64,000 nucleotides of DNA from Capsulimonadaceae bacterium. Its GTDB lineage: Bacteria > Armatimonadota > Armatimonadia > Armatimonadales > Capsulimonadaceae. Below, in pieces: positions 1 to 64,000 of this stretch (within the stretch, counting starts at the first letter, position 1; the number at the start of each line of letters is the position of its first letter). The stretch is from NCBI GenBank assembly GCA_031292625.1, contig JARLGU010000057.1, positions 1 through 64,000 on the forward strand. The letters are read 5' to 3'. The notes under the pieces are model-generated. The model worked only from the letters and a program-made list of their open reading frames with translations, made no database searches and was not told where the DNA came from. Made by a program: the position numbers and the translations under genes.

Positions 1-362
1 GCTCGGGAGGGTGGTCTTCCCGTAGCCGGGATCCATGCCATTGGCCTGGATCGGCGACGCCGCGCTGATCTGCAAGCCCTGCGCCGTCTCGTACACGATG
101 TTCCCGAACGCGCCGTACGCGTACTCCGCCAGCAACCCGCCCGTCGCGGAAACCAGCATGCGCGTGTTGCCGCTCAGGTCGTAGACGAAGAACTCGCTGG
201 CGCCCGCCGCGATGCTGCCGCTCGTGCCAGTCTTCCGCTGGCTCACGAGCCCGCCCCAGGTGCCCGGGGAGTCCGTGTAGTGCGCGGTCGTGAGGCCAGA
301 GGCGTTTGTCTCCGCCAGCACGTTCTGGCCGTCGCGGATCAGCTGAACCGTGCTGCCGACCC
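1..362 (-). pseudogene. RHS/YD-repeat protein fragment, cut by window edge
   Basis: Reading the minus strand from about 362 down to 1 gives an open frame with RHS/YD-repeat character: VQLIRDGQNVLAET, then HYTDSPGTWGGLVSQR, FFVYDLSGNTRML and LLAEYAYGAFGNIVYET. The YDLSGNTR and EYAYGAFG patterns are typical of the RHS-associated core of secreted toxin or cell-surface proteins. The gene runs off the left edge of the window. Upstream of about 362 the frame stays open to an ATG at 474, but those residues do not look like RHS repeats, no ribosome binding site is visible, and the hundreds of codons of repeats expected before this region are absent. I therefore read it as a truncated 3' remnant (an orphan RHS tip). 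A short intact gene starting at 474 is possible but less likely. Confidence 0.6.
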
Positions 363-474
363 TGATGGCCCTCCCCCACAAAGAAACGACTGCCGGACGG
401 CTCACCGTCAACACCCGAATATTTCGCCACAGTCCGCCACAATACCTGTGCTTGGGCGAAGGCCCTGTTTGCAT

Positions 475-881
475 CTTCGCGACGGGTCGCCCATTTGCGA
501 GTCCGCGAGCACTCCTAAAGGCGATCCCGGAGACTCTGCAAACAGGACCGTAGGCCAAGTACGTAAAATGAACATGATCGACTGCGGCGACAGATAATGC
601 CGCGCGGAGCGGGCGGTCGCAACGTCCCGAGAGACGCAGGCCCACCGGGCAAGCACCAGCGCTCCGCGAAACCGGCTCCCGCTCGCGGCCCTCACCACGC
701 CCGCGGACGAACGAAGCGAGCGCGGGCTACACTCCGTGTACGATGGCTTCACCTCACCCCACCCGCGGACGGGAGAAGCAGCCGGCCGCCACAACGACGA
801 CGGACACGAACTGACGCCTGCGGTCGGCATGGCGACCGAACGTCGTCGAGGATGCCGCTCACCTTGCGCCTGACCGGCCGG
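475..881. other. intergenic, nothing recognised
   Basis: About 400 bases between the RHS remnant and the trans-sulfuration gene. Short open frames exist on both strands but none has a ribosome binding site or recognisable composition. The stretch is rich in CCG/CGG words, as expected for a high-GC genome. I see no promoter, hairpin or repeat that I would defend. Confidence 0.5.
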
Positions 882-2093
882 CTACGGCAGGCCAGCCAGC
901 GCCTGTTCAAGGTCCGCGATTAGATCCTCGGCGTCCTCAATCCCGACGGACAGCCTGAATATGCCGTCGCCCGCATAACGGCGGTAGGCTTGCGCCTGCG
1001 CTCCCTCCAGATGGAACGAGTTCGCCAGCATATCGTCCGTAGGCAGGTAAAAGATCAGGCTGCGATGGTGCCCGAGAGAGACGGCATTGTGTATGACGCG
1101 CAGCTTCCCGGCCAGGATACGCGCCGCGCCCGGTCCCGCCGCGGTCTGGAATGTGAGCATCCCCGAGAAGCAGGCCATTTGCCGCCGTGCGAGATCGAAC
1201 TGCGGATGCGACGGCAAGCCGGGATAAACCACGCGGGTGACTTTGGGATGCTCCTCCAAAAAGCGCGCGACTTGAAGCGCATTCTGTTCGTGCATCTTCA
1301 TGCGGATCGGGAGAGTCGCGATCCCTCGCAGGATCAGCCAGGCGTTGAACGGGCTAATCACGCCGCCGGTGCGGATTGCGACTCGCTTTCGCATTTGGGC
1401 AAGGTCCCCGGCGGATCCAAGCACGGCCCCGCCAAGCGCATCGCCGTGACCGCCGATATACTTCGTGAGGGAGTGGACCACATAATCTGCGCCAAGAGCG
1501 ATTGGACGCGTCGCGACTGGCGTCGCAAACGTCGAATCCACGGCGAGTTTTGCGTTGACGCGATGTGCGATCCCGGCGATCGCTTGAATGTCGGTCAGGC
1601 GCAGGAGCGGGTTACACGGCGTCTCGATATAGACGAGCTTCGTCCGGTCGGTCATTGCCGCTTCGACGGCAGTGAGGTCGCTCGCGTCGACCTTCGTCAC
1701 CTTTATCCCAAAACCCGTCAACAAATCACCGGCCAGTTCGGCCGTCGCCGCATAGGTGACATCGCTCAGGACGACGTGGTCGCCGGCTTCCAGCGAGCTA
1801 AGAAATACCGCCGTGACCGCAGCCATGCCGCTCGCGAAGGCAATGCAGCCTTCCGCCTGTTCGAGCGCGCGGAGTTTGCGTTCGAGCTGGTCGATGGTCG
1901 GATTTCCCCATCGCGTGTAAAAGTAGGGGGAGTCGTCCGCGAGTCCTTCGACCGAGAACGTGGCGTCGGCGTCGGCGACAAAGGTCGTCGACATCACGAG
2001 ATTGGGGCTCGACGCATACGTTACGGGATCGGGCGGCTCAGCGGCGTGTACGGCCGTCGTTTGGATTCCATGCGCCGAAGGGATATCTTTCAT
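882..2093 (-). CDS. PLP-dependent trans-sulfuration enzyme (cystathionine gamma-synthase / methionine gamma-lyase family)
   Basis: A 403-aa cytosolic fold-type I PLP enzyme of the Cys/Met metabolism family. The PLP lysine is K211 in SLTKYIGGHGDALGG. Other family marks are YTRWGNPT near residue 60 (substrate and phosphate contacts from the neighbouring subunit), FASGMAA near 87, and the C-terminal RLSVGIEDAEDLIADLEQAL. Length is normal. The start was set at 2093, not at the upstream in-frame codon, because TGGAG lies 8 nt before this ATG and the extra residues are arginine-rich and unlike the family. The family covers cystathionine gamma-synthase, cystathionine gamma-lyase, methionine gamma-lyase and O-acetylhomoserine sulfhydrylase, and sequence reading alone cannot separate them. 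It stands alone, with no other Met genes nearby, and no SAM riboswitch is visible upstream. Confidence 0.9.
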   Translation of the reverse strand: MKDIPSAHGIQTTAVHAAEPPDPVTYASSPNLVMSTTFVADADATFSVEGLADDSPYFYTRWGNPTIDQLERKLRALEQAEGCIAFASGMAAVTAVFLSSLEAGDHVVLSDVTYAATAELAGDLLTGFGIKVTKVDASDLTAVEAAMTDRTKLVYIETPCNPLLRLTDIQAIAGIAHRVNAKLAVDSTFATPVATRPIALGADYVVHSLTKYIGGHGDALGGAVLGSAGDLAQMRKRVAIRTGGVISPFNAWLILRGIATLPIRMKMHEQNALQVARFLEEHPKVTRVVYPGLPSHPQFDLARRQMACFSGMLTFQTAAGPGAARILAGKLRVIHNAVSLGHHRSLIFYLPTDDMLANSFHLEGAQAQAYRRYAGDGIFRLSVGIEDAEDLIADLEQALAGLP

Positions 2094-2190
2094 GTTGGCA
2101 TCTCCAGAAATCGACCGCGGGGCTGGGCGACGGAACCTAGAAACACGGCGCGTCATCTAGTATTCTACAAAACAGCGTAATCGCCCTTCA

Positions 2191-2221
2191 GATCCTGCGA
2201 TTCGCGAATGCGATTAGGATC
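2191..2221. other. imperfect hairpin between hybrid kinase and PLP gene
   Basis: GATCCT and AGGATC arms flank an internal ATTCGCGAAT palindrome, giving a nested stem-loop just past the kinase stop codon at 2237 on the minus strand. There is no U-tract, so it is not a canonical intrinsic terminator. It could still be an mRNA 3' end or processing hairpin. Confidence 0.35.
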
Positions 2222-2236
2222 GTGCTTGCTTGTCCC

Positions 2237-5200
2237 TTAACCGGCATCGCCGTCATCCGGCTGGCTGGAGCGCGCATTCAGCGCGTCAAGGATCGCCGTG
2301 TATGAGAGACGCTCCGCATGCTCCGCCAACAGGTGGCCAAGGCCGGGATGCTCATTGGCAATCTCGGCGATAACCGCCCCGATCGTGGCGGAGTCGAGCC
2401 CGAGAAGAGCCGTGGAAAGACGGCGACGTAGATCGTAGCGCACGTTGGCGAAGGCATCCGGGGCGAAGACGGACGGCAGGCGGGACGGATCGGCGGGTGC
2501 AAACATCTCGTCCTCGTAGATAAACTTCACTCCAAGATGTTTGACCATACAGGCGTAAATCTCTTCGGCACGGTACGGCTTTCGGACGAAATCGTCCATG
2601 CCGACCTCAAGGCTTTCCGCGCGCTGATCCATGTACGCGGAGGCGCTCACGCCGATGATCTTGACGTCGCGCCCGCAGTCGAGTTGCCGGATCTTCCGGG
2701 TAGCCGCCAAACCGTTCATCACGGGCATCCGGCGATCCATCCAAATCAAATCAGGACGCCACGCTTCAAACGCCTCGACAGCCTTAGCGCCATTCTCGGC
2801 GGTCCGGACAATAAAGCCCGGTTTTTCGAGAATGCGCTGCAGCAACAAGGTGTTCTCCGGCTGGTCATCGACAACCAGGACGCGGTAAACCGGCTGACCG
2901 GGCACCAGACCGATGACGCAACCAAGTTCGCCCGCATTTGCGACAATATCGGCTTCATCGGCTCGTTCGACGGGGATGCTCGCACGGAAGCAGGACCCTG
3001 CGCCGAGGACACTCTCCACCGCTAGCGTCCCGCCCATCAAGTGAACGTACTGGCTGGTAATCGTCAAGCCGAGGCCGCTTCCCTTGCGCGCCGTGGCGTC
3101 GCCGAGTTGAACGAAGGGCTCGAAGATGCGCGTCTGATCCGCGGGATCGATGCCAGGACCGGTATCCGTGACTTCAAAGATCACGGTAATCTTACGCTCG
3201 TCGTGACCGTCCTTCGTGCTGACGCCGACTTTAACGGTGCCGGCATCGGTATATTTGATCGCATTATTGATCAGATTAATCAACACCTGCCGCAGCTTCG
3301 CGCCATCGACGCGAACGAATCGCGGACAACGCGAGGCCTGGTCCAGCGCAAGCACGAGCCCCTTTTCCTCAGCGCGCAGAGACATCAAGTCGGCGACATC
3401 GCGCACCATTTCGCCAAGATCGCATGCGGCGGGCGAAAGCGACAGCTTGCCGGCCTCGATGCGGGCGACATCGAGGACATCGTTGATCAAATTGAGCAAA
3501 TACTCGCCGCTGCGGTTAATGATGTCGAGGGTCTTGCGCTGGGCGTCGGTAAGACCGGCGTCGATGCGCATAAGGTTGGAGAAACCGAGCACGGCGTTAA
3601 GCGGCGTCCGAAGTTCATGATTCATGTTGGCCAAAAACTCGCTCTTCGCCTGGTTCGCCGCCTCGGCCTGGTCGCGCGCCTGCACCAACTCGGCTGTCCG
3701 TTGACGAACCAGCTCTTCCAGATTCTCCTTGTAGCTGCGCAAGTCTGCGTCGACGCGCTTGCGTTCGGTAATGTCGACCAGCGACGCTAACGTCGCCAAC
3801 TGGCCCATGTACTCGATTTCGCTTGCCAGAACCTCGACATCGACAACCCTGCCGCCCTTGGCAAGAAATCGCGCCTCGTAGTGCCGGCGGCGCCCCCCGG
3901 CGTCAACGCACTCCTGATACCGGTTTTTGACGCTCTCCCGGTCATCCGGATGCACGACTTCCCAGGGCGTTAACATGAGCATTTCCGCCGGCGTCCGGCC
4001 AAGCATTTGCGCGTAGACGGGGTTGGTATATACGTAGTTGCCGCCCTGATGTATACAGACTCCGACGAGAGACTCTTCCGTAATGGTTCGAAAACGCGCC
4101 TCACTCTCCCGAAGCGCCTGTTCCGCCTGTTTTTGCCGCGATATATCACGAATAATTCCGCGATAGGACGTCGTCACGCCCTCCTTGTTCTTTACGGCGG
4201 CAAGGGAGCAATGCGCGATCATATCCTCGCCGTTCTTCTTCTTTACCGTGACATCGTATTCAGCGTAACCCAACTCATCGATCATTGCGAGGATGCGCGC
4301 CCGATCTCCAGGAACGGCATAGACATCCTTGTTCAGGTCGAGACGAAGAACTTCTTCCTTCGAATCGTATCCGAACAATTGAACGCCCTTGCGGTTCATG
4401 TCGATAATGCATCCAGCGGGCGTCGTCATGTATAGCCCGTCAAACGATTCTTCCCACAGCGTTCGATACTTGAGCTCGCTTTCCCTGAGCTCTTCCTCCG
4501 CGCGTGCGAGTTCCGCCTGTGCCGTAAGCGTGCAGATGCCGAAGGCCAAGTCGCCGGCAAGCTCCTCAAGCAAAGCGAGCTCTTCCGCGCAGAAGGCATC
4601 CGCGTTAGCCGAATATACCGTCAGCGCTCCAAAGGTCTTGCCATGTGCCGTAAGCGGCAGGCAAGCGCTTGAGTTATAACCCATGCGAATCGCGGCGTCG
4701 CGCCAGGGGCGCATCGCTGGATTCGTCTGAAAATTCTGGTTGACCTGAGTTTTGCCGCTCGTGATTGCAAGGCCCGTGGGTCCGCCCCCGCGTTCTTTGT
4801 CGTTCAAGTCAATATGAAGGTGCTCTAGGTAACCATCGACGTGGCCATAGTAGCTAACGACCCGAACCTCGGCATCGCCGGGACCTCCAGCGTAGCCGAC
4901 CCACGCCATTTCGTATCCGCCCTCGTCGACAACGATCCTGCAAACATCGTGCAGGAGCGTTGCTTCGTCCTTAATGCGGATCAGCATTTGGTTGACATCG
5001 CTGAGCATCCGCAGCGCGCGCACGCCCATGGCAAGTTCAATCTCGGCCTGTTTGCGCTCGGTGATGTCGGTAAACATAACGACCAAATCGGAAGGGCTGT
5101 TTGCATCGTTTAAAATGTTTGACGCTGCTCCGAGCCCCCAAACGCTTCTTCCATCCTTGGCTCGGAAGCGGTATTCGACGAGTCGAATTTTCCCGGAGCG

Positions 5201-6124
5201 AAGGTTCGCCAGCAACTCGTCAAGACCGGCTTGATCTTCCTCGAACGAGAAATCGGTTACAGGATGGCCAATCATCTCTTCGACCGTATACCCAAGCATC
5301 TTGGTCATGCTAGGGTTTACGAAAGTCGTGTTGGAATCGGGGCCAAGCATCCAAATTCCTTCGGTGCTCGTTTCAATAATGCACCGGTATCTTGCCTCGC
5401 TCATCCTCAGCTCTTCCGCGGTTCGCTTGCGTTCCTCCATTTCAAGCGCAAGCTGAGCGTTTCTGAGTTCGAGCTCCGCGTTCTTTTCGCGGAGCAACTC
5501 TTCGGCCTCTCTTCCAGCGGCGACATACCGGGCAAGCTGAAGATTTTTGAAGGCGGTGTTGGAAAGCTGGTTGGCAAGCGTAAAGAGAACGTTCGCGCTC
5601 TTGTCGAACTGCTCGCGGGACATTCCTGGCACCTCGCGGAAAGCCTCCGCGGCCGCCTCTTCATCCGCGCCAATCTTCCTGGCATACTCCCGGATGTTTT
5701 CCTCGGTCTGGGTTTTGTCGCGCACTTGACCGATCAGCCAGTTACCGATATGCCGTCCTCCGACCGTAATTGCCGCGCCGGCATCCCAGAGTCCGCCGCT
5801 CATACACGGCTGAACGGTCGGACCATTGGTGCGAGCGACGCCCAATGCCGCGTCCGACCTGTAGCAATTCGCCTGGCCAAGCTTCGTATTGCGTATGAGG
5901 TCTTTACACAAGCGGCAAAAGTTCGACGGGGAAGTGATTGGCGTCCCATCCGGTTGAGTGATGAGGGACGCGACGCCCATGGCGTCCGCAAATTGATCTT
6001 GAAGGCTTTGAATATCCTCAAGATCGAAGAGGTCGGCAAAGGAAACGTTCTCTAACCCGGCTACCTGCGATGCCTGCTTAGGATCCTGATCATTGCCATC
6101 ATCAGTCAACACGTTCACCCTCAC
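2237..6124 (-). CDS. PocR-PAS-GAF-PAS-PAS hybrid sensor histidine kinase
   Basis: A 1295-aa hybrid kinase without transmembrane segments, so probably cytosolic. Approximate domain order: a PocR-type sensory domain at 28-205 with conserved cysteines ([20 protein letters not shown]), a coiled segment at 205-245, PAS at 245-365, GAF at 375-545, PAS at 550-670, PAS at 680-795, HisKA with phospho-acceptor H836 in [11 protein letters not shown], HATPase_c at about 950-1065 (DTGPGID and GSGLGLTI boxes), and a receiver with phospho-acceptor D1130 in [11 protein letters not shown]. The last 90 residues are not an Hpt domain that I recognise. The start is GTG. A second GTG four codons later is better placed after AGGG, so the exact N-terminus is uncertain. 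PocR domains bind small organic ligands such as propanediol or redox-sensitive metals, and the Cys set here fits a metal or redox role. The response regulator gene lies 26 nt upstream. Confidence 0.9.
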
Positions 6125-6150
6125 ATATCAATTGATCGTATTCGCTCGCC

Positions 6151-7164
6151 TCAGAACGCCATATCGACGCTTTCGATATCCAGCGTCGCCTGCATCGCCG
6201 GATGATCCGGCTTGTTACGGCCTTGTTCAATGACAACCGTTGTGCCTACCGATCCTGTGCACAAATAAACGCGATCGAGCAAACTAAGCATAATCTTCAT
6301 GCCGTAACCAAACGTCCCGGCCGTCGTGTAGCCCTTCATCAGCGTGGCGCGGGGCAGCCGGTCGAGCGCGATGCCCGGTCCTTTATCTTCAATCCGCGCC
6401 TGCACGCGTCCTTCCTTCTCGTCAATTGACACGGTAACCAGCCCCGATCCGACATGGACCACCGCATTCATAGCCGCCTCGTGGATGCCGTTAATCATGT
6501 CAAAGATCCGCTCATCGGAGAGGCCGCATCGTTTCCCGGCGCATGTCGCCAGTTGACGCACGTTGTAAAGATCCGAAGAATCGGTAATCCGCATCGGCGC
6601 GCGAAAAACGGCCAACGGACACGGAAGCTGTTGACCGTCGTAGCACAAGACGAGGACGCCATCGGTGACGCTTGCCAGTACATCATGGAGGAATTGTCTC
6701 TGAAAGGAGGCATTTTCGCGCAGTTGATCGAGCGCTTCCTTTAGCTCCGCGGTCCGTTCCAAAACCAACCGATCGAGCGAGGTTCGCAATCGAGCAAGCT
6801 CAATGTGAGTGCGTACGCGGGCGAGGAGCTCTTCTCTCTGGTAAGGCTTCGTGATATAGTCGACGGCCCCAAGCGACAATCCTGCAACGCGCTCATCCAG
6901 GTTCGCGGCGGCGCTGATGAAGACTACGGGAATATTGCAGGTTGCCGGAGATTCCTTCAGTCGACGGCAAACTTCATAGCCGTCGAGCCCCGGCATGCGG
7001 ATGTCGAGCAGAATTAACGCGGGAGGGTTGGCAAGCGCCGAAGCGAGCGCGAGCACTCCGCTGTCCGCGGGGCGAACGGCATATCCCTCGGCAACCAGAA
7101 TGCCGGTAAGCAACCTTAAGGACTCGCTTGTGTCGTCGACTACCAGAATCCCGTCGCTCATCAT
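6151..7164 (-). CDS. response regulator with C-terminal anti-sigma-type HATPase domain
   Basis: A 337-aa protein. An N-terminal receiver (residues 1-125) has the acidic pair DD10/11, phospho-acceptor D54 in LILLDIRMPG, and a K in ITKPYQREEL. A coiled linker (about 125-170, RTHIELARLRTSLDRL) leads to a C-terminal GHKL/HATPase domain like RsbW or SpoIIAB (EAAMNAVVH near 235, IEDKGPGI near 262, GYGMKIM near 290). There is no DNA-binding domain. Such proteins usually phosphorylate an anti-anti-sigma factor or act as phospho-relay switches, but no partner is encoded nearby. The start at 7164 is chosen because GAAGGAG precedes it by 5 nt, and two ATGs are adjacent. It is the first gene of a probable operon with the downstream hybrid kinase, which likely phosphorylates D54. 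Confidence 0.87.
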   Translation of the reverse strand: MMSDGILVVDDTSESLRLLTGILVAEGYAVRPADSGVLALASALANPPALILLDIRMPGLDGYEVCRRLKESPATCNIPVVFISAAANLDERVAGLSLGAVDYITKPYQREELLARVRTHIELARLRTSLDRLVLERTAELKEALDQLRENASFQRQFLHDVLASVTDGVLVLCYDGQQLPCPLAVFRAPMRITDSSDLYNVRQLATCAGKRCGLSDERIFDMINGIHEAAMNAVVHVGSGLVTVSIDEKEGRVQARIEDKGPGIALDRLPRATLMKGYTTAGTFGYGMKIMLSLLDRVYLCTGSVGTTVVIEQGRNKPDHPAMQATLDIESVDMAF

Positions 7165-7211
7165 GAGCTCTCCTTCGGTAGCATCGCGGCGCTTCTTCAA
7201 AATGCGTACAG

Positions 7212-7240
7212 GCTATAGCATACCAGATTACGAAAGGTTA
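7212..7240 (-). promoter_or_regulatory. possible promoter of the response regulator-kinase operon
   Basis: On the minus strand, TATAGC preceded by TGC forms an extended -10 about 48 nt upstream of the ATG at 7164. The -35 (TAACCT at 17 nt) is weak. The extended -10 matches the pattern of better promoters in this window. Confidence 0.35.
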
Positions 7241-7424
7241 TAACTGATAATCTGCACACCATAACAAGCCGGCACAGACAGCTGTTCGTTACGCACATCT
7301 CCCGTAAGGACATGCTTTATATACCCACCCCTACGTACGAACAAAGGACCCCGCAGCGCATTTAGAGGCGACAAAAGGAACTTTGGCGCGTGCCTCCAGC
7401 GGCAAGCGCGCGCGAGGGGGAAAA

Positions 7425-7600
7425 GGATTAAGATGCCCTCTGTGGCCGGGCGGGCCATTTTTCTTCAGCCGCTCAACACACAGCCTGTTGGCAAGCCGGA
7501 AACGAAGCGCTTGAAAGTATGGCACGACGGCCAGAGAAGCGTTCCTAACTCCTGACCAATTTAGCATAACCACTCGCTTAACGCACGGCAAGCGAAAGTC
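7425..7600 (+). repeat. dispersed repeat family A, copy 1
   Basis: About 176 bases running from GGATTAAGATGCCCTC to CGCACGGCAAGCGAAAGTCC. The same stretch, at roughly 85% identity by eye, recurs at 42870-43039, and a partial inverted copy lies at 62240-62313. Landmarks shared by the two long copies are GCCTGTTGGCAAGCC, GAAGCGCTTGAAA, GGCCAGAGAAGCG and GCATAACCACTCGCTTAACG. The minus strand of both copies reads RLANRL and LKKNG in the same frame, but substitutions do not look protein-like, so I treat it as non-coding. The rest of the 7241-7601 interval shows nothing else. Confidence 0.8.
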
Positions 7601-7601
7601 C

Positions 7602-7641
7602 AAAAAAGAACGAGGCCGCCGGAGTGGGGATGCGGCGGCCT
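7602..7641 (-). terminator. intrinsic terminator after the lipoprotein gene
   Basis: On the minus strand AGGCCGCC and GGCGGCCT form an 8-bp stem around a 13-nt loop, followed by CGTTCTTTTTT. It lies 10 nt past the stop of the lipoprotein gene and would end transcripts of both the lipoprotein and the giant repeat protein. Confidence 0.88.
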
Positions 7642-7651
7642 ACCATCCGGC

Positions 7652-8062
7652 CTAGATCGTGGTCGGCGGCGACGGCGGCGTACTCGATACGGAAATCGAT
7701 CCGATGTTCACGGTAGTGGACCCGGTAATCGTTGTACTCGAAACGGTCGTCGTGGACAAAATGTTGCCGCTCTGATCGACAATCTCGATAACTCCGGAGC
7801 TCGTGGAAGGAATCGCGCTTGCAGGGATCGTCAGCGTGAATTTGCCAGTGGCGGAATCCGCCGTCGTTGTAACCGTTGATGTGCCGACATAGCTCACCGT
7901 ATAAGTGTGACCGGAGCTTGTTCCCGAAACCGTACCTGTTACAGTGTAGCTCGTCGGCGTCCCTGATCCGCTGCTCCCGCCGCCGCAACCAACCACGAGG
8001 GTCAGCGCCGCAATCGCGGCGAAAGCCGTTGCCCACCGGAAAAAGATCTGCATTGTTTCCAT
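7652..8062 (-). CDS. small lipoprotein with Ser/Thr-rich beta domain
   Basis: A 136-aa predicted lipoprotein. The signal peptide has a hydrophobic core (ATAFAAIAALTL) and a lipobox VVGC followed by GGGSSGSG. The mature part is dominated by Thr, Ser, Val and Gly (TVTGTVSGTSSG, SATGKFTLTIPASAI) and resembles a single carboxypeptidase regulatory-like or Ig-like sandwich. The gene begins 45 nt after the stop of the giant repeat protein on the same strand and is followed by a strong terminator, so the two are probably co-transcribed. It may be an envelope partner of that protein, which is inference. A second ATG three codons downstream could be the real start. No enzymatic motif is visible. Confidence 0.75.
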   Translation of the reverse strand: METMQIFFRWATAFAAIAALTLVVGCGGGSSGSGTPTSYTVTGTVSGTSSGHTYTVSYVGTSTVTTTADSATGKFTLTIPASAIPSTSSGVIEIVDQSGNILSTTTVSSTTITGSTTVNIGSISVSSTPPSPPTTI

Positions 8063-8107
8063 AATCCTACCGCCCAACAACGTCGTCCATCGGCTAACCC
8101 GAATAGT

Positions 8108-11100
8108 CTAATGAGCAATGACCAGAGTGCAAGCGTTGTACGCATACACCCAGTATCCAACCCAGGGCTGAAGCGATCCTGATGTATCCATTGTCACCGA
8201 AGTGTACGTATAGGAGCTGGGATCGAACGAGAAGAACGTCGGCGACACCAGATTGGCGCCGGTCGACGAAGTTGCCTGCGCCCAGGTATAGCTCTTGCTC
8301 GAATAGGTAACCGTAAGCTTGGTTCCTGCTGCCTCCGCCGTATCCCATGGGCTGCCGATCAGGTTCCAGCCTGCGTACAGCTTGATCGTCGCGGGCGTCG
8401 TTTCCGAGGCCATTGCCGTATAGCTTCCAAGCAGGCCGACCTTGCCGGCCACCGGCGTTGTCAACGAGTCGAGGTTGCGGAAACGTACCCAGAAGCCCTG
8501 CCCGCGCGCGAACGACGACGGCTCCAACCAGCTCTGCGAAGATCCGTCCCAGCAGGCGATTTGCTGGCCGGAAATCCAGCTGCCGCCGAACCGGTCGGAC
8601 ATACTCAGGCTGTCGGTGAAATCGTACGGCACGGAAATCATCTGCAGGCCATACGGGTAAGAACTCGTTGCCGGGTAATTGGGATTGACCACCGACGAGA
8701 ACTCGTGGACGGGCGTGAGCGCCGCGTTCTGCCGGACGGAGCCCGTAACCGACAATCCAGTGGACGCCGTAAGCGGCGAGTTGCCGTATATCGAATCGGT
8801 CACCGTTACGGTGTATGCCACCGGGTTGGTTCCATCCAACGAGCCAGTCACCGGCACGTTGGTGATCGCGTAGTTGCTTGGGCTGCCGTCGGTCCCCGTT
8901 GTCAGCGCCACGGTCGTTCCGGTGTAGGTGACCGTATTGCCGAGAGCGTCTTTCGATGTCAACGTCACGGTTGCCGGCTCCGCGCTTGAGACGCCATGGC
9001 TGGAATCGTAGTGCGTATCCGAGCAAGATATAAGGCCGTAAACCGTTGCCGTCGCTACAGAGGAAAGTGACAGAGGGAAGCTCGCCGGATTCGCGCTCGG
9101 CGTATTGGCAACGCCATTGGTCGAGTAAAGGTTGACAAGCGTAACCGCTGTCGAACCCGGCTTGTAGGGCAGCGACGGGCTCGCGGTCGCCGTAAACAAC
9201 TGGCCGGCCGGCAGCCGGCTCGAAGCCGTTGGGCCCGACGAGAACGTCACTTGCCCGTTTGACGCCGTTACGGCGCTGTGCGAGCTAAGCGCGGCATTGG
9301 CGCTCGAGAGCACAACCGTGACGCCGCTGAGCGGCTTAGCGGTCGCGCTGTCCGTGACGGTAACAGTTGCACCCAGTTCGACGAGCGTTATGCTCTTCGA
9401 CAGGCTCGTTCCCGAGCCGCCATATGCCACTGTCGACGTGTCCGTCAAATACCCGCTGGCGGATGTATTGATCGTATAGTTGCTTCCGGCGACTGCGGCG
9501 ACGGACGCAATGTATGTGCCGGTTGCCGTGTTGTACGATGCTGCTGTCGTGTTGTTGTTCGGATCGGTGACCGTCACGGTCGCATCGCTCAGCGGCGTCG
9601 ATCCGTCCAAGACCGTCACGGCAAGGCTAAGCTGGCTTGCCGTCAGCGGGATTGGATTGGGCGACGGTGAGTTGATATTCTGTCCAACGCTCGTCGTCGA
9701 CCCGGTGGGCACGTACGTGTTTGGCGTTCCGCCTTGCGACGTCGGGTCGCTGACCGTCGTCACCGTCGCGGCGCTGCTGGTCGCATAGCTAGACGCGGAG
9801 ACCGTCACCGTATACTTCGTCCCGGCCGCGATGCGGCCGCCCGTTGGCGTCGACTTCAGGACGAAGCTGCCGCTGGCTCCGGTTGTCGCCGGGGTCATCG
9901 CGGGAGTCGTCACGATCGAAACGGTCGCCCCGCCAATTCCTGCCAATGTCGAGCCGTCAACGACCGTCCCGTCGATCTCGGACGGAACCAGGGTAACGCT
10001 CTTGGTGAGACCGGATCCAACTGTTGCGAAAGTAAACGGCGTCTGGTCGGTGAGATAGCCCGTATCGCCAACGGATAGCGTGTACGAGCCAGATTGGACA
10101 GGAACGCTGGCGACGTAGGTTCCAGCGGTCTTATTGTAGACCGCGGTCGTCGAACCGCCGGTGTAGCTAACAGCGACGCTCGCATCGCCGAGAGCCGTGG
10201 AACCGTCTTGCACCGTCACCGTCACATTCTGCGACGCGGGCGTAAGCAGGATCGGATTAGGGGACGGCGTGTTGATGTTATAGTACACGCCCGTCGACGG
10301 ATCGGGATCCGGCTTCCCACTTGTCGATGTCGGATTCGGCCACGTCGTCAACCCGGCCGAACTACTCGTCTGATAGCCGGATGCGGCGACGCTGAGCGTA
10401 TACTGCGTGCCCGCCGTGATCCGATTCGTGGATGTTCCGACGATCTTGAAGCTGCCGTCTGCGGCTGTCGTCCCGGTCAATGTCCCGCCGTTCGCGCCGG
10501 ATGCCTTGACAACCGTCACCGTGGCGCCGGCGATCGGACCGGTCACGGGCGACGTTGATGCGTTGATCACGGAACCGTCGATCTCAGGCTGAACGAGAGT
10601 CACGGTTTGCGTAACGCCACCGGCGGCGCCGGAGAATGCGAACGTGGACATGTCGGTCAGGAAACCGTTATCGGAGACAGTAACCTTGTACTTGCCCTGT
10701 TGTGGCAACACCGTCGCGGTGTAGGCCGACGCGGCGGCGCTATACGTCGCCTGAGCCGTCGTTACGCTGTCTGGATAAGTGATCATCACCGTTGCGTCGA
10801 CCAGCGCCGCGAGGGGTGTCGATCCGCCGTCTTCAACAATCACTGTCACGGTTTGCGAAAGCGGCGTCAACAAGATCGGTTCGGTCAGCGGGTAGTTGAT
10901 ATTTAGGCCGACTTTGTTCGAGTCCGTGTCCGGCGTCGTCGCTGTCGTCGGCGTGCTGGTGGATGTCGGCGACGTCCTCATCACGACGCTCTCGGAGTTG
11001 TCCGATGCGTAGTTCGTCGCGCTAACCCCTAGCGTGTAGGTCGTGCCTGCCACAAGGCGTATCGTAGGCGTTGTCTTCAGGATGAAGGAGCCATCGGAGC

Positions 11101-14100
11101 CGGTGGTAGCGCTCAGCGTTCCGCCCAAGCCTGGCACCGTGACGACAGCGCCCGAAATCAGTTGGGTAAACGGGGACGTTCCCACGTTTTGCACGATGCC
11201 GTCGATCTCGGAGCCAACAAGCGAAACGGTCGTGCTGTAGCTCGCGCCAACGGTTGTGAACATGTTCGCAACCGTATCCGTATCGGTCAGGTAACCGGTG
11301 TCGCCCACCACAATCTGGTAGGTTCCCTTCATAACGGGAACGGTCGCGGTGTAGATGCCGATCGCTCCCTTCGCCGTCCAGGTGTTGGACGCCGGATCGA
11401 TAACGGTCACGGTCGTCGTCTTATCGGTCAGCAGCGTGGAGCCGTCCTTGACCGTCACGGTGACGCTCTGGTAACTCGGCGTCATCAAGATTGGATTCGG
11501 CGTCGGGCTGTTGATATTTTCCCTAATGTAGGTCGAAGGATCCGATGTCGGGACGCCCCCCCCGGATGTCGGCGAATTGTACATCGTGACTGACGCCGTG
11601 GTAGCCTGGTAGCTTGCCGCGGTAACCGATAGAGTGTACGTCGCGTTGGAAAGAAGACGCCCGCCGGTCGGCGACGATACGATCTTGTAGCTTCCGCCGC
11701 CAAGGTTAGTCGCCGTCAGCGTTCCAGCGCTCGTGACAAGCGTGGTTGTCGCGTTGGCGATCGCACTGGAGAGCGGCGAAGTAGTGGCATTGCTTATCGT
11801 AAAGTCGACCTCGGATGGAACCAGCACGGCGGTTAGCGCAAGGCTCGTCTCTCCCGTGGGAAATGTAAATTGCGACGTGTCCGTCAGGTAGCCGGGATCG
11901 GAAACCACGAGCGTATACTCGGCCGTCGTTGCTGGAATGCCGATATTATACGTACCGGAGGAAGAGGAATAAGTCCCCGTAACGGAAACCGGATTGCTTG
12001 TCCCCGGTTGCTTGTATGTGACGGTCACGGTGGCGTCGGACAAGACCGTCGCGCCATCCTTTACGGTGACTGTAACATTCTGCGTGCTCAGCGTGAGCGG
12101 GATCGGGTTCGGGCTCGGATAATTGTAGTTATCCTGAATAGGCGTCGTGGAGCCGGTCGGCTCGTAATAGTTTGCCGTTCCACCCGTCGAAGTTCCGAGG
12201 GTCGACGGACTGACCGTGTTACCAAGACTGTCCGTGGACGTTCCCGCGTCGATTGTCACGGTAGCCGTTTTGCTGTTGTACGTTCCCGTCTTTACGGCGG
12301 AAAGCGAGTACGACGTGCCGACCACAAGGCGAGCCGTTGTGCTCGTCGGGTTTGACCGGAACTGGTACGTGCCTGTCGCCCCCGTCTGCACGGCGGCAAA
12401 GCCGGATGCGTTGGTAAGGCTGACCGTCGCGCCGCTAATCGGCAGCGTCGTAAAGTAATCCGTAACCGTGCCGTCGATCTCGACCGGAACGATGCTGTAC
12501 GTATTCGCGTAAGGCGTTCCGACCGACATCGTGAACGTCTCCGTATCAGTCAGGTAGCCTCTGTCGACGATCTTCAACGTGTACGTACCGCTCAAGATCG
12601 CGACCGAGCTATTCTTATAGCCCAAGGCCGTAGAGCTGTACGGCAATGTGTAGCTGCCATTGTTAGGATCGATCAACGTAACCGTCGCATCAGTAAGCAA
12701 CGTCGGCGTGGTTGTATAGACGCTATCCTCTACGACGATCGTGACGGGCTCTGCCGCCGGCGTCAGCTCCAAAACGCCGGGGCCAGCGGTTGACGGATTG
12801 GAGGCCGGAATGTTGACCTGACCGGCCGGTGAGCCGCCATTGGTGGTCGTTCCCGCGACGATCGTAACCGAAGTCGAATTGGGCTGGTACTTGTTCGTGC
12901 TGTCCGTTGCGAGAAGGATATGCGGCGACCCGGTGACGCCAAGTCGTTGCCCCGGAGTCGTGGTTAGCGTATACTTCCCGCCGCCAGCTGTCGTCGCCGA
13001 TAGCGCCGGCGTGATGCCGCTGGCCGTCACCGTAATGCCATCCAGGCCCACGGTCGGCGCAAGCGTCGACGTGATCGTGCCGGAGACCTCGCTCGGCAGA
13101 ACGCCATACGTCTTATTGACGGCCGTGCCGATCGCCATCGTAAACGTCTCGGTGTCGGTCAGATAGCCGTTCTGGACGATCGTGGCCGTATAGGTATCGC
13201 TGACCACTGGGATCGAGGCGTTGTAGTAGCCAAGCTTGCCGGCATTGTATGTCAACGTATAGGAGTTGCTGTGCTGGTCGGTCAGGGTAACGCTACCGGT
13301 CGTCAGCGCAGTGGTAGGCGAATAGACGCCGTCATTGACGACGATTGTCACCGGCTGCGGCACCGGCGAGAGCTCCATCACGCCTGCTCCCGCGGTCGTC
13401 GGCTTGGCAGCCGGCGTATTGTTCTGGCCAGCCGCTGAACCGCCATTGGTCGTTGTCCCGGCGACGATCGTGACCGTCGTCGAGTTCGTCTGGTATGTGC
13501 CCGCGCCGTCGGTTGCGGTGATTGTAATCGGCGACTCGCTCGCGCCAAGCCTCTGCGTGGGCGTACTGGTCAGCGTGTAGTTGCCAGATGAATCGGTCGT
13601 CGCAGTCAGCGCGGGCGACGTACTCGCGCTGATGGTGATATTCGCCAACCCCGTGGTCGGAGCAAGCGTCGACGTGATCTGACCGGTGACCGTGCTCGGC
13701 ACGATGGTGTATGTGTTGGCGTACGCCGAAGTCGTAATTACCGGCGTCTCCGTGTCCGTCAAATAGCCGTCGTCCGCGATCGTCAGCGTGTACGCGCCGC
13801 TGATCACGGGAATCGAGGAATTCGTGTACCCCACGCCCGATGTGTAGCCCAGGTTATAGCTGTTGTTGTTGGGGTCGTACAGGGTCACGGTCGCGTCTTT
13901 CAGAACCGAAGCGCCGTCTTTCACGGTGATCGTTACCGATGTAACGGGATCAAGATCGAGCGTCGGGTCCGCGGCCGGAGAAACCGGGATCGCAATCCCG
14001 CGATGCGCGATTACGACGACCGCTTGGCTAGGCGTGATCCAGCTAGACGATGAACCGGAAGCCTTCGCCGTATAAGAGATGCCCGAATCGGACGCGGTCA

Positions 14101-17100
14101 CGTGATTGAACGTCACCGTTCCCGTGCCGCCGGATGTCGCCTGCGGGTTCGCGACGACGGTACTCAGGCCAGGTGTCGGCGAGAGCGTCACGTCGATGCC
14201 GTCAATGATCGGGTTTCCCGTGAACCCATTGTCCACAAGATACGTAATCGACGTATACGGGATCATGTTCACGGTTGCGGTTGACAGGCCGCCAGCGGCA
14301 GCCGTCGTGACCGTTACCGTCGAACTCGGGTCCTGGTAATAGGAGTTCTTGTCGGCGACGGTGATCGTATAGGTCGTGCTCGGCGTTAAGCCGGTGAACG
14401 TAATCGGGCTGGCCGGCGTGCCGATCACGTTCGTTTGCGTGACACTGGCAACGCCCGGCGTGCTAAGCGTCACGTCGGTCGCGACGAGCAGGTTGGGCAG
14501 AGCGGGAACGTTGACATTGTCCTGCAGCGTAACCGCGATCGATGCGACAACCTTCACCTCGACCTCGATCACCGTCGCGCCGCCCTGCGCCAGCGTGGGC
14601 GAGAACGTGGATGTAAACGCGCCGCCGGTGCTATACCCGACAACCTGATAGTTGGTGCCCGTTGTCAGCGCCGACGTATCAATCGTATAAGCGCCCGCGC
14701 GAACCAGGTAAGAAGTCGATGTGCCGGACGCGGCAACCGGGATGGACGAACTGACGCCCCAGGTTGTGTTCGTCAACGTCACGTTGATTGCGCCGGTCGA
14801 TAGGGTCACGAGATTGTGCGCCGCAGTGTTGTCGACCACTTCGACGGTTACCGTCGTCGCGGGATAGAGCGTTAGCGTGACCGCAGTTGGCGTCTTCTGG
14901 AATGCCACGGTTGTCGTCGTTACGCCAGTGGTCGTCTCCGGCGACTGGACGCCGACCCAGCTTCCGAGGGCGCTGGAGGCGTTCAACGTGTAGGTTGTGC
15001 TTGGCGCAACGGATTCGAAGTCGGCGATGCCCGTATCCGATACCGCAATGGCCGCGGGAACGAAGGTAGGCGGGCTCGTCACCGGAACCGGCGACGGATT
15101 GCTCAACGAGACGCTGATTTCATCCGACGCCTTTGCGGCGACTGGAGTCCCGCTAGGGGTAGACAACTTCTGGACGGTGATTGGAAGATCGGAGTACTCG
15201 TAGAGCGGGACGGTGTACGCGGTATTCGTATTGGCTGGCAGAGCCGCCGTCGTGCCGCTGGCAATCTCGCGACCGCTGATGTCTCCGTAATCCCACGACG
15301 TGCCGTCGACCGTATAGGTATAGGTGAGCAACGCGCCAATATTATCCCAGGTGAGCGCGTTCGGCGGGTTGCTGAGGCTGGAGTCGTAGAAGCTGTCCGT
15401 CAGCGCCGGCGTAGGGCTCACTTCCGGGGTGTAATAGAGCATGCCCGAATCGGTGGTAGTACTCGGCGTTGCGGTGACCGGCAGAGCGGTAAGCGATGCT
15501 CCCGTCAACGGAACGAGCGCGCCGTTCGTTGTGGCATCGATAAAGTTGAGGGTCATGCTGCCAATCGGCTGGATCGTAATCTTCCGCTGTGTCGATACAG
15601 TCTGCGTGCCGAGAGAGCTAACGGCAACGACATAGACGTAATGCACTTGAGGAGCGGTAAGCGTCGTGCCGACGCTCGGCGTAATCGGCCAGTTATAGGT
15701 ATACGTGCTGCCGGTGTACGTGACGCCCGGAGAATCCGAGGATCCGATTTCACTGTACGCGCCGGTCGATACGTTGTAATCGATGAAGTCCACATGCTGG
15801 ACTTTGCCGTCCTGCTCGGCGACATCGGCGCTGATCTGAACGACCTTGTTCGGCGTAAAGTCGACGACCTGGTTGTTGACCGGCAGGTGCATGTCGATCG
15901 TCGGAGCCCGCTCGCCGTGCAGCGTCTGGGCAGTCGAACTGATAAAGTCGATGTCGTCGATATACCAGGTTGGCCCGGCCGTAGTATTGTAAGCCGCATA
16001 GTTCGGATCGCCGACGGCTGCGCCGGATGCGTGGGCAATCGCCATATTGGTCGTGAAAAAGATAGTGGTGCCCGAAACGCCGCCAATCATCAATGTCTCG
16101 GCGTTCGGACTTGCATCCACCGTTAGCTGAGTGCCCGTGAACACGTTGTCGCCGCTTGCGTGTGCGTTTGCCAGCGGCGTAACATATAGCGTCGTGCCGT
16201 TGATCGACGTCACGGTGACAACCTCAGGCGTTGACGACGAATTCGCCGTGCTGACGAAGCTTACGTGCAGCTGAGCGCCGACATGGATACCGGCCGTGCT
16301 GGCAACCGTCAGCGAGGTAGCTCCCACAAGCGTGTCGGCCGATAGTGTCGTGTACAAACCGTTTACGCTGCCAACCTGAATCAGGTTTGTGCCGGCAGTC
16401 GTCGCGCCACTCAAGGTGCTGCCGAAGTACGACGTATCCTCGAGAATCTGGATGCCGTCGAAGTTTAATCCGCCGAACGTTCCGCCGAGCGCATATCCCG
16501 ATATAGGCACTGTCACCTTGGTCCAATAGTTTCGAGTTAATGTAAGCAACTGAGCGGTAGAGTCCGGCCCGGTCACCGGCGTCGTAATCGTCAGGTTCTG
16601 GCTGCCCGCCGCGCCGCCGCTGAGGTACATGGTCAACGTCGATGTCCAGGTGTGGCTGCGATCGGTTTCCGGCTCCATGAGCGCCAACTCGGAGAGCGTG
16701 CCGACCGTCGTTTTCCCGCCGGAGACCGGTCCGGCCGCGACGGAGATGGAGCTTCCTGTCGTAGTATTGCCCGCCGTAACGATCGCCGATCCGACCCCAT
16801 ACTTAGGGTTGTGCATCATGTAATAGTTCGTCGTCGAGCCGGACGGATAAACATACGTGCCGCTAGCAGCCAGGTTGATTGACGCCGTATCGTTAGGGAT
16901 TGCGATAGAAAGAAACGGGCTTACCAGCGAATCGTCATAGATCGAATGAAGAATGTAATCACCGTTTTGATTTTGATAGGAAGGCGCGGTTCCGGCGCTA
17001 TTCGTCCCGCCGTCTATGACGTAGAGGTTTTCGGAGTTCGAAGTCACGACCGCGCCGGTGTCGTCGGTCGCGGTTGCCGAGAACGTATAGAAACCGGCGG

Positions 17101-19879
17101 GCAAACTGGTCAATGCGGTATCCGTAGTACCGAACGTGCTTGCTGGGAACCGGGGGTAGCTAAACAACGGTCCGTTCGTGGCCACTTCCGTCGTACTGGT
17201 AACGCCCGGCGCTGTCTGCGGATTCGCAAACGACTGCAGCAACGCGCCGTTCACATACAGCGAAACATCCGTTAGGTAGTGTCCCGAGCTGGCGCTTGCC
17301 GTCGCCAAGATGGTGGGGCTGAACGGCGCATAGACCGTCGCGCCGCCGGGCGAGTCAAGCTGGCCCGTGTAGGCGGTACTCGCATAATAGGGCGCGACCA
17401 TGTGGATCGACGGCGGAGCGTAGGTTGGATTGTAAGCCGCAAGCGCGCCTTCGCTCTGCTCGTAGTACGATCCGCTGTTCACGCTTTCCAACTTCTCGGC
17501 CCGCACGAGATAATCGTACGCCGTTCCTGACGCCGCCGTCCCGTCCGGGTACGCCTGAACGACAACATCGCCGGATTGGTGCGCATACGTGCATCCGTCG
17601 CCTGACGAGTCGCGCACGACGGTGACGACGCTTCCGTTTATCGCAGCTATCGTAACAACTTCCGTGCTGCCGCCGCTGAGGATCTCGATTGGCGTCCCGG
17701 TGCTGAGGCCTGCAACCGAGCCCAGAGTCATCGTCGACACCGCAGTCACCGAGTCGCCGGACGAGTGCGCGTAGGCTGGGTCGGCCGTCAGCGTTAGAGT
17801 CGTTCCAGAGACGGATGCAACAGTCACGGTCTCCGGCGTTGTTCCGCCGGCTCCCAGGTTCAACGTCGTACCTGCGCTGATCCCAGTTGCACTCGCTACC
17901 ACCAACGTCGGGGATGTTGTCGTCGCTGCGGACGAAAGTGTCGTGATTGCGCAAGCTGGAATATCCGCCGACAACGATGTTGTTATCGGAGTCCAATTTT
18001 TCGCCAGCAAAGTGAATGGCCCGCTGGAGGAGGTTCCGCGATAGATGTTGTAGGTCGTCACGGTCGTATCAAGGGACGGAGAAAAGGCGACATCGACGGC
18101 CGGAGATGCGACAGGATCTTCGATTGCGACAGCGCCGGTAGGCGGCTGGACGACGAACGAGCGGAGGGTCGGATCGCCCAGGAAGCCCATGGCCACGGAA
18201 CCGCCGGCGTTCTGGCTCAAAAGCTCATCGTAGTACGCGCAGTCTCCAAGGCCCATGTGGTACATCGTCCACTCGGGCCGGTTGGACCAGAAGGCCGTGA
18301 GACCATAAGTGGTCGTCGCCAACGCCGCTCGCATGAAGTCATCAGACTCCATGTAGTCGCCGAAATAGCTGCCGAACAACATATAGAAAAAGGCATGCGG
18401 ATCATACAGCTTGAAGTCCGCCGTATCGCCAACGCCCACGGCCGAATTAGGCGATCCGGGTCCATCGCCGTACATCCACGTATAGCTGCCGGTCTGCGCA
18501 TCCTCCATGATGGGATAGTACTCATCCATCGTGTTCGTCACGGCCGTCAGCGGATTTGCTTCGATACCGTAAGGATTGCTCGCGCTTACGGAACTCGGAC
18601 CAAGTATCGAGCCAATATCGCGCCAACCATCGTCCGCATAGGCGTCAAAATTATCCGTCAAGCGGGCTTCGCCAAGCGCCGTAAGCACGCCCGTGCGGTA
18701 GCCGTGGTCCTTATCGAGGTAGTTGGCGAGCAACTGCTCCTCGGCAACCGTCGCGTTCGAGGTCGTCGACCAGGTGGGCATCGTCGACATATCGATTCTG
18801 CCGACGCCGAACAAGATCGGATTCTGAGGCGCATCCTGGTCAAACTTGCCGTCAGCCAGGGCGTTGAAGTTGCGGATGTCCGTCGCCTTCGTGTCCTTCA
18901 CGGTCGAGTCGGTCCAACCGGTAACGATGCTCTGATGCAAACCAATGTTGGCGCCGTATTCATCGTCTTTCCCGTCGCCATAATAGACATCGGCAGGCCA
19001 GGCGCCGATGTGGCCCGTATGGCCGTCTGGAGCATAATCCCCTGAATACGGCACGGAAACGTGACCGATAATGATAATCGCCTTGAGATCAGGATGGGCT
19101 TGATAGTCTGTATAAATGAGATGCTTGACGGCCTTGACGGAGTCCCCGGCGAAGGCGGGCGTAACGTCGGCGGGGACGCCGGAACCGTTTAGGCCGGGAT
19201 CGCGCGCAACCGAGTGGTTCGTGTCATAGATGACGTTCCAACCATCCGCCACGAGGTCCGCAACGAGGCGCAAAATGCGCGCGCGCATGCTCTGGTCGAG
19301 CGCCGTAGCCGATGCGGGAGACGTGACCGTATCCGAGCCGTCCACCGTCTTGTCGGAGATGATGTCCACGGTGCCGCGCTGGCCGGCATAAGTGAACGGC
19401 TGGTTCGTAAAAGGGTTGGTCCCGGTCGGGAATGTCGTCACGGGCGGAAGCTGGTAACCGGCGAAGATATGGCCGGTAGCGCCGGGAACGGTGGTAACCG
19501 TGTAGTCGTACGCGGATCCGGTTACGGGCGGGACGATCGTATACGTAGACGGATTCGCAACGGCGGTGGCCTCGCTGGCTGCGTTGTCGGTCCAACTCCC
19601 GGATGTGCCGTTCACGGCCGCCGTCGTGAAGGTGGCCGTGTTACCCAACGAATCGGTTCTTACGATCGTAAGCGCGGCGGACTGAGTATCGACCGTCGAC
19701 CAGTTGAGCGTGATCGCGCCCGACGCTGCACTCGCGTTCAGAAACACCACGTTCGCCTTGTCCTGCGCGAAGCCCTGTTGGAACGCGGCGAAAAGCAGGA
19801 AAAGCAACGCGACGGCATTGAGAGCCCATCGGATCCGCAAGGGCGAGGCGCCGACTAAGCGACAAGAAGAGGATTGCAT
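8108..19879 (-). CDS. giant secreted multi-repeat surface protein (about 3,920 aa)
   Basis: The start at 19879 gives a Sec signal peptide (ALNAVALLFLLFAAF, then QQGFAQ); GGAG lies 11 nt upstream. Residues about 30-600 form a C25/gingipain-like region: LKAIIIIGHVSVPYSG, GHIGAWPADVYYGD and later YMLFGSYFGDY, where the family's catalytic Cys would be expected but is not seen. This is followed by fibronectin-like segments (TTYNIYRGTSSSGPF) and two GTTLTL-type motifs. About 2030-3480 holds eight tandem units of roughly 200 aa, each built from a VTVTVxDG start, an ATVTV strand, GYLTDT, and an (S/D)EIDGTV segment, similar to carboxypeptidase regulatory-like domains. The last 200 residues (LQMISVPYDF, AGWNLIGSPW, WVGYWVYAY) look like a surface-anchoring or sorting module. 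Composition is extremely Thr/Ser/Val-rich with few Cys. Likely an adhesin, matrix or S-layer-type protein. Confidence 0.88.
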   Translation of the reverse strand: MQSSSCRLVGASPLRIRWALNAVALLFLLFAAFQQGFAQDKANVVFLNASAASGAITLNWSTVDTQSAALTIVRTDSLGNTATFTTAAVNGTSGSWTDNAASEATAVANPSTYTIVPPVTGSAYDYTVTTVPGATGHIFAGYQLPPVTTFPTGTNPFTNQPFTYAGQRGTVDIISDKTVDGSDTVTSPASATALDQSMRARILRLVADLVADGWNVIYDTNHSVARDPGLNGSGVPADVTPAFAGDSVKAVKHLIYTDYQAHPDLKAIIIIGHVSVPYSGDYAPDGHTGHIGAWPADVYYGDGKDDEYGANIGLHQSIVTGWTDSTVKDTKATDIRNFNALADGKFDQDAPQNPILFGVGRIDMSTMPTWSTTSNATVAEEQLLANYLDKDHGYRTGVLTALGEARLTDNFDAYADDGWRDIGSILGPSSVSASNPYGIEANPLTAVTNTMDEYYPIMEDAQTGSYTWMYGDGPGSPNSAVGVGDTADFKLYDPHAFFYMLFGSYFGDYMESDDFMRAALATTTYGLTAFWSNRPEWTMYHMGLGDCAYYDELLSQNAGGSVAMGFLGDPTLRSFVVQPPTGAVAIEDPVASPAVDVAFSPSLDTTVTTYNIYRGTSSSGPFTLLAKNWTPITTSLSADIPACAITTLSSAATTTSPTLVVASATGISAGTTLNLGAGGTTPETVTVASVSGTTLTLTADPAYAHSSGDSVTAVSTMTLGSVAGLSTGTPIEILSGGSTEVVTIAAINGSVVTVVRDSSGDGCTYAHQSGDVVVQAYPDGTAASGTAYDYLVRAEKLESVNSGSYYEQSEGALAAYNPTYAPPSIHMVAPYYASTAYTGQLDSPGGATVYAPFSPTILATASASSGHYLTDVSLYVNGALLQSFANPQTAPGVTSTTEVATNGPLFSYPRFPASTFGTTDTALTSLPAGFYTFSATATDDTGAVVTSNSENLYVIDGGTNSAGTAPSYQNQNGDYILHSIYDDSLVSPFLSIAIPNDTASINLAASGTYVYPSGSTTNYYMMHNPKYGVGSAIVTAGNTTTGSSISVAAGPVSGGKTTVGTLSELALMEPETDRSHTWTSTLTMYLSGGAAGSQNLTITTPVTGPDSTAQLLTLTRNYWTKVTVPISGYALGGTFGGLNFDGIQILEDTSYFGSTLSGATTAGTNLIQVGSVNGLYTTLSADTLVGATSLTVASTAGIHVGAQLHVSFVSTANSSSTPEVVTVTSINGTTLYVTPLANAHASGDNVFTGTQLTVDASPNAETLMIGGVSGTTIFFTTNMAIAHASGAAVGDPNYAAYNTTAGPTWYIDDIDFISSTAQTLHGERAPTIDMHLPVNNQVVDFTPNKVVQISADVAEQDGKVQHVDFIDYNVSTGAYSEIGSSDSPGVTYTGSTYTYNWPITPSVGTTLTAPQVHYVYVVAVSSLGTQTVSTQRKITIQPIGSMTLNFIDATTNGALVPLTGASLTALPVTATPSTTTDSGMLYYTPEVSPTPALTDSFYDSSLSNPPNALTWDNIGALLTYTYTVDGTSWDYGDISGREIASGTTAALPANTNTAYTVPLYEYSDLPITVQKLSTPSGTPVAAKASDEISVSLSNPSPVPVTSPPTFVPAAIAVSDTGIADFESVAPSTTYTLNASSALGSWVGVQSPETTTGVTTTTVAFQKTPTAVTLTLYPATTVTVEVVDNTAAHNLVTLSTGAINVTLTNTTWGVSSSIPVAASGTSTSYLVRAGAYTIDTSALTTGTNYQVVGYSTGGAFTSTFSPTLAQGGATVIEVEVKVVASIAVTLQDNVNVPALPNLLVATDVTLSTPGVASVTQTNVIGTPASPITFTGLTPSTTYTITVADKNSYYQDPSSTVTVTTAAAGGLSTATVNMIPYTSITYLVDNGFTGNPIIDGIDVTLSPTPGLSTVVANPQATSGGTGTVTFNHVTASDSGISYTAKASGSSSSWITPSQAVVVIAHRGIAIPVSPAADPTLDLDPVTSVTITVKDGASVLKDATVTLYDPNNNSYNLGYTSGVGYTNSSIPVISGAYTLTIADDGYLTDTETPVITTSAYANTYTIVPSTVTGQITSTLAPTTGLANITISASTSPALTATTDSSGNYTLTSTPTQRLGASESPITITATDGAGTYQTNSTTVTIVAGTTTNGGSAAGQNNTPAAKPTTAGAGVMELSPVPQPVTIVVNDGVYSPTTALTTGSVTLTDQHSNSYTLTYNAGKLGYYNASIPVVSDTYTATIVQNGYLTDTETFTMAIGTAVNKTYGVLPSEVSGTITSTLAPTVGLDGITVTASGITPALSATTAGGGKYTLTTTPGQRLGVTGSPHILLATDSTNKYQPNSTSVTIVAGTTTNGGSPAGQVNIPASNPSTAGPGVLELTPAAEPVTIVVEDSVYTTTPTLLTDATVTLIDPNNGSYTLPYSSTALGYKNSSVAILSGTYTLKIVDRGYLTDTETFTMSVGTPYANTYSIVPVEIDGTVTDYFTTLPISGATVSLTNASGFAAVQTGATGTYQFRSNPTSTTARLVVGTSYSLSAVKTGTYNSKTATVTIDAGTSTDSLGNTVSPSTLGTSTGGTANYYEPTGSTTPIQDNYNYPSPNPIPLTLSTQNVTVTVKDGATVLSDATVTVTYKQPGTSNPVSVTGTYSSSSGTYNIGIPATTAEYTLVVSDPGYLTDTSQFTFPTGETSLALTAVLVPSEVDFTISNATTSPLSSAIANATTTLVTSAGTLTATNLGGGSYKIVSSPTGGRLLSNATYTLSVTAASYQATTASVTMYNSPTSGGGVPTSDPSTYIRENINSPTPNPILMTPSYQSVTVTVKDGSTLLTDKTTTVTVIDPASNTWTAKGAIGIYTATVPVMKGTYQIVVGDTGYLTDTDTVANMFTTVGASYSTTVSLVGSEIDGIVQNVGTSPFTQLISGAVVTVPGLGGTLSATTGSDGSFILKTTPTIRLVAGTTYTLGVSATNYASDNSESVVMRTSPTSTSTPTTATTPDTDSNKVGLNINYPLTEPILLTPLSQTVTVIVEDGGSTPLAALVDATVMITYPDSVTTAQATYSAAASAYTATVLPQQGKYKVTVSDNGFLTDMSTFAFSGAAGGVTQTVTLVQPEIDGSVINASTSPVTGPIAGATVTVVKASGANGGTLTGTTAADGSFKIVGTSTNRITAGTQYTLSVAASGYQTSSSAGLTTWPNPTSTSGKPDPDPSTGVYYNINTPSPNPILLTPASQNVTVTVQDGSTALGDASVAVSYTGGSTTAVYNKTAGTYVASVPVQSGSYTLSVGDTGYLTDQTPFTFATVGSGLTKSVTLVPSEIDGTVVDGSTLAGIGGATVSIVTTPAMTPATTGASGSFVLKSTPTGGRIAAGTKYTVTVSASSYATSSAATVTTVSDPTSQGGTPNTYVPTGSTTSVGQNINSPSPNPIPLTASQLSLAVTVLDGSTPLSDATVTVTDPNNNTTAASYNTATGTYIASVAAVAGSNYTINTSASGYLTDTSTVAYGGSGTSLSKSITLVELGATVTVTDSATAKPLSGVTVVLSSANAALSSHSAVTASNGQVTFSSGPTASSRLPAGQLFTATASPSLPYKPGSTAVTLVNLYSTNGVANTPSANPASFPLSLSSVATATVYGLISCSDTHYDSSHGVSSAEPATVTLTSKDALGNTVTYTGTTVALTTGTDGSPSNYAITNVPVTGSLDGTNPVAYTVTVTDSIYGNSPLTASTGLSVTGSVRQNAALTPVHEFSSVVNPNYPATSSYPYGLQMISVPYDFTDSLSMSDRFGGSWISGQQIACWDGSSQSWLEPSSFARGQGFWVRFRNLDSLTTPVAGKVGLLGSYTAMASETTPATIKLYAGWNLIGSPWDTAEAAGTKLTVTYSSKSYTWAQATSSTGANLVSPTFFSFDPSSYTYTSVTMDTSGSLQPWVGYWVYAYNACTLVIAH
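9330..13960 (-). repeat. eight tandem coding units of about 600 bp inside the giant gene
   Basis: The GYLTDT motif, or a close variant (GFLTDM, GYLTDQ), recurs at about 13765, 13155, 12550, 11885, 11290, 10655, 10055 and 9455, with spacings of roughly 595-665 bp. Within each unit the order VxDG, ATV, GYLTDT, EIDG/EVDG is kept. Units differ at many positions, so the array is old or under diversifying change and is not a fresh slip-strand expansion. Confidence 0.85.
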
Positions 19880-20039
19880 ATATTGTGTTTCTCCAACGCC
19901 GGCATGCACGCCGCAAAGACCAAAGTCGGGAACGTGCAGCGCGATTAACTGACTAACGGCGGCGCCTGGGGACAGCGGGCGGCACAGCCCACCTGACGCG
20001 CATCAATATCATGAATAAATCAAGAATATGAACCGTACC

Positions 20040-20068
20040 ATTATAGCACCGGAGCCGCAAACAGGCAA
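20040..20068 (-). promoter_or_regulatory. sigma70-type promoter of the giant repeat-protein gene
   Basis: On the minus strand, TTGCCT, a 17-nt spacer, then TATAAT preceded by TGC (extended -10). Transcription would start near 20033 and leave a leader of about 150 nt before the ATG at 19879. I could not match this leader to a known riboswitch. Confidence 0.72.
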
Positions 20069-20354
20069 GGCATCAAAGAAATGAAATAGAAACCATTAAA
20101 TACGAATAGATTTGACGAGACAGCGGAAAAAAATCTCCCATTATCGCTCCGGACTGAATGTCAACAATGACATCTCCAGGGCAGGCAGGCAGATTGTCTC
20201 GCAGGCATGCTCCGTCCGCTCGCCACAGTCCTATCGGATGACGCCGCCAGCATCGCTTTTGTTCCGAAGCGAGCATGTTCATGACGGCGACGACGAATTG
20301 CCCGCCCCCGTCTCGCGGCCAGGTTGAAAAAGCGGCCCGCGCGCAGACGGGCTG
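20069..20354. other. intergenic, nothing recognised
   Basis: Stretch between the giant-gene promoter and the terminator of the first pseudopilin gene. Short overlapping frames on both strands lack ribosome binding sites and family resemblance. I see no hairpin or repeat here. Confidence 0.45.
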
Positions 20355-20403
20355 TATGAAAAGACGATGGCCGCACGAGACGGATTTCGCTCGCACGGCC
20401 ATG
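20355..20403 (-). terminator. intrinsic terminator after pseudopilin 1
   Basis: On the minus strand ATGGCCG..CGAG pairs with CTCG..CGGCCAT (13-bp arms with a 2x2 internal mismatch, 10-nt loop) and is followed by CGTCTTTTC. It lies about 40 nt past the pseudopilin stop codon. Confidence 0.6.
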
Positions 20404-20441
20404 ATCCTACATACCCTTGGGGTCGTCCCCCGGCAGTCGTC

Positions 20442-21293
20442 TCAGATGACGCTAAACGTCAGCGTATACTGGGTCGTCGAACCGTTAGTCATGTTGCTGG
20501 TGCCAGCCGCAATCGGTCCCGAATTGACGTTCGCGGGACTTGTCGCACTCGCCGCCGAGCCTCCGTTGCTAACTTTCGTGCCCATAAGCCACTTAACATG
20601 TCCATCTGCCGCAAGATAGTTCGCACCGCCGGTATGGTACGGCGTCGGGGTGTAATAGCCAGAGGCCGTAAACGGCGCGCCCATATTGCCGGTCGCGTAG
20701 AGAATGTGCGTGCCGTCAGAATTGCCGCCGGCATACCAGCCGGGATAGCCGAGCTGCGCGGGGCTCTGATTCTCGTTGTAGCCCGCGACCGTGAACCAGT
20801 TGACTTCCGTACCCTGAACTTCATACAGGCAAAGGGTGTTCGCGGGCGAGTTGAGCTTTGTAAGAGACGTCGTTCCCGGATTGTTGCCATAAATAGAATC
20901 GAGGTTCTGATTATAGGCATACGACAAAACCGTCATATACGACTGGGTTGGAGTCGTCGTGTCGTCAGGACACAGAAAGACCTTTACGGATTTGACATAC
21001 GGATAGATCTGTCCCGCCCAGCCCCCGCCGCCATTGCCGCCGCTGCCGCCGGCCTGGAACATTCCACAAGGAAACATCTCGTCGTAATCCTGGGTGTACT
21101 GCGCAAAGGCAAGGCTGAACTGCTTCAGATTACTGGTGCAGGCAGCCGTTCGCGCCTTCTCCCTCGCCGTCGCAAAGACAGGAAAAAGAATTGCCGCGAG
21201 TATAGCTATAATAGCAATCACAACTAGCAATTCTATTAGAGTAAATGCGCTGTATCGCATGTTTAGTCGCGATGTATGACGTTTTACAAGCAT
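20442..21293 (-). CDS. type II pseudopilin / DUF1559-like prepilin (pseudopilin 1)
   Basis: A 283-aa prepilin-like protein: a short basic leader, then [18 protein letters not shown] as the class III prepilin cleavage and membrane helix (residues about 16-40), [14 protein letters not shown], then SNLKQ and QDYDEMFP. The C-terminal half carries the H-X-DG region ([17 protein letters not shown]) and ends QYTLTFS. Prepilin peptidase would cut before the F, and the product would assemble in a type II or type IV-like fibre. The start at 21293 has GAGG 8 nt upstream. It is a close paralogue of the pseudopilin at 25961, which shares [14 protein letters not shown] and the same C-terminus. It lies just downstream of a GntR/LacI-type regulator on the same strand but has its own promoter-like sequence. 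Confidence 0.88.
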
Positions 21294-21312
21294 TGTTTTA
21301 TCCTCAGTTCGT

Positions 21313-21341
21313 ACTAAATCGACCAGCCCGACGCGGGTCAA
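21313..21341 (-). promoter_or_regulatory. possible promoter of pseudopilin 1
   Basis: On the minus strand, TTGACC, a 17-nt spacer, then TTTAGT, about 20 nt before the start codon at 21293. The -35 is good and the -10 is weak. Confidence 0.45.
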
Positions 21342-21360
21342 GTTCGCATTTCGACAGATA

Positions 21361-22533
21361 TTAGGTAACCGAGACGTTCCGGTCAGAACGACCGATCGCG
21401 CCCTCCGCCCTGATGGCGTCCGGAGGAACCGCCGTACTCATTCTTTCGATCAAGAACGGCTGGAGCAGCACTTCGCGCCGCCCCGCAATGGGTTCTGAAA
21501 TCACATCCATGGCGCTCTCGGCGAGCGCGCCCATATCGCGCCCCAGCGTCGTCAGCGACGGCGACGTAAACGGGCTCAACCGATCGTCGTCAAAGCCCAT
21601 TACACTCACTTCGTCCGGAACGCGGACGCGATTATCGGCCAGCCATTTCAGGGCCGCCCAAGCGCCCGCGTCCGAAACCGTCAAGATAGCGGTTGGCCGC
21701 TCGCCCGTCTTCCAAACCGCCGGCATGGACCGGTAGGCCGCATCGTGGGCGCTTTCCCAGAACTGTGTACCCGAGGACACGACCTCGGTCGCCAGGGATT
21801 GTCTCGATGCGATGTCACGAAAGGCCTCGACGCGTTTGACGACCGAATCCGCGTTTTCCGGCTCGTTCACGAGCAGTGTAATCCGCCGGTGACCCAGCCC
21901 GGTCAAATGAGCAAGCGCAACCTCCATGCCGGCCCGCTCATCGAAGCCCACGTAGTCCGTGCGATCCGTCGCAACCGTCGTGTCCACCGAGATCGCTCGA
22001 TAGCCCCGGTCCGATAACAAATCGAGCATCTCAAGGGTCATGTCGCGCGGCTGACCGAGCAGAATAACTCTCTCCTGGTCCGCGCCGTGCTCCATCCCAT
22101 CCAGCGCATCCGAAATCCGTTGTCCCTTGAACGTGTAGTACGTTTGCAGGCGAAGCTTACGTTCGTGACACACATGCGCAAGGCTCTTAACGGCCGCGCT
22201 CAGAATCTCCGAATGGTGTCTCGCAACGAATAGGCTTACGCGAAAACTTCCCTCGCAAGACTTTCCGGGCTTGCGAACGAAGGTGCCCTTGGCCGGACGG
22301 CGAACGAGAATGCCGTCGCTTGCCAAGTCGCTGAGCGCGCGACGAACCGTAATGAGCGAGACCTCCATGCGCTTGCTCAAAGCCTGCTCGGTCCAAAACT
22401 GCTGGCCGTCCTCAAAATGGTCCTCGATCACGTTGCGAATGACGCGACGCACCTGGACGTGCAGCGGAATGTCCCGGTCACGATCGGGAAGCGCACGAAT
22501 GTCCAAAAGGTTGATTGAAGGAGGCGTTGTCAT
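21361..22533 (-). CDS. GntR/LacI hybrid transcriptional regulator
   Basis: A 390-aa regulator. Residues 20-90 form a GntR-type winged helix ([48 protein letters not shown]). Residues 95-370 form a LacI/periplasmic-binding-like sugar sensor ([53 protein letters not shown]). This AraR-like architecture usually represses sugar-use genes and releases DNA on binding a sugar. The ATG at 22533 follows its promoter by about 25 nt and has no clear Shine-Dalgarno sequence. It sits directly upstream of pseudopilin 1 on the same strand, making it the likely local regulator. The ligand is unknown. Confidence 0.88.
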
Positions 22534-22558
22534 ATTGTTATAATGTTATCGTGTTGTC

Positions 22559-22587
22559 ATTCTATCACACGCAGTTGGGCCTGTCAA
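22559..22587 (-). promoter_or_regulatory. sigma70 promoter of the GntR/LacI regulator gene
   Basis: On the minus strand, TTGACA, exactly 17 nt, then TAGAAT preceded by TGA (extended -10). The transcript leader would be only about 18 nt. TGACAAC occurs just after the -10 and again overlapping the start codon, with ATAACATTATAAC between them, which could be an autoregulatory site. Confidence 0.8.
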
Positions 22588-24334
<1,747 letters not shown>

Positions 24335-24337
24335 CAG

Positions 24338-24420
24338 GGTGTGTACATATCAAATCGCCTCGTACTACGACTCCTCCATGCAATAGAGGCGTGCAATACG
24401 AATAAAGAATTCGGAGCCCT
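24338..24420 (+). repeat. repeat family C copy 1 with a shared end motif
   Basis: GTGTGTACATATCAAATCGC at 24338 is the inverse of sequence at about 37127-37149, and 24373-24420 (CCTCCATGCAATAGAGGC through AATTCGGAGCCCT) is the inverse of 36620-36667. Both pieces thus recur, inverted, on either side of the family B element at 36675-37124. Confidence 0.65.
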
Positions 24421-24524
24421 TTCTGGGCGGTGGGCTTCTCGAACCGGCGGGCCATATTTCGTGCGCAGGAGACGGCGATTTTGTCGCAAGCAGGTGGCTG
24501 TGTCTAACCTGGAGCGAAGCGACC

Positions 24525-24580
24525 AAGAAAGAATGCCCCGGCGGCATGAGCCGTCTTGAATCTCTTCACACCATCCAGAG
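24525..24580 (+). repeat. truncated family B element (right end only)
   Basis: AAGAATGCCCCGGCGGCATG, then AGCCGTCTTGAATCTCTTC, matches the right-hand segment of the full family B copies at 33046, 36675 and 43071. The 93-bp units and the left end are missing. Confidence 0.6.
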
Positions 24581-24613
24581 TTAGTACGCCCCCCTAAGTG
24601 ACGTGAAAAACGC

Positions 24614-24650
24614 GAGCCTGCCGGACATGCAATCCGGCGGGCTCTCTTTT
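24614..24650 (+). terminator. intrinsic terminator downstream of argG
   Basis: GAGCCTGCCGGA and TCCGGCGGGCTC form a long stem (one T/G mismatch, 6-nt loop) followed by TCTTTTATTT. It is the first strong plus-strand terminator after argG. Repeat DNA occupies the 280 nt in between. Confidence 0.85.
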
Positions 24651-24779
24651 ATTTGCGGATCGACGGGCTAGAGCCGGCCCATAGGGTCGACTTCGCAACA
24701 TCCCGGATAAGATCCTCCGCTGCACGCGCCTGCGCGATGTCGGCAAATCCAAATTAATCGCAAACCAAGATAATCGCTG

Positions 24780-24808
24780 TTGACAGTCGTCCCCACCTCT
24801 GATATAAT
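24780..24808 (+). promoter_or_regulatory. consensus sigma70 promoter of the second GntR regulator
   Basis: TTGACA, a 17-nt spacer, and TATAAT preceded by TGA: a full consensus promoter with extended -10. Predicted start near 24815, about 29 nt ahead of the ATG at 24844. Confidence 0.9.
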
Positions 24809-24822
24809 GCCATCAGGATGCA

Positions 24823-24834
24823 CACTATATAGTG
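24823..24834 (+). promoter_or_regulatory. operator-like palindrome CACTATATAGTG
   Basis: A perfect 12-bp palindrome at about +8 to +20 of the predicted transcript, placed to block elongation or clearance by a bound dimer. The adjacent gene is a GntR-type regulator, so negative autoregulation is the simple reading. Flanking TGCA/CACA may extend the site. Confidence 0.6.
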
Positions 24835-24843
24835 CACACAATT

Positions 24844-25917
24844 ATGCGAACCGCGACTAAGCACCGAAACGTACGACAATACCTGGAAAACGCGATCCGA
24901 TCCGGCGAATATCGACCGGGCGACCAGTTGCCGTCGGAAATTGACCTGGCCCAGCAATACGGGGTCTCGTACATGACCGCGCGCAAGGCGGTAGCGGAAC
25001 TGGTCGCGTCCGACCTGCTGGAGCGGCGGGCGAGCAAGGGGACGTTCGTTCGCAGCGCGGCGCACGCGCGGCTGGCGACGACCACGCTGAACCTGATCGT
25101 AGAGGCGTATGAGGGACAGAGCATCAAAGAATTTTTGATGCTTGGCATCCGTCTGGCGCGGCTGCGCGGTTGGAACAGCAACGTCATCCGCCTCGGCCCC
25201 GAGCAGCAGGATCAAGCAGTGCGCGTCATACGAAATGGTGAGCTGGCGATCGTCATGATCTCCGACATTCCCGAAAATAGTTCGCTCTGGTTGGCAATGA
25301 GAGCGGCGCGAGGGAAGGCCATCTCGTTTCACTGCGATGTCTCGGCGGCGGATATCGTAACGATACATAGCAATCCCGTCGCCGACCTGCAGCTTGCGGT
25401 GGATCACCTGCGCCAATACGGACATGAGCATATTGCGCTCATGTGCCAAATGCCTCTTCCCGATCAAGCGACATCACCCGTTTATTGGCAGCGGGAAGTG
25501 CCGGCAACCGCCAACCGAGTCGTACCCCCTCTGTCGCTCGTGCCGGTTTGCGCTCCTTTGTTCGAGTCTCCGATGCGCTCCTGCTACAACGCGGTTACGC
25601 GATGCCTAGAAGACCATCCGGAGATAACGGCGTTCGTTACGAAAAGCGATGAACTCGCGATGGCAACTCTGTCGGCATGCCGCGATGCCGGGCGCCCCGT
25701 GCCAAAGACGGTCTCGATCGTGAGCCAGGGAAACTGGCATACGATGGAGTTTACGGATCCGCCGATTACGTGCGTCGACGTCAATTTCGCCGGCCAATTC
25801 GATGAAGCGGCGCGCGTATTCGATCTTGCCCTTGCAGGCAAGGATTCAGGCCCAATGCTCAGGGCTGTCGACAGCTTTCTCGTCGAGCGCGGATCGGTCG
25901 GTCAGGCTGCTCGGTAA
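24844..25917 (+). CDS. GntR/LacI-type transcriptional regulator 2
   Basis: A 357-aa regulator. Residues 1-70 form a GntR winged helix (NVRQYLENAIRSGEYRPG, LPSEIDLAQQYGVSYMTARK, SDLLERRASKGTFV). Residues 75-350 form a divergent LacI-type sensor (LRQYGHEHIALMCQ, EDHPEITAFVTKSDELA, VPKTVSIVSQGNW). It is less canonical than the regulator at 21361. The start was set at 24844, since an ATG four codons earlier is not in a better context. No Shine-Dalgarno sequence is visible in the short leader. The pseudopilin gene begins 43 nt downstream and a secreted glycosidase follows, so this regulator probably heads a three-gene unit and may autoregulate through the palindrome at 24823. Confidence 0.85.
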   Translation: MRTATKHRNVRQYLENAIRSGEYRPGDQLPSEIDLAQQYGVSYMTARKAVAELVASDLLERRASKGTFVRSAAHARLATTTLNLIVEAYEGQSIKEFLMLGIRLARLRGWNSNVIRLGPEQQDQAVRVIRNGELAIVMISDIPENSSLWLAMRAARGKAISFHCDVSAADIVTIHSNPVADLQLAVDHLRQYGHEHIALMCQMPLPDQATSPVYWQREVPATANRVVPPLSLVPVCAPLFESPMRSCYNAVTRCLEDHPEITAFVTKSDELAMATLSACRDAGRPVPKTVSIVSQGNWHTMEFTDPPITCVDVNFAGQFDEAARVFDLALAGKDSGPMLRAVDSFLVERGSVGQAAR

Positions 25918-25960
25918 ACTTGGCAGCCTCAAATGACGACGTTAGAAAGGGACAATTCAT

Positions 25961-26836
25961 ATGTGGACCAGACAATTGATCAACTGTAAGCACCGCAAAG
26001 CTTTCACGTTAATAGAACTACTCGTGGTTATCGCAATTATTGCAATACTTGCAGCAATACTCTTCCCCGTCTTCGCGACGGCGAGAGAGAAGGCGCGCGC
26101 CGCAGGCTGTACGTCCAACTTAAAGCAACTTGGCGTCGGGATGCTCCAGTATGTGCAAGACTATGATGAGACCTATCCGTCAGGGCTGGGAACTTGGATG
26201 AACGGGACTACCCTCGTTTCCAACTACCAGGGCTGGGCCGGCCAGATCTACCCATACGTGAAGGCTCTTGGCATTTACACGTGTCCAGACGACACGCTCG
26301 TTTCATCGGTCAACTGGCAAGCGCAAATGTCCTACGCGATGAATTACCAGATCATGAATGGTATTGGCGGCGGCGCAATGCAAGGCCTCAAAGCCTCGCA
26401 ACTGACAGCCGCCGCGAACACCGTTGCGCTATTTGAAGCCGAGGGTGGCCTCGCAAATGAATGTACGGTCGCAGGTCCGATCACGTGCGATGCTACGAGT
26501 CCATCAGGCGACGGCTGGCCCACCAGCGACCTCAACAATAACGGCGACTATAATAACGGCTCAACGACAACCGCGATTGTCTACGCGACCGGACAAATGG
26601 GAACGCCATTTACATCCAGCGCCGACTATGTTCCCGCGAGGCACTCGGGCGGAGCAAACTGGCTTGCTGCCGACGGACATGTTAAGTGGCTGCTCGGTAC
26701 GAAAGTCTCAAACGGCAGCAACGCTCCGGCCAGTTCGTACCAGGCAAGCCCAGCTTCATCGTACGCGGCATGCGGTGCAACAGCAATGTCCACGACGACT
26801 GGCGTACAATATACGTTGACGTTCAGCTATCTATAG
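25961..26836 (+). CDS. type II pseudopilin / DUF1559-like prepilin (pseudopilin 2)
   Basis: A 291-aa prepilin-like protein: basic leader [14 protein letters not shown], membrane helix beginning FTLIELLVV, then [16 protein letters not shown] and [12 protein letters not shown]. The C-terminal half contains [17 protein letters not shown] and ends QYTLTFSYL, nearly matching pseudopilin 1. AAAGGGA precedes the ATG. It lies between the GntR-type regulator (43 nt upstream) and the glycosidase gene (14 nt downstream), so it is probably co-transcribed with both. The role is likely in a type II-like secretion or surface fibre. Its specific function is unknown. Confidence 0.88.
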
Positions 26837-26850
26837 GAAGGACAGTTTCC

Positions 26851-29800
26851 ATGCGCCTATTCAAGGCACTTCTCTTGAGCGCTGCCGTTAGCAGCGCTCT
26901 CATTCCGTTGACCCTCGGCGCCGCTAGATGCGATGCGCAAGCCGCAATCGATTTCGAGGCGATGCCGGATGGGGGGCTCATAGCGGGGCCTGGCAAGAAC
27001 TCCGCCGCGGCCGCATCGGTGTCCGGCGAGGCCGCGCACGCCGGGACACGGGCCGGCAAGGTTGCCTACTCTTTCAGCAATAACGGCTACATCGAGTTCC
27101 AACTCAAAGATCCGGTGATCGTCAGCCAGACAAGCGATCCGGTCGACATTTCCATCTGGATCAAGGGCGTGGCCAAACAGGACTTCACGAACGTCGCGCT
27201 CAGGTTTATGGACGCCAAAGGAAACATATTCCAATATAATGCTCCAGGGCTTGCCGAAAAATTCGACGGCGATGGCTGGGCCAGATTTCAGATAACGCTC
27301 AACCCGCTGAAGTTCTTGGGAACTTGGGGGCCGTCGGCCGATAATCAGCTCAGGCCGCCGTTGCGCTTTTTCGGGTTCGGCGCGGAGCGCAGCATCGCCG
27401 CCCCATCGAAGGGCGTTCTGTACGTGGACGATATCAATGTGCAGCCCGCGGGAAGCGCCCAGGTCGAAGCAATTCCAGGGATCGCCCTTTCGGCCAATCG
27501 CGATATATTGATCGTGCGGACTGGAGAGAGCGTAGTGTTCCGCGCCGCATACTCGTCCGCCCCCCCGCAGTCGGGGGTAGTGCGGTACCGCTGGCGCACC
27601 CACGATTTTGACGGCAACCTCGTAGCCGAGACGCCGATCACGACAACAACAAGCGGCGCCCCACCCGATCCGTATACCGTGCGACCCACCGAGCCAGGAT
27701 TTCTCTTCGTGACTTGCGAGCTTCTCGATTCATCTGGCGGCGCGCTTTCCGAAACGCGTTCATCGCTCGTCGCGCTAGATTCGCCGGGACAACCCGCGTC
27801 CACGTCCAGCCAGCCGCCGTTCCTGACCGGCATGGGCGCACATCTGGAGCGTTGGAAACCTGCCGAGTCGCTCAAGCAGATCGAGATGATGAGACTTACC
27901 GGCTTCCAACTCATCAGGGCCGGTGAGGGATGGGGCCAAATTCAACCCGCCGAAGACACCTGGAATTGGGATGCCATGGACAAGGATGTCGATGCCCTCA
28001 AGGCCGCGCACATTCAACTTGAATATTGCCTGGCCTACTCAACAAAATGGGCCTCCACCGGCAACACGAAAACGAAGAATTGGCACGACTGGAACAACGC
28101 CCCGCCTGTCACCGAGAAATACGCCGCGTTTGTCAAAGCCGTGGCCAATCGTTATAAGCCATACGTCCATTACTTCGAGATTTGGAACGAACCGGACCTG
28201 AGCTTTTGGCTGGGCACCGCGGACCAATATGCCGAACTGCTTGGCGCAAGCGTCAAGGCAATTCACGAAGCCAACCCTTCTGCCACCGTCATGAACGGCG
28301 GGTTCTCCGAAGTCGGTTACCGCCCGACGTTTATCGAAGACGTCCTGTCAAAGACATCTCCGAAGCCTGACGTCATTGCATATCACTCCCACGGACCGCT
28401 TTCAAATTTGCCAATCGCTCGGGCGAAGGTCGTTGAGGCCGCTGCTAAAGCTGGACTGGGAACCACGCCGATCTGGATTAACGAGGCCGGCATCTCGTCA
28501 GTCGGCGGCACGAGCGTTCGCGAGCAGGCGATTACGCTTGCCAAGAAGGTCGCGACGGCGCAGGCGCTCGGAGATCGCGCTTACATAATGTACGACATGA
28601 TTGACGATGGCGTCGACCCCGTCGACTGGGAGCACCATTACGGCATCGTGTTTCACGACTTCTCACCCAAACCCGCGATCGCCTCGGTGCACACCGTCAT
28701 TGATCGCCTGTACGGCAAGGCATTTGCCGCAGCCCTGACCGCGGAGGACGACCAGACCATCTATTGCTATCGCGGCGGCAGCGAAACGACCGTCATGCTC
28801 TGGTCGAGCTTGCAAGGATCGACGTCATCGCTCCTCTTTCGTTCCAGCGCGTCGTCCGCAACCCTCACGGACGTAATGGGCCGGACCACGGCGCTCAAGC
28901 CTGTAGGCGGATGCTATACGGTTCCAATATCTTATGAACCGCATTATCTGAGCCTCCCAGGCAAAAGCGCCGCGATCGAACCGCTCGCACACATTCTCAT
29001 GGCCCCCGAGGCAACGATTCCGGAGGCGGCCGCCACCAAATACGAGATTACGATCAGAAATCCGCTGACGACGCGGCTGGCCGGCACGCTCACGCTACAA
29101 TCCGAGACGGTCAAGGCGAGTCTGACCAATGCTAAGGTCGACGTTGCTCCCGGCAAGACGCAGGTCGTCCAAACAAGCCTGACGGCGGCGGCCGGATCGG
29201 GCGCAATCCACGTTCTGCACCTGACATTGACGCCAATCGCCGGGCTTCCCACGGTTGAACGCAGTGTTCGTTTGCGAACAGCGGTCACCCTGCCCACGCT
29301 CGCTTCCGGCGAAAACCTTGAGGCGCGCGCCCCGCTGGTCACGCTCGATCAAAAGCGCAACCTCGTGAGCCTGTTCGTCGCCACGCCGATGGAGTCGCTT
29401 AAGTTCCACGGTCCCGCCGATCTTGGCGCGAAGGTGTGGATCTGGCAAGCGCCGGAAGGCATTCGAGCGCATGTGGTGGTGACTGACGATATTCACTGCC
29501 AGAACGAGCAACCGGGGAGCTACTGGAAAGGCGATTCGGTTCAGCTTGCCCTGGCGGGTCCGTCGGGCAAGATGCTCGAGTGGACCGCGGCGCTCACGGG
29601 CTCCGGTCCGCGCATCGAGCGCTCGGTCTGGCCAGACGAAATGGCCAAGGTTCCCGCTACGGAACAGGTGCAGGCGACGCGCGTGGGGACGCTGACCACG
29701 TACGACATTACCCTGCCGCGCTCGATCCCGGAAATCGGTCGCGCCATCCAGTTCGGTTGCCGGATGAGCCTGCTCGTTAACGACAACGACGGAGCGGGAC

Positions 29801-29886
29801 GCAAGGGCTGGCTCGAATGGACGCCGGGGATCGGTACGACCAAAGATCCCTCCGCGTTCGTCCCAGTCGCCTTCCGCAACCCGTAA
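26851..29886 (+). CDS. secreted clan GH-A glycoside hydrolase with C-terminal CBM9-like domain
   Basis: A 1011-aa secreted enzyme. Signal peptide: residues 1-30 (LLLSAAVSSALIPLTLGAA). About 30-200 is a jelly-roll, galactose-binding-like domain, and 210-320 is Ig-like. About 325-640 is a TIM barrel of clan GH-A type with acid/base E447 in EIWNEPDL and nucleophile E545 in IWINEAGIS. About 700-820 holds beta domains. The last 190 residues resemble the CBM9-like sugar-binding domain often found on bacterial xylanases (VWIWQAPEGIRAHVVVTDD, LEWTPGIG). Families GH39, GH5 and relatives share these two Glu motifs, so the exact substrate is not assigned. GGAAGGA lies 9 nt before the ATG at 26851, which decides the start. 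It follows pseudopilin 2 by 14 nt in a likely operon. Confidence 0.82.
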   Translation: MRLFKALLLSAAVSSALIPLTLGAARCDAQAAIDFEAMPDGGLIAGPGKNSAAAASVSGEAAHAGTRAGKVAYSFSNNGYIEFQLKDPVIVSQTSDPVDISIWIKGVAKQDFTNVALRFMDAKGNIFQYNAPGLAEKFDGDGWARFQITLNPLKFLGTWGPSADNQLRPPLRFFGFGAERSIAAPSKGVLYVDDINVQPAGSAQVEAIPGIALSANRDILIVRTGESVVFRAAYSSAPPQSGVVRYRWRTHDFDGNLVAETPITTTTSGAPPDPYTVRPTEPGFLFVTCELLDSSGGALSETRSSLVALDSPGQPASTSSQPPFLTGMGAHLERWKPAESLKQIEMMRLTGFQLIRAGEGWGQIQPAEDTWNWDAMDKDVDALKAAHIQLEYCLAYSTKWASTGNTKTKNWHDWNNAPPVTEKYAAFVKAVANRYKPYVHYFEIWNEPDLSFWLGTADQYAELLGASVKAIHEANPSATVMNGGFSEVGYRPTFIEDVLSKTSPKPDVIAYHSHGPLSNLPIARAKVVEAAAKAGLGTTPIWINEAGISSVGGTSVREQAITLAKKVATAQALGDRAYIMYDMIDDGVDPVDWEHHYGIVFHDFSPKPAIASVHTVIDRLYGKAFAAALTAEDDQTIYCYRGGSETTVMLWSSLQGSTSSLLFRSSASSATLTDVMGRTTALKPVGGCYTVPISYEPHYLSLPGKSAAIEPLAHILMAPEATIPEAAATKYEITIRNPLTTRLAGTLTLQSETVKASLTNAKVDVAPGKTQVVQTSLTAAAGSGAIHVLHLTLTPIAGLPTVERSVRLRTAVTLPTLASGENLEARAPLVTLDQKRNLVSLFVATPMESLKFHGPADLGAKVWIWQAPEGIRAHVVVTDDIHCQNEQPGSYWKGDSVQLALAGPSGKMLEWTAALTGSGPRIERSVWPDEMAKVPATEQVQATRVGTLTTYDITLPRSIPEIGRAIQFGCRMSLLVNDNDGAGRKGWLEWTPGIGTTKDPSAFVPVAFRNP

Positions 29887-29904
29887 GACGCCGGAAAGAT
29901 CGCC

Positions 29905-29942
29905 CATCGACGGCCCTCGGAAGCTTCCGAGGGCCGTCGATG
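29905..29942. other. perfect 38-bp palindrome
   Basis: Two 19-bp arms (CATCGACGGCCCTCGGAAG and its exact inverse) meet without a spacer at an AAGCTT centre, 18 nt after the glycosidase stop. As RNA it folds into a very stable hairpin. Only a mixed sequence, with no T-run, follows on either side, so it may be a transcript-stabilising 3' end or a bidirectional terminator rather than a classic intrinsic one. Confidence 0.6.
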
Positions 29943-30049
29943 CTTGTACTCTGCGTACACACAAGACGGCGCCCGGGACGATCAGGGCATGATCGCCGCC
30001 GTGTATGAAGCGCGGGTGAAAGGGATGGAGACGGATTGGAAGCGCCGCG

Positions 30050-30084
30050 AGAAAAGGCCCCTGGAGGCAAACCTCCAGGGGCCT
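30050..30084 (-). terminator. intrinsic terminator after hsp20
   Basis: On the minus strand, AGGCCCCTGGAGG and CCTCCAGGGGCCT form a perfect 13-bp stem with a 4-nt loop, followed by TTTCTC. It lies about 20 nt past the hsp20 stop codon. Confidence 0.85.
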
Positions 30085-30104
30085 AGCGCAGCGGATTAAG
30101 CCGC

Positions 30105-30572
30105 TTACTTGCCGTTAACGAGGACTTTCTTCGGCTTGATCTTCTCGGATTTTGGCAGATGAACCGTTAGCACGCCATCCTTGAAGCTCGCCGTGATCTG
30201 GTTTTGATCGATAGGCACGCCGAGATTGAATGAGCGCTGGAACGTTCCGTACGCCCTTTCAATGCGGATATAGCTGCCCTTCTTCTCCTCATCCTCGAAC
30301 TTCTTTTCGCCTCGAATGGTCAGCGTGTCGTTAGAGACCTCGATATCGAGATCTTCTTGCTTCACGCCAGGAAGCTCCGACTTCAGCACGATCTCGTTGG
30401 CGTCTTCCGCCACGTCGACAGCCGGAGCCCAGATCCCAGCGGCAGCGCTCTCGCGCAACTGACCGCGCGAACCGCCAGCGCCGCTGACGCTATCCTGAAA
30501 GAGCCGGTTCATCTCGCGCTGGAGACGACTGAGATCCTCAAAGGGATCGAACCGAACAATGCCGTTTGCCAT
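30105..30572 (-). CDS. Hsp20-family small heat shock protein
   Basis: A 155-aa small heat shock protein. The N-terminal segment FDPFEDLSRLQREMNRLF precedes an alpha-crystallin domain at about 45-145 (AVDVAEDANEIVLKSELPGV, LTIRGEKKFEDEEKKG, YGTFQRSFNLGVPID, FKDGVLTVHLPKSE). It would act as an ATP-independent holdase in the cytosol. The start at 30572 is supported by AGGAGGAG 8 nt upstream; an in-frame codon eight residues earlier overlaps that site and is rejected. It follows dnaK on the same strand with a 157-nt gap. That gap contains an inverted repeat (30638) and no obvious terminator, so it may be read from the dnaK promoter or its own. Confidence 0.95.
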   Translation of the reverse strand: MANGIVRFDPFEDLSRLQREMNRLFQDSVSGAGGSRGQLRESAAAGIWAPAVDVAEDANEIVLKSELPGVKQEDLDIEVSNDTLTIRGEKKFEDEEKKGSYIRIERAYGTFQRSFNLGVPIDQNQITASFKDGVLTVHLPKSEKIKPKKVLVNGK

Positions 30573-30637
30573 GATTGATTCTCCTCCTATTCTCAAATGC
30601 TCTTCCGCGAATCAATGCGGAAATGGTATCTGCGAAC

Positions 30638-30654
30638 TTTCCCCTATGGGGAAA
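30638..30654. promoter_or_regulatory. inverted repeat between dnaK and hsp20
   Basis: TTTCCCC-TAT-GGGGAAA, 7-bp perfect arms with a 3-bp spacer, about 70 nt upstream of the hsp20 start. It is not CIRCE (TTAGCACTC-N9-GAGTGCTAA). It could be an operator or a short transcript hairpin. Confidence 0.4.
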
Positions 30655-30729
30655 CCTGTCTAACTTCGATCTGCTCGCGCCGCCTCGGGAGCCTATCCCC
30701 AGACATCCCGTTGGCGGCAAGAGGAGCGG

Positions 30730-32574
30730 TTATTCGCTCTTGAACTCGGCGTCGATGACATCATCCGCCGGCGCAGCCTGCGGTCCGCCAGCGCCCGGCG
30801 CGTGACCGTCGCTCTCCGGCGTGCCCGCCTCCGCGCCCGCCGTCTGCTTGTACGCCGCTTCGCTCAGCTTATACGTCGCCTGCTGAAGCTTCTCGGTCGC
30901 CTTCTTGATCCGATCGATATCGTCGGCATCAAGAGCGCTCTTGACATCAGCCTGCGCCGCTTCGACGGCCGCGCGATCTTCCGACGTCACCGCCGCGCCA
31001 AGCTGGTCCAGCGTACGCTTCGTCTGATAGATCAGCGCATCGGCCTGGTTGCGAGCCTCGGCCTTTTCCTTGACCTTCTCATCCTCCGCCGAGTGCGCCT
31101 CGGCGTCCTTGACCATGCGCTCGACCTCGTCCTTGCTCAACGCGCCCGTGCCGCTGATCGTGATTCGCTGCTCGCGCGACGTCGCCTTGTCCTTCGCGCT
31201 CACGTTGACGATTCCGTTCGCATCGATATCGAACGTCACCTCAATCTGCGGGATGCCGCGCGGCGCCGGCGGAATATCGGTGAGCTGGAAGCGGCCAAGC
31301 AGCTTATTCTGCGACGCCACCCCGCGCTCGCCCTGGTAGACTACAACATCGACAGCGGTCTGCCCGTCGGACGCCGTAGAGAACGTCTCGCTCGCGCGCT
31401 TCGGGATCGTCGTGTTGCGCGGGATCAAAACCGTAAGCACATCGCCCAGCGTCTGGATGCCGAGCGAAAGCGGGGTAACGTCGAGCAGGACGACATCCTT
31501 GACCTCGCCGCCGAGAACGCCCGCCTGAATGGCCGCGCCGATCGCGACGACCTCGTCCGGGTTGACGGTTTTGTTCGGCTCCTTGCCGCCGCCGAGCTCC
31601 TTAACGAGAGCCTCCACCTGCGGCATGCGGGTCGATCCGCCAACGAGCACGATCTCATCGATGCCCGACGCCGCAATATTGGCGTCCTTCAACGCGCGGT
31701 TGAACGGCTCGCGGGTTCGCTCCAATAGGTCGTGGGTCAGTTCCTCGAATTTCGCACGGGTGAGCTTGACGTCCAGGTGCTTCGGGCCGTTCTGGTCCGC
31801 CGTGATAAACGGCAGATTGATATCCGTCTCCAAGCGGCTCGACAGCTCGATCTTGGCGCGCTCAGAGGCTTCGCGAAGCCGCTGCATGGCCTGCCGGTCG
31901 GCGCGCAGATCGATGCCTTCCGTCTTCTTGAACTCGTCCGCGACAAAGTCGACGACCCGCTGATCCCAGTCATCGCCGCCCAGACGGGTATCGCCCGCCG
32001 TAGAATGAACCTCGACGAGACCGTCGCCCACTTCGAGGACGCTGACATCGAACGTACCGCCGCCAAGGTCGTAAACCAGGATCGTCTCGCTCGCCTTCTT
32101 GTCGAGGCCATACGCCAGCGACGCCGCGGTCGGCTCGTTGATAATGCGCAGGACTTCAAGACCGGCAATCTGCCCGGCGTTCTTCGTCGCCGTTCGCTGA
32201 GCGTCGTTAAAGTACGCAGGCACCGTGATGACGGCCTTGTCGACCGGCTCGCCGAGGAACGCTTCGGCGTCGGTCTTCAGCTTTTGCAAGACCATCGCGG
32301 AGAGCTCTTCCGGGGAGTAATCCTTGCCATCGATGTTCTTCTTGTCGGTCGAACCGATTTTGCGCTTGATCGAGATGACCGTGCGATCCGGATTGACCAC
32401 AGCCTGCCGCTTAGCGGGCTCGCCGACGATCCTCTCGCCGGTTTTCGTAAACGCAACGATGCTCGGCGTCGTGTTCCGGCCTTCCGCGTTCGGGATGACG
32501 CGCGCCTCTCCCCCTTCGATAAAAGCGACCACGGAGTTCGTGGTTCCCAGGTCAATACCAACTGTCTTGCCCAT
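30730..32574 (-). CDS. dnaK: chaperone Hsp70 (DnaK)
   Basis: A 614-aa ATP-dependent chaperone. Nucleotide-binding domain at 1-365: [12 protein letters not shown]-type phosphate loop (here [14 protein letters not shown]), [33 protein letters not shown]. Substrate-binding domain at 370-500: [21 protein letters not shown] helical lid at 500-600 and a short Gly/Ala/Pro-rich tail ([11 protein letters not shown]) complete it, ending in an EFKSE-type acidic terminus. GGAG is 12 nt before the ATG. A consensus promoter sits about 80-110 nt upstream. hsp20 follows on the same strand. dnaJ, grpE and hrcA are not in this window, unlike the common hrcA-grpE-dnaK-dnaJ cluster. Confidence 0.98.
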
Positions 32575-32655
32575 ATCTTTTGTGCTCTCCTTCCGGCGCG
32601 GTCCGGCCCGGCCGTGATCCGCACTTGCTTCGGCATGAAATCATTGACAACAAAT

Positions 32656-32684
32656 ATTATATTAATTGAGTGTCATCGTGTCAA
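32656..32684 (-). promoter_or_regulatory. consensus sigma70 promoter of dnaK
   Basis: On the minus strand, TTGACA, a 17-nt spacer, TATAAT. It is a housekeeping-type promoter, with no sigma32-like -10 (CCCCAT). Confidence 0.88.
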
Positions 32685-32690
32685 TACATT

Positions 32691-32705
32691 GAACAAAATT
32701 TGTTC
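32691..32705. promoter_or_regulatory. palindrome just upstream of the dnaK -35
   Basis: GAACAAA-A-TTTGTTC, 7-bp arms about one helical turn upstream of the dnaK -35. Its position fits an activator or an upstream repressor site. It does not match CIRCE. Confidence 0.5.
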
Positions 32706-33045
32706 TACAAAGTTCCGGCAATTGAAGGATAGTCAGTGGCGATCGCGGCCGTCAGGCAAGCTCACGCGCTTCGACGATCGCTGTCCGGCTCCCTCGCTCA
32801 GCCGCGCGAGAGGGCGTGTACCGCTGGCGAAGTCATGCTCTGCGCTCGTCCATACGCCAAGAGGTCGCCGACGCTTTGCGAAGAAACACTCTCCGCAGAG
32901 GCCGCTTGAAAAGCTTGACGGAGGCAGTTCCCGAGAAATCGACGTTCCGTCAGGCTCAACGGCCATTGGCGCGCTGGCGACGGAGTTCATCCTTGCCATA
33001 ATTGACCGTATTCAAAAAAAACGAGCTCACGTTCACGCGCGGGGG
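32706..33045. other. intergenic, nothing recognised
   Basis: About 340 bases beyond the dnaK promoter. Open frames on both strands look random (Arg/Ser-rich, no ribosome binding site). The stretch leads into the family B element and may contain degraded repeat DNA, but I could not align it to the other copies. Confidence 0.4.
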
Positions 33046-33403
33046 CTATTAGAGCGGTGGAAAAATCGAAAGGTGGTACAGGACGGCTCCCCGGCCGCCG
33101 TGGCCGTTTTTGAAAAAGGGCCGTCACAGCGCTTTCACTCCTTCACGATGTGCGCTGGGATCAGACGCTGGCGGCAAAAGGCCGTCCGCGTGTTGACGAG
33201 GCAACGTCAATCACCGCCGTGAACGAGGCGCGGGCAAGACCGGTCCGTGACCGGCGGACGATGGCGGCAAAAGGCCGTCCGCGTGTTGACGAAGCAACGT
33301 AAATCACCGCCGTGAACGAGGCGCGGGCAAAAAAGTGCCCCGGCGGCACGAGCCGTCCTGAATCTTTCTCGCAAGACGCCGGTCTATCACACACACTCTT
33401 AAG
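33046..33403 (+). repeat. MITE-like family B element with two 93-bp units
   Basis: Begins near TTAGAGCGGTGG and AAATCGAAAGG and ends ACACACACTCTTAAG. It contains GGACGGCTCCCCGGCCGCCG and GGGCCGTCACAGCGC on the left, then two units starting GACGCTGGCGG (33164) and GACGATGGCGG (33257), exactly 93 bp apart, then GCCCCGGCGGCACGAGCCGTCC and the right end. The ends are inverted copies of each other (CTnTTAGAG / CTCTTAAG type). No transposase lies within it. Confidence 0.8.
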
Positions 33404-33430
33404 GGCTAATGCGGGAACGCCCGCGCGCTC

Positions 33431-34537
33431 TCAACGGGGAGGCGGGCCGATCGTGCTGCCGGGGATGAAAGTGTAAGGAACAACCGTGCGCAGAGGCGGC
33501 GTGTCTGGACGGGCGTTGCGCTGCAAGACCATGCGAACCGCATACCGACCCATTTCTGTAAAATTGGGATCGATCGTCGTCAGAGACGTATCGCGCGACA
33601 CGCCGTCAATCTGGGTGAGCACATCGTTATCGAACCCGGTGACGCTGATCTGGTCCGGAGCGCTTAGGCCGAATTGGCGGCATGCGGCAAGCAATCGCCA
33701 GGCCGCGCGATCGTTCATGCATACGAACGCGGTCGGCTGCGGCGGAGCGAGCGCCTCCGCAAGAGCGTCCCGATCGAGGCGGATCTCCAGCCCAAACCAG
33801 ACAAGAGCCTCACGTTTGATGACGCGCTGCCGCGTCGCATCGATTCCGCGACGCGCGCAACCGATCAAGAATCCCGCGTAACGCTCCTCGCCAAACGTAT
33901 CGATCGCCTCGTCCTCGACGAAAGCAAACCGCTCGTGCCCCAGATCCGCCAGGCGCTCGACCAGAGTGGCTATCCCGTAGACGTTGTCGGAAAGGACTGT
34001 ATCGGAGAACGTATCCTCGTAACGTCTGGCCAGCGTGACAACCGGAACAGACTTCGCGGCTTGCGCGACAAAGTCCGCTGACGATCGCCCCTCGAGAATG
34101 ATGCCCGCCAACCCCGGCGTATCGAGAATAATCGGAAGATCCGCCGATCCGGGTCTGACGTTTGCGACGCCCTCCGGAGCGATCATGCGCAACGCCTGCT
34201 GAACGCCGGCGCGATCCATCTCGGCGGTAATACCCTGGAGGATGCGCACGATATTGCCGAAACGATGCGCATATGACATCTCGGCGACCGCAAGCAGAAC
34301 GGCGATGCTCTGTGCGCCAGCGCCCAGCGCCTTCGCTTCATCCCTTGCAAGGCGAGTTGCCGGATTACGCGCCGCTCGCGGGCGTCGCGACGGCCCCTGA
34401 TAGCCGACGGAGACCGCGAACTGGTTGACGCGCGCCCGGGTGGCCGGGTTGATAACCGGATCGTTTCGCAGAGAGCGCGAGACCGTGGCCTCGGAAACAC
34501 TCAGACGCTCAGCAATCTCCCTGATCGTTATGCCCAT
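33431..34537 (-). CDS. LacI-family transcriptional regulator
   Basis: A 368-aa LacI/GalR regulator. Residues 3-50 form the helix-turn-helix (ITIREIAERLSVSEATVSRSL, NDPVINPATRARV). The rest is a periplasmic-binding-like sugar sensor (LPIILDTPGLAGIIL, SVPVVTLARRYED, LADLGHERFAFVED, PTAFVCMNDRAAW, ISVTGFDND, TSLTTIDPNFTEMGR). The start at 34537 is chosen because an extended -10 ends 7 nt upstream. The two earlier in-frame ATGs would lie in or before the -10 and could not be on the transcript. The mRNA should therefore be leaderless or nearly so. It is divergent from two pseudopilin genes 123 nt away, its probable targets. The ligand is unknown. Confidence 0.9.
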   Translation of the reverse strand: MGITIREIAERLSVSEATVSRSLRNDPVINPATRARVNQFAVSVGYQGPSRRPRAARNPATRLARDEAKALGAGAQSIAVLLAVAEMSYAHRFGNIVRILQGITAEMDRAGVQQALRMIAPEGVANVRPGSADLPIILDTPGLAGIILEGRSSADFVAQAAKSVPVVTLARRYEDTFSDTVLSDNVYGIATLVERLADLGHERFAFVEDEAIDTFGEERYAGFLIGCARRGIDATRQRVIKREALVWFGLEIRLDRDALAEALAPPQPTAFVCMNDRAAWRLLAACRQFGLSAPDQISVTGFDNDVLTQIDGVSRDTSLTTIDPNFTEMGRYAVRMVLQRNARPDTPPLRTVVPYTFIPGSTIGPPPR

Positions 34538-34544
34538 TGCGATC

Positions 34545-34553
34545 ATTATAACA
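34545..34553 (-). promoter_or_regulatory. extended -10 of the LacI gene, giving a leaderless mRNA
   Basis: On the minus strand TGTTATAAT (extended -10) is followed by GATCGCA and then the ATG at 34537, so transcription would start at or one base before the start codon. The -35 region is poor, as expected for extended -10 promoters. Confidence 0.65.
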
Positions 34554-34609
34554 CGACAATCCGTAGTTGCATGAATATGAAATACACGCAATTTATTGTG
34601 CGTCACATA

Positions 34610-34638
34610 TTGCATGACCGGACAGTTTGTGCTATGAT
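34610..34638 (+). promoter_or_regulatory. promoter of pseudopilin 3
   Basis: TTGCAT, a 17-nt spacer, TATGAT preceded by TGC. Start would be near 34645, so the leader holds little beyond GGGAGG and the ATG at 34660. The divergent LacI promoter lies 60 bp away. Confidence 0.75.
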
Positions 34639-34659
34639 TAGACGGGAGGCGGAACAACA

Positions 34660-35478
34660 ATGCGACATCTTGGCGGAAAAACAGGGCGCAATCAAGGCAC
34701 TGCGGGTTTCACGCTTATTGAACTTCTCGTTGTAATAGCTATTATTGCTATTTTGGCAGCGATTTTATTTCCGGTCTTCGCGACTGCGCGCGAGAAGGCA
34801 AGGCAGTCGACGTGCGCCTCAAACCTCAAGCAGATCGGCCTCGCGTATGTCCAGTACATGCAAGACTATGACGAGACCACGCTGCTCGCCTGCTATACGG
34901 GATCGACAACCACCCTCTGCGGCGGGTCAGGGCAAGCCTATGGCACGACGCCTGGATGGTGCCTTGCGCCGTATATCAAGAGCGGTCAGGTCTGGCATTG
35001 CCCCAGCGATTCGCTTTCGGATCAGACAGTCATCACGAACACCGCGACCGGTTACGGCGGATATGCCGACGTGAGTTATACGTACAATTTTTGGTTCATG
35101 GAGATGTCCGACAAGCACTACGTCAGCGATGCCATCCCATTTCCTCTCACCTCGTCGGAGTTGCGAACGCCAAGCGCCGACGCCATATTGTTCGATGGCT
35201 GGGGCAACCAGGGAGCTTCGTGGGCGTGGTTCTTCAACAACTCTGGCGCAATCGACACGCGAATCGCAGGAAGTTCCGCCTACAACTTCCGCAATCCGGT
35301 CCAGACCGGAATCACCGGACACTCGCAAGGCGGCAACGCCGCGTATGCGGACGGTCACGTCAAGTGGTACTCCACGGGATATCTCATGGCGCAATACGCA
35401 CTAGAGACATCTAGCACGTGCGGCAATTCCACCGTTCAGCGCACAGCAGGCGTCTGCCCGACCATGTTCCACGAATAG
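34660..35478 (+). CDS. type II pseudopilin / DUF1559-like prepilin (pseudopilin 3)
   Basis: A 272-aa prepilin-like protein. Leader [16 protein letters not shown], membrane helix from FTLIELLVV, then [35 protein letters not shown], Cys-containing mid-region ([20 protein letters not shown]), and the C-terminal H-X-DG segment [18 protein letters not shown], ending CPTMFHE. It differs from pseudopilins 1 and 2 by that C-terminus and matches pseudopilin 4 closely. GGGAGG is 10 nt before the ATG. It has its own promoter and terminator, so it is a single-gene unit, divergent from the LacI gene. Confidence 0.9.
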
Positions 35479-35495
35479 CCTCGCCGCCTACGCAC

Positions 35496-35536
35496 GGGCC
35501 GTCTGGGATAATTACTGTTCCCGACGGCCTTTTTTT
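35496..35536 (+). terminator. intrinsic terminator after pseudopilin 3
   Basis: GGGCCGTCTGGGA and TCCCGACGGCC form a stem with one bulge and a 10-nt loop, followed by TTTTTTT. It lies 17 nt past the stop codon. Confidence 0.9.
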
Positions 35537-35677
35537 CGCGTGTCCTCGTCCCGGCGCCGCCGATATCGTTCCATTCCCCTTGGAAGGGAATCGGTTATGA
35601 CGTTCAGCCTGCTTTCATCGAACCAATCCGCATTTATTGCATGTATGTGAATTTGGTGCAAGACGGCGTAATAACAG

Positions 35678-35706
35678 TTGCACCTTCGATCGGTCTGTGA
35701 TATGAT
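35678..35706 (+). promoter_or_regulatory. promoter of pseudopilin 4
   Basis: TTGCAC, a 17-nt spacer, TATGAT preceded by TGA. It is nearly the same promoter as that of pseudopilin 3, consistent with a gene duplication that carried its promoter along. Confidence 0.75.
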
Positions 35707-35727
35707 GTGAAAGGAGGCATTAAGACA

Positions 35728-36528
35728 ATGCGACATCTGAGCATCAAGACAGAGCGCAATCAAAGCTCCGTAGGTTTCACACTTATTGAATTACTCGTTG
35801 TAATTGCAATTATTGCAATATTAGCCGCAATCTTGTTTCCGGTATTTGCCACCGCGAGAGAGAAGGCCAGGCAAACTCAATGCGCCAGCAATCTGAAACA
35901 GATTGGTCTTTCCTGGCTCCAGTATTGTCAAGACTACGACGAGGTGACCCCGTTCGCGTGTTATGACAACCAGGCGTCGCCGCCGCCCTGCGGCAGCTCG
36001 GGCGCTGGCTACGGCACGTCGCTGGGCTTTCTCCTTAACCCCTACCTCAAGTCCGCCCAGGTCTGGCGCTGCCCAAGCGATTCCCTCAATCCGACGGCCG
36101 TCGCGACAAGCGGCAACCAGGGTGGTTACTACAACGTCAGCTACGGCTACAACTGCTACTTCTTCATGCTCTGGAAGTATCCAACCTGGGGAAACTTCAA
36201 TCAGATCCCCCTCCAGCTGTCGCAACTGTCGACGCCATCGGCCGACATGACCTTAATCGGCGCATGGGGACCATCGTCACTTTCCTGGATAGTGGACAAC
36301 ACGGGCGGTCTCCTCTCGCGCGTCGAGGGCGCGCCCAACGCGGCGGCGAGCACGCCGCAACTCAAGGCGGGACACAACAACGGCGGCAACGCCGCGTATG
36401 CGGACGGGCATGTCAAGTGGTATTCCAGCGGCTACCTGTATGCCCAGTATAACATCGAGAATTCGTCGCCTGATAACGGCAGTCCAACTCATCCGTGGGG
36501 GCAAGCGCCCACCCTGTTCCACGAGTAG
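35728..36528 (+). CDS. type II pseudopilin / DUF1559-like prepilin (pseudopilin 4)
   Basis: A 266-aa tandem paralogue of pseudopilin 3. Leader [16 protein letters not shown], membrane helix from [73 protein letters not shown], and C-terminus APTLFHE. The start at 35728 is supported by AAAGGAGG 10 nt upstream; an upstream in-frame GTG overlaps that site. The mid-regions of the two paralogues differ far more than their ends, suggesting the same assembly system with different exposed surfaces, which is inference. Confidence 0.9.
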
Positions 36529-36544
36529 TCTCGCAAGAACACGC

Positions 36545-36579
36545 AGGCCGTCCAGGAGAAGTCTTCTTCCGGGCGGCCT
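36545..36579 (+). terminator. probable terminator after pseudopilin 4
   Basis: AGGCCGTCC and GGGCGGCCT arms form a hairpin 17 nt after the stop, in the same place as the terminator of pseudopilin 3. Only ATT follows, so the U-tract is weak. Confidence 0.5.
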
Positions 36580-36619
36580 ATTCGCGTCTGACCTGAGAGC
36601 GCCGAAGGGCCGGCCGGGG

Positions 36620-36667
36620 AGGGCTCCGAATTCTTTATTCGTATTGCTCGGCTCTATTGCATGGAGG
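36620..36667 (-). repeat. repeat family C copy 2 (inverted relative to copy 1)
   Basis: AGGGCTCCGAATTCTTTATT, then CGTATTGCTCGGCTCTATTG, is the inverse of 24373-24420. It sits 7 nt left of the family B element that follows. In both copies the strand reading CCTCCATGCAATAGA encodes RLLHAIE and NTNKEFGAL, but no start or ribosome binding site goes with it. Confidence 0.65.
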
Positions 36668-36674
36668 AGGCGCA

Positions 36675-37124
36675 GTAAGAGCGCGTATAAAAAATCGAAA
36701 GGTCTTGTAGGACGGCTCCCCGGCCGCCGTGGCCGTTTTTGAAAAAGGGCCGTCACAGCGCATTCACCGCTCTCGATGCGCCCTGGAATCGGACGATGGC
36801 GGCAAAGGGCCGTACGCGTGTTGACGAAGCATTGTCAATCACCGCAGTGAACGAGGCGCGAGCAAGACCGGTCCGTGACCGGCGGACGCTGGCGGCAAAA
36901 GGCCGTACGCGTGTTGGCGAAGCGCCGTAAAGCACCGCAGCGAACGGAGCGCGGGCAAGACCGGTCCGTGACCGGCGGACGATGGCGGCAAAAGGCCGTA
37001 CGCGTGTTGACGAAGCATCGTAAATCAACGCCATGAACGGGGCGCGGACAAAAAAGTGCCCAGGCGGCAAGAGCCGTCCTGAATCCTTCTCGCAAGACGC
37101 CAGTTTATGACACACACTCCTAAG
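36675..37124 (+). repeat. MITE-like family B element with three 93-bp units
   Basis: Left end GTAAGAGCGCG..AAATCGAAAGG, right end ACACACACTCCTAAG. The internal units begin at 36792, 36885 and 36978 (GACGATGGCGG or GACGCTGGCGG), exactly 93 bp apart. Each holds AAAGGCCGTACGCGTGTTG and ACCGGTCCGTGACCGGCGG, except that the last unit runs into the right end. It is about 92 bp longer than the two-unit copy at 33046. Confidence 0.82.
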
Positions 37125-37317
37125 AGGCGATTTGATATGTTACACACCCTTTGAGACCCGTCCCCAAAAGGCCTCGATCACGCGCCAAAATCGCGGTTAT
37201 AGCCATCTTCGGCGTTCCGGACGCAAATCTTGAGGGTTCATTTCCAGATTCATTGGGAGCCAGCCCCCGAACCGTGGAACAAGAACCTGTAAATTCCTAC
37301 AGGTAACTTCCCGGGAT
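37125..37317. other. flhA upstream region with hairpin at 37285-37304
   Basis: ACCTGT-AAATTCCT-ACAGGT forms a 6-bp stem just ahead of the flhA start, where it could mask the start region. I did not find a convincing sigma70 or sigma28 promoter. The left part, 37125-37150, is the inverse of 24338-24360. Confidence 0.4.
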
Positions 37318-39423
37318 ATGACGACCACGACAGTCGGAAAATTCGATATCGGCGTCAAGGATATACTTGCCCGGATCGGCAAAGAGAGCGAAATCGCGTT
37401 GCCGATCGGCATCATCGCCGTGATCGCGATGCTCATTCTGCCGATGGCTCCGGCGTTTTTGGACTTCTGCCTGCTGATCAACATCTCGGGCGCCGTGCTG
37501 ATTCTGCTGGCGGCGATCTACGCCAGGGAGCCGCTCGAATTCAGTATTTTCCCATCCCTGCTTCTCGTCACCACTCTTTACCGCCTCGCCCTCGAAATTT
37601 CCGCGATGAAGCTGATCCTGGGCAACGGCGGGCAGGCGGGCGATGTCATCAACGCGTTCGGCCAGGTCGTCCTTGGCGGCAACTACGTGGTCGGCGTGAT
37701 CGTCTTCGCGATCCTCGTCGTCGTCCAGTTCGTCGTCATCACCGCTGGCGCAGGACGCGTCGCGGAGGTTGCCGCGAGGTTTACGTTGGACGCCATGCCG
37801 GGCAAGCAGATGGCGATCGACGCCGACCTGAACGCCGGGTTGATCAATCAAGACCAGGCCAAGGCGCGGCGCAAGGTTATCGAATCGGAAGCTGACTTCT
37901 ACGGCGCGATGGACGGCGCATCCAAGTTCGTTCGCGGCGACGCAATTGCTGCGGTCGTGATCATCATCCTGAACATCGTCGGCGGCTTCGTGATGGGACT
38001 GCTTAACGGCAATACCGACATTATGAAGACCCTGCAGACCTACACGCTGGTGACGGTCGGCGAAGGCCTTGTCGCGCAGATCCCGGCGCTGTTGATCTCG
38101 ACCGCGTCGGGCCTCATGGTCACGCGCGCCTCCAGCGAAGGCGGCATGAGCGCCGATGTCGGACACCAGATCTTCGGAGCGCCTCGTTCGCTGATTATCG
38201 CCTCCTGCCTATTGGTCTGCCTGATCCCGATTGGCTTCCCGCCGTTCCAAACCTTGTTGATGGCCGGCGCATTGGGCGGCGCGGGCTTCCTGCAGATCCG
38301 CAACACGAAACGAGAGGCGGATGTCGAGGCAGCCGCAATTGCAGTCAAGGCAAACGCTCCCAAGCCGATCGCGGCGACCCCGGAATCCGTGATGCCGCTG
38401 CTCAGCGTGGATGTCCTGGAACTCGAAATCGGATATGGTCTTATGCCGCTCGTGGACAGCACGACCGGAGGCGACCTGCTCGACCGGATCACGCTCATCC
38501 GCCGCCAGACCGCCATCGAGCTTGGCCTTGTGATCCCAAGCGTCCGCATCCGCGACAACCTCCAGCTCAAGACGCACGAATATTCCTTCAAGCTCAAGGG
38601 AGCGCCGGTCGCCACGGGCGTCGTTCTGCCGAACTCGCTTCTGATCATGGATCCGGGGAACGTCATCGACCCGATCGAGGAAGGAACGCCTACCAAGGAG
38701 CCCGCGTTCGGCCTGCCGGCCATGTGGATTCCGGCGCGCATGCGCGAGCGAGCGGAGATGGCGGGCTACACCGTCGTCGAACCCTCATCGGTCGTCGCGA
38801 CGCACATTACCGAGCTGATCAAATCGCACTCATCGGAGATTCTAACCCGCCAGGACACGCAAGCGCTGATCGATCACGTTAAGAAGGCATCGCCAGCCGT
38901 CGTGGAAGAGCTCATTCCAGTCATGATGTCGCTTGGCGAAGTGCAGAAAATCCTGCAACACCTGCTGCGCGAGCGAATTTCGATCCGCGATATGGTCTCG
39001 ATCCTCGAAACGTTGGCCGACAACGCGCCGCGCACCAAGGATCCGGACCTGCTCGGAGAGGCGGTTCGCGTCGCACTCGCCCGCTCGATCTGCCGGCAGT
39101 ACGTGGACGAAGCATCTCACGCGCTCCAATGCATCACATTGGATCCCGGCCTCGAACAACAGCTCGCGGAAAAGGTACAATCAGGATTGAACCAGATCCT
39201 GCTGGAACCGAGCACAACGAGGCAGTTTTTGCAGCAATTGGGTACGCAGGTGGAGCGCATCGTGTCTCTCGGGTTTCCGCCGGTTATTTTGTGCATGCAA
39301 GGCTTGCGTTTGCCAATGCGCCGCCTGACGGAGCGTAGCCTACCACAATTGGTGATTTTGTCGTACAATGAGATAGTGCCGGGAACCGAAGTCCGGGCCG
39401 TCGGTTCCGTATCGCTCGAATAA
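37318..39423 (+). CDS. flhA: flagellar export gate protein FlhA
   Basis: A 701-aa inner-membrane component of the flagellar type III export apparatus. The N-terminal 330 residues carry about eight transmembrane helices with the FHIPEP-region signatures PSLLLVTTLYRLAL, AARFTLDAMPGKQMAID and DADLNAGLI, then KARRKVIESEADFYGAMDGASKFVRGD in the conserved loop. The C-terminal cytosolic domain (about 350-701) binds chaperones and substrates. SctV proteins of virulence secretion systems share this fold, but the flhF gene 11 nt downstream makes FlhA the better call. The ribosome binding site is weak. No other flagellar structural genes are in the window, so the locus is an isolated flhA-flhF pair. Confidence 0.93.
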   Translation: MTTTTVGKFDIGVKDILARIGKESEIALPIGIIAVIAMLILPMAPAFLDFCLLINISGAVLILLAAIYAREPLEFSIFPSLLLVTTLYRLALEISAMKLILGNGGQAGDVINAFGQVVLGGNYVVGVIVFAILVVVQFVVITAGAGRVAEVAARFTLDAMPGKQMAIDADLNAGLINQDQAKARRKVIESEADFYGAMDGASKFVRGDAIAAVVIIILNIVGGFVMGLLNGNTDIMKTLQTYTLVTVGEGLVAQIPALLISTASGLMVTRASSEGGMSADVGHQIFGAPRSLIIASCLLVCLIPIGFPPFQTLLMAGALGGAGFLQIRNTKREADVEAAAIAVKANAPKPIAATPESVMPLLSVDVLELEIGYGLMPLVDSTTGGDLLDRITLIRRQTAIELGLVIPSVRIRDNLQLKTHEYSFKLKGAPVATGVVLPNSLLIMDPGNVIDPIEEGTPTKEPAFGLPAMWIPARMRERAEMAGYTVVEPSSVVATHITELIKSHSSEILTRQDTQALIDHVKKASPAVVEELIPVMMSLGEVQKILQHLLRERISIRDMVSILETLADNAPRTKDPDLLGEAVRVALARSICRQYVDEASHALQCITLDPGLEQQLAEKVQSGLNQILLEPSTTRQFLQQLGTQVERIVSLGFPPVILCMQGLRLPMRRLTERSLPQLVILSYNEIVPGTEVRAVGSVSLE

Positions 39424-39434
39424 GGACAGAGACC

Positions 39435-40760
39435 ATGCAAATGAAAACATTCCGAGGGAAATCCCTGGAAGAGTGCTTCCAGCAGGTGAAGACCGATATG
39501 GGCCGCGAGGCCGTCATTTTGCAGTCTCGTACCTACCAGCCAATTTTCGGGAAGTTCGGGAAGCCGCGTCATGAAGTCGTTGCGGCCCTGGACATCAAGA
39601 TCGCGGAGGGCGGGCAATCGAGTTCCTCGCCCGCTCGGTCGCCGGCCCCCTCTGCCCGGCCGGCGATTACAGCCGCCGCCGCCGCGCGCCCCGGAGAGCG
39701 ACCGGTCTACGGCTATTCGTCGGGCGACGACAAGGGCGTGCGTGCGAACGGACGCCAGGCCATTCTGGATCGCCCTGTCCGCGAACCCGAACCGTCCGCG
39801 CCTGCGGCTCCGCCTCCCGACGTCTACGATCGCCGTCTGGACAGACTCGAGCAGCAAATCAGCGCGCTCACATCCAACATGAGCAAGCTCACGGAAGCAG
39901 CGTTGGCGCGTAAGAAGAAGCCGGATTCGTCGCACAAGTCCGGCGATGCGGCCATCGAAATCGAGCCGCTCGTCCCGCATGCGCTCATCGCCAAACGCTT
40001 GGCTGATGCCGAGGTCGTTGCCCCGGTCATTCGCCAGTTGATGGAGGACCTCGCCCCCGAGCTCTCCGATCAGGCGGCCGCCACCGAGGTTCGCACGCGC
40101 ATCTCGCAGCGCCTGCGCCTCGCGTCTCCCGTCGAGCCGATCACCGGCAAAACACGCGTGGTGGCGTTCCTGGGCGCAACAGGCGTCGGCAAGACGACGA
40201 CGCTCACAAAGATTGCCGCGCGGCTTTCGCTGCTCTCGAACTACTCGGTCGGCGTCATCACCATGGACACCCACCGCATCGCCGCCGCCAAGCAGCTCGA
40301 AACTTACGGCGAGATTTTGCGCGTTCCGGTCAAGATCTGCTACAACCGGACGGAGGTGCTGGCAGCGGTGGAAGAATACGCCGCCGAGAAGAAGCACTTC
40401 GTGCTGATCGATACGGCCGGCAAATCGCCCAACGATGCGCTGCCGCTCGCGGAAGTCGGAGTGACGCTCAAGGAGATCGCGACGATCAGCCGCGTTCTTT
40501 GCGTTCCCGCCACTCTCTCATCGTCCAATATCGACCATATGGTCGGCCGGTTCCATTCGCTGCTCGCGCCCGATGCGCTCATCCTGACCAAACTGGACGA
40601 GGCGGCCGATGAAACCTATCTCGGCCACCTGCTCAACATCCAGGCCCGCTTCGGTATCCCGCTGCAGTACTTCACCAACGGCCAACGAGTCCCCGACGAC
40701 CTATCGCGCCCGGACTGCCACGTCATCGCCGACAAGATTCTCCCGCAAGCCGCGCTGTAA
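39435..40760 (+). CDS. flhF: flagellar SRP-like GTPase FlhF
   Basis: A 441-aa SRP-family GTPase that sets flagellar position and number. The N-terminal basic B domain (MKTFRGKSLEECFQQVKTDMG, then a Pro/Ala-rich linker at 60-115), N domain at about 130-235, and G domain from 240: P-loop GATGVGKTTT with K253, GVITMDTHRIAAAKQLETYG, LIDTAGKSPND (G3), and LTKLDEAAD (G4). AAGGA lies 8 nt before the ATG. It is 11 nt after flhA and clearly in the same operon. The usual partner flhG (MinD-like) is not next; a membrane glycosyltransferase follows instead. Confidence 0.95.
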   Translation: MQMKTFRGKSLEECFQQVKTDMGREAVILQSRTYQPIFGKFGKPRHEVVAALDIKIAEGGQSSSSPARSPAPSARPAITAAAAARPGERPVYGYSSGDDKGVRANGRQAILDRPVREPEPSAPAAPPPDVYDRRLDRLEQQISALTSNMSKLTEAALARKKKPDSSHKSGDAAIEIEPLVPHALIAKRLADAEVVAPVIRQLMEDLAPELSDQAAATEVRTRISQRLRLASPVEPITGKTRVVAFLGATGVGKTTTLTKIAARLSLLSNYSVGVITMDTHRIAAAKQLETYGEILRVPVKICYNRTEVLAAVEEYAAEKKHFVLIDTAGKSPNDALPLAEVGVTLKEIATISRVLCVPATLSSSNIDHMVGRFHSLLAPDALILTKLDEAADETYLGHLLNIQARFGIPLQYFTNGQRVPDDLSRPDCHVIADKILPQAAL

Positions 40761-40841
40761 ATCGGCGCGGCCTTCCATGGCGAGGACAAGAATCTTCATA
40801 AAATCGCGTGTAGACGACCACGACACGGGGTAACTCTAAGC

Positions 40842-42569
40842 ATGACAATCCCCGCGACCGGGAATCATGCTTCGCCGGCAAAACACGTCATGGCCGGCCA
40901 TGCGAATGACTACGTCAAGCGGCACGCTTTTGCCGTTTGCGCTATTTTAATCTGGACACTCTCCGCAGGTGCGTTTCTCGCGTTTCATGACAGCATGACC
41001 ACCGACGAGGACATCCATATCGCCTCCGCTTACCTCGCGTTGACCCGGCACGATTTCCGATTCGACTCGGAGCATCCATTCCTGTTTAAGGTCATCACCG
41101 CGCTGCCCTTGTTGGCGCTGCATCCGAACTTGCCTTCAGACGACCAGAAAGACTGGAAGGCGGCCGCGCCGAGCTATTACGACTCCTGGCGGGAAGCGCG
41201 CGAGTGGTCGGAGAATTGGTTTTATGCAAGCGGAAACAACGCCGGGCTAATGATCCTGCTGGCCAGGATTCCCGCCGTGCTCATGCTGACGCTCACTGTC
41301 TGGCTCACCTATTGGATCAGCCGTAAATGGTTCGGTCCGGATGTCGCGATCTGGGCCATGGGGATTGCCGCGTTCAACCCGATGCTGATCGGTCACGGCC
41401 ATCTCGCCAACACGGACATTCCTCTCGTGACAACATTCCTGATCGGGGTCTATGCAGTGTGGCGCTACGGGGAACGTCCAGACATCACGAGCGCGCTCTG
41501 GTTTGGGCTTGCCTGCCTTGCCGCCATGCTCAGTAAGTTTTCGGGCATTCTTTTAGTGCCCATTTTTATTATCTACGCGATGTTCCTCTCGATGCGGAGG
41601 CGCGTCGAGAGCCGAAAAGCCTTGGGGCACGTTGGGGCTGCCGCTCTGCTTGTCTATTGCGGCATCTGGCTTGCCTACTTATTCAAATCGCAATACGTTC
41701 CGGGCGCTCCGTGCTTGCGCAGCGCGCTGAACCACTTGCAACCGCTCTTGCAGCGGCACGGCCACAACCTGGACCAGTTGGCAGTCTTCTTGGCGCACAT
41801 ACTTCCCATGCAGTACCTGAAAGCAGCCTTCATCCACGTCGACAATGCGGCAGTCGGTCGCGGAACATATCTCTTCGGCCACGAGTACCGGGGCGGCGTA
41901 TGGTTCTATTTTCCAATCCTTTACCTGTTAAAGACTCCATTAGTCGCTCTCGCATTGCTAGCGGGGGGCGCGTGGCTGACTTTCAAAAACAAAACAGGCC
42001 ACTCCGCGCACGCGGTCCTCGGCCTTTCGATCTTGGTGTATCTGGGAATTGCGATGCTCAACAAGCTGGATATCGGCATACGCCACATCCTGCCGCTGTT
42101 TCCGTTGCTTTCGATCTACATGGCGATCGGCGCGGTCGCTCTCGTCGACCGGTCGAGGAGGCTTTGGGTTGAACCGGGTCTCGCACTCATGCTCGCGCTA
42201 CCCGTCGCCGCGTGGTTTCCCAGCTTCATTAACTACAGCAACGTCCTGGTCTCTCCGCCTTCCGCCGCCTGGCGCTATTATAATGACAGCAACCTCGATT
42301 GGGGACAAGATATAAAGGCGATCGCCGCGATCGTTCGGGCGCGCTTTCCAAGCGAGCCGGTCTACTTCAACCCGAGATGGAGCCCGTACGCGCTCTCCTA
42401 CTACAGAGTTACGAGCCAACCCTTCGATCCGGCGACCCCGCCGCACGACGGCATCGCCGTCTTGAGCGCCACCCAGCTCTGCGATCCGGCCTACGCGATC
42501 TTCCGAAACGCTCATCCTGCCGCGAGCATATCCAACTCTACGTTCATCTACATGCTAGGCAGGCGCTGA
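40842..42569 (+). CDS. GT39/PMT-like polytopic membrane glycosyltransferase
   Basis: A 575-aa protein with 10-12 predicted transmembrane helices. The first periplasmic loop has the acidic pair typical of GT-C enzymes, TTDEDIHIASAYLAL (about residues 52-66), which in PMT/ArnT relatives carries the catalytic acid. HLANTDIPLVTTFLIG near 187 and the GxxxG-rich helices also fit the dolichyl- or polyprenyl-phosphate-sugar:protein transferase group (GT39/GT83). The soluble C-terminal end (SNLDWGQDIKAIAAIVRARF, SPYALSYYRV) is common in this family. It begins 81 nt after flhF on the same strand. Flagellin or surface protein glycosylation is a reasonable guess from position only. Acceptor and donor are unknown. 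Confidence 0.75.
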   Translation: MTIPATGNHASPAKHVMAGHANDYVKRHAFAVCAILIWTLSAGAFLAFHDSMTTDEDIHIASAYLALTRHDFRFDSEHPFLFKVITALPLLALHPNLPSDDQKDWKAAAPSYYDSWREAREWSENWFYASGNNAGLMILLARIPAVLMLTLTVWLTYWISRKWFGPDVAIWAMGIAAFNPMLIGHGHLANTDIPLVTTFLIGVYAVWRYGERPDITSALWFGLACLAAMLSKFSGILLVPIFIIYAMFLSMRRRVESRKALGHVGAAALLVYCGIWLAYLFKSQYVPGAPCLRSALNHLQPLLQRHGHNLDQLAVFLAHILPMQYLKAAFIHVDNAAVGRGTYLFGHEYRGGVWFYFPILYLLKTPLVALALLAGGAWLTFKNKTGHSAHAVLGLSILVYLGIAMLNKLDIGIRHILPLFPLLSIYMAIGAVALVDRSRRLWVEPGLALMLALPVAAWFPSFINYSNVLVSPPSAAWRYYNDSNLDWGQDIKAIAAIVRARFPSEPVYFNPRWSPYALSYYRVTSQPFDPATPPHDGIAVLSATQLCDPAYAIFRNAHPAASISNSTFIYMLGRR

Positions 42570-42869
42570 AGCCGGTGTAGATCTAACGGCGAAGAAAGAT
42601 GGAGACCGCTCGCCGCGGAGGCAGCCTCAAGCCGGCTAGGCTCCAGCGCTTCGCTGGACGATCTAAAGGAACGGCGAAATGGTTGACGCTCGACACAAAG
42701 CGTAGCTGAGCGAGCGATGGGATGGAAGCGCCCCCTTCGCTTGTCGTCGCGGCGAACCGCCGGTCGCGAACCGGCGAAAGCGCTGCGCCGGCCCCTTGTC
42801 AAAAACGGCCACGCCGGCCGCGGAGGCGTCTTGCATAGCATAGGAGTTTCGCTTTGTAAGAGAAGATGA
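42570..42869. other. intergenic, no gene recognised
   Basis: About 300 bases after the glycosyltransferase and before repeat A2. Open frames are Arg/Ala/Gly-rich and lack ribosome binding sites. Several self-complementary stretches occur (AGCGCTTCGCTGG, GCCGGTCGCGAACCGGC), suggesting decayed repeat DNA. No terminator with a T-run was seen. Confidence 0.4.
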
Positions 42870-43039
42870 GGATTAAGATGCCCTCCATGGCCGGGCTGGC
42901 CGTTCTTCTTTAGCCGCTTAACACTCAGCCTGTTGGCAAGCCGCACGCGAAGCGCTTGAAAAATGGCCCAGCGGCCAGAGAAGCGGTCCTAAGTCCTGAC
43001 CAATTAGCATAACCACTCGCTTAACGCACAGCACGCGAA
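42870..43039 (+). repeat. dispersed repeat family A, copy 2
   Basis: Same order of landmarks as the copy at 7425: GGATTAAGATGCCCTCC, GCCTGTTGGCAAGCC, GCGAAGCGCTTGAAAAATGG, GGCCAGAGAAGCGG, GCATAACCACTCGCTTAACG. It is followed after 30 nt by a family B element in the same intergenic space. Confidence 0.8.
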
Positions 43040-43048
43040 TTTCCTAAT

Positions 43049-43099
43049 AGCATTTCGATTTTTACACACGCTCTAAGAGCGCGTGCAACAAATCGAAAG
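43049..43099. repeat. head-to-head junction of two family B left ends
   Basis: CATTTCGATTTTTACACACG, then CTCTAAGAGCGCGTGCAACA and AATCGAAAG, forms an imperfect inverted repeat of about 25 bp per arm. The left arm is an inverted family B end that has no body attached. Confidence 0.6.
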
Positions 43100-43338
43100 G
43101 TCTCGTAAGACGGCTTCCACGGCCGCCGGGGCCGTTCTTGAAAAAAGGCCGTCACAGCGCTTTCACTGCTTCACCATGTGCGCTGGGATCGGACGCTGGC
43201 GACAAAAGGCCGTACGCGTGTTGACGAGGCAACGTAAATCACCGCCGTGAACGAGGCGCGAGTGAAAGAATGCCCCGGCGGCACGAGCCGTCCTGAATCT
43301 TTCTCGCAATACGCCAGTTCATTACACGCACTCTTAAG
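43071..43338 (+). repeat. MITE-like family B element with one 93-bp unit
   Basis: Left end CTCTAAGAGCGCGTGCAACA and AAATCGAAAGG; single unit starting at 43192 (GACGCTGGCGACAAAAGGCC); right end TTACACGCACTCTTAAG. The ends are inverted copies: CTAAGAGCGCGTGCAA against CTTAAGAGTGCGTGTAA. The right end supplies the stop codon of the YcxB-like gene (43334-43336). Confidence 0.82.
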
Positions 43339-44485
43339 TAGCATCGCTGCCGAATGCAAATATCGGCTCCGCTTCCTTGGCCGCCGCCCGTATCCGCCGG
43401 ACGAACTCACGCGCGGCGGCCGGGGAGCCGAAAGCGCTCACGGGGTGTATCAGGTACTGCCCCAGCCCAACCTCCATGAGCACCTGCCCGAACGCAATCG
43501 AAGAACCGGCGACGACCTTCGGCGACATGACGCCATAAATCCCACGCGCTTCTATCCTGATGGCCCGGTAATCGGTCACGAACCGATGCGTCCACGCGTC
43601 GGGTTCTCCTCGCTTCTGGGTGAGGAGCGTCAGGCGCATCGTTGACAAGATGCATAGGATCCCCCCAAAAGCTCCAACCCCGATGGCCGGAACGGCAATC
43701 GCCGTCAACGGCACGCCGAACGCCACGTAGACAACGCTAATGGCCGCGGCGATTACGAGAGCGCGCACAGCCGCTCCAAGAGCGGAGATTCGCACTGCCA
43801 GCAAGATGAGATCTTTACGGCTCACCGATTGTTGAAGCGCCAGGCATTGCGACGAGTCGATTTCGGGACCACAAGCCGGCAGTTCGTCAACCTCCGCATG
43901 CGCAAGAGGCGCTGGAGGCCAGCTCGCCTCATTCACCGAGTATGCCGCAACGACCGACGCCTCGCTCAGGCGTCGCTCCGCAATGCGGTAAACAGCTTCG
44001 GCTTCGGCTTGCGACGCAAAGGCCGATGGCGGAATCATGAGCGGCAATCGCCCCGGCGAGGCAAAGAAAATATCCCCGAATTCGACGTCAATACGGGAAA
44101 TGGCGAGCCACGACATGACCGTTACGCCATACTCAGCGTAGCTCTCAATATGCGTGGAAGCAATCACGACGCGGCGAGGTCCGGCAAGACCTGGACGGCG
44201 CCTCACCTTGTTGCGCAGGAGGATCTTTGAGAGGCCAAGAGCGCTCGCCAAAAACCAAGCGGCCCCGAGGCCCGCAAGAACGCAGATTGGCTTCAAATCT
44301 GCGCTCTGCCAACCGAAGAAGAGAAGTTCCGTAAGAAGGAACGAAGCGACCGTCACCCTCGCCAAACGCCGCCGCCTGGCTTTTCGCGAATCTTGCAGGG
44401 AACCGCGCGCGGCGTGATACAGCATCCGCACGTAATCGTCCGGCGAGAACTCGTACTCCAGCTCGATCGTGTCCGGCTCGCTCAT
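43334..44485 (-). CDS. membrane protein with duplicated YcxB-like domains
   Basis: A 383-aa protein made of two similar halves. Each half has a pair of hydrophobic segments (about 43-90: VASFLLTELLFF and ICVLAGLGAAWFLAS; about 225-270: VRALVIAAAISVVYVAF and AVPAIGVGAFGGILC) followed by a YcxB-like soluble domain (first: YGVTVMSWLAISRIDVEF, PLMIPPSAFASQAEAEAVY; second: IYGVMSPKVVAGSSIAFGQ, LIHPVSAFGSPAAAREFV). YcxB-like proteins are uncharacterised membrane proteins, usually with one such domain, so this is an internal duplication. GAGG is 6 nt before the ATG. The stop codon lies inside the end of a family B repeat, so the original C-terminus may have been longer or different. Function unknown. 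Confidence 0.75.
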   Translation of the reverse strand: MSEPDTIELEYEFSPDDYVRMLYHAARGSLQDSRKARRRRLARVTVASFLLTELLFFGWQSADLKPICVLAGLGAAWFLASALGLSKILLRNKVRRRPGLAGPRRVVIASTHIESYAEYGVTVMSWLAISRIDVEFGDIFFASPGRLPLMIPPSAFASQAEAEAVYRIAERRLSEASVVAAYSVNEASWPPAPLAHAEVDELPACGPEIDSSQCLALQQSVSRKDLILLAVRISALGAAVRALVIAAAISVVYVAFGVPLTAIAVPAIGVGAFGGILCILSTMRLTLLTQKRGEPDAWTHRFVTDYRAIRIEARGIYGVMSPKVVAGSSIAFGQVLMEVGLGQYLIHPVSAFGSPAAAREFVRRIRAAAKEAEPIFAFGSDAT

Positions 44486-44790
44486 TTACAGCCTCGATGC
44501 GCGGTCTTCGGCGGTTTATCTTTAAACCGCCAGCGGAGAAAGGCCCCCATCCATGGGGTAGAGAGGTTCCATCATCCTCGCCAACATCGATTATCCACAT
44601 TTGCGCGCAAACGCGTGCAATGTTACGGAGTTTCGCAGGCGTCGTGAGATGCGCACGCCTATGAAGGGTCATAACGTCCACGCTGGCGATTCGTGCATCT
44701 GTTTGCGTGCTTCGTGCATGGCGCTCCAAAGTCATGCGCGCTAGAATGAGGATCAACTCAGGCGATCAAGCCTGCAAGGAGGCTAGCGGC
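44486..44790. other. divergent intergenic region
   Basis: About 300 bases between the YcxB-like gene and the oxidoreductase gene, read outwards on both sides. TAGAAT at 44741 could be a -10 for the oxidoreductase gene, but no good -35 is at the right distance. No repeat or terminator was seen. Confidence 0.35.
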
Positions 44791-45828
44791 ATGACAGGAA
44801 GAGTACGCATCGGTTTCGTGGGTGTCGGAAATATGGGCCAGGGCGCACACTTGCGCAACTATGTCACGGTTCCGGAATGCGAGGTCGTCGCCATCGCGGA
44901 GCTCCGGCCGGGTTTGCGCGAGGCAGTCGCGCACAAGTACGGCATCGCGCGAACCTATCCGAACGCGGACGAAATGATCGCCGCCGAAAAGCTCGATGGC
45001 ATCGTCGCGATCCAGCCGTTCGATCTTCACGGCGTCTTCCTGCCGCGTCTCTACAAGGCCGGTATTCCGGTGCTGACCGAGAAGCCTCTGGCGTCATCGA
45101 TCCCGGATGCGGAGCGCATACTGTCCGCGCTCGCGGATAGCGGGACGTGGCATATGGTGGGCTATCACAAGCGCAGCGACCCCGCGACCATGTATGCTAA
45201 GGCGGAAGTGGAGCATTTGAAGGCGACGCGCGAGCTTGGCGCTCTGAAGTATGTGCGGATCACGATGCCGGCGGGCGATTGGGTCGCAAACGGCTTCCGG
45301 GAGATCGTGCGCAGCGACGAGAAATGGGAGCGGCCATCATCGGACGCAGCCCCCATCTCCGGCAAGCCATACATTGAATTCGTCAACTACTACATCCATC
45401 AGGTCAACATGCTCCGCCATCTGCTTGGCGAACCGTACAAGGTCACTTTTGCCGATCCATCGGGAGTGATCTTGGCCGCGACTAGCCAGAGCGGCGTTGC
45501 CGGGATCATCGAAATGTCGCCGTATAGAACAACGGTCGATTGGCACGAGAGCGCGCTTGTCGCGTTCGAGCGAGGCTGGGTAAAGATCGAACTCCCGGCG
45601 CCGTTGACGGTCAACCGTCCCGGCCGCGTCGAGGTCTACCGCGATCCAGGCAGCGGAGAGACGCCGATGCTGCAGACTCCGTCGCTCCCATGGAACCACG
45701 CAATGTACCAGCAGGCGGTCAACTTCATCCGCGCCGTTAAGGGCGAGATTGCGCCCCTATGCACGGCTCAAGAAGCCCTGCTCGACCTAAAGAACGCCCG
45801 CGAGTACCGCGACCTGATGGAGAAATAG
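44791..45828 (+). CDS. Gfo/Idh/MocA-family NAD(P)-dependent oxidoreductase
   Basis: A 345-aa dehydrogenase. The N-terminal Rossmann fold shows GFVGVGNMGQGAHLRNY (about residues 6-22) and the family motif VLTEKPLASSIPDAE (near 93-107, with the EKP lysine). The C-terminal half is the Gfo/Idh/MocA alpha/beta domain (YIEFVNYYIHQVNMLRHLLG carries the conserved His). Members oxidise or reduce sugars, inositols or their derivatives. AAGGAGG 8 nt before the ATG at 44791 decides the start; an upstream in-frame ATG adds 28 non-family residues. It is convergent with the esterase gene and is at the edge of the polysaccharide block. Substrate not predicted. Confidence 0.88.
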   Translation: MTGRVRIGFVGVGNMGQGAHLRNYVTVPECEVVAIAELRPGLREAVAHKYGIARTYPNADEMIAAEKLDGIVAIQPFDLHGVFLPRLYKAGIPVLTEKPLASSIPDAERILSALADSGTWHMVGYHKRSDPATMYAKAEVEHLKATRELGALKYVRITMPAGDWVANGFREIVRSDEKWERPSSDAAPISGKPYIEFVNYYIHQVNMLRHLLGEPYKVTFADPSGVILAATSQSGVAGIIEMSPYRTTVDWHESALVAFERGWVKIELPAPLTVNRPGRVEVYRDPGSGETPMLQTPSLPWNHAMYQQAVNFIRAVKGEIAPLCTAQEALLDLKNAREYRDLMEK

Positions 45829-45838
45829 CCGGGACAGC

Positions 45839-46591
45839 TCAAGGCTGCGTCAGATAGGATTTAAGGGCGGGAACGACGCGCTCCGTTTCCTCGACGACAA
45901 GTCCGGCGAGCAAACGCGCTCCCTGTTTGTTAAAATGCGTCCGATCCTGCGCCGGAAAGGCAAATAGCGTGTCCAGGCCATCCTTACCGAGTTTCTCGAA
46001 CGCAACGCCGCTCGTCGCATACAAGTCCACGAGGGGGACGTTCTTCTCCTCCGCGACGCGGCGCATGGCTGCGGCATACGGCAGCAGTTCTGTCGTAAGA
46101 TGCGTTCCTTCCTTGTCCCACAGTCCACGATGCATGGGCGTCACCAAGATCGGCGCTGCCCCGATAGCGCGCGCGCTGTCAACATATTCGCGCAGGTACG
46201 CACTGTAGTCGCCATCCGCGTCCGTCGCTTCAGGCTGGCTCTTCGCATGCGAGTCGTTGTGGCCAAACTGAATGAAAACGAAGTTAGGCTTGCTTGCCAA
46301 CAGCTTATCCCAGCGCCCCTCGCTCATGAATGTCTTCGTGCTTCGTCCGCCAGCCGCGAAATTTTCGATGGCGACGCGCTTTGTGTCTACAAACAATGGA
46401 AGAAGCTGCCCCCACCCGCGATGAGGATCGGTCAGCGGGTAGTCACAGACCGTAGAGTCGCCGGCGATGGCAACGCGGACTGGCGCGGCATCGGCTGATA
46501 CGCCTGCAAGCCCATTTGCCGTCGCGAGGACCGCGCAAAACAACGCAGCGGCGAGCGGCAGGAAGATCGAATAGGGAATCCATTGGTTCAT
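45839..46591 (-). CDS. secreted SGNH esterase, CE12 / rhamnogalacturonan acetylesterase-like
   Basis: A 250-aa secreted hydrolase with an N-terminal signal or anchor (IFLPLAAALFCAVLATANGLAG, residues 10-31). Block I is VRVAIAGDSTVCDY with nucleophile S46; block III is FIQFGHNDSH; block V is DRTHFNKQG with the catalytic Asp/His. The CDYPL segment and GHND are typical of rhamnogalacturonan acetylesterases (CE12), which remove acetyl groups from pectin backbones, though xylan and other acetyl groups are also attacked in the family. The start at 46591 is preceded by AAGGACC. It lies 16 nt downstream of the PL22-like gene on the same strand, so the two are probably co-transcribed. Confidence 0.85.
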   Translation of the reverse strand: MNQWIPYSIFLPLAAALFCAVLATANGLAGVSADAAPVRVAIAGDSTVCDYPLTDPHRGWGQLLPLFVDTKRVAIENFAAGGRSTKTFMSEGRWDKLLASKPNFVFIQFGHNDSHAKSQPEATDADGDYSAYLREYVDSARAIGAAPILVTPMHRGLWDKEGTHLTTELLPYAAAMRRVAEEKNVPLVDLYATSGVAFEKLGKDGLDTLFAFPAQDRTHFNKQGARLLAGLVVEETERVVPALKSYLTQP

Positions 46592-46607
46592 TCGCGGTAG
46601 GTCCTTC

Positions 46608-47750
46608 TTATGCCGACGTGCGCTCAAGCAGCGGCGCAACCGGCGTCAGCGCCACATCGAGAGCGCCGAAGACTGTGGTCGTGTAGACGATGTACCGATC
46701 GCCGCCGACGAAGTTCGGATGCGGATCGGGGTGGTAAACGCTCGGTTCCTCAAGGGTGGCGGACGCGGGAAGATGCGCGATCGTCAGGCTTCGCCCGGTA
46801 TCGCGATTGAAGAACCCGACGTTCGCTGGGCCCCCGCGAAAGAAGGCGCGGGACGCCATTGAGTCGTGCACGAACAGCCGTCCGTCGCGCGCGTCGTGAG
46901 CGTGCCAAGTGCCCCCGGGGTCGACGAGAGATTGACGTCCGCTTTTGCAATCGATCTGCATCACGCCCTTATTCCAGTCGACGTAGTTAATCCGGCCGTC
47001 CGCGCTCCACCATTCGTGCGTCGCCGCCTTCTCGTTTGGCAGCCAAGACCGCATCGAGCCATCGCGTCGCAACGTCCACATGCGCAACAGCTTGCCGTCG
47101 TCGTTCGTGTCGATCCCGTGCGGCTCGCCGGTGGCCTTGTCGGTCCAGTAATCCTGGGCGATGAGCAGTTCATCCGGATCGTGCGGATGGAACTGAGCGT
47201 GATTGTAGCAGCGGTCGAACTCCGCCCAGAGGTTGAACGCGCCGTCCGCAACGGAAATTGAGCCGGCGAACCAGTGGTTGCCAATTTCGGCGTCGAAGCT
47301 AAGTTCCTTGCGGTCGACGGAAAACGTCAGGTGCGTTGCCATCCGGTGAGTAACGCCGCGTGATGCCCACTCGGCCGGAAATACCGCAACGCGCTCCGGC
47401 TTCGCGGCAGGCTTGGGAGCGCGCTTCCAGACGGCATAGCGGTTGCACCAATAAACCTCTCCATTTCGCGTATCGACCAAAGGCGACGCGTCCAGGCATT
47501 GCGTCTCCGGGTAGTGGTTTACGGCGCCGAGCTCAGTGTCCCAGACGCCAAGCGTCCTGTTGTACGAGTCCCCTGCGGGCGGAAAGCTGCAATAGAACCA
47601 GAGATAGCGGCAATCGTCGGTCAGGGATCGGTTGGCGAAATAGAAGCTTTGCTGGTACGGCGCGACGGCATTGTTCAGGACGTAGCTCGCAACTCCGGAT
47701 TCCGGGTCGGTCCACGTTCGTAGGAGTTTGGTGTTGGTAAGGTCGATCAC
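46608..47750 (-). CDS. PL22-like seven-bladed propeller protein (oligogalacturonate lyase family)
   Basis: A 380-aa protein without a signal peptide. It has propeller-like repeats and the conserved histidine motifs of the oligogalacturonate lyase group: THLTFSVD near 140, CYNHAQFHPHDPDELLIAQD near 180-200, THEWWSADGRINYVDW near 243, HAHDARDGRLFVHD and HPDPHPNF near the C-terminus. Classical PL22 enzymes degrade unsaturated digalacturonate in the cytosol. The His clusters fit, but overall divergence leaves another uronide or galactan substrate possible. The start is GTG with AAGGA about 9 nt upstream. It lies just past the terminator of the ABC transporter operon and before the CE12-like gene. 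A paralogue is at 56355. Confidence 0.7.
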   Translation of the reverse strand: MIDLTNTKLLRTWTDPESGVASYVLNNAVAPYQQSFYFANRSLTDDCRYLWFYCSFPPAGDSYNRTLGVWDTELGAVNHYPETQCLDASPLVDTRNGEVYWCNRYAVWKRAPKPAAKPERVAVFPAEWASRGVTHRMATHLTFSVDRKELSFDAEIGNHWFAGSISVADGAFNLWAEFDRCYNHAQFHPHDPDELLIAQDYWTDKATGEPHGIDTNDDGKLLRMWTLRRDGSMRSWLPNEKAATHEWWSADGRINYVDWNKGVMQIDCKSGRQSLVDPGGTWHAHDARDGRLFVHDSMASRAFFRGGPANVGFFNRDTGRSLTIAHLPASATLEEPSVYHPDPHPNFVGGDRYIVYTTTVFGALDVALTPVAPLLERTSA

Positions 47751-47856
47751 GGTGATAAATCCTTGGCGTCAAAGACCCGAAAGGTCGATCAGCCCCTATA
47801 GATTAGACCGGCAGCGATCAGATACCTTGGCGAATAGCGAACTTCCGCCGGTTGCG

Positions 47857-47899
47857 ACGAAAAAGGCAAAGGGCTCCGCCTTGCAACGGAGCCCTTTGC
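47857..47899 (-). terminator. intrinsic terminator of the sugar ABC transporter operon
   Basis: On the minus strand GCAAAGGGCTCCG and CGGAGCCCTTTGC form a perfect 13-bp stem with an 8-nt loop, followed by CTTTTTCG. It lies 27 nt past the stop of the ATPase gene. Confidence 0.93.
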
Positions 47900-47925
47900 G
47901 AAAATCCAATTTCTACTCCATCGAC

Positions 47926-49035
<1,110 letters not shown>

Positions 49036-49054
49036 GATTCGGTGAGCCTGGCGA

Positions 49055-49927
49055 TTATCCCTTGACCGCGCCGAGCTGAATTCCTTTCACGAGATATTTC
49101 TGTGTGGAGACGAATAAGATGATGAGCGGCAAGATATTCATGACGCTCGCCGCCATGATGAGATTCGTCTGCCGTCCATAGACGCTGTCAAAGAAGAGCA
49201 TGCCGACGGGAAGGGTGCGCAGGTATTCGCTCTTGATCATAATCAGCGGCCAGAGAAACGAACCGTAGTTGCCCATGAAGCTAAAGATCGCCAGGGTGAT
49301 GACGCCTGCGCGAGCAAGCGGCATGATAACATCCCAGAAGACCACCCAGGGGCTCGCGCCATCGATCGCCGCAGCCTCGTCGAGAGCGCGCGGGATCGTC
49401 AGCATGAACTGGCGCAACATGAATGTGCCAAACGCCGTGAACGACGCCGGGATGATCAAACCGATATACGAATTGAAAAGGTGGAGCTGCACCATCTCCG
49501 CGTAGTTCGGGATCAACATGACCACGCCTGGGATCATCAGCGTCGCCAGGTAAAGCCGGAAAACGCCGTCGCGCCCCGGCCAACGCAGCCGCGCGAACGC
49601 AAAGGCCGCCAGGCAGCTGGTGAAGACCTGCAAAAACGTCACCCACGCGGCGATAAACACGCTATTGAAATAGTAATGGGCGAACGGAACCTGCTTGAAG
49701 ACTTCCGCGTAGTTCTCCGGATGCCAGACGCTGGGGATCGGATTCAGCTGCTCAACCTCCGCGAGAGGCTTAAAGCTGGTAAGCACCATCCAAATGAACG
49801 GCGCAAGGGTCGTCAGGCTGATCAGGATCAGAACCGCGTGCCGGAGGGCGAGAACCGCCGGAGGCGGCGGCTTCTTACCGGAAAGATGGGCATCACGATC
49901 TTCGTCAACGGCGAAACTGTTTGCCAT
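49055..49927 (-). CDS. sugar ABC transporter permease 2 (MalG type)
   Basis: A 290-aa inner-membrane permease with about six helices. The EAA loop that docks to the ATPase is EAAAIDGASPWVVFWDVIMPLA (motif core EAAAIDGASPW), around residues 193-214. The C-terminus GIQLGAVKG is a hallmark of MalG-type CUT1 permeases (KGLTAGAVKG type). It starts 2 nt after permease 1 ends, so translation is probably coupled. Confidence 0.94.
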   Translation of the reverse strand: MANSFAVDEDRDAHLSGKKPPPPAVLALRHAVLILISLTTLAPFIWMVLTSFKPLAEVEQLNPIPSVWHPENYAEVFKQVPFAHYYFNSVFIAAWVTFLQVFTSCLAAFAFARLRWPGRDGVFRLYLATLMIPGVVMLIPNYAEMVQLHLFNSYIGLIIPASFTAFGTFMLRQFMLTIPRALDEAAAIDGASPWVVFWDVIMPLARAGVITLAIFSFMGNYGSFLWPLIMIKSEYLRTLPVGMLFFDSVYGRQTNLIMAASVMNILPLIILFVSTQKYLVKGIQLGAVKG

Positions 49928-49929
49928 GG

Positions 49930-50883
49930 CTAGTCGTCCTCCCTGTTGCCAAGCCGCCAGTTGATTACGGTCATGACGAAAATTATGATAAAGAGCAGCC
50001 AGGACACCGCCGACGCATAGCCCATTTGGAACTCTTCAAACGCTTTCTGGTAGATATAGTATGACATCGTCGTCGTCGTACCAGCCGGACCGCCGGCGGT
50101 CATGACGCGCGCCTGATCGAAGCCGGCCTGGAAGCCGCCGATCACGCTCATAACGACAATGAAGAACGTCGTCGGCGCTAACTGCGGCCAGGTCACATGC
50201 CGGAACGCATCCCACTTCGATGCGCCGTCCAGATCAGCTGCCTCGTACAACTCCTGCGGAACATTGGTGAGCGCCGCGAGGTAGAGCAGCATATTGTTGC
50301 CGCCAATGCCGGTCCAGACCCCCATAATGATCAACGCATCGCGAGCACCCAAGCCGAACTGCTTGGGATTAAAGCCGAGCTTTTCGATGTCGAGGGCAAA
50401 GATATTCTTCGTTGAGAGCAGCCACGCCGGAGCCTGCGCGTCGACATGCAGGAAGTGGAAGAAATTGTTCAGCGCGTAGTCGATCGGACCGAAATCCGGG
50501 TTGAACAGCGCTTTCCACAAAATCATCAGCGCGACGCCGCTTGTGAAGCTGGGCAGGTAAAACAGCGTCCGGTAAACGACCATCCCCTTCAGCTTTTGAC
50601 TGAGCAGGATCGCCAGCATGAGCGAACCGAAGATCGAGACAGGAATCCCAATCATCAGATACACCGTATTCACGAAGTAGGTGTGAAAGCTCGCATCCGA
50701 AAGAAGATCGGTAAAGTTGCCGAACCCGACCCAGTGAAATACGCCGGGTCTGGCCACGTTCCAGTCCGAGAACGAAACCGCCAGCGAATAGAGCAGCGGT
50801 CCCGCACAGAATATCAGGAAACCGATAAAGTTGGGAGCGAGAAACCCGATTGCAGGAAGCAAGTCGCCTTTGCGTTGTTTCAT
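49930..50883 (-). CDS. sugar ABC transporter permease 1 (MalF type)
   Basis: A 317-aa inner-membrane permease with about six helices. The N-terminal helix LPAIGFLAPNFIGFLIF, FYLPSFTSGVALMILWK and the EAA motif EAADLDGASKWDAF (about residues 215-228) mark the MalF-like subunit. Its start codon overlaps the stop of the solute-binding protein gene by 4 nt (ATGA), and permease 2 follows directly. The partner of both is the ATPase at 47926. Confidence 0.94.
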   Translation of the reverse strand: MKQRKGDLLPAIGFLAPNFIGFLIFCAGPLLYSLAVSFSDWNVARPGVFHWVGFGNFTDLLSDASFHTYFVNTVYLMIGIPVSIFGSLMLAILLSQKLKGMVVYRTLFYLPSFTSGVALMILWKALFNPDFGPIDYALNNFFHFLHVDAQAPAWLLSTKNIFALDIEKLGFNPKQFGLGARDALIIMGVWTGIGGNNMLLYLAALTNVPQELYEAADLDGASKWDAFRHVTWPQLAPTTFFIVVMSVIGGFQAGFDQARVMTAGGPAGTTTTMSYYIYQKAFEEFQMGYASAVSWLLFIIIFVMTVINWRLGNREDD

Positions 50884-52235
50884 GGCAGTTTGCCTCCCGT
50901 CGCCTTCAAATAGCGGGCACGCAATTTGTCGTCCTTCTGAAGATTGAGCCGAATTGCGGCGTTCACTTGATCGGTCGCATCCTTCAGCGCCAACGCCACG
51001 GGTTTCTGGTCTCCCTTGATCAGATCAATTTGCTTCTCGATGATAGTGCTCGCTGCAACCGGGTTGACATACGGACTGATCTCGGTCGGCACGGCATACT
51101 TTAGTACGTCGCGCCACACGGCATTGAAGTCCTCCTGCGGATACGCAGGGTCGTGCAGGTAATCGTCGCCCATGCAGTACTTCGGCACCGGGCCAAGCGC
51201 ATCGGCCTGGTGATTGATGAGTTGGCTAAATTCTTTGCTCTGGAGATAGATGAGTACGTTAAGCGCATCCTCGCGACGCGGGCTCTTGGCATTGATAATC
51301 GTGCCTTTGCCGCTTCCCTCGAACACGCGAAGACCGCCCTTCGGATAAGGACACTCGACCGCCCATAAGTGAAGCGATGGCTCTTTACGCAATGTACACA
51401 ACCACCAACGGCCGCCGAGAGCCATCGCGCTATGCCCGTTGCCGAACAGAGTAATCGTTCCCGATCCCCAGCCGCCCGACGTCGCCATGGCGTCCTGCTC
51501 AGCGGGGCTTGGCATGACGTGATACTTGTAAACGAGGTCGTGCAAGAATTGAAGTCCCGCCGCCGCCTGAGGCGTATTCAGAACACAACGCGTCCCATCG
51601 GGACTGTAAACATGGCCGCCATACTGGAAGACAAACTGCGGCCACTGGTACCAGTCTACCAAGAGGCCATATTGCGTGATCCGCCCCGAGGCATCGTGAA
51701 GCGTTAGCTTCTCCGCAAGCGGTATGAACTGATCCCAAGTCCACGGCCCTTTCGGCAACGGCAGGCCCGCATTCTTGAAGAGGTCGCGATTGACCCACAG
51801 CGCATTGGCGCCCGAGTTTGTCGGCGCGCCGTAGACGCGGCCGTTCTTAATACAGTTGCCCACATTGACGGACCATACATTATGAGGCACGTCGACGCCG
51901 CGCTTCTTCAGCTCATCCGTGACGTCCCACGCGACCCCGGCCGCAACATAGGCGTCCATCTGCTCGGGACCATAGCAATCCAGCACGTCCGGACCGTTCC
52001 CCGCCAGAGACTGGACGATCACCTTCTCCATGCCGGAATTGCTCGGATCGAGAACGCAATCGTACTTGGGGTACATCTTGTTGAACAAGGCGAACTGTTC
52101 GCGCCGCGCCGGGTTGTCGTCACTCGTCCAAACCAGCGGGATCTTGCCCTTGACGCCGCCGTGCGGCTCCATGGCGATCGCGACAATCGATAGGACGACA
52201 AGCACAAAGAAGATAATTGCGAAAAGTTGTTTCAT
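50880..52235 (-). CDS. extracellular sugar-binding protein of CUT1 ABC transporter
   Basis: A 451-aa extracellular solute-binding protein (family 1). The N-terminal helix MKQLFAIIFFVLVVLSIVAIAM serves as an uncleaved anchor or signal; no lipobox Cys follows. The body shows the binding-protein pattern (VWTSDDNPARREQFALF, QSLAGNGPDVLDCYG, YGAPTNSGANALWVNRDLF, GPWTWDQFIPLAEKL, GTIINAKSPRREDALNVLIYLQS). The start was taken at 52235 to give this signal; the upstream extension is Arg/Ala-rich and lacks a ribosome binding site. It is the first gene of the four-gene operon and close to two GH50 genes on the same strand, suggesting that galactan oligosaccharides are the ligand. Confidence 0.9.
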   Translation of the reverse strand: MKQLFAIIFFVLVVLSIVAIAMEPHGGVKGKIPLVWTSDDNPARREQFALFNKMYPKYDCVLDPSNSGMEKVIVQSLAGNGPDVLDCYGPEQMDAYVAAGVAWDVTDELKKRGVDVPHNVWSVNVGNCIKNGRVYGAPTNSGANALWVNRDLFKNAGLPLPKGPWTWDQFIPLAEKLTLHDASGRITQYGLLVDWYQWPQFVFQYGGHVYSPDGTRCVLNTPQAAAGLQFLHDLVYKYHVMPSPAEQDAMATSGGWGSGTITLFGNGHSAMALGGRWWLCTLRKEPSLHLWAVECPYPKGGLRVFEGSGKGTIINAKSPRREDALNVLIYLQSKEFSQLINHQADALGPVPKYCMGDDYLHDPAYPQEDFNAVWRDVLKYAVPTEISPYVNPVAASTIIEKQIDLIKGDQKPVALALKDATDQVNAAIRLNLQKDDKLRARYLKATGGKLP

Positions 52236-52525
52236 GTTATGATCAGCACGGCTGGCGACGCCAGCGAGAATCACCACAGAGGCCGAGGCGACGGCTGGGT
52301 GCGCCGTGGTTCTGTCAGGACGAAGTGCGCGAGGCAACCGGGACTCGAAGATGCGTCAATCGCCCATGAGGCAGTGAAGCTACCCTTCAATCGCGTACTA
52401 TTATACTGTATGCACCCGCGTTAACATCCCCTTTTCAGCATATAGATTGCGTACGATGGTGGATTTGCTCTCATCGCGGTCCGCTCGACAGCCCGCCCCC
52501 TACGCTCACGATGAACTCCCGGCGC
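52236..52525. other. leader and probable promoter of the ABC transporter operon
   Basis: About 290 bases. On the minus strand TATAAT at 52405-52400 is a good -10 with a poor -35. It overlaps an imperfect palindrome GCGTACTATTATACTGTATGC's inner part (GCGTAC / GTATGC arms), which could be an operator. A short hairpin GCTGGC-GTC-GCCAGC (52251-52265) sits just before the SBP start. The GH50 gene upstream ends at 52526 with no clear terminator. Confidence 0.4.
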
Positions 52526-54097
52526 CTATCGCGTACCCTGCGGCCTCGCGGCGGAGTGGATCGAGTAGATACTGGCGTTTGTAGCCCGGGCAGCTGCGAT
52601 AAGCTCTGGGAAGGGAGTGTCGGTGATGGAAACGAAACCGAGGTTGAAATTTTCGCCGTCCAGGCATCTCCCAGTGGTAGGCTCGTCGGAGTATTGAAAC
52701 CAGTGGACGCCAACGAAGGCCGGTTCCGACAAAACGCTTGTCACATAGGCTGAGTAGCGCGCCCCTCGCTCCGCCTGGCTTGCCACGGAAGCAGGCCCGC
52801 CGGAGAACATGCCGCGGTCAAGTGCGCCAAATGAGAACTCGCTCACGAGACACGGCTTGCCCAGCGTCTCCGCGTACGCATACTGACTGCGATCCCAATT
52901 GTAGATATTGAACGACAAAACGTCTGCATACTTTGCGCATGTCTCGACCGATTCGCGCGTGAACCAATCGTAGCGGCAGCCGAGATACAGGTGGTTGGGA
53001 TCATACCGCTTGATCGCACCCGCAACGATGCTGAAATACTTTTCCGCGTAAGCGCTCAGAAATGCGCTGAAATCGCTGCGACGGGCATCCGTCATTGCGG
53101 GCAGCGGCGATGTCAGCGGTCCGGCCAGCTTCTCCCACGAGGAGAACGATGTCCCCCAAGCGGCATTGAGCCGACCGATTTCCACGTAATGGCTACGGAG
53201 CGAATCGCTAAACGCGCGTTTAGCCGGCGAATCGGCCCCGAGCGCAAGAGTTCCATAACAAAGCGCGTAGTGAAGAAAGTCGACGGATGTGCCGCCCCAC
53301 TTCAGCTCGTTGTCGAAGAAATAACCGATGCACGCGGGATCGTCCCGCGTTGCGAGTGCTTTCGCGCGAACACTCTCGTCAACCGCTGCCGCAAACGCCG
53401 GATCGAACGGGTCCGTCATCTTGCCCCAAACATCCTGCCCCCACGGCACGTGTGCAAATTGTCCGGATGCGCTGAGCGCCGCGACATATGGGAACCTGTG
53501 ACCGCGCCCAATGGATTCCACCGACCAGTTCGCGATCGTATTGAATCCCCACGAACCTAGCCGCGAAACGGCGACATCTCCAAACGACGTTCCATGGTCG
53601 GCGCCATACTTGCGCGCCAGATTGGCTTTGTAGAAATCATACGTCTTTCCGGCCTGTCCGTAACCTGCGGAGAGAGGATCACTGGATGCGGGAAGCCAGG
53701 AGAAGAGCGATTCGCGCCCCGCCACCAGCGTGATTTCGCTTGGTTGAATGGTATTTACGCCAACAGAAACAAACAAGCGGCCGCCGGGATCGACAAGCCA
53801 CCATTTTCCGCCCACCTGCTCCGTACGAAAAAAGCCAGTCGCGGCTCGCTTGGGTCCGCTCGCCCACCCGCCCCATTTGTCGTGGCCGGCAGGGATGGGA
53901 TGGGCTTTCCAATCCGCTGCCTCGGCTGCCCGTTGCGACGCAAGCTCGCCGTCGTTATGAACCTTCCCAGGCCAATCCGCCTGCGCGTTCTGCCCATATG
54001 CATCCACGCGGATGACCTGATCCGCCGCTCCGTGCGAGATCGCGGACACGAACGTCACGGCAAGCAGCGTCAATATCGTCCGGAATTGTTTCAGCAT
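52526..54097 (-). CDS. GH50-type beta-agarase, single-domain
   Basis: A 523-aa secreted enzyme. Signal peptide: residues 1-28 (RTILTLLAVTFVSAISHGAA). The catalytic barrel matches GH50: FFRTEQVGGKWWLVDPGGRLF, SRLGSWGFNTIANWS, IGYFFDNELKWGG with proposed acid/base E264, RYDPNHLYLGCRYDWF, CLVSEFSFGALDRGMF with proposed nucleophile E420, and VHWFQYSDEPTTGR. GH50 enzymes cut beta-1,4 links of agarose. It lacks the N-terminal carbohydrate-binding domain present in the neighbour at 54171. The start at 54097 has GAGGGG just upstream and gives the signal peptide. A long upstream open frame overlaps the other gene and is not coding. It lies 73 nt downstream of its paralogue in the same operon. Confidence 0.85.
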   Translation of the reverse strand: MLKQFRTILTLLAVTFVSAISHGAADQVIRVDAYGQNAQADWPGKVHNDGELASQRAAEAADWKAHPIPAGHDKWGGWASGPKRAATGFFRTEQVGGKWWLVDPGGRLFVSVGVNTIQPSEITLVAGRESLFSWLPASSDPLSAGYGQAGKTYDFYKANLARKYGADHGTSFGDVAVSRLGSWGFNTIANWSVESIGRGHRFPYVAALSASGQFAHVPWGQDVWGKMTDPFDPAFAAAVDESVRAKALATRDDPACIGYFFDNELKWGGTSVDFLHYALCYGTLALGADSPAKRAFSDSLRSHYVEIGRLNAAWGTSFSSWEKLAGPLTSPLPAMTDARRSDFSAFLSAYAEKYFSIVAGAIKRYDPNHLYLGCRYDWFTRESVETCAKYADVLSFNIYNWDRSQYAYAETLGKPCLVSEFSFGALDRGMFSGGPASVASQAERGARYSAYVTSVLSEPAFVGVHWFQYSDEPTTGRCLDGENFNLGFVSITDTPFPELIAAARATNASIYSIHSAARPQGTR

Positions 54098-54131
54098 TGA
54101 GCCCCTCGTTCCATCCGGTTCGCGACGACGC

Positions 54132-54161
54132 CCCCTCTCGTCCGTCCGCGAACGGGAGGGG
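54132..54161 (-). other. intergenic hairpin between the two GH50 genes
   Basis: CCCCTCTCGT and ACGGGAGGGG pair with one G-U-type mismatch around a 10-nt loop. There is no T-run. It may protect or separate the two halves of the message, which would allow unequal expression. Confidence 0.45.
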
Positions 54162-54170
54162 AAGCGATCC

Positions 54171-56288
54171 TTACTTTCCGTTCGTCGCGCCCGCCGCTCC
54201 ATGAATGGCGTAGATCTTGGCATTCGTAGCCCGCGCCGACGCGATAAGCTCCGAGTACGGCGTATCCGTAATCGATACAAAGCCGATATTGTAGTTTTCG
54301 CCGTCCCCTGTCCGTCCGGTCGTCGGCTCGTCCGTATACTGGAACCAGTGGCAGCCGACGAAGGCGGGCTCGCTGAGCACATCGGTCACGTACGCCGAAT
54401 AGTGCGCACCGCGATCCTGCTGGTTCTTGACCAGCACGAGCCCGCCGGAGAACATGCCGCGATCCAATGCGCCAAAGTGGAACTCGCCGACGAGGCACGG
54501 CTTGCCATAGGATTCGGCGAAGAGGTACTTGCTCCGATCCCAGCCGTAGATATTGAATGAAATCACATCCGCATACTTGGCGGCGGCCCTAATAGCCTCC
54601 TCGGAGAACCACGCGAAACGGCAGCCAAGGTAAAGGTGGTTGGGGTCGTAGCGCTTGATCGCCGTGGCAACCACGTCGAAGTACTTCTCGGCGTAGGCGC
54701 TGAGGAAATCGCTAAAATCCTTGCGCTGCGCGTCCGTCGTGATTGGCGACGGCGCTTTATACGGAGCGCTCAGCTCGTCCCACGACGCAATCGACGTCCC
54801 CCATGCGGCGTTCAGTTGATCGATCGACGCATAACGGCTCTTGAGCAGCGCAAGGAACGCTGCCTTTGCCGGCGCTTCTGGACCGAGCGAGAGCGCGCCA
54901 TACGACAGCCCGTAATGCTGAATATCGCTCTTGCCCCCTCCCCACGAGAGTTCGTTGTCGCAGAAGTAGCCAAGGCACGCAGGATCGTCCTTGACCGTCG
55001 ACGCCTTTGAGCGAGCGCTTCCGTCAACCGCGGCGGCGAATCCAGGGTCGAACGGGTCGGGCATTTTGCCCCAATAGTCTTCACCCGACGGCACCCTCGC
55101 AAATTGTCCCCAGGCCCCGATCGTTGCGACATACGGGAAAGCGTGCTGCCGCCCGATCTTCTCGATCGACCAGTTGCCGATCGTATTAAAGCCCCATGAC
55201 GTCAATCGCGATACCGCCGCGTCGCTAAACGCGGCATCCTTATCCGCGCCATACTTCCGCGCCAGATTCGCGCCTAGTATATTAAACGTCTTGCCATAGT
55301 AGAGACGTCCTGGAATCATGCCGCTGGTCGCCCTGCCGTAGTAGACGGCCAACGGATCGTCCGGCGCTGGCAGCCAGGAGAACATCGATTCCCGCCCTTC
55401 AATTACGGTTCCAGCGCCAGAGCCCACACAGTCGATGCCGACGGACAAGAAGAGATGGCCGTCGGGATCCACGAGCCACCATTTGCCGTTTAGTTGCTCG
55501 GTGCGGAAAAACCCAGTCGCGGTCCTCTGCGGCCCGGTCGCCCAGCCGCCCCACTTATCGCGCCCCGCAGGCGCAGGATGAGCTTTCCAGTCCGCCTGCT
55601 CGGCCTTCTGCTGAGTAGCAAGGTCCGCGTCGGAATGGACCTTGCCCGGCCAATCCGCATGCGTATATTGGCCATATTGATCGACAATGCGGGTGAGGTC
55701 GAGCTCGGTACGCTGTCCGGCAAGGGAGATCGACTTAACCAAGAGAGTCGCCGGAAGATCAGGTCTTGCGCGAAAGATTTGGAACGCCACAATGTGGCGC
55801 GGATCGACCGAACTGTTGCCGGTGAGTGGGGTTCCGGCAGTGGCGCCAATGACCGGCGGAGCGTAACGCATCCCAATGTCTTCCGGTTTATCACCCGCCG
55901 CAAGAGGGAAGCAGAATGTCTCGGTCTGGCCTGCGGACACGGTCGCTGACGCCGCAGTACAATGTTTACTGCCATCGGCAGTCACATCGTCGTCAATGCG
56001 TATGCAAAACGCGACGTCATTCGCGGCCGGATTGGACAGCGTGAGAACGAGCGACGCATGGCTGCTCCAGTCCCAGCCAGCGGAGTCCGGCGCACTCCAA
56101 AGAATATGGGGCCACGCGTTATTTGCGCCAAATGTTACCTTAAGACCAGCTGCGGACGGCGTCGCTGTCGCATCCAGCAGGCGTGCGCCGTCCAGAGACA
56201 GCGGCTGGTCCGCGGCGTAAGCGCCCTGGACCGCAAAGAGCGCGGAGGCGGCTGCCAGCGGCAACAGGGCTTTCCGAATTCGTTTCAT
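54171..56288 (-). CDS. GH50-type beta-agarase with N-terminal carbohydrate-binding-like domain
   Basis: A 705-aa secreted enzyme. Signal peptide: residues 1-26 (KALLPLAAASALFAVQGAYAAD). About 27-205 is a CBM-like jelly roll, as in two-domain GH50 agarases (LSNPAANDVAFCIRIDDD, DPRHIVAFQIFRARPD). About 210-690 is the catalytic barrel: GFFRTEQLNGKWWLVDPDG, SRLTSWGFNTIGNWSIEKIG, LGYFCDNELSWGGG with proposed acid/base E446, KPCLVGEFHFGALDRG with proposed nucleophile E602, and CHWFQYTDEPTTGR. Both Glu positions match those reported for GH50 agarases. Substrate specificity beyond a galactan is inferred from the family. The start at 56288 is preferred over the ATG three codons earlier because AAAGG is only 1 nt before that one. 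PL22-like gene upstream (66 nt), GH50 paralogue downstream. Confidence 0.87.
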   Translation of the reverse strand: MKRIRKALLPLAAASALFAVQGAYAADQPLSLDGARLLDATATPSAAGLKVTFGANNAWPHILWSAPDSAGWDWSSHASLVLTLSNPAANDVAFCIRIDDDVTADGSKHCTAASATVSAGQTETFCFPLAAGDKPEDIGMRYAPPVIGATAGTPLTGNSSVDPRHIVAFQIFRARPDLPATLLVKSISLAGQRTELDLTRIVDQYGQYTHADWPGKVHSDADLATQQKAEQADWKAHPAPAGRDKWGGWATGPQRTATGFFRTEQLNGKWWLVDPDGHLFLSVGIDCVGSGAGTVIEGRESMFSWLPAPDDPLAVYYGRATSGMIPGRLYYGKTFNILGANLARKYGADKDAAFSDAAVSRLTSWGFNTIGNWSIEKIGRQHAFPYVATIGAWGQFARVPSGEDYWGKMPDPFDPGFAAAVDGSARSKASTVKDDPACLGYFCDNELSWGGGKSDIQHYGLSYGALSLGPEAPAKAAFLALLKSRYASIDQLNAAWGTSIASWDELSAPYKAPSPITTDAQRKDFSDFLSAYAEKYFDVVATAIKRYDPNHLYLGCRFAWFSEEAIRAAAKYADVISFNIYGWDRSKYLFAESYGKPCLVGEFHFGALDRGMFSGGLVLVKNQQDRGAHYSAYVTDVLSEPAFVGCHWFQYTDEPTTGRTGDGENYNIGFVSITDTPYSELIASARATNAKIYAIHGAAGATNGK

Positions 56289-56354
56289 TATGGACATGCC
56301 TTTCGGGCTACAGAGGGCGCAACCGGATAAAGACCGGACCAGCTCCAAAGCCGA

Positions 56355-57470
56355 TCAGGACGTAAGTTCGATCAGCCGATCGACGGGCGTAAGCGCCAGA
56401 GTCACTTCTCCGCCGACAGTCGTCGTGTACGCAATGATCTGGTCGTCGCAGCAAAATTGTGGATGAGGATCAATATGATACTTATCGCGGCCAATGTCTG
56501 GCAAAGGAAGCGATGACGCGATATTGAGCTCCGTTCCCGACAGCGTGTTGTAGAAAGTAACGCGGCAGCCGTTCGCCCAATTGTACGACCCGTTGTCGCC
56601 GACCAAAAATCGGCCGTCCGCGGTCGCGTGCGAATGGCAGCGTCCACCCGGCCAGACCAATTCCGGGACGCGCGACGAAATGTCCACATTCCAGGTTCCC
56701 GTCGAATAATCGACATACCACACGCTCGCGCCGTCGCTGCTCCACCACTCGTGCGTGTGCAAAGGCGATCCTTGCTCAAGAATTGGAAACGCGTGTTCAC
56801 CGCGTCGAATTAGCCACATTCGGTTGTCTATTGCGCCGCGCTCTCCTGTCGCCGGATCGATCCACCAATCCTGAGCAATCAGCTGAAGGTCACGATCGAC
56901 AGGACTGAACTGGCCGTGGTTATAGCAGCGGGTAAAATGCTGCCAAATCCGCACTGGAGTTCCATCCATCGGCGCATCCCCAACATACCAATCCCGGCCG
57001 ATCTGCGCGTCAATGTTCAGGGACGTCCCATCGGCACAAAACGTAAGGTGCGTGGTAATTCGATAAGGACGCCGGCCGCGCGCGAGATCATCCGGGAACC
57101 GATTGACCAACTGCGCCCGCATGCTCTGCTTCGGCCCACGCCGCCAAATCTCCTGGCCGGTAACCCAATAGGCTTCCCCGGATCGCGGATCAATCAGCGG
57201 CGAACCATCGAGAAAGGCCGTTTCAGGAAAGACGCGCACCTCGTCGTCTTCAAAATCGACGACCCCGAGAACTCGTCCATAGTTAGCGTCCGCCGAAGGC
57301 GGATATCCGGCGTAGAACCAACAAAAGCGCCCATCGGTCGTCAGGCTTCGGTTTACAAAATAGAACGACTGCCGCATCGGAGCGACGGGAGAAGTTAAAA
57401 GCCAGCTGATAACGCCGGAATGCGGGTCCGTCCATTTACAAAATAATGCACTGCGCGAAAAATGCGTCAT
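56355..57470 (-). CDS. PL22-like propeller protein, paralogue 2
   Basis: A 371-aa protein without signal peptide, similar along its length to the protein at 46608: KWTDPHSGVISWLL / TWTDPESGVASYVL, QSFYFVNRSLTTDGR / QSFYFANRSLTDDCR, CYNHGQFSPVDRDLQLIAQD, THEWWSSDGASVWYVDYS, CHSHATADGRFLVGDN, HIDPHPQFCCDDQIIAYTTT. The His and DPHP motifs of oligogalacturonate lyase-like proteins are kept. No ribosome binding site is visible and the gene begins 24 nt after a terminator-like hairpin, so expression may depend on read-through from the aldo/keto reductase gene. It is the first of three genes leading into the two agarases, which argues that this branch acts on agar-type rather than pectic oligosaccharides, as inference. 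Confidence 0.72.
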   Translation of the reverse strand: MTHFSRSALFCKWTDPHSGVISWLLTSPVAPMRQSFYFVNRSLTTDGRFCWFYAGYPPSADANYGRVLGVVDFEDDEVRVFPETAFLDGSPLIDPRSGEAYWVTGQEIWRRGPKQSMRAQLVNRFPDDLARGRRPYRITTHLTFCADGTSLNIDAQIGRDWYVGDAPMDGTPVRIWQHFTRCYNHGQFSPVDRDLQLIAQDWWIDPATGERGAIDNRMWLIRRGEHAFPILEQGSPLHTHEWWSSDGASVWYVDYSTGTWNVDISSRVPELVWPGGRCHSHATADGRFLVGDNGSYNWANGCRVTFYNTLSGTELNIASSLPLPDIGRDKYHIDPHPQFCCDDQIIAYTTTVGGEVTLALTPVDRLIELTS

Positions 57471-57487
57471 ATGATTGCTTAAGACTC

Positions 57488-57529
57488 GTCAAAGAGCGTG
57501 CGGCCGCTATAAGCGCGGCCGCCACGCTC
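57488..57529 (-). terminator. hairpin terminator after the aldo/keto reductase gene
   Basis: On the minus strand GAGCGTG-G-CGGCCGC and GCGGCCG-CACGCTC form a 14-bp stem with one bulged base and a 7-nt loop, then TTTGAC. The U-tract is short, so partial read-through into the PL22-like gene is plausible. Confidence 0.6.
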
Positions 57530-57542
57530 GTGTCTATTGCGG

Positions 57543-58502
57543 CTAGGCCCACATGGCTGGATTGACGTTCAGCAGGTCGTCGCTGACCGATTTGCCGATC
57601 AGTTCGATCTCGGCAAGGTCCTTATACGACAGCGTGACATCCGCGCCCGCCGCGTTTTGCGATGCCTGTTCGGCGTTGCGCGCGCCGACAATCGCGTGGG
57701 CGCCTGGGAGGGCGAGAAGCCACGCGAGGGCAAGGTGCGCCATGCTGATATTATTGCGCTCCGCGATCGGCCGCAGGCGATTGACCGCATCAATCGCTTT
57801 CGGGTACGTTTCTTCCTTGAACAGCCTGTTATTGGAGCGAACGTCTTCCTTCGCGAGCCCGTGCACCGGACCGAATTTACCGGTCAGTAGTCCCTGTGCA
57901 AGCGGAGAATAAGCAAGGACGCTCATCGACAGCCGAAGGGCCGCTGCAATCACATCCTTCTCGGCCTGACGCCAGAACAGCGAATACGGCGGCTGGACAG
58001 AATCGATCCGACCGAACTGCTGCGCCTCCGCGATCTGCGCGCCGCTGAAGTTCGAGACGCCGATCGCCCGGATCTTGCCCTGCTCCTTGAGCTTGACAAG
58101 TGCGCCGATCGTTTCTTCGATCGGAATGACCGGCGTGTTGAATGTTCCTGCTGGCCAGTGGATCTGGTAAAGATCGATCCGGTCCGTCTTCAGGTTTGTC
58201 AACGAGCGCTCACACGCCGCGACAAGCTTTTCGGCCGACAAATTCCCGGGGCCGACCTTCGTCAAGATCACGATCTCATCGCGCCGGTCCGCCAGGGCCG
58301 CGCCCAGGACCTGCTCGCTGTGTCCGCCGCCATAGCCTTCAGCCGTGTCGAACGTCGTGATGCCATGCTCGAATGCGGCGCGATGCGCGGCGATCGTCTG
58401 CTCATCGTCGATCCCTACCCACATCGCCTTGCCCGATTGCCACCCGCCAAAGATAATCTTGCTAATCGTGATATCCGTGTTGCCAAGTTTTGCGAATTTC
58501 AT
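57543..58502 (-). CDS. aldo/keto reductase
   Basis: A 319-aa NADPH-dependent oxidoreductase of the aldo/keto reductase superfamily. Catalytic tetrad: D in TTFDTAEGYGGGHSEQVLG (D and Y), K in IVILTKVG, H in LYQIHWPAG. RAIGVSNFSGAQI and the C-terminal cofactor loop AIVGARNAEQASQNAAG also fit. The start at 58502 gives the standard length; about 70 extra upstream residues lack family similarity. Related enzymes reduce aldehydes of sugars such as anhydro-galactose in agar users, but this reductase family is too broad to claim that. It sits between the DUF4832-type gene and the agarase block on the same strand. Confidence 0.88.
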   Translation of the reverse strand: MKFAKLGNTDITISKIIFGGWQSGKAMWVGIDDEQTIAAHRAAFEHGITTFDTAEGYGGGHSEQVLGAALADRRDEIVILTKVGPGNLSAEKLVAACERSLTNLKTDRIDLYQIHWPAGTFNTPVIPIEETIGALVKLKEQGKIRAIGVSNFSGAQIAEAQQFGRIDSVQPPYSLFWRQAEKDVIAAALRLSMSVLAYSPLAQGLLTGKFGPVHGLAKEDVRSNNRLFKEETYPKAIDAVNRLRPIAERNNISMAHLALAWLLALPGAHAIVGARNAEQASQNAAGADVTLSYKDLAEIELIGKSVSDDLLNVNPAMWA

Positions 58503-58743
58503 GCGCTCAGTCTTTCGCCGGGACATACGAAGCCGCCCGGCCTTACACTCCTCGCTTACCACCGCCCCGGTAAATCCAGCGCAAATGGTTGCAGCATGCA
58601 ATGCCTGTTCCGCGCACGCTAGCATGATTCCTACGTTGCCTAACGGATAAGTCTTAAGATTGTGAGAAGCCGGGACTGGGCGTTGCGCCGCGGATACAAT
58701 TCCCGGATGGCTGGTCACACGGCGAGCCGGCGGGCTTGTTGTT

Positions 58744-60141
58744 TCACCTCACGCTAAAATGCGCAATCACGCAGAGCGAGGGTATCGCAGGCGACGCCTC
58801 ATCGAGCGCCATGTCTGGACGTATGCCCGACGGATCCGTGACCTTGACCGCGAGGGCGTATTGTCCGGGAGCGAGAGACTTTGGCAGCGGAATCTGTTCG
58901 TCCATAACGATGGGATGAGCTTCGGGCGCCGGGAGTATCGATCGCAAGTCAACGCCGGATCCGCCGAGCGCGACAGGTTCCTGCGGCTCGCCGGCAGCTG
59001 GCAGCAAAACATACGTGACGTTCCACGGATCGTAAACAGGAGCGCTGCCCGTGTTGCTCCAGGACGCCGAGATAGAGACCATGCGCCCATGTTTGGAGTC
59101 CGAAACGGTCGCGGTTGCCGAGACGTGCAGATCGTAGCCCGCGCAGTCGGCCATCGCCGCAATTGCCGCCTGCGCGTCCGGCGCAAGTTGCTGCCAGCGA
59201 GGCATGTTCCCGTTGCCGACGGCGCTGACATGGTATTCAACGACCTGCGTTTTCGCCAGCGTAAAGGCCCCCGCGAGATCCGGATCCTTCGGTCCAAAGC
59301 CGAAGAACTCCGTTACAAACGGCGCGGTTTTCCAGCGTTCCTGCACTGCGGCCAGCCTCCGCGGATCCTGCTTAAGCCCTCTTTCGAACCAATCCTTGCC
59401 CAGGCTATCCCGCCGGATTCCGATCGTTGGGCTCTTCGAGAGGGCGTAGAGAAGGCCAACGGAATCGTCGGTCATCATAATCAGCCGCGTGCGCCGGAAA
59501 GCGCGAACATACATGTCCACGATGGCGCGCTTGGTATCGTCCGTCCCGGACAGTCCGCCCTGAGGGTTGGGGTACTTGTACGGGCTCGTATGCCATTCGC
59601 CCCAGTTGCCATAACTGCCGATCTCGACCCAGGCAATGCCCGGATTGCCATCGTAGCGCTGCCCAAGCGCATCGATGAGCCTGTTTGTGCGATCGAGGAA
59701 CAGGGGATCGTTCCAATCGGGGAAGTAAGTGTTTGGGACGGCGGATGTCCGGTTGCGGTTGTCGTCGAACCAGACTCCCTTGGGGAGGGCGGCAACAAGG
59801 TAGTCAGGCACGAGCGCTTGAGCCCCGCTGCACGCCGGCATGACGCGGAAGGCGAGCCGCTGCCCCCTCGCCCGCGCGCGCTCGATATCGGCATCGATCA
59901 CGGAGAAGTCGTACTTGTCGCGCTCGGGCTCAAGCTGCTTCCAGGCATACCGGATATATGTCTCCGCCGGAAGATGCGGCAGCGGGACGGCGTTTCTACG
60001 ATACCACTCGTAAAGGCCCCGCATCGAGTTCTGGCGAATCGCCGGCGCAACGAGCCCATCCGCAGGCAGGACACGGCACGTACAGGCAATCAGCATCATG
60101 GCAACAAGGAAGGCGCGCAAAACGGCTGGAAGGTTTGGCAT
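58744..60141 (-). CDS. secreted DUF4832-type, glycosidase-related (probable lipoprotein)
   Basis: A 465-aa secreted protein. The signal peptide ends MMLIACTC, with LIAC usable as a lipobox. About 30-330 is a barrel-like domain reminiscent of DUF4874/DUF4832 proteins (YIRYAWKQLEPERDKYDFSV, VEIGSYGNWGEWHTSPY, RLIMMTDDSVG). About 340-465 is a beta-sandwich DUF4832-like domain (VSISASWSNTGSAPVYDPWNV, LAPGQYALAVKVTDPSG). The fold is that of clan GH-A-like hydrolases, but no catalytic pair is established for the family and the substrate is unknown. The start at 60141 is preceded by GGAG at 6 nt. It lies 20 nt after the Smr gene and is probably third in the operon manA-smr-this gene. Confidence 0.78.
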   Translation of the reverse strand: MPNLPAVLRAFLVAMMLIACTCRVLPADGLVAPAIRQNSMRGLYEWYRRNAVPLPHLPAETYIRYAWKQLEPERDKYDFSVIDADIERARARGQRLAFRVMPACSGAQALVPDYLVAALPKGVWFDDNRNRTSAVPNTYFPDWNDPLFLDRTNRLIDALGQRYDGNPGIAWVEIGSYGNWGEWHTSPYKYPNPQGGLSGTDDTKRAIVDMYVRAFRRTRLIMMTDDSVGLLYALSKSPTIGIRRDSLGKDWFERGLKQDPRRLAAVQERWKTAPFVTEFFGFGPKDPDLAGAFTLAKTQVVEYHVSAVGNGNMPRWQQLAPDAQAAIAAMADCAGYDLHVSATATVSDSKHGRMVSISASWSNTGSAPVYDPWNVTYVLLPAAGEPQEPVALGGSGVDLRSILPAPEAHPIVMDEQIPLPKSLAPGQYALAVKVTDPSGIRPDMALDEASPAIPSLCVIAHFSVR

Positions 60142-60161
60142 CGCATTCTCCGGATTCGAGA

Positions 60162-60665
60162 TCAAAGTTCAGGAATCGATTGGGAGCCCGCATCGACCGC
60201 GTCGTATCCCCAATCCGCGCGAGCTTGCGGAAGCCCCGAACGCCCTAGAGTCACGACGACCCGGTTCGGAGAGCCGCATGAGGCGCACTCGACGACAATT
60301 TCGGCAGGCAGTTCGTCATAAGGAATACGCAGGGAGGCCTGACAACAGACGCACGCGACCGGCACGATTTGACGCGCCCGGGAAGGCGAAGCGGACGGCG
60401 CCGAAGCCATGCGTTCATGGCGAAAGTGGACGAAGAGGCGACCGAAGTTATCCGAATCCTTTTCGATCCGGTGGTAACGCGCCTTGACATCCGGCCGGTC
60501 AAGAAAGCGCAGCACGGTCTTCTTGAGCGCTCCCGATCCCTTGCCCGGTATGATCTCCACCTCGGTCGCCCGCTTCTCGATCGCCTCGTCGATAATCGAC
60601 GACAAAGCCGCCTCGATCTGCGCGCCGTCCTTAAATATCGGATGAAGATCCAGTTTGAGCTTCAT
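60162..60665 (-). CDS. Smr-domain protein with C-terminal zinc ribbon
   Basis: A 167-aa protein. The N-terminal Smr domain (residues 1-82) shows LDLHPIF near the start and EIIPGKGSGALKKTVLRFL (residues 37-55), close to the HGxGxxxL loop of MutS2/Smr nucleases, though the first His is replaced by Pro (IPGKGSG instead of IHGKGSG). Residues 100-140 hold two CxxC pairs, C105/C108 and C127/C130, in a zinc-ribbon arrangement (CVCCQASLRIPYDELPAEIV as the first half). Smr domains nick or bind nucleic acids. The added zinc ribbon suggests RNA or DNA recognition. It lies 21 nt downstream of manA. Confidence 0.78.
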   Translation of the reverse strand: MKLKLDLHPIFKDGAQIEAALSSIIDEAIEKRATEVEIIPGKGSGALKKTVLRFLDRPDVKARYHRIEKDSDNFGRLFVHFRHERMASAPSASPSRARQIVPVACVCCQASLRIPYDELPAEIVVECASCGSPNRVVVTLGRSGLPQARADWGYDAVDAGSQSIPEL

Positions 60666-60686
60666 AAACCCGCGATCCGCGCTCGC

Positions 60687-61802
60687 CTAATCGATCGGCA
60701 GGCTCGTTTTGAAGATCGTCGCGCCCTCGCTCGAAGTTACGTCGTACCCTCCGCAGACCGCGGGGACAATAAACGACTGTCCTTGCCGAAGTTGCGTCGG
60801 TCCGGCGTGCGCCGTGCCGGCCAGCACAAACAGATGATGGAAGCCGCTCCACGCGTTAAGAGACGCGCTCGCTCCGGGGCTCAGCGTGATCCGGTCCAGC
60901 AAGAAGTAAGGCGTCTCGAACAGCACCTCGACCTTTGCGCCTCCCGCCGATGAAACCGTGCGGGGCTTGCGGATGTGATGCGAAAGGTCGTTATGATAAT
61001 CGTCGCGCTCAATAGTCGCGAGGTAGTCTTCGACGTGCGTCGGACGAAGGGAGCCATCCGCAAGAAATTTCCCCTTATCGAAACCGCGCATCGAGCAGAG
61101 GGGATCGGCGACATCAACCTGCACCTCATACACGAGGTTGCCCTGCGGGAAGCGCGTCTCGTCATCCTCCCACGAGTGGTGAATACCACCCGCCGTCAGG
61201 TCTACGATCTCGTCCTCGCCCGCTTCAATCACGTTGACGTATTGATACGGATCGAGTTCGGCGATGCGCGCCTTTGCACGCGATCCCGCCTCGCCAACGG
61301 TCAGCCGGCCAGCCTTAACCTCGACGCTCAGGTCGTGCATCAGTTTGTCGATCTCGCGCAACGCCGCCGAAAAGCCCTCGAACGACGCACCGCGCTTCAA
61401 ACCGAACGTAAACAGCCCTGGCGCGAGATAGAACCATGATTCTGGTTTCGGCAGCCAGTGCCCCAGCTTCTTATCAACTGGCAGGTGAACCTGAAACGAG
61501 TTCCCTTTCGCCTGGGTCAGCTTGATTAACAACGAAAGATCCGAGCCGAATTTCTTGAGCACGCACTCGCCCAAAAGCTCCGATGCCGACGCCGTCAGAA
61601 GTTCGCTGATCGGGTGCGCATCACCGCTCGCTGGATCGATCAGGCTCGACGAACGCGCAAGCTCGTATGACTGACCAACTTTTTTGCCTGTCCACTCGGG
61701 ATCGTCCGACAAACCCTTGAGATCGATGATATAGCGCCCACCCCAGCTCGGTTGCTCAATAAGTTCGTCTTGGACTCGCCATGGTCGCGCGGTAATCGAC
61801 AT
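60687..61802 (-). CDS. manA: mannose-6-phosphate isomerase, class I
   Basis: A 371-aa zinc-dependent isomerase converting fructose 6-phosphate to mannose 6-phosphate. Type I hallmarks are EQPSWGGRYIIDLKG near the start, the zinc-site strand NSFQVHLPVDKKLG (Q and H ligands), KPESWFYLAPG (E ligand) and AGGIHHSWEDDE in the later ligand region, with a C-terminal cupin strand pair (VLAGTAHAG, GQSFIVPAVCGGYDV). The start at 61802 lies 11 nt after GGAGG; 18 extra upstream residues do not fit the family. A TATAAC -10-like sequence at 61864-61859 could be its promoter, weakly. It heads the operon with the Smr and DUF4832 genes. Confidence 0.87.
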   Translation of the reverse strand: MSITARPWRVQDELIEQPSWGGRYIIDLKGLSDDPEWTGKKVGQSYELARSSSLIDPASGDAHPISELLTASASELLGECVLKKFGSDLSLLIKLTQAKGNSFQVHLPVDKKLGHWLPKPESWFYLAPGLFTFGLKRGASFEGFSAALREIDKLMHDLSVEVKAGRLTVGEAGSRAKARIAELDPYQYVNVIEAGEDEIVDLTAGGIHHSWEDDETRFPQGNLVYEVQVDVADPLCSMRGFDKGKFLADGSLRPTHVEDYLATIERDDYHNDLSHHIRKPRTVSSAGGAKVEVLFETPYFLLDRITLSPGASASLNAWSGFHHLFVLAGTAHAGPTQLRQGQSFIVPAVCGGYDVTSSEGATIFKTSLPID

Positions 61803-61928
61803 GATGCAGTAAACCTCCGGCCGGCTGCCATAAAACGGACACGCCCCTAGCCGCATTCGTTATACCCGATCAGCCGCTGGGCTTGCCGGAAGAGAGGATT
61901 CGTCCGATGCGATCGCGAACGGCGGATC

Positions 61929-62240
61929 ATGAACGATAAGCCTCCTCGTCCATTCGACGCAATCTACGAAGCCGTCCGCGCGATTCCCGCCGGGCGCGTC
62001 ATGTCGTACGGTCAGGTCGGAGTGCTCGCGGGTGAAACTCCGCGAACCGTCGGCTGGGCAATGACCAGCGCTCCCGATGGAGTCCCCTGGCACCGCGTTG
62101 TCGGCGCGGACGGCTACCTGCGCATCGGCCGCCGCTCCCCCGACCTGCAACGCCTCCAGCGCGACCTGCTGGCGGCAGAGGGAATCCCGCTACTCGAGAA
62201 CGGCTGCGTGGACATGGAGTTGTACCAAGCGGAAGGGTGA
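61929..62240 (+). CDS. alkyltransferase-like protein (ATL, MGMT homologue)
   Basis: A 103-aa small DNA-binding protein of the MGMT/Ada C-terminal family. In O6-methylguanine-DNA methyltransferases the active site is PCHRV; here it is PWHRVV with Trp54 in place of Cys. This is the defining feature of alkyltransferase-like proteins (E. coli YbaZ type), which flip and flag O6-alkylguanine for nucleotide excision repair instead of repairing it directly. The helix-turn-helix (RVMSYGQVGVLAGETPRTVGWAM) and RRSPDLQRLQRDLLAAEG tail fit the family length. It diverges from manA by 126 nt. A family A repeat piece begins at its stop codon. Confidence 0.9.
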   Translation: MNDKPPRPFDAIYEAVRAIPAGRVMSYGQVGVLAGETPRTVGWAMTSAPDGVPWHRVVGADGYLRIGRRSPDLQRLQRDLLAAEGIPLLENGCVDMELYQAEG

Positions 62241-62313
62241 AAGTGCGCGCTTCGCGTGCGGCGGAACAAAGAAAAATTGGACTTTCGCTTGCTGTGCGTC
62301 AAGCGAGTGGTTA
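62240..62313 (-). repeat. dispersed repeat family A, copy 3 (inverted, internally deleted)
   Basis: AGTGCGCGCTTCGCGTGCGG and GGACTTTCGCTTGC..GCGTCAAGCGAGTGGTTA are inverse matches to two parts of the family A copies, with the piece between them missing. It lies directly left of the IS1595 remnant. Confidence 0.6.
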
Positions 62314-62330
62314 CCCCAAATTCGGTAATC

Positions 62331-63310
62331 ATGTACTTAGAAGGCATGGAAACGAAAATACACACGCCGATCACGTCAATCGAAGCCGTCGCGTTCTACC
62401 AGGACGAGGGAAACTGCCAGCATACCATGATGGCTACCGCTTTCCTAATGGCGTGCGCTGCTCGCGTTGTGGTGACATGAATGTTACGCGACTTAGCCGC
62501 GGAACAGACTGGAAGTGCAACGGCTGCAAGAAGCAGTTCACCGTGAAGGTTTGAACCATCTTCGAGGATAGCCCCTTGTTATTCTCACTTTAGTTGCCTG
62601 CCGTCTAGATGCTTGCCGGTCCAAAGAACTGTGTAAGTTTCTGCGAGTTAGGCCGTGCGCTATACCTGCAACAAAAAACAGCGTGGTTTATGCTGCGTCG
62701 CATCCGACATGCCGTGAACGCCTGATCATTCAACAAGCCGCTATCTGGCGGAGTTGAAGCGGATCAAACCTATATTGGCGGACTGGAACAGAACAAGCGC
62801 AAGAATAAGAAGCTGAATGCCGGTCGAGGCACGGCTGGCAAGGCTGTCGCAGCCGGGATCGTGGAGTGCTGTAGCGAAATTCGCGCAAAGGTTGCTCCTT
62901 CAGCCGAGAAAAGGACGCTTCAGAAGAACGTCAGCCAGCATGTTGCAGCGGGATCGGCACTCATGACCGACGCACACAAAGGATACGCGGGACTAGAGAG
63001 TGACAGTGTTGACGCGGTTGTTGACCATGCAGTCGAGTAAGTGAATGGAAATGTCCACACCAACAACACGGACGATCAAAGGGACTTATGTTGCAATTGA
63101 CGTTCCACACCTTGACGCCCATCTCGACGAACAAAGCTTCCAATGGAGTAACCGCAAAGGCACAGATCAGGAACGCTTCCACACCATTCTCTCAATGGTT
63201 GCGGTCAAGCGCCTCACCTACGAGGAGCTTATAGGCTGGTGGGAAACCTACTATCCTCAACCGAATATCACGACGGTTGCGAAACGGCGGGGCAGGAAGG
63301 GCGCTTAGGC
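62331..63310 (+). mobile_element. decayed IS1595-family transposase
   Basis: Pieces of one transposase in shifting frames. The N-terminus (TSIEAVAFYQDEGNC) starts in one frame, then continues after a frameshift near 62430 as FPNGVRCSRCGDMNVTRLSR and CNGCKKQF, the zinc ribbon. From about 62555 to 62740 the expected middle is missing or interrupted by stops (MLRRIRHAVNA then stop). From 62753 the catalytic region resumes with EADQTYIGG, then GRGTAGKAV and LMTDAHKGYAGL. A TAA at about 63039 interrupts the expected YVNGNVHTNN, the following ENFWSLLKR-type segment is partly deleted, and GTYVAIDVPHLDAHLDEQSF, then KRLTYEELIG, closes it. At least one frameshift, two stops and two deletions make it inactive. 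I could not define the inverted ends. Confidence 0.85.
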
Positions 63311-63561
63311 GGTCTTCCGCGCTTCACCGGTACCGCTTCCGGCGTGTCCGCCAAATCCTCTAGCTTGACGCCAAAGAATCGCCCAATGAAGTCTACGCGG
63401 TCATCTGGCGTCACGTCAGGGCGTTGGTCAGATTGCAGCCCCGCTAGGGCCTCATCGCGTTTCCTTGCAGCTTGTGCAGCCTCCTTTGGTCTTCGGATCT
63501 TCTTCGCTGGTATGGGTGTATTATGCGCGATCAATTTGGACAGGCGTCGATCCGTGTACAC
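63268..63561 (-). CDS. hypothetical basic protein next to the IS remnant
   Basis: A 97-aa frame with a GTG start, Lys/Arg/Pro-rich (KKIRRPKEAAQAARKRDEAL, then DRVDFIGRFFGVKLEDLAD and VKRGRPPKRP). It is antisense to and overlaps the last 43 bases of the decayed transposase. Composition looks coding and could be a small DNA-binding or IS-passenger protein, but I recognise no family, and no ribosome binding site is clear. Confidence 0.35.
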   Translation of the reverse strand: MYTDRRLSKLIAHNTPIPAKKIRRPKEAAQAARKRDEALAGLQSDQRPDVTPDDRVDFIGRFFGVKLEDLADTPEAVPVKRGRPPKRPSCPAVSQPS

Positions 63562-63636
63562 TTACCGGAACTCACCGTCCTATATTGGAGGTGGACGCGA
63601 TGCTGCACATGCGAAAAGGCGTATGCGGAGGCTCAT

Positions 63637-63658
63637 AAACGATACAATAGTATCGTTT
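63637..63658. promoter_or_regulatory. perfect palindrome AAACGATAC-N4-GTATCGTTT
   Basis: 9-bp perfect arms with an AATA spacer, 76 nt upstream of the hypothetical minus-strand gene. It is operator-like. The half-site AAACGATAC occurs again at 63782-63790. Confidence 0.5.
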
Positions 63659-63774
63659 GCATCATGTTGTACGAATTCACAAGGTAACTGTGACACACTT
63701 TGTACTGGTAGCACTAGCGGCGGATCAAGGGCAAGGATCGCTACAGATGTGCTTATACGAGTTTCTTGTGTCCT

Positions 63775-63791
63775 TGTATCAAAACGATACA
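63775..63791. promoter_or_regulatory. second operator-like site TGTATC-N5-GATACA
   Basis: 6-bp arms around AAAAC. It shares AAACGATAC with the palindrome 120 bp to the left and lies 24 nt upstream of the -35 at 63815. Confidence 0.45.
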
Positions 63792-63814
63792 GGCAAATCT
63801 TTTCCCATATACCA

Positions 63815-63844
63815 TTGACAGCTACCGAACAGCCGTGCTATCAT
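63815..63844 (+). promoter_or_regulatory. promoter upstream of the tRNA-like gene
   Basis: TTGACA, an 18-nt spacer, and TATCAT preceded by TGC. Start near 63851, about 67 nt before the tRNA-like sequence. Confidence 0.7.
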
Positions 63845-63866
63845 GAAGCATGAGCTGAAATAAGAA

Positions 63867-63901
63867 ACCGGCCGTCGATGCTACGAACATCGGCGACCGG
63901 T
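63867..63901 (+). other. leader hairpin before the tRNA-like gene
   Basis: ACCGGCCGTCGATG and CATCGGCGACCGGT arms, with two mismatched spots, around a 7-nt loop. It is in the predicted precursor transcript and may be a processing or attenuator structure. Confidence 0.4.
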
Positions 63902-63917
63902 CAAGACGAGACAATTT

Positions 63918-63988
63918 GGGGCGGTAGGTTAATGGTAAACCAATTCCTTGCGAGGGTTTTAATCCGGGTTCGAAACCCGGCCGCTCCA
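63918..63988 (+). tRNA. tRNA-Ala-like gene, probable anticodon UGC
   Basis: A 71-nt cloverleaf. The acceptor GGGGCGG pairs with CCGCTCC and includes the G3:U70 pair, the main alanine identity element; the discriminator base is A. The D arm is GGTT-AATGGTA-AACC, and the T arm CCGGG-TTCGAAA-CCCGG is perfect. With anticodon loop CTTGCGA the anticodon is UGC (Ala) and the stem has two G-U pairs, but position 26 is then missing. The alternative register gives anticodon GCG with a mismatched stem. CCA is not encoded. It is probably a real but divergent tRNA-Ala, or a mobile or decaying copy. Confidence 0.6.
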
Positions 63989-64000
63989 CACGTCTACGCT

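Follow-up and report, generated by a model that had tools for sequence, protein, structure and literature searches.

Organization of the locus

A giant gene lies on the minus strand of the window (the whole 64,000-nt stretch of DNA that was analysed, from a Capsulimonadaceae bacterium) as a single uninterrupted open reading frame (8108..19909), with 3,933 codons from a GTG and 3,923 from the ATG at 19879, so that the one gene of about 3,920 residues described in the initial annotation is confirmed (Table 1; residue numbers are counted from the GTG). Its ATG is preceded by a GGAG stretch resembling a ribosome-binding site. The sigma-70-like promoter candidate is weak, because four such sites occur in the region and 5.0 are expected by chance. 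The likely signal peptide (MQSSSCRLVGASPLRIRWALNAVALLFLLFAAFQQGFAQ) was seen by eye and is also positive by a crude rule, which passes 56% of control ORFs. The protein is rich in Thr and Ser and has few Lys, Arg and Cys, and it runs from an N-terminal head through eight stalk units to a C-terminal module.

A small lipoprotein gene on the same strand starts 45 bp after the stop codon of the giant gene. No terminator-like site was found between the two genes among the scanned sites; behind the lipoprotein gene, a 73-base stretch around a GC hairpin folds at -25.3 kcal/mol, its loop being too long for the terminator scan. Because of this hairpin and the absence of a scanned terminator between the genes, the co-transcription that had been stated earlier is likely, and the lipobox and the position of the neighbour agree with the earlier description. 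Just downstream of the lipoprotein gene, the same strand carries a PocR-PAS-GAF hybrid histidine kinase and a HATPase_c_2 response regulator (window 2237-7200).

Table 1. Features of the giant gene and its surroundings (window coordinates).
Feature	Position	Strand	Remarks
Candidate sigma-70-like promoter	20040..20068	minus	TTGCCT-17-TATAAT with TG extension; weak
Giant, probably secreted protein gene	8108..19879	minus	3,923 aa from ATG 19879; GTG 19909 alternative; open frame
Likely signal peptide	19763..19879	minus	residues 11-49; Arg n-region, hydrophobic core, AQ end
N-terminal head	18011..19381	minus	degenerate C25 (gingipain-like) domain and start of Fn3-like domain
Ser514	18368..18370	minus	aligns with the catalytic Cys of C25 relatives (alignment A3)
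Eight units of ~200 residues, W1-W8	9092..13954	minus	residues 1986-3606; each of two transthyretin-like beta-sandwiches
C-terminal module	8111..8668	minus	residues 3748-3933; two homologous halves (alignments A1/A2)
Small lipoprotein gene	7652..8062	minus	136 aa from ATG; TTG 8080 alternative; lipobox LVVGC, then Gly/Ser-rich linker
Terminator-like GC hairpin and T run	7602..7640	minus	after the lipoprotein gene

Stalk units

Paired sandwiches of the CarboxypepD_reg type are a common stalk design. In the giant protein, alignment of the eight units places a GYLTDT-type mark in the first sandwich of each and a TYTLSV-type mark in the second. The former occur at residues 2048, 2248, 2451, 2673, 2872, 3082 (GFLTDM), 3284 (GYLTDQ) and 3486, with spacings of 200, 203, 222, 199, 210, 202 and 202. 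The eight units at near-constant spacing (199-222) thus agree with the initial annotation, but the exact GYLTDT by which it had marked all of them is present in six only. The repeat is not a product of chance, because self-comparison peaks at offsets of 200-203 and their multiples and Pfam finds eight CarboxypepD_reg stretches (PF13620; E 9e-16, 58.4 bits vs a curated cut-off of 32.3). The likeness to the CarboxypepD_reg or prealbumin-like (SpaA-type) repeats of bacterial surface proteins lies in the spaced beta-sandwich stalk, whereas here the sandwiches are paired in a GYLTDT-marked double unit of ~200 residues that occurs eightfold (three times in a paralogue on contig C20 of the same genome).

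Identity between units is 25-57% (W1 and W2 being the closest pair), and third codon positions agree at 38-52% in the unit pairs compared, which indicates that the units, diversified as had been proposed, are old. Recent tandem duplication was rejected since the third positions are nearly saturated. In the C20 paralogue (4,162 aa), the three units C1-C3 match W6-W8 in order (46, 58 and 47%), and the two proteins can be aligned over 954 columns up to the C-terminus with 52% identity; a search of the same genome at E 1e-6 found no such units besides those three. Judged from these alignments, the array is old and not a recent expansion, and its length differs between the giant and the C20 paralogue. 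Several short TxLTVAxxxGIxxGxxLxL...HxSGDxV repeats, unlike the eight units, occur at residues ~650-1310 (window 15900-18000).

N-terminal head

The head (residues ~177-633) is 32% identical over 427 residues to one protein of the phylum (L123; E 9e-22). Relatives of the head number only four in 291 genomes of the phylum, all of them remote (L123 and three still more remote); none of these genomes is of the same genus, and a full-length orthologue of the giant was not found in them with the head as query. The single head sequence as query against the collected genome contigs gave no match. SLH domains are present in all three remote relatives, of which L124 and L002 also exceed the Peptidase_C25 cut-off. 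A profile of the three C25-like relatives finds the head of the giant with an E of 3e-5 for a search space of 1,000, and Pfam gives no match of the head to Peptidase C25 (PF01364) at E up to 1. In an alignment that is itself remote (A3; 25-32% identity), the three C25-like relatives keep HG and C, whereas the giant and L123 have no His at that place and Ser replaces the Cys; C25-like framework residues and a GDPTLR end are kept in the head of the giant. An AF2 model of the head from five sequences reached a pLDDT of 29, and no structural reading was drawn from it.

These comparisons give moderate support to the head as a degenerate relative of Peptidase C25 (gingipain), with a remote link, and it differs from that family in lacking the catalytic His and Cys in the alignment and a Pfam match of its own. 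The enzyme-like N-terminal region of the initial annotation therefore applies by descent and not to the catalytic residues. An active C25 peptidase was rejected because these residues are missing in the alignment. It is in our opinion very improbable that the head nevertheless cleaves peptides by means of an altered dyad, which would make the giant a tethered protease: the C25-like framework and the GDPTLR end are kept, but no His is found where the relatives have HG, Ser stands at the place of Cys, and the same holds for the degenerate relative L123 (counter-evidence drawn from sequence, with the distant alignment and the low-scoring head model as its frame).

The C-terminal module

The end of the giant protein, in which the initial annotation had recognized an NLIGSPW...GYWVYAY module, belongs to a genuine sequence family. 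The module consists of two halves (GLxxxSxPYDY...GYWxRF and AGWNxIGxPF...GYWxYA), whose homology is indicated by an hhalign probability of 95.6% (E 1.3e-8). The giant matches the A1 module profile over its full length at the C-terminus (E 8e-64, with the giant's own row in A1) and the stop codon follows directly; module copies of the same genome outside A1 reach E 5e-71 against this profile. No Pfam family fits the 35 module sequences, and a PDB sequence search gave no relevant match. Structure prediction, which had been proposed for this region, yielded an AF2 model from the 35 sequences with a pLDDT of 84.8 and no clear PDB match; Foldseek found nothing at E<=0.001 and the best Z in VIA was 4.7, a result compatible both with a known fold and with a new one.

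A profile search showed that the module ends 12 ORFs of the giant's genome, the heads of which are unrelated, among them a kumamolisin-type protease, a right-handed beta-helix with Big_3_5, FG-GAP with chitobiase C-terminal repeats, a 4,468-residue Fn3 chain and a PD40/CarboxypepD_reg protein. The giant is an extreme example of such an exchange of heads before a common stalk and end. Among 61 Armatimonadota genomes the module was present in 58 (1-14 copies each), and it is a phylum-wide C-terminal module, not one special to the giant. Among named records, close relatives of the module come chiefly from Armatimonadetes bins, and one from a Capsulimonas sp.; partial or full matches also occur beyond the phylum (e.g., in Ignavibacteria, Desulfobacterales, Cyclobacteriaceae and some archaea), and the module is therefore not strictly private to Armatimonadota. 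In 178 of 181 distinct complete proteins it lies no more than 320 residues from the C-terminus (<=25 residues in 41, 26-150 in 8, 151-320 in 129, further in 3). By the crude rule, a signal-peptide-like start was found in 112 of 124 module ORFs vs 175 of 311 other ORFs. Many genomes have two to four module proteins in a cluster, and several long module proteins occur per genome.

The C20 paralogue of the giant (4,162 aa; L009:1238-13726) lies beside another giant module protein (2,394 aa; L003:4283-11467). The pair is related to a widespread PD40/CarboxypepD_reg module protein, which elsewhere is clustered with a subtilase module protein (L087), and directly downstream of the C20 pair a secreted protein of 661 aa is encoded (L003:2108-4093), the start of which is CsgG-like by eye, with no Pfam match. 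The Fn3 chain on contig C33 (L006:2689-16095; 4,468 aa) contains at least 24 Fn3 domains and resembles the giant in its C-terminal module and in the type of lipoprotein encoded behind it.

A single C-terminal module shared by many secreted heads is the pattern known from sorting or anchoring domains, and the module is read as such a domain for that reason; it looks like an undescribed tag for cell-surface display. In this it is like the known C-terminal sorting domains (type IX secretion CTD, PEP-CTERM, LPXTG), which likewise stand as one module on unrelated secreted proteins, but it differs from them in its ~185 residues in two homologous halves and in matching no Pfam or NCBIfam sorting model. 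A plain terminal capping or ligand-binding domain would also fit the C-terminal place. We regard it as rather unlikely that the C-terminal module binds carbohydrates or the cell wall instead of serving as a sorting signal, in which case the giant would attach as an adhesin or matrix protein through this end. A two-fold repeated, beta-rich module with conserved aromatics (GWN, GYW) and enzyme-like heads would suit such a role, and neither Foldseek nor VIA offers a clear fold to decide; the almost invariable place in the last 320 residues argues against it, since binding domains often stand at varied places, as do the very different likely substrates of the module proteins.

The probable lipoprotein partner

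The earlier suggestion of a link between the giant and the lipoprotein gains from the order of module gene and lipoprotein gene, which is seen again at many other loci. On C33, a lipoprotein 58% identical to the giant's neighbour is encoded behind the 4,468-aa module protein, and a third one behind another module gene; the same order is found in the relatives G002 and G003. A small poly-Gly lipoprotein gene lies at most 250 bp downstream of 14 of 173 module genes vs 2 of 289 others (p 4e-5, which ignores genome kinship; the controls are other genes of at least 400 aa in the same loci), and these pairs are spread over several families. The pairing of module and lipoprotein is thus real but not universal. 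As 159 of the 173 module genes have no such neighbour and only 3 of the 11 checked in the giant's genome do, the lipoprotein is not a general anchor of the module.

In a further alternative, the giant would be secreted as a component of a matrix or fibre, and assembly through its module would give a sheath or S-layer-like coat, nucleated by the lipoprotein. The recurrent pairing would agree with it, as would the several long module proteins per genome, the Thr/Ser-rich composition low in Lys, Arg and Cys, and the grouping of two to four module proteins that many genomes show; but the heads differ widely, and both abundance and self-assembly are hypothetical, so that we consider it improbable.

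On balance, we favour a surface-displayed stalk protein, of which the module would be a phylum-wide C-terminal domain for sorting, anchoring or assembly and the lipoprotein a likely partner. The giant would be exported through Sec via its signal peptide, displayed outside the cell and retained or assembled at the outer surface through the module, which the cell would recognize for one of these purposes. Some 16 transthyretin-like sandwiches, or more, would form the stalk that keeps the head far from the cell. Having no catalytic residues in the alignment, the head would probably bind rather than cut, and the lipoprotein is likely to be the membrane-attached partner of the module. Of the secreted surface protein of the initial annotation, the stalk-like make-up and the secretion are supported by the signal peptide, the domain make-up and the family context, and an exposed fibre or matrix protein is one possible form of display beside others.

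Proposed surface display in Armatimonadota

The Armatimonadota are a poorly studied phylum with very few cultured members. In the open-access papers searched, we found no description of protein surface display in the phylum and no paper on its type IX secretion or on the module. As the module has no Pfam match and is present in nearly every genome of the phylum, it can be used to compile, species by species, the proteins likely to lie at the surface.

Across most of the phylum, ~265 residues with a terminal FlgD-Ig-like domain (FlgD_ig, PF13860) come after the module, which is therefore not always the last signal. These tailed proteins have a homologous module (A2) and heads of similar kinds to those of the giant's family, whereas the tail is missing from the module proteins read in the latter. 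Most genomes with the tail also carry a protein of ~1,000 aa that matches SprA in part (positions 587-690, at most 45 bits vs a cut-off of 200), the gene of which, here called barrel-like, stands directly upstream of a module gene in several lineages. In the 61 genomes tested, a full-length barrel-like gene was found in 39 (median of 4 FlgD_ig matches) and was absent in 22 (median 0; p 5e-8); at the level of families the association holds as well (16 vs 9 families, p 7e-4), both p-values ignoring the relatedness of the genomes. Where the barrel-like gene is missing, the module C-termini that were read have no FlgD tail (f1, G020, G023, G024, G034, G037, G047, G050); the giant's genome (G000) has no such gene, and its module proteins were read without the tail.

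A SprA/Sov translocon (TIGR04189) exceeded the cut-off in 0 of 41 genomes, with no candidate in that of the giant, and a type IX CTD model was found neither among the NCBIfam matches of the giant at E up to 1 nor in Pfam for the 35 module sequences. Type IX secretion of the giant was rejected because its genome has no SprA match and no CTD model matches.

The ~1,000-aa SprA-like protein may be a barrel and may export proteins. It is possible, if doubtful, that the Armatimonadota have a surface-display system of their own, in which the module on unrelated exported proteins and a lipoprotein partner are mostly completed by the FlgD-Ig tail and an SprA-related outer-membrane barrel of ~1,000 residues, and of which the giant's family would represent a reduced form without barrel and tail. 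Such a system, if real, would amount to type IX-like export beyond the groups known to have it. In several lineages the barrel-like gene (L138-L144, L149) lies downstream of a gene that is CsaB-like by eye and of other envelope genes.
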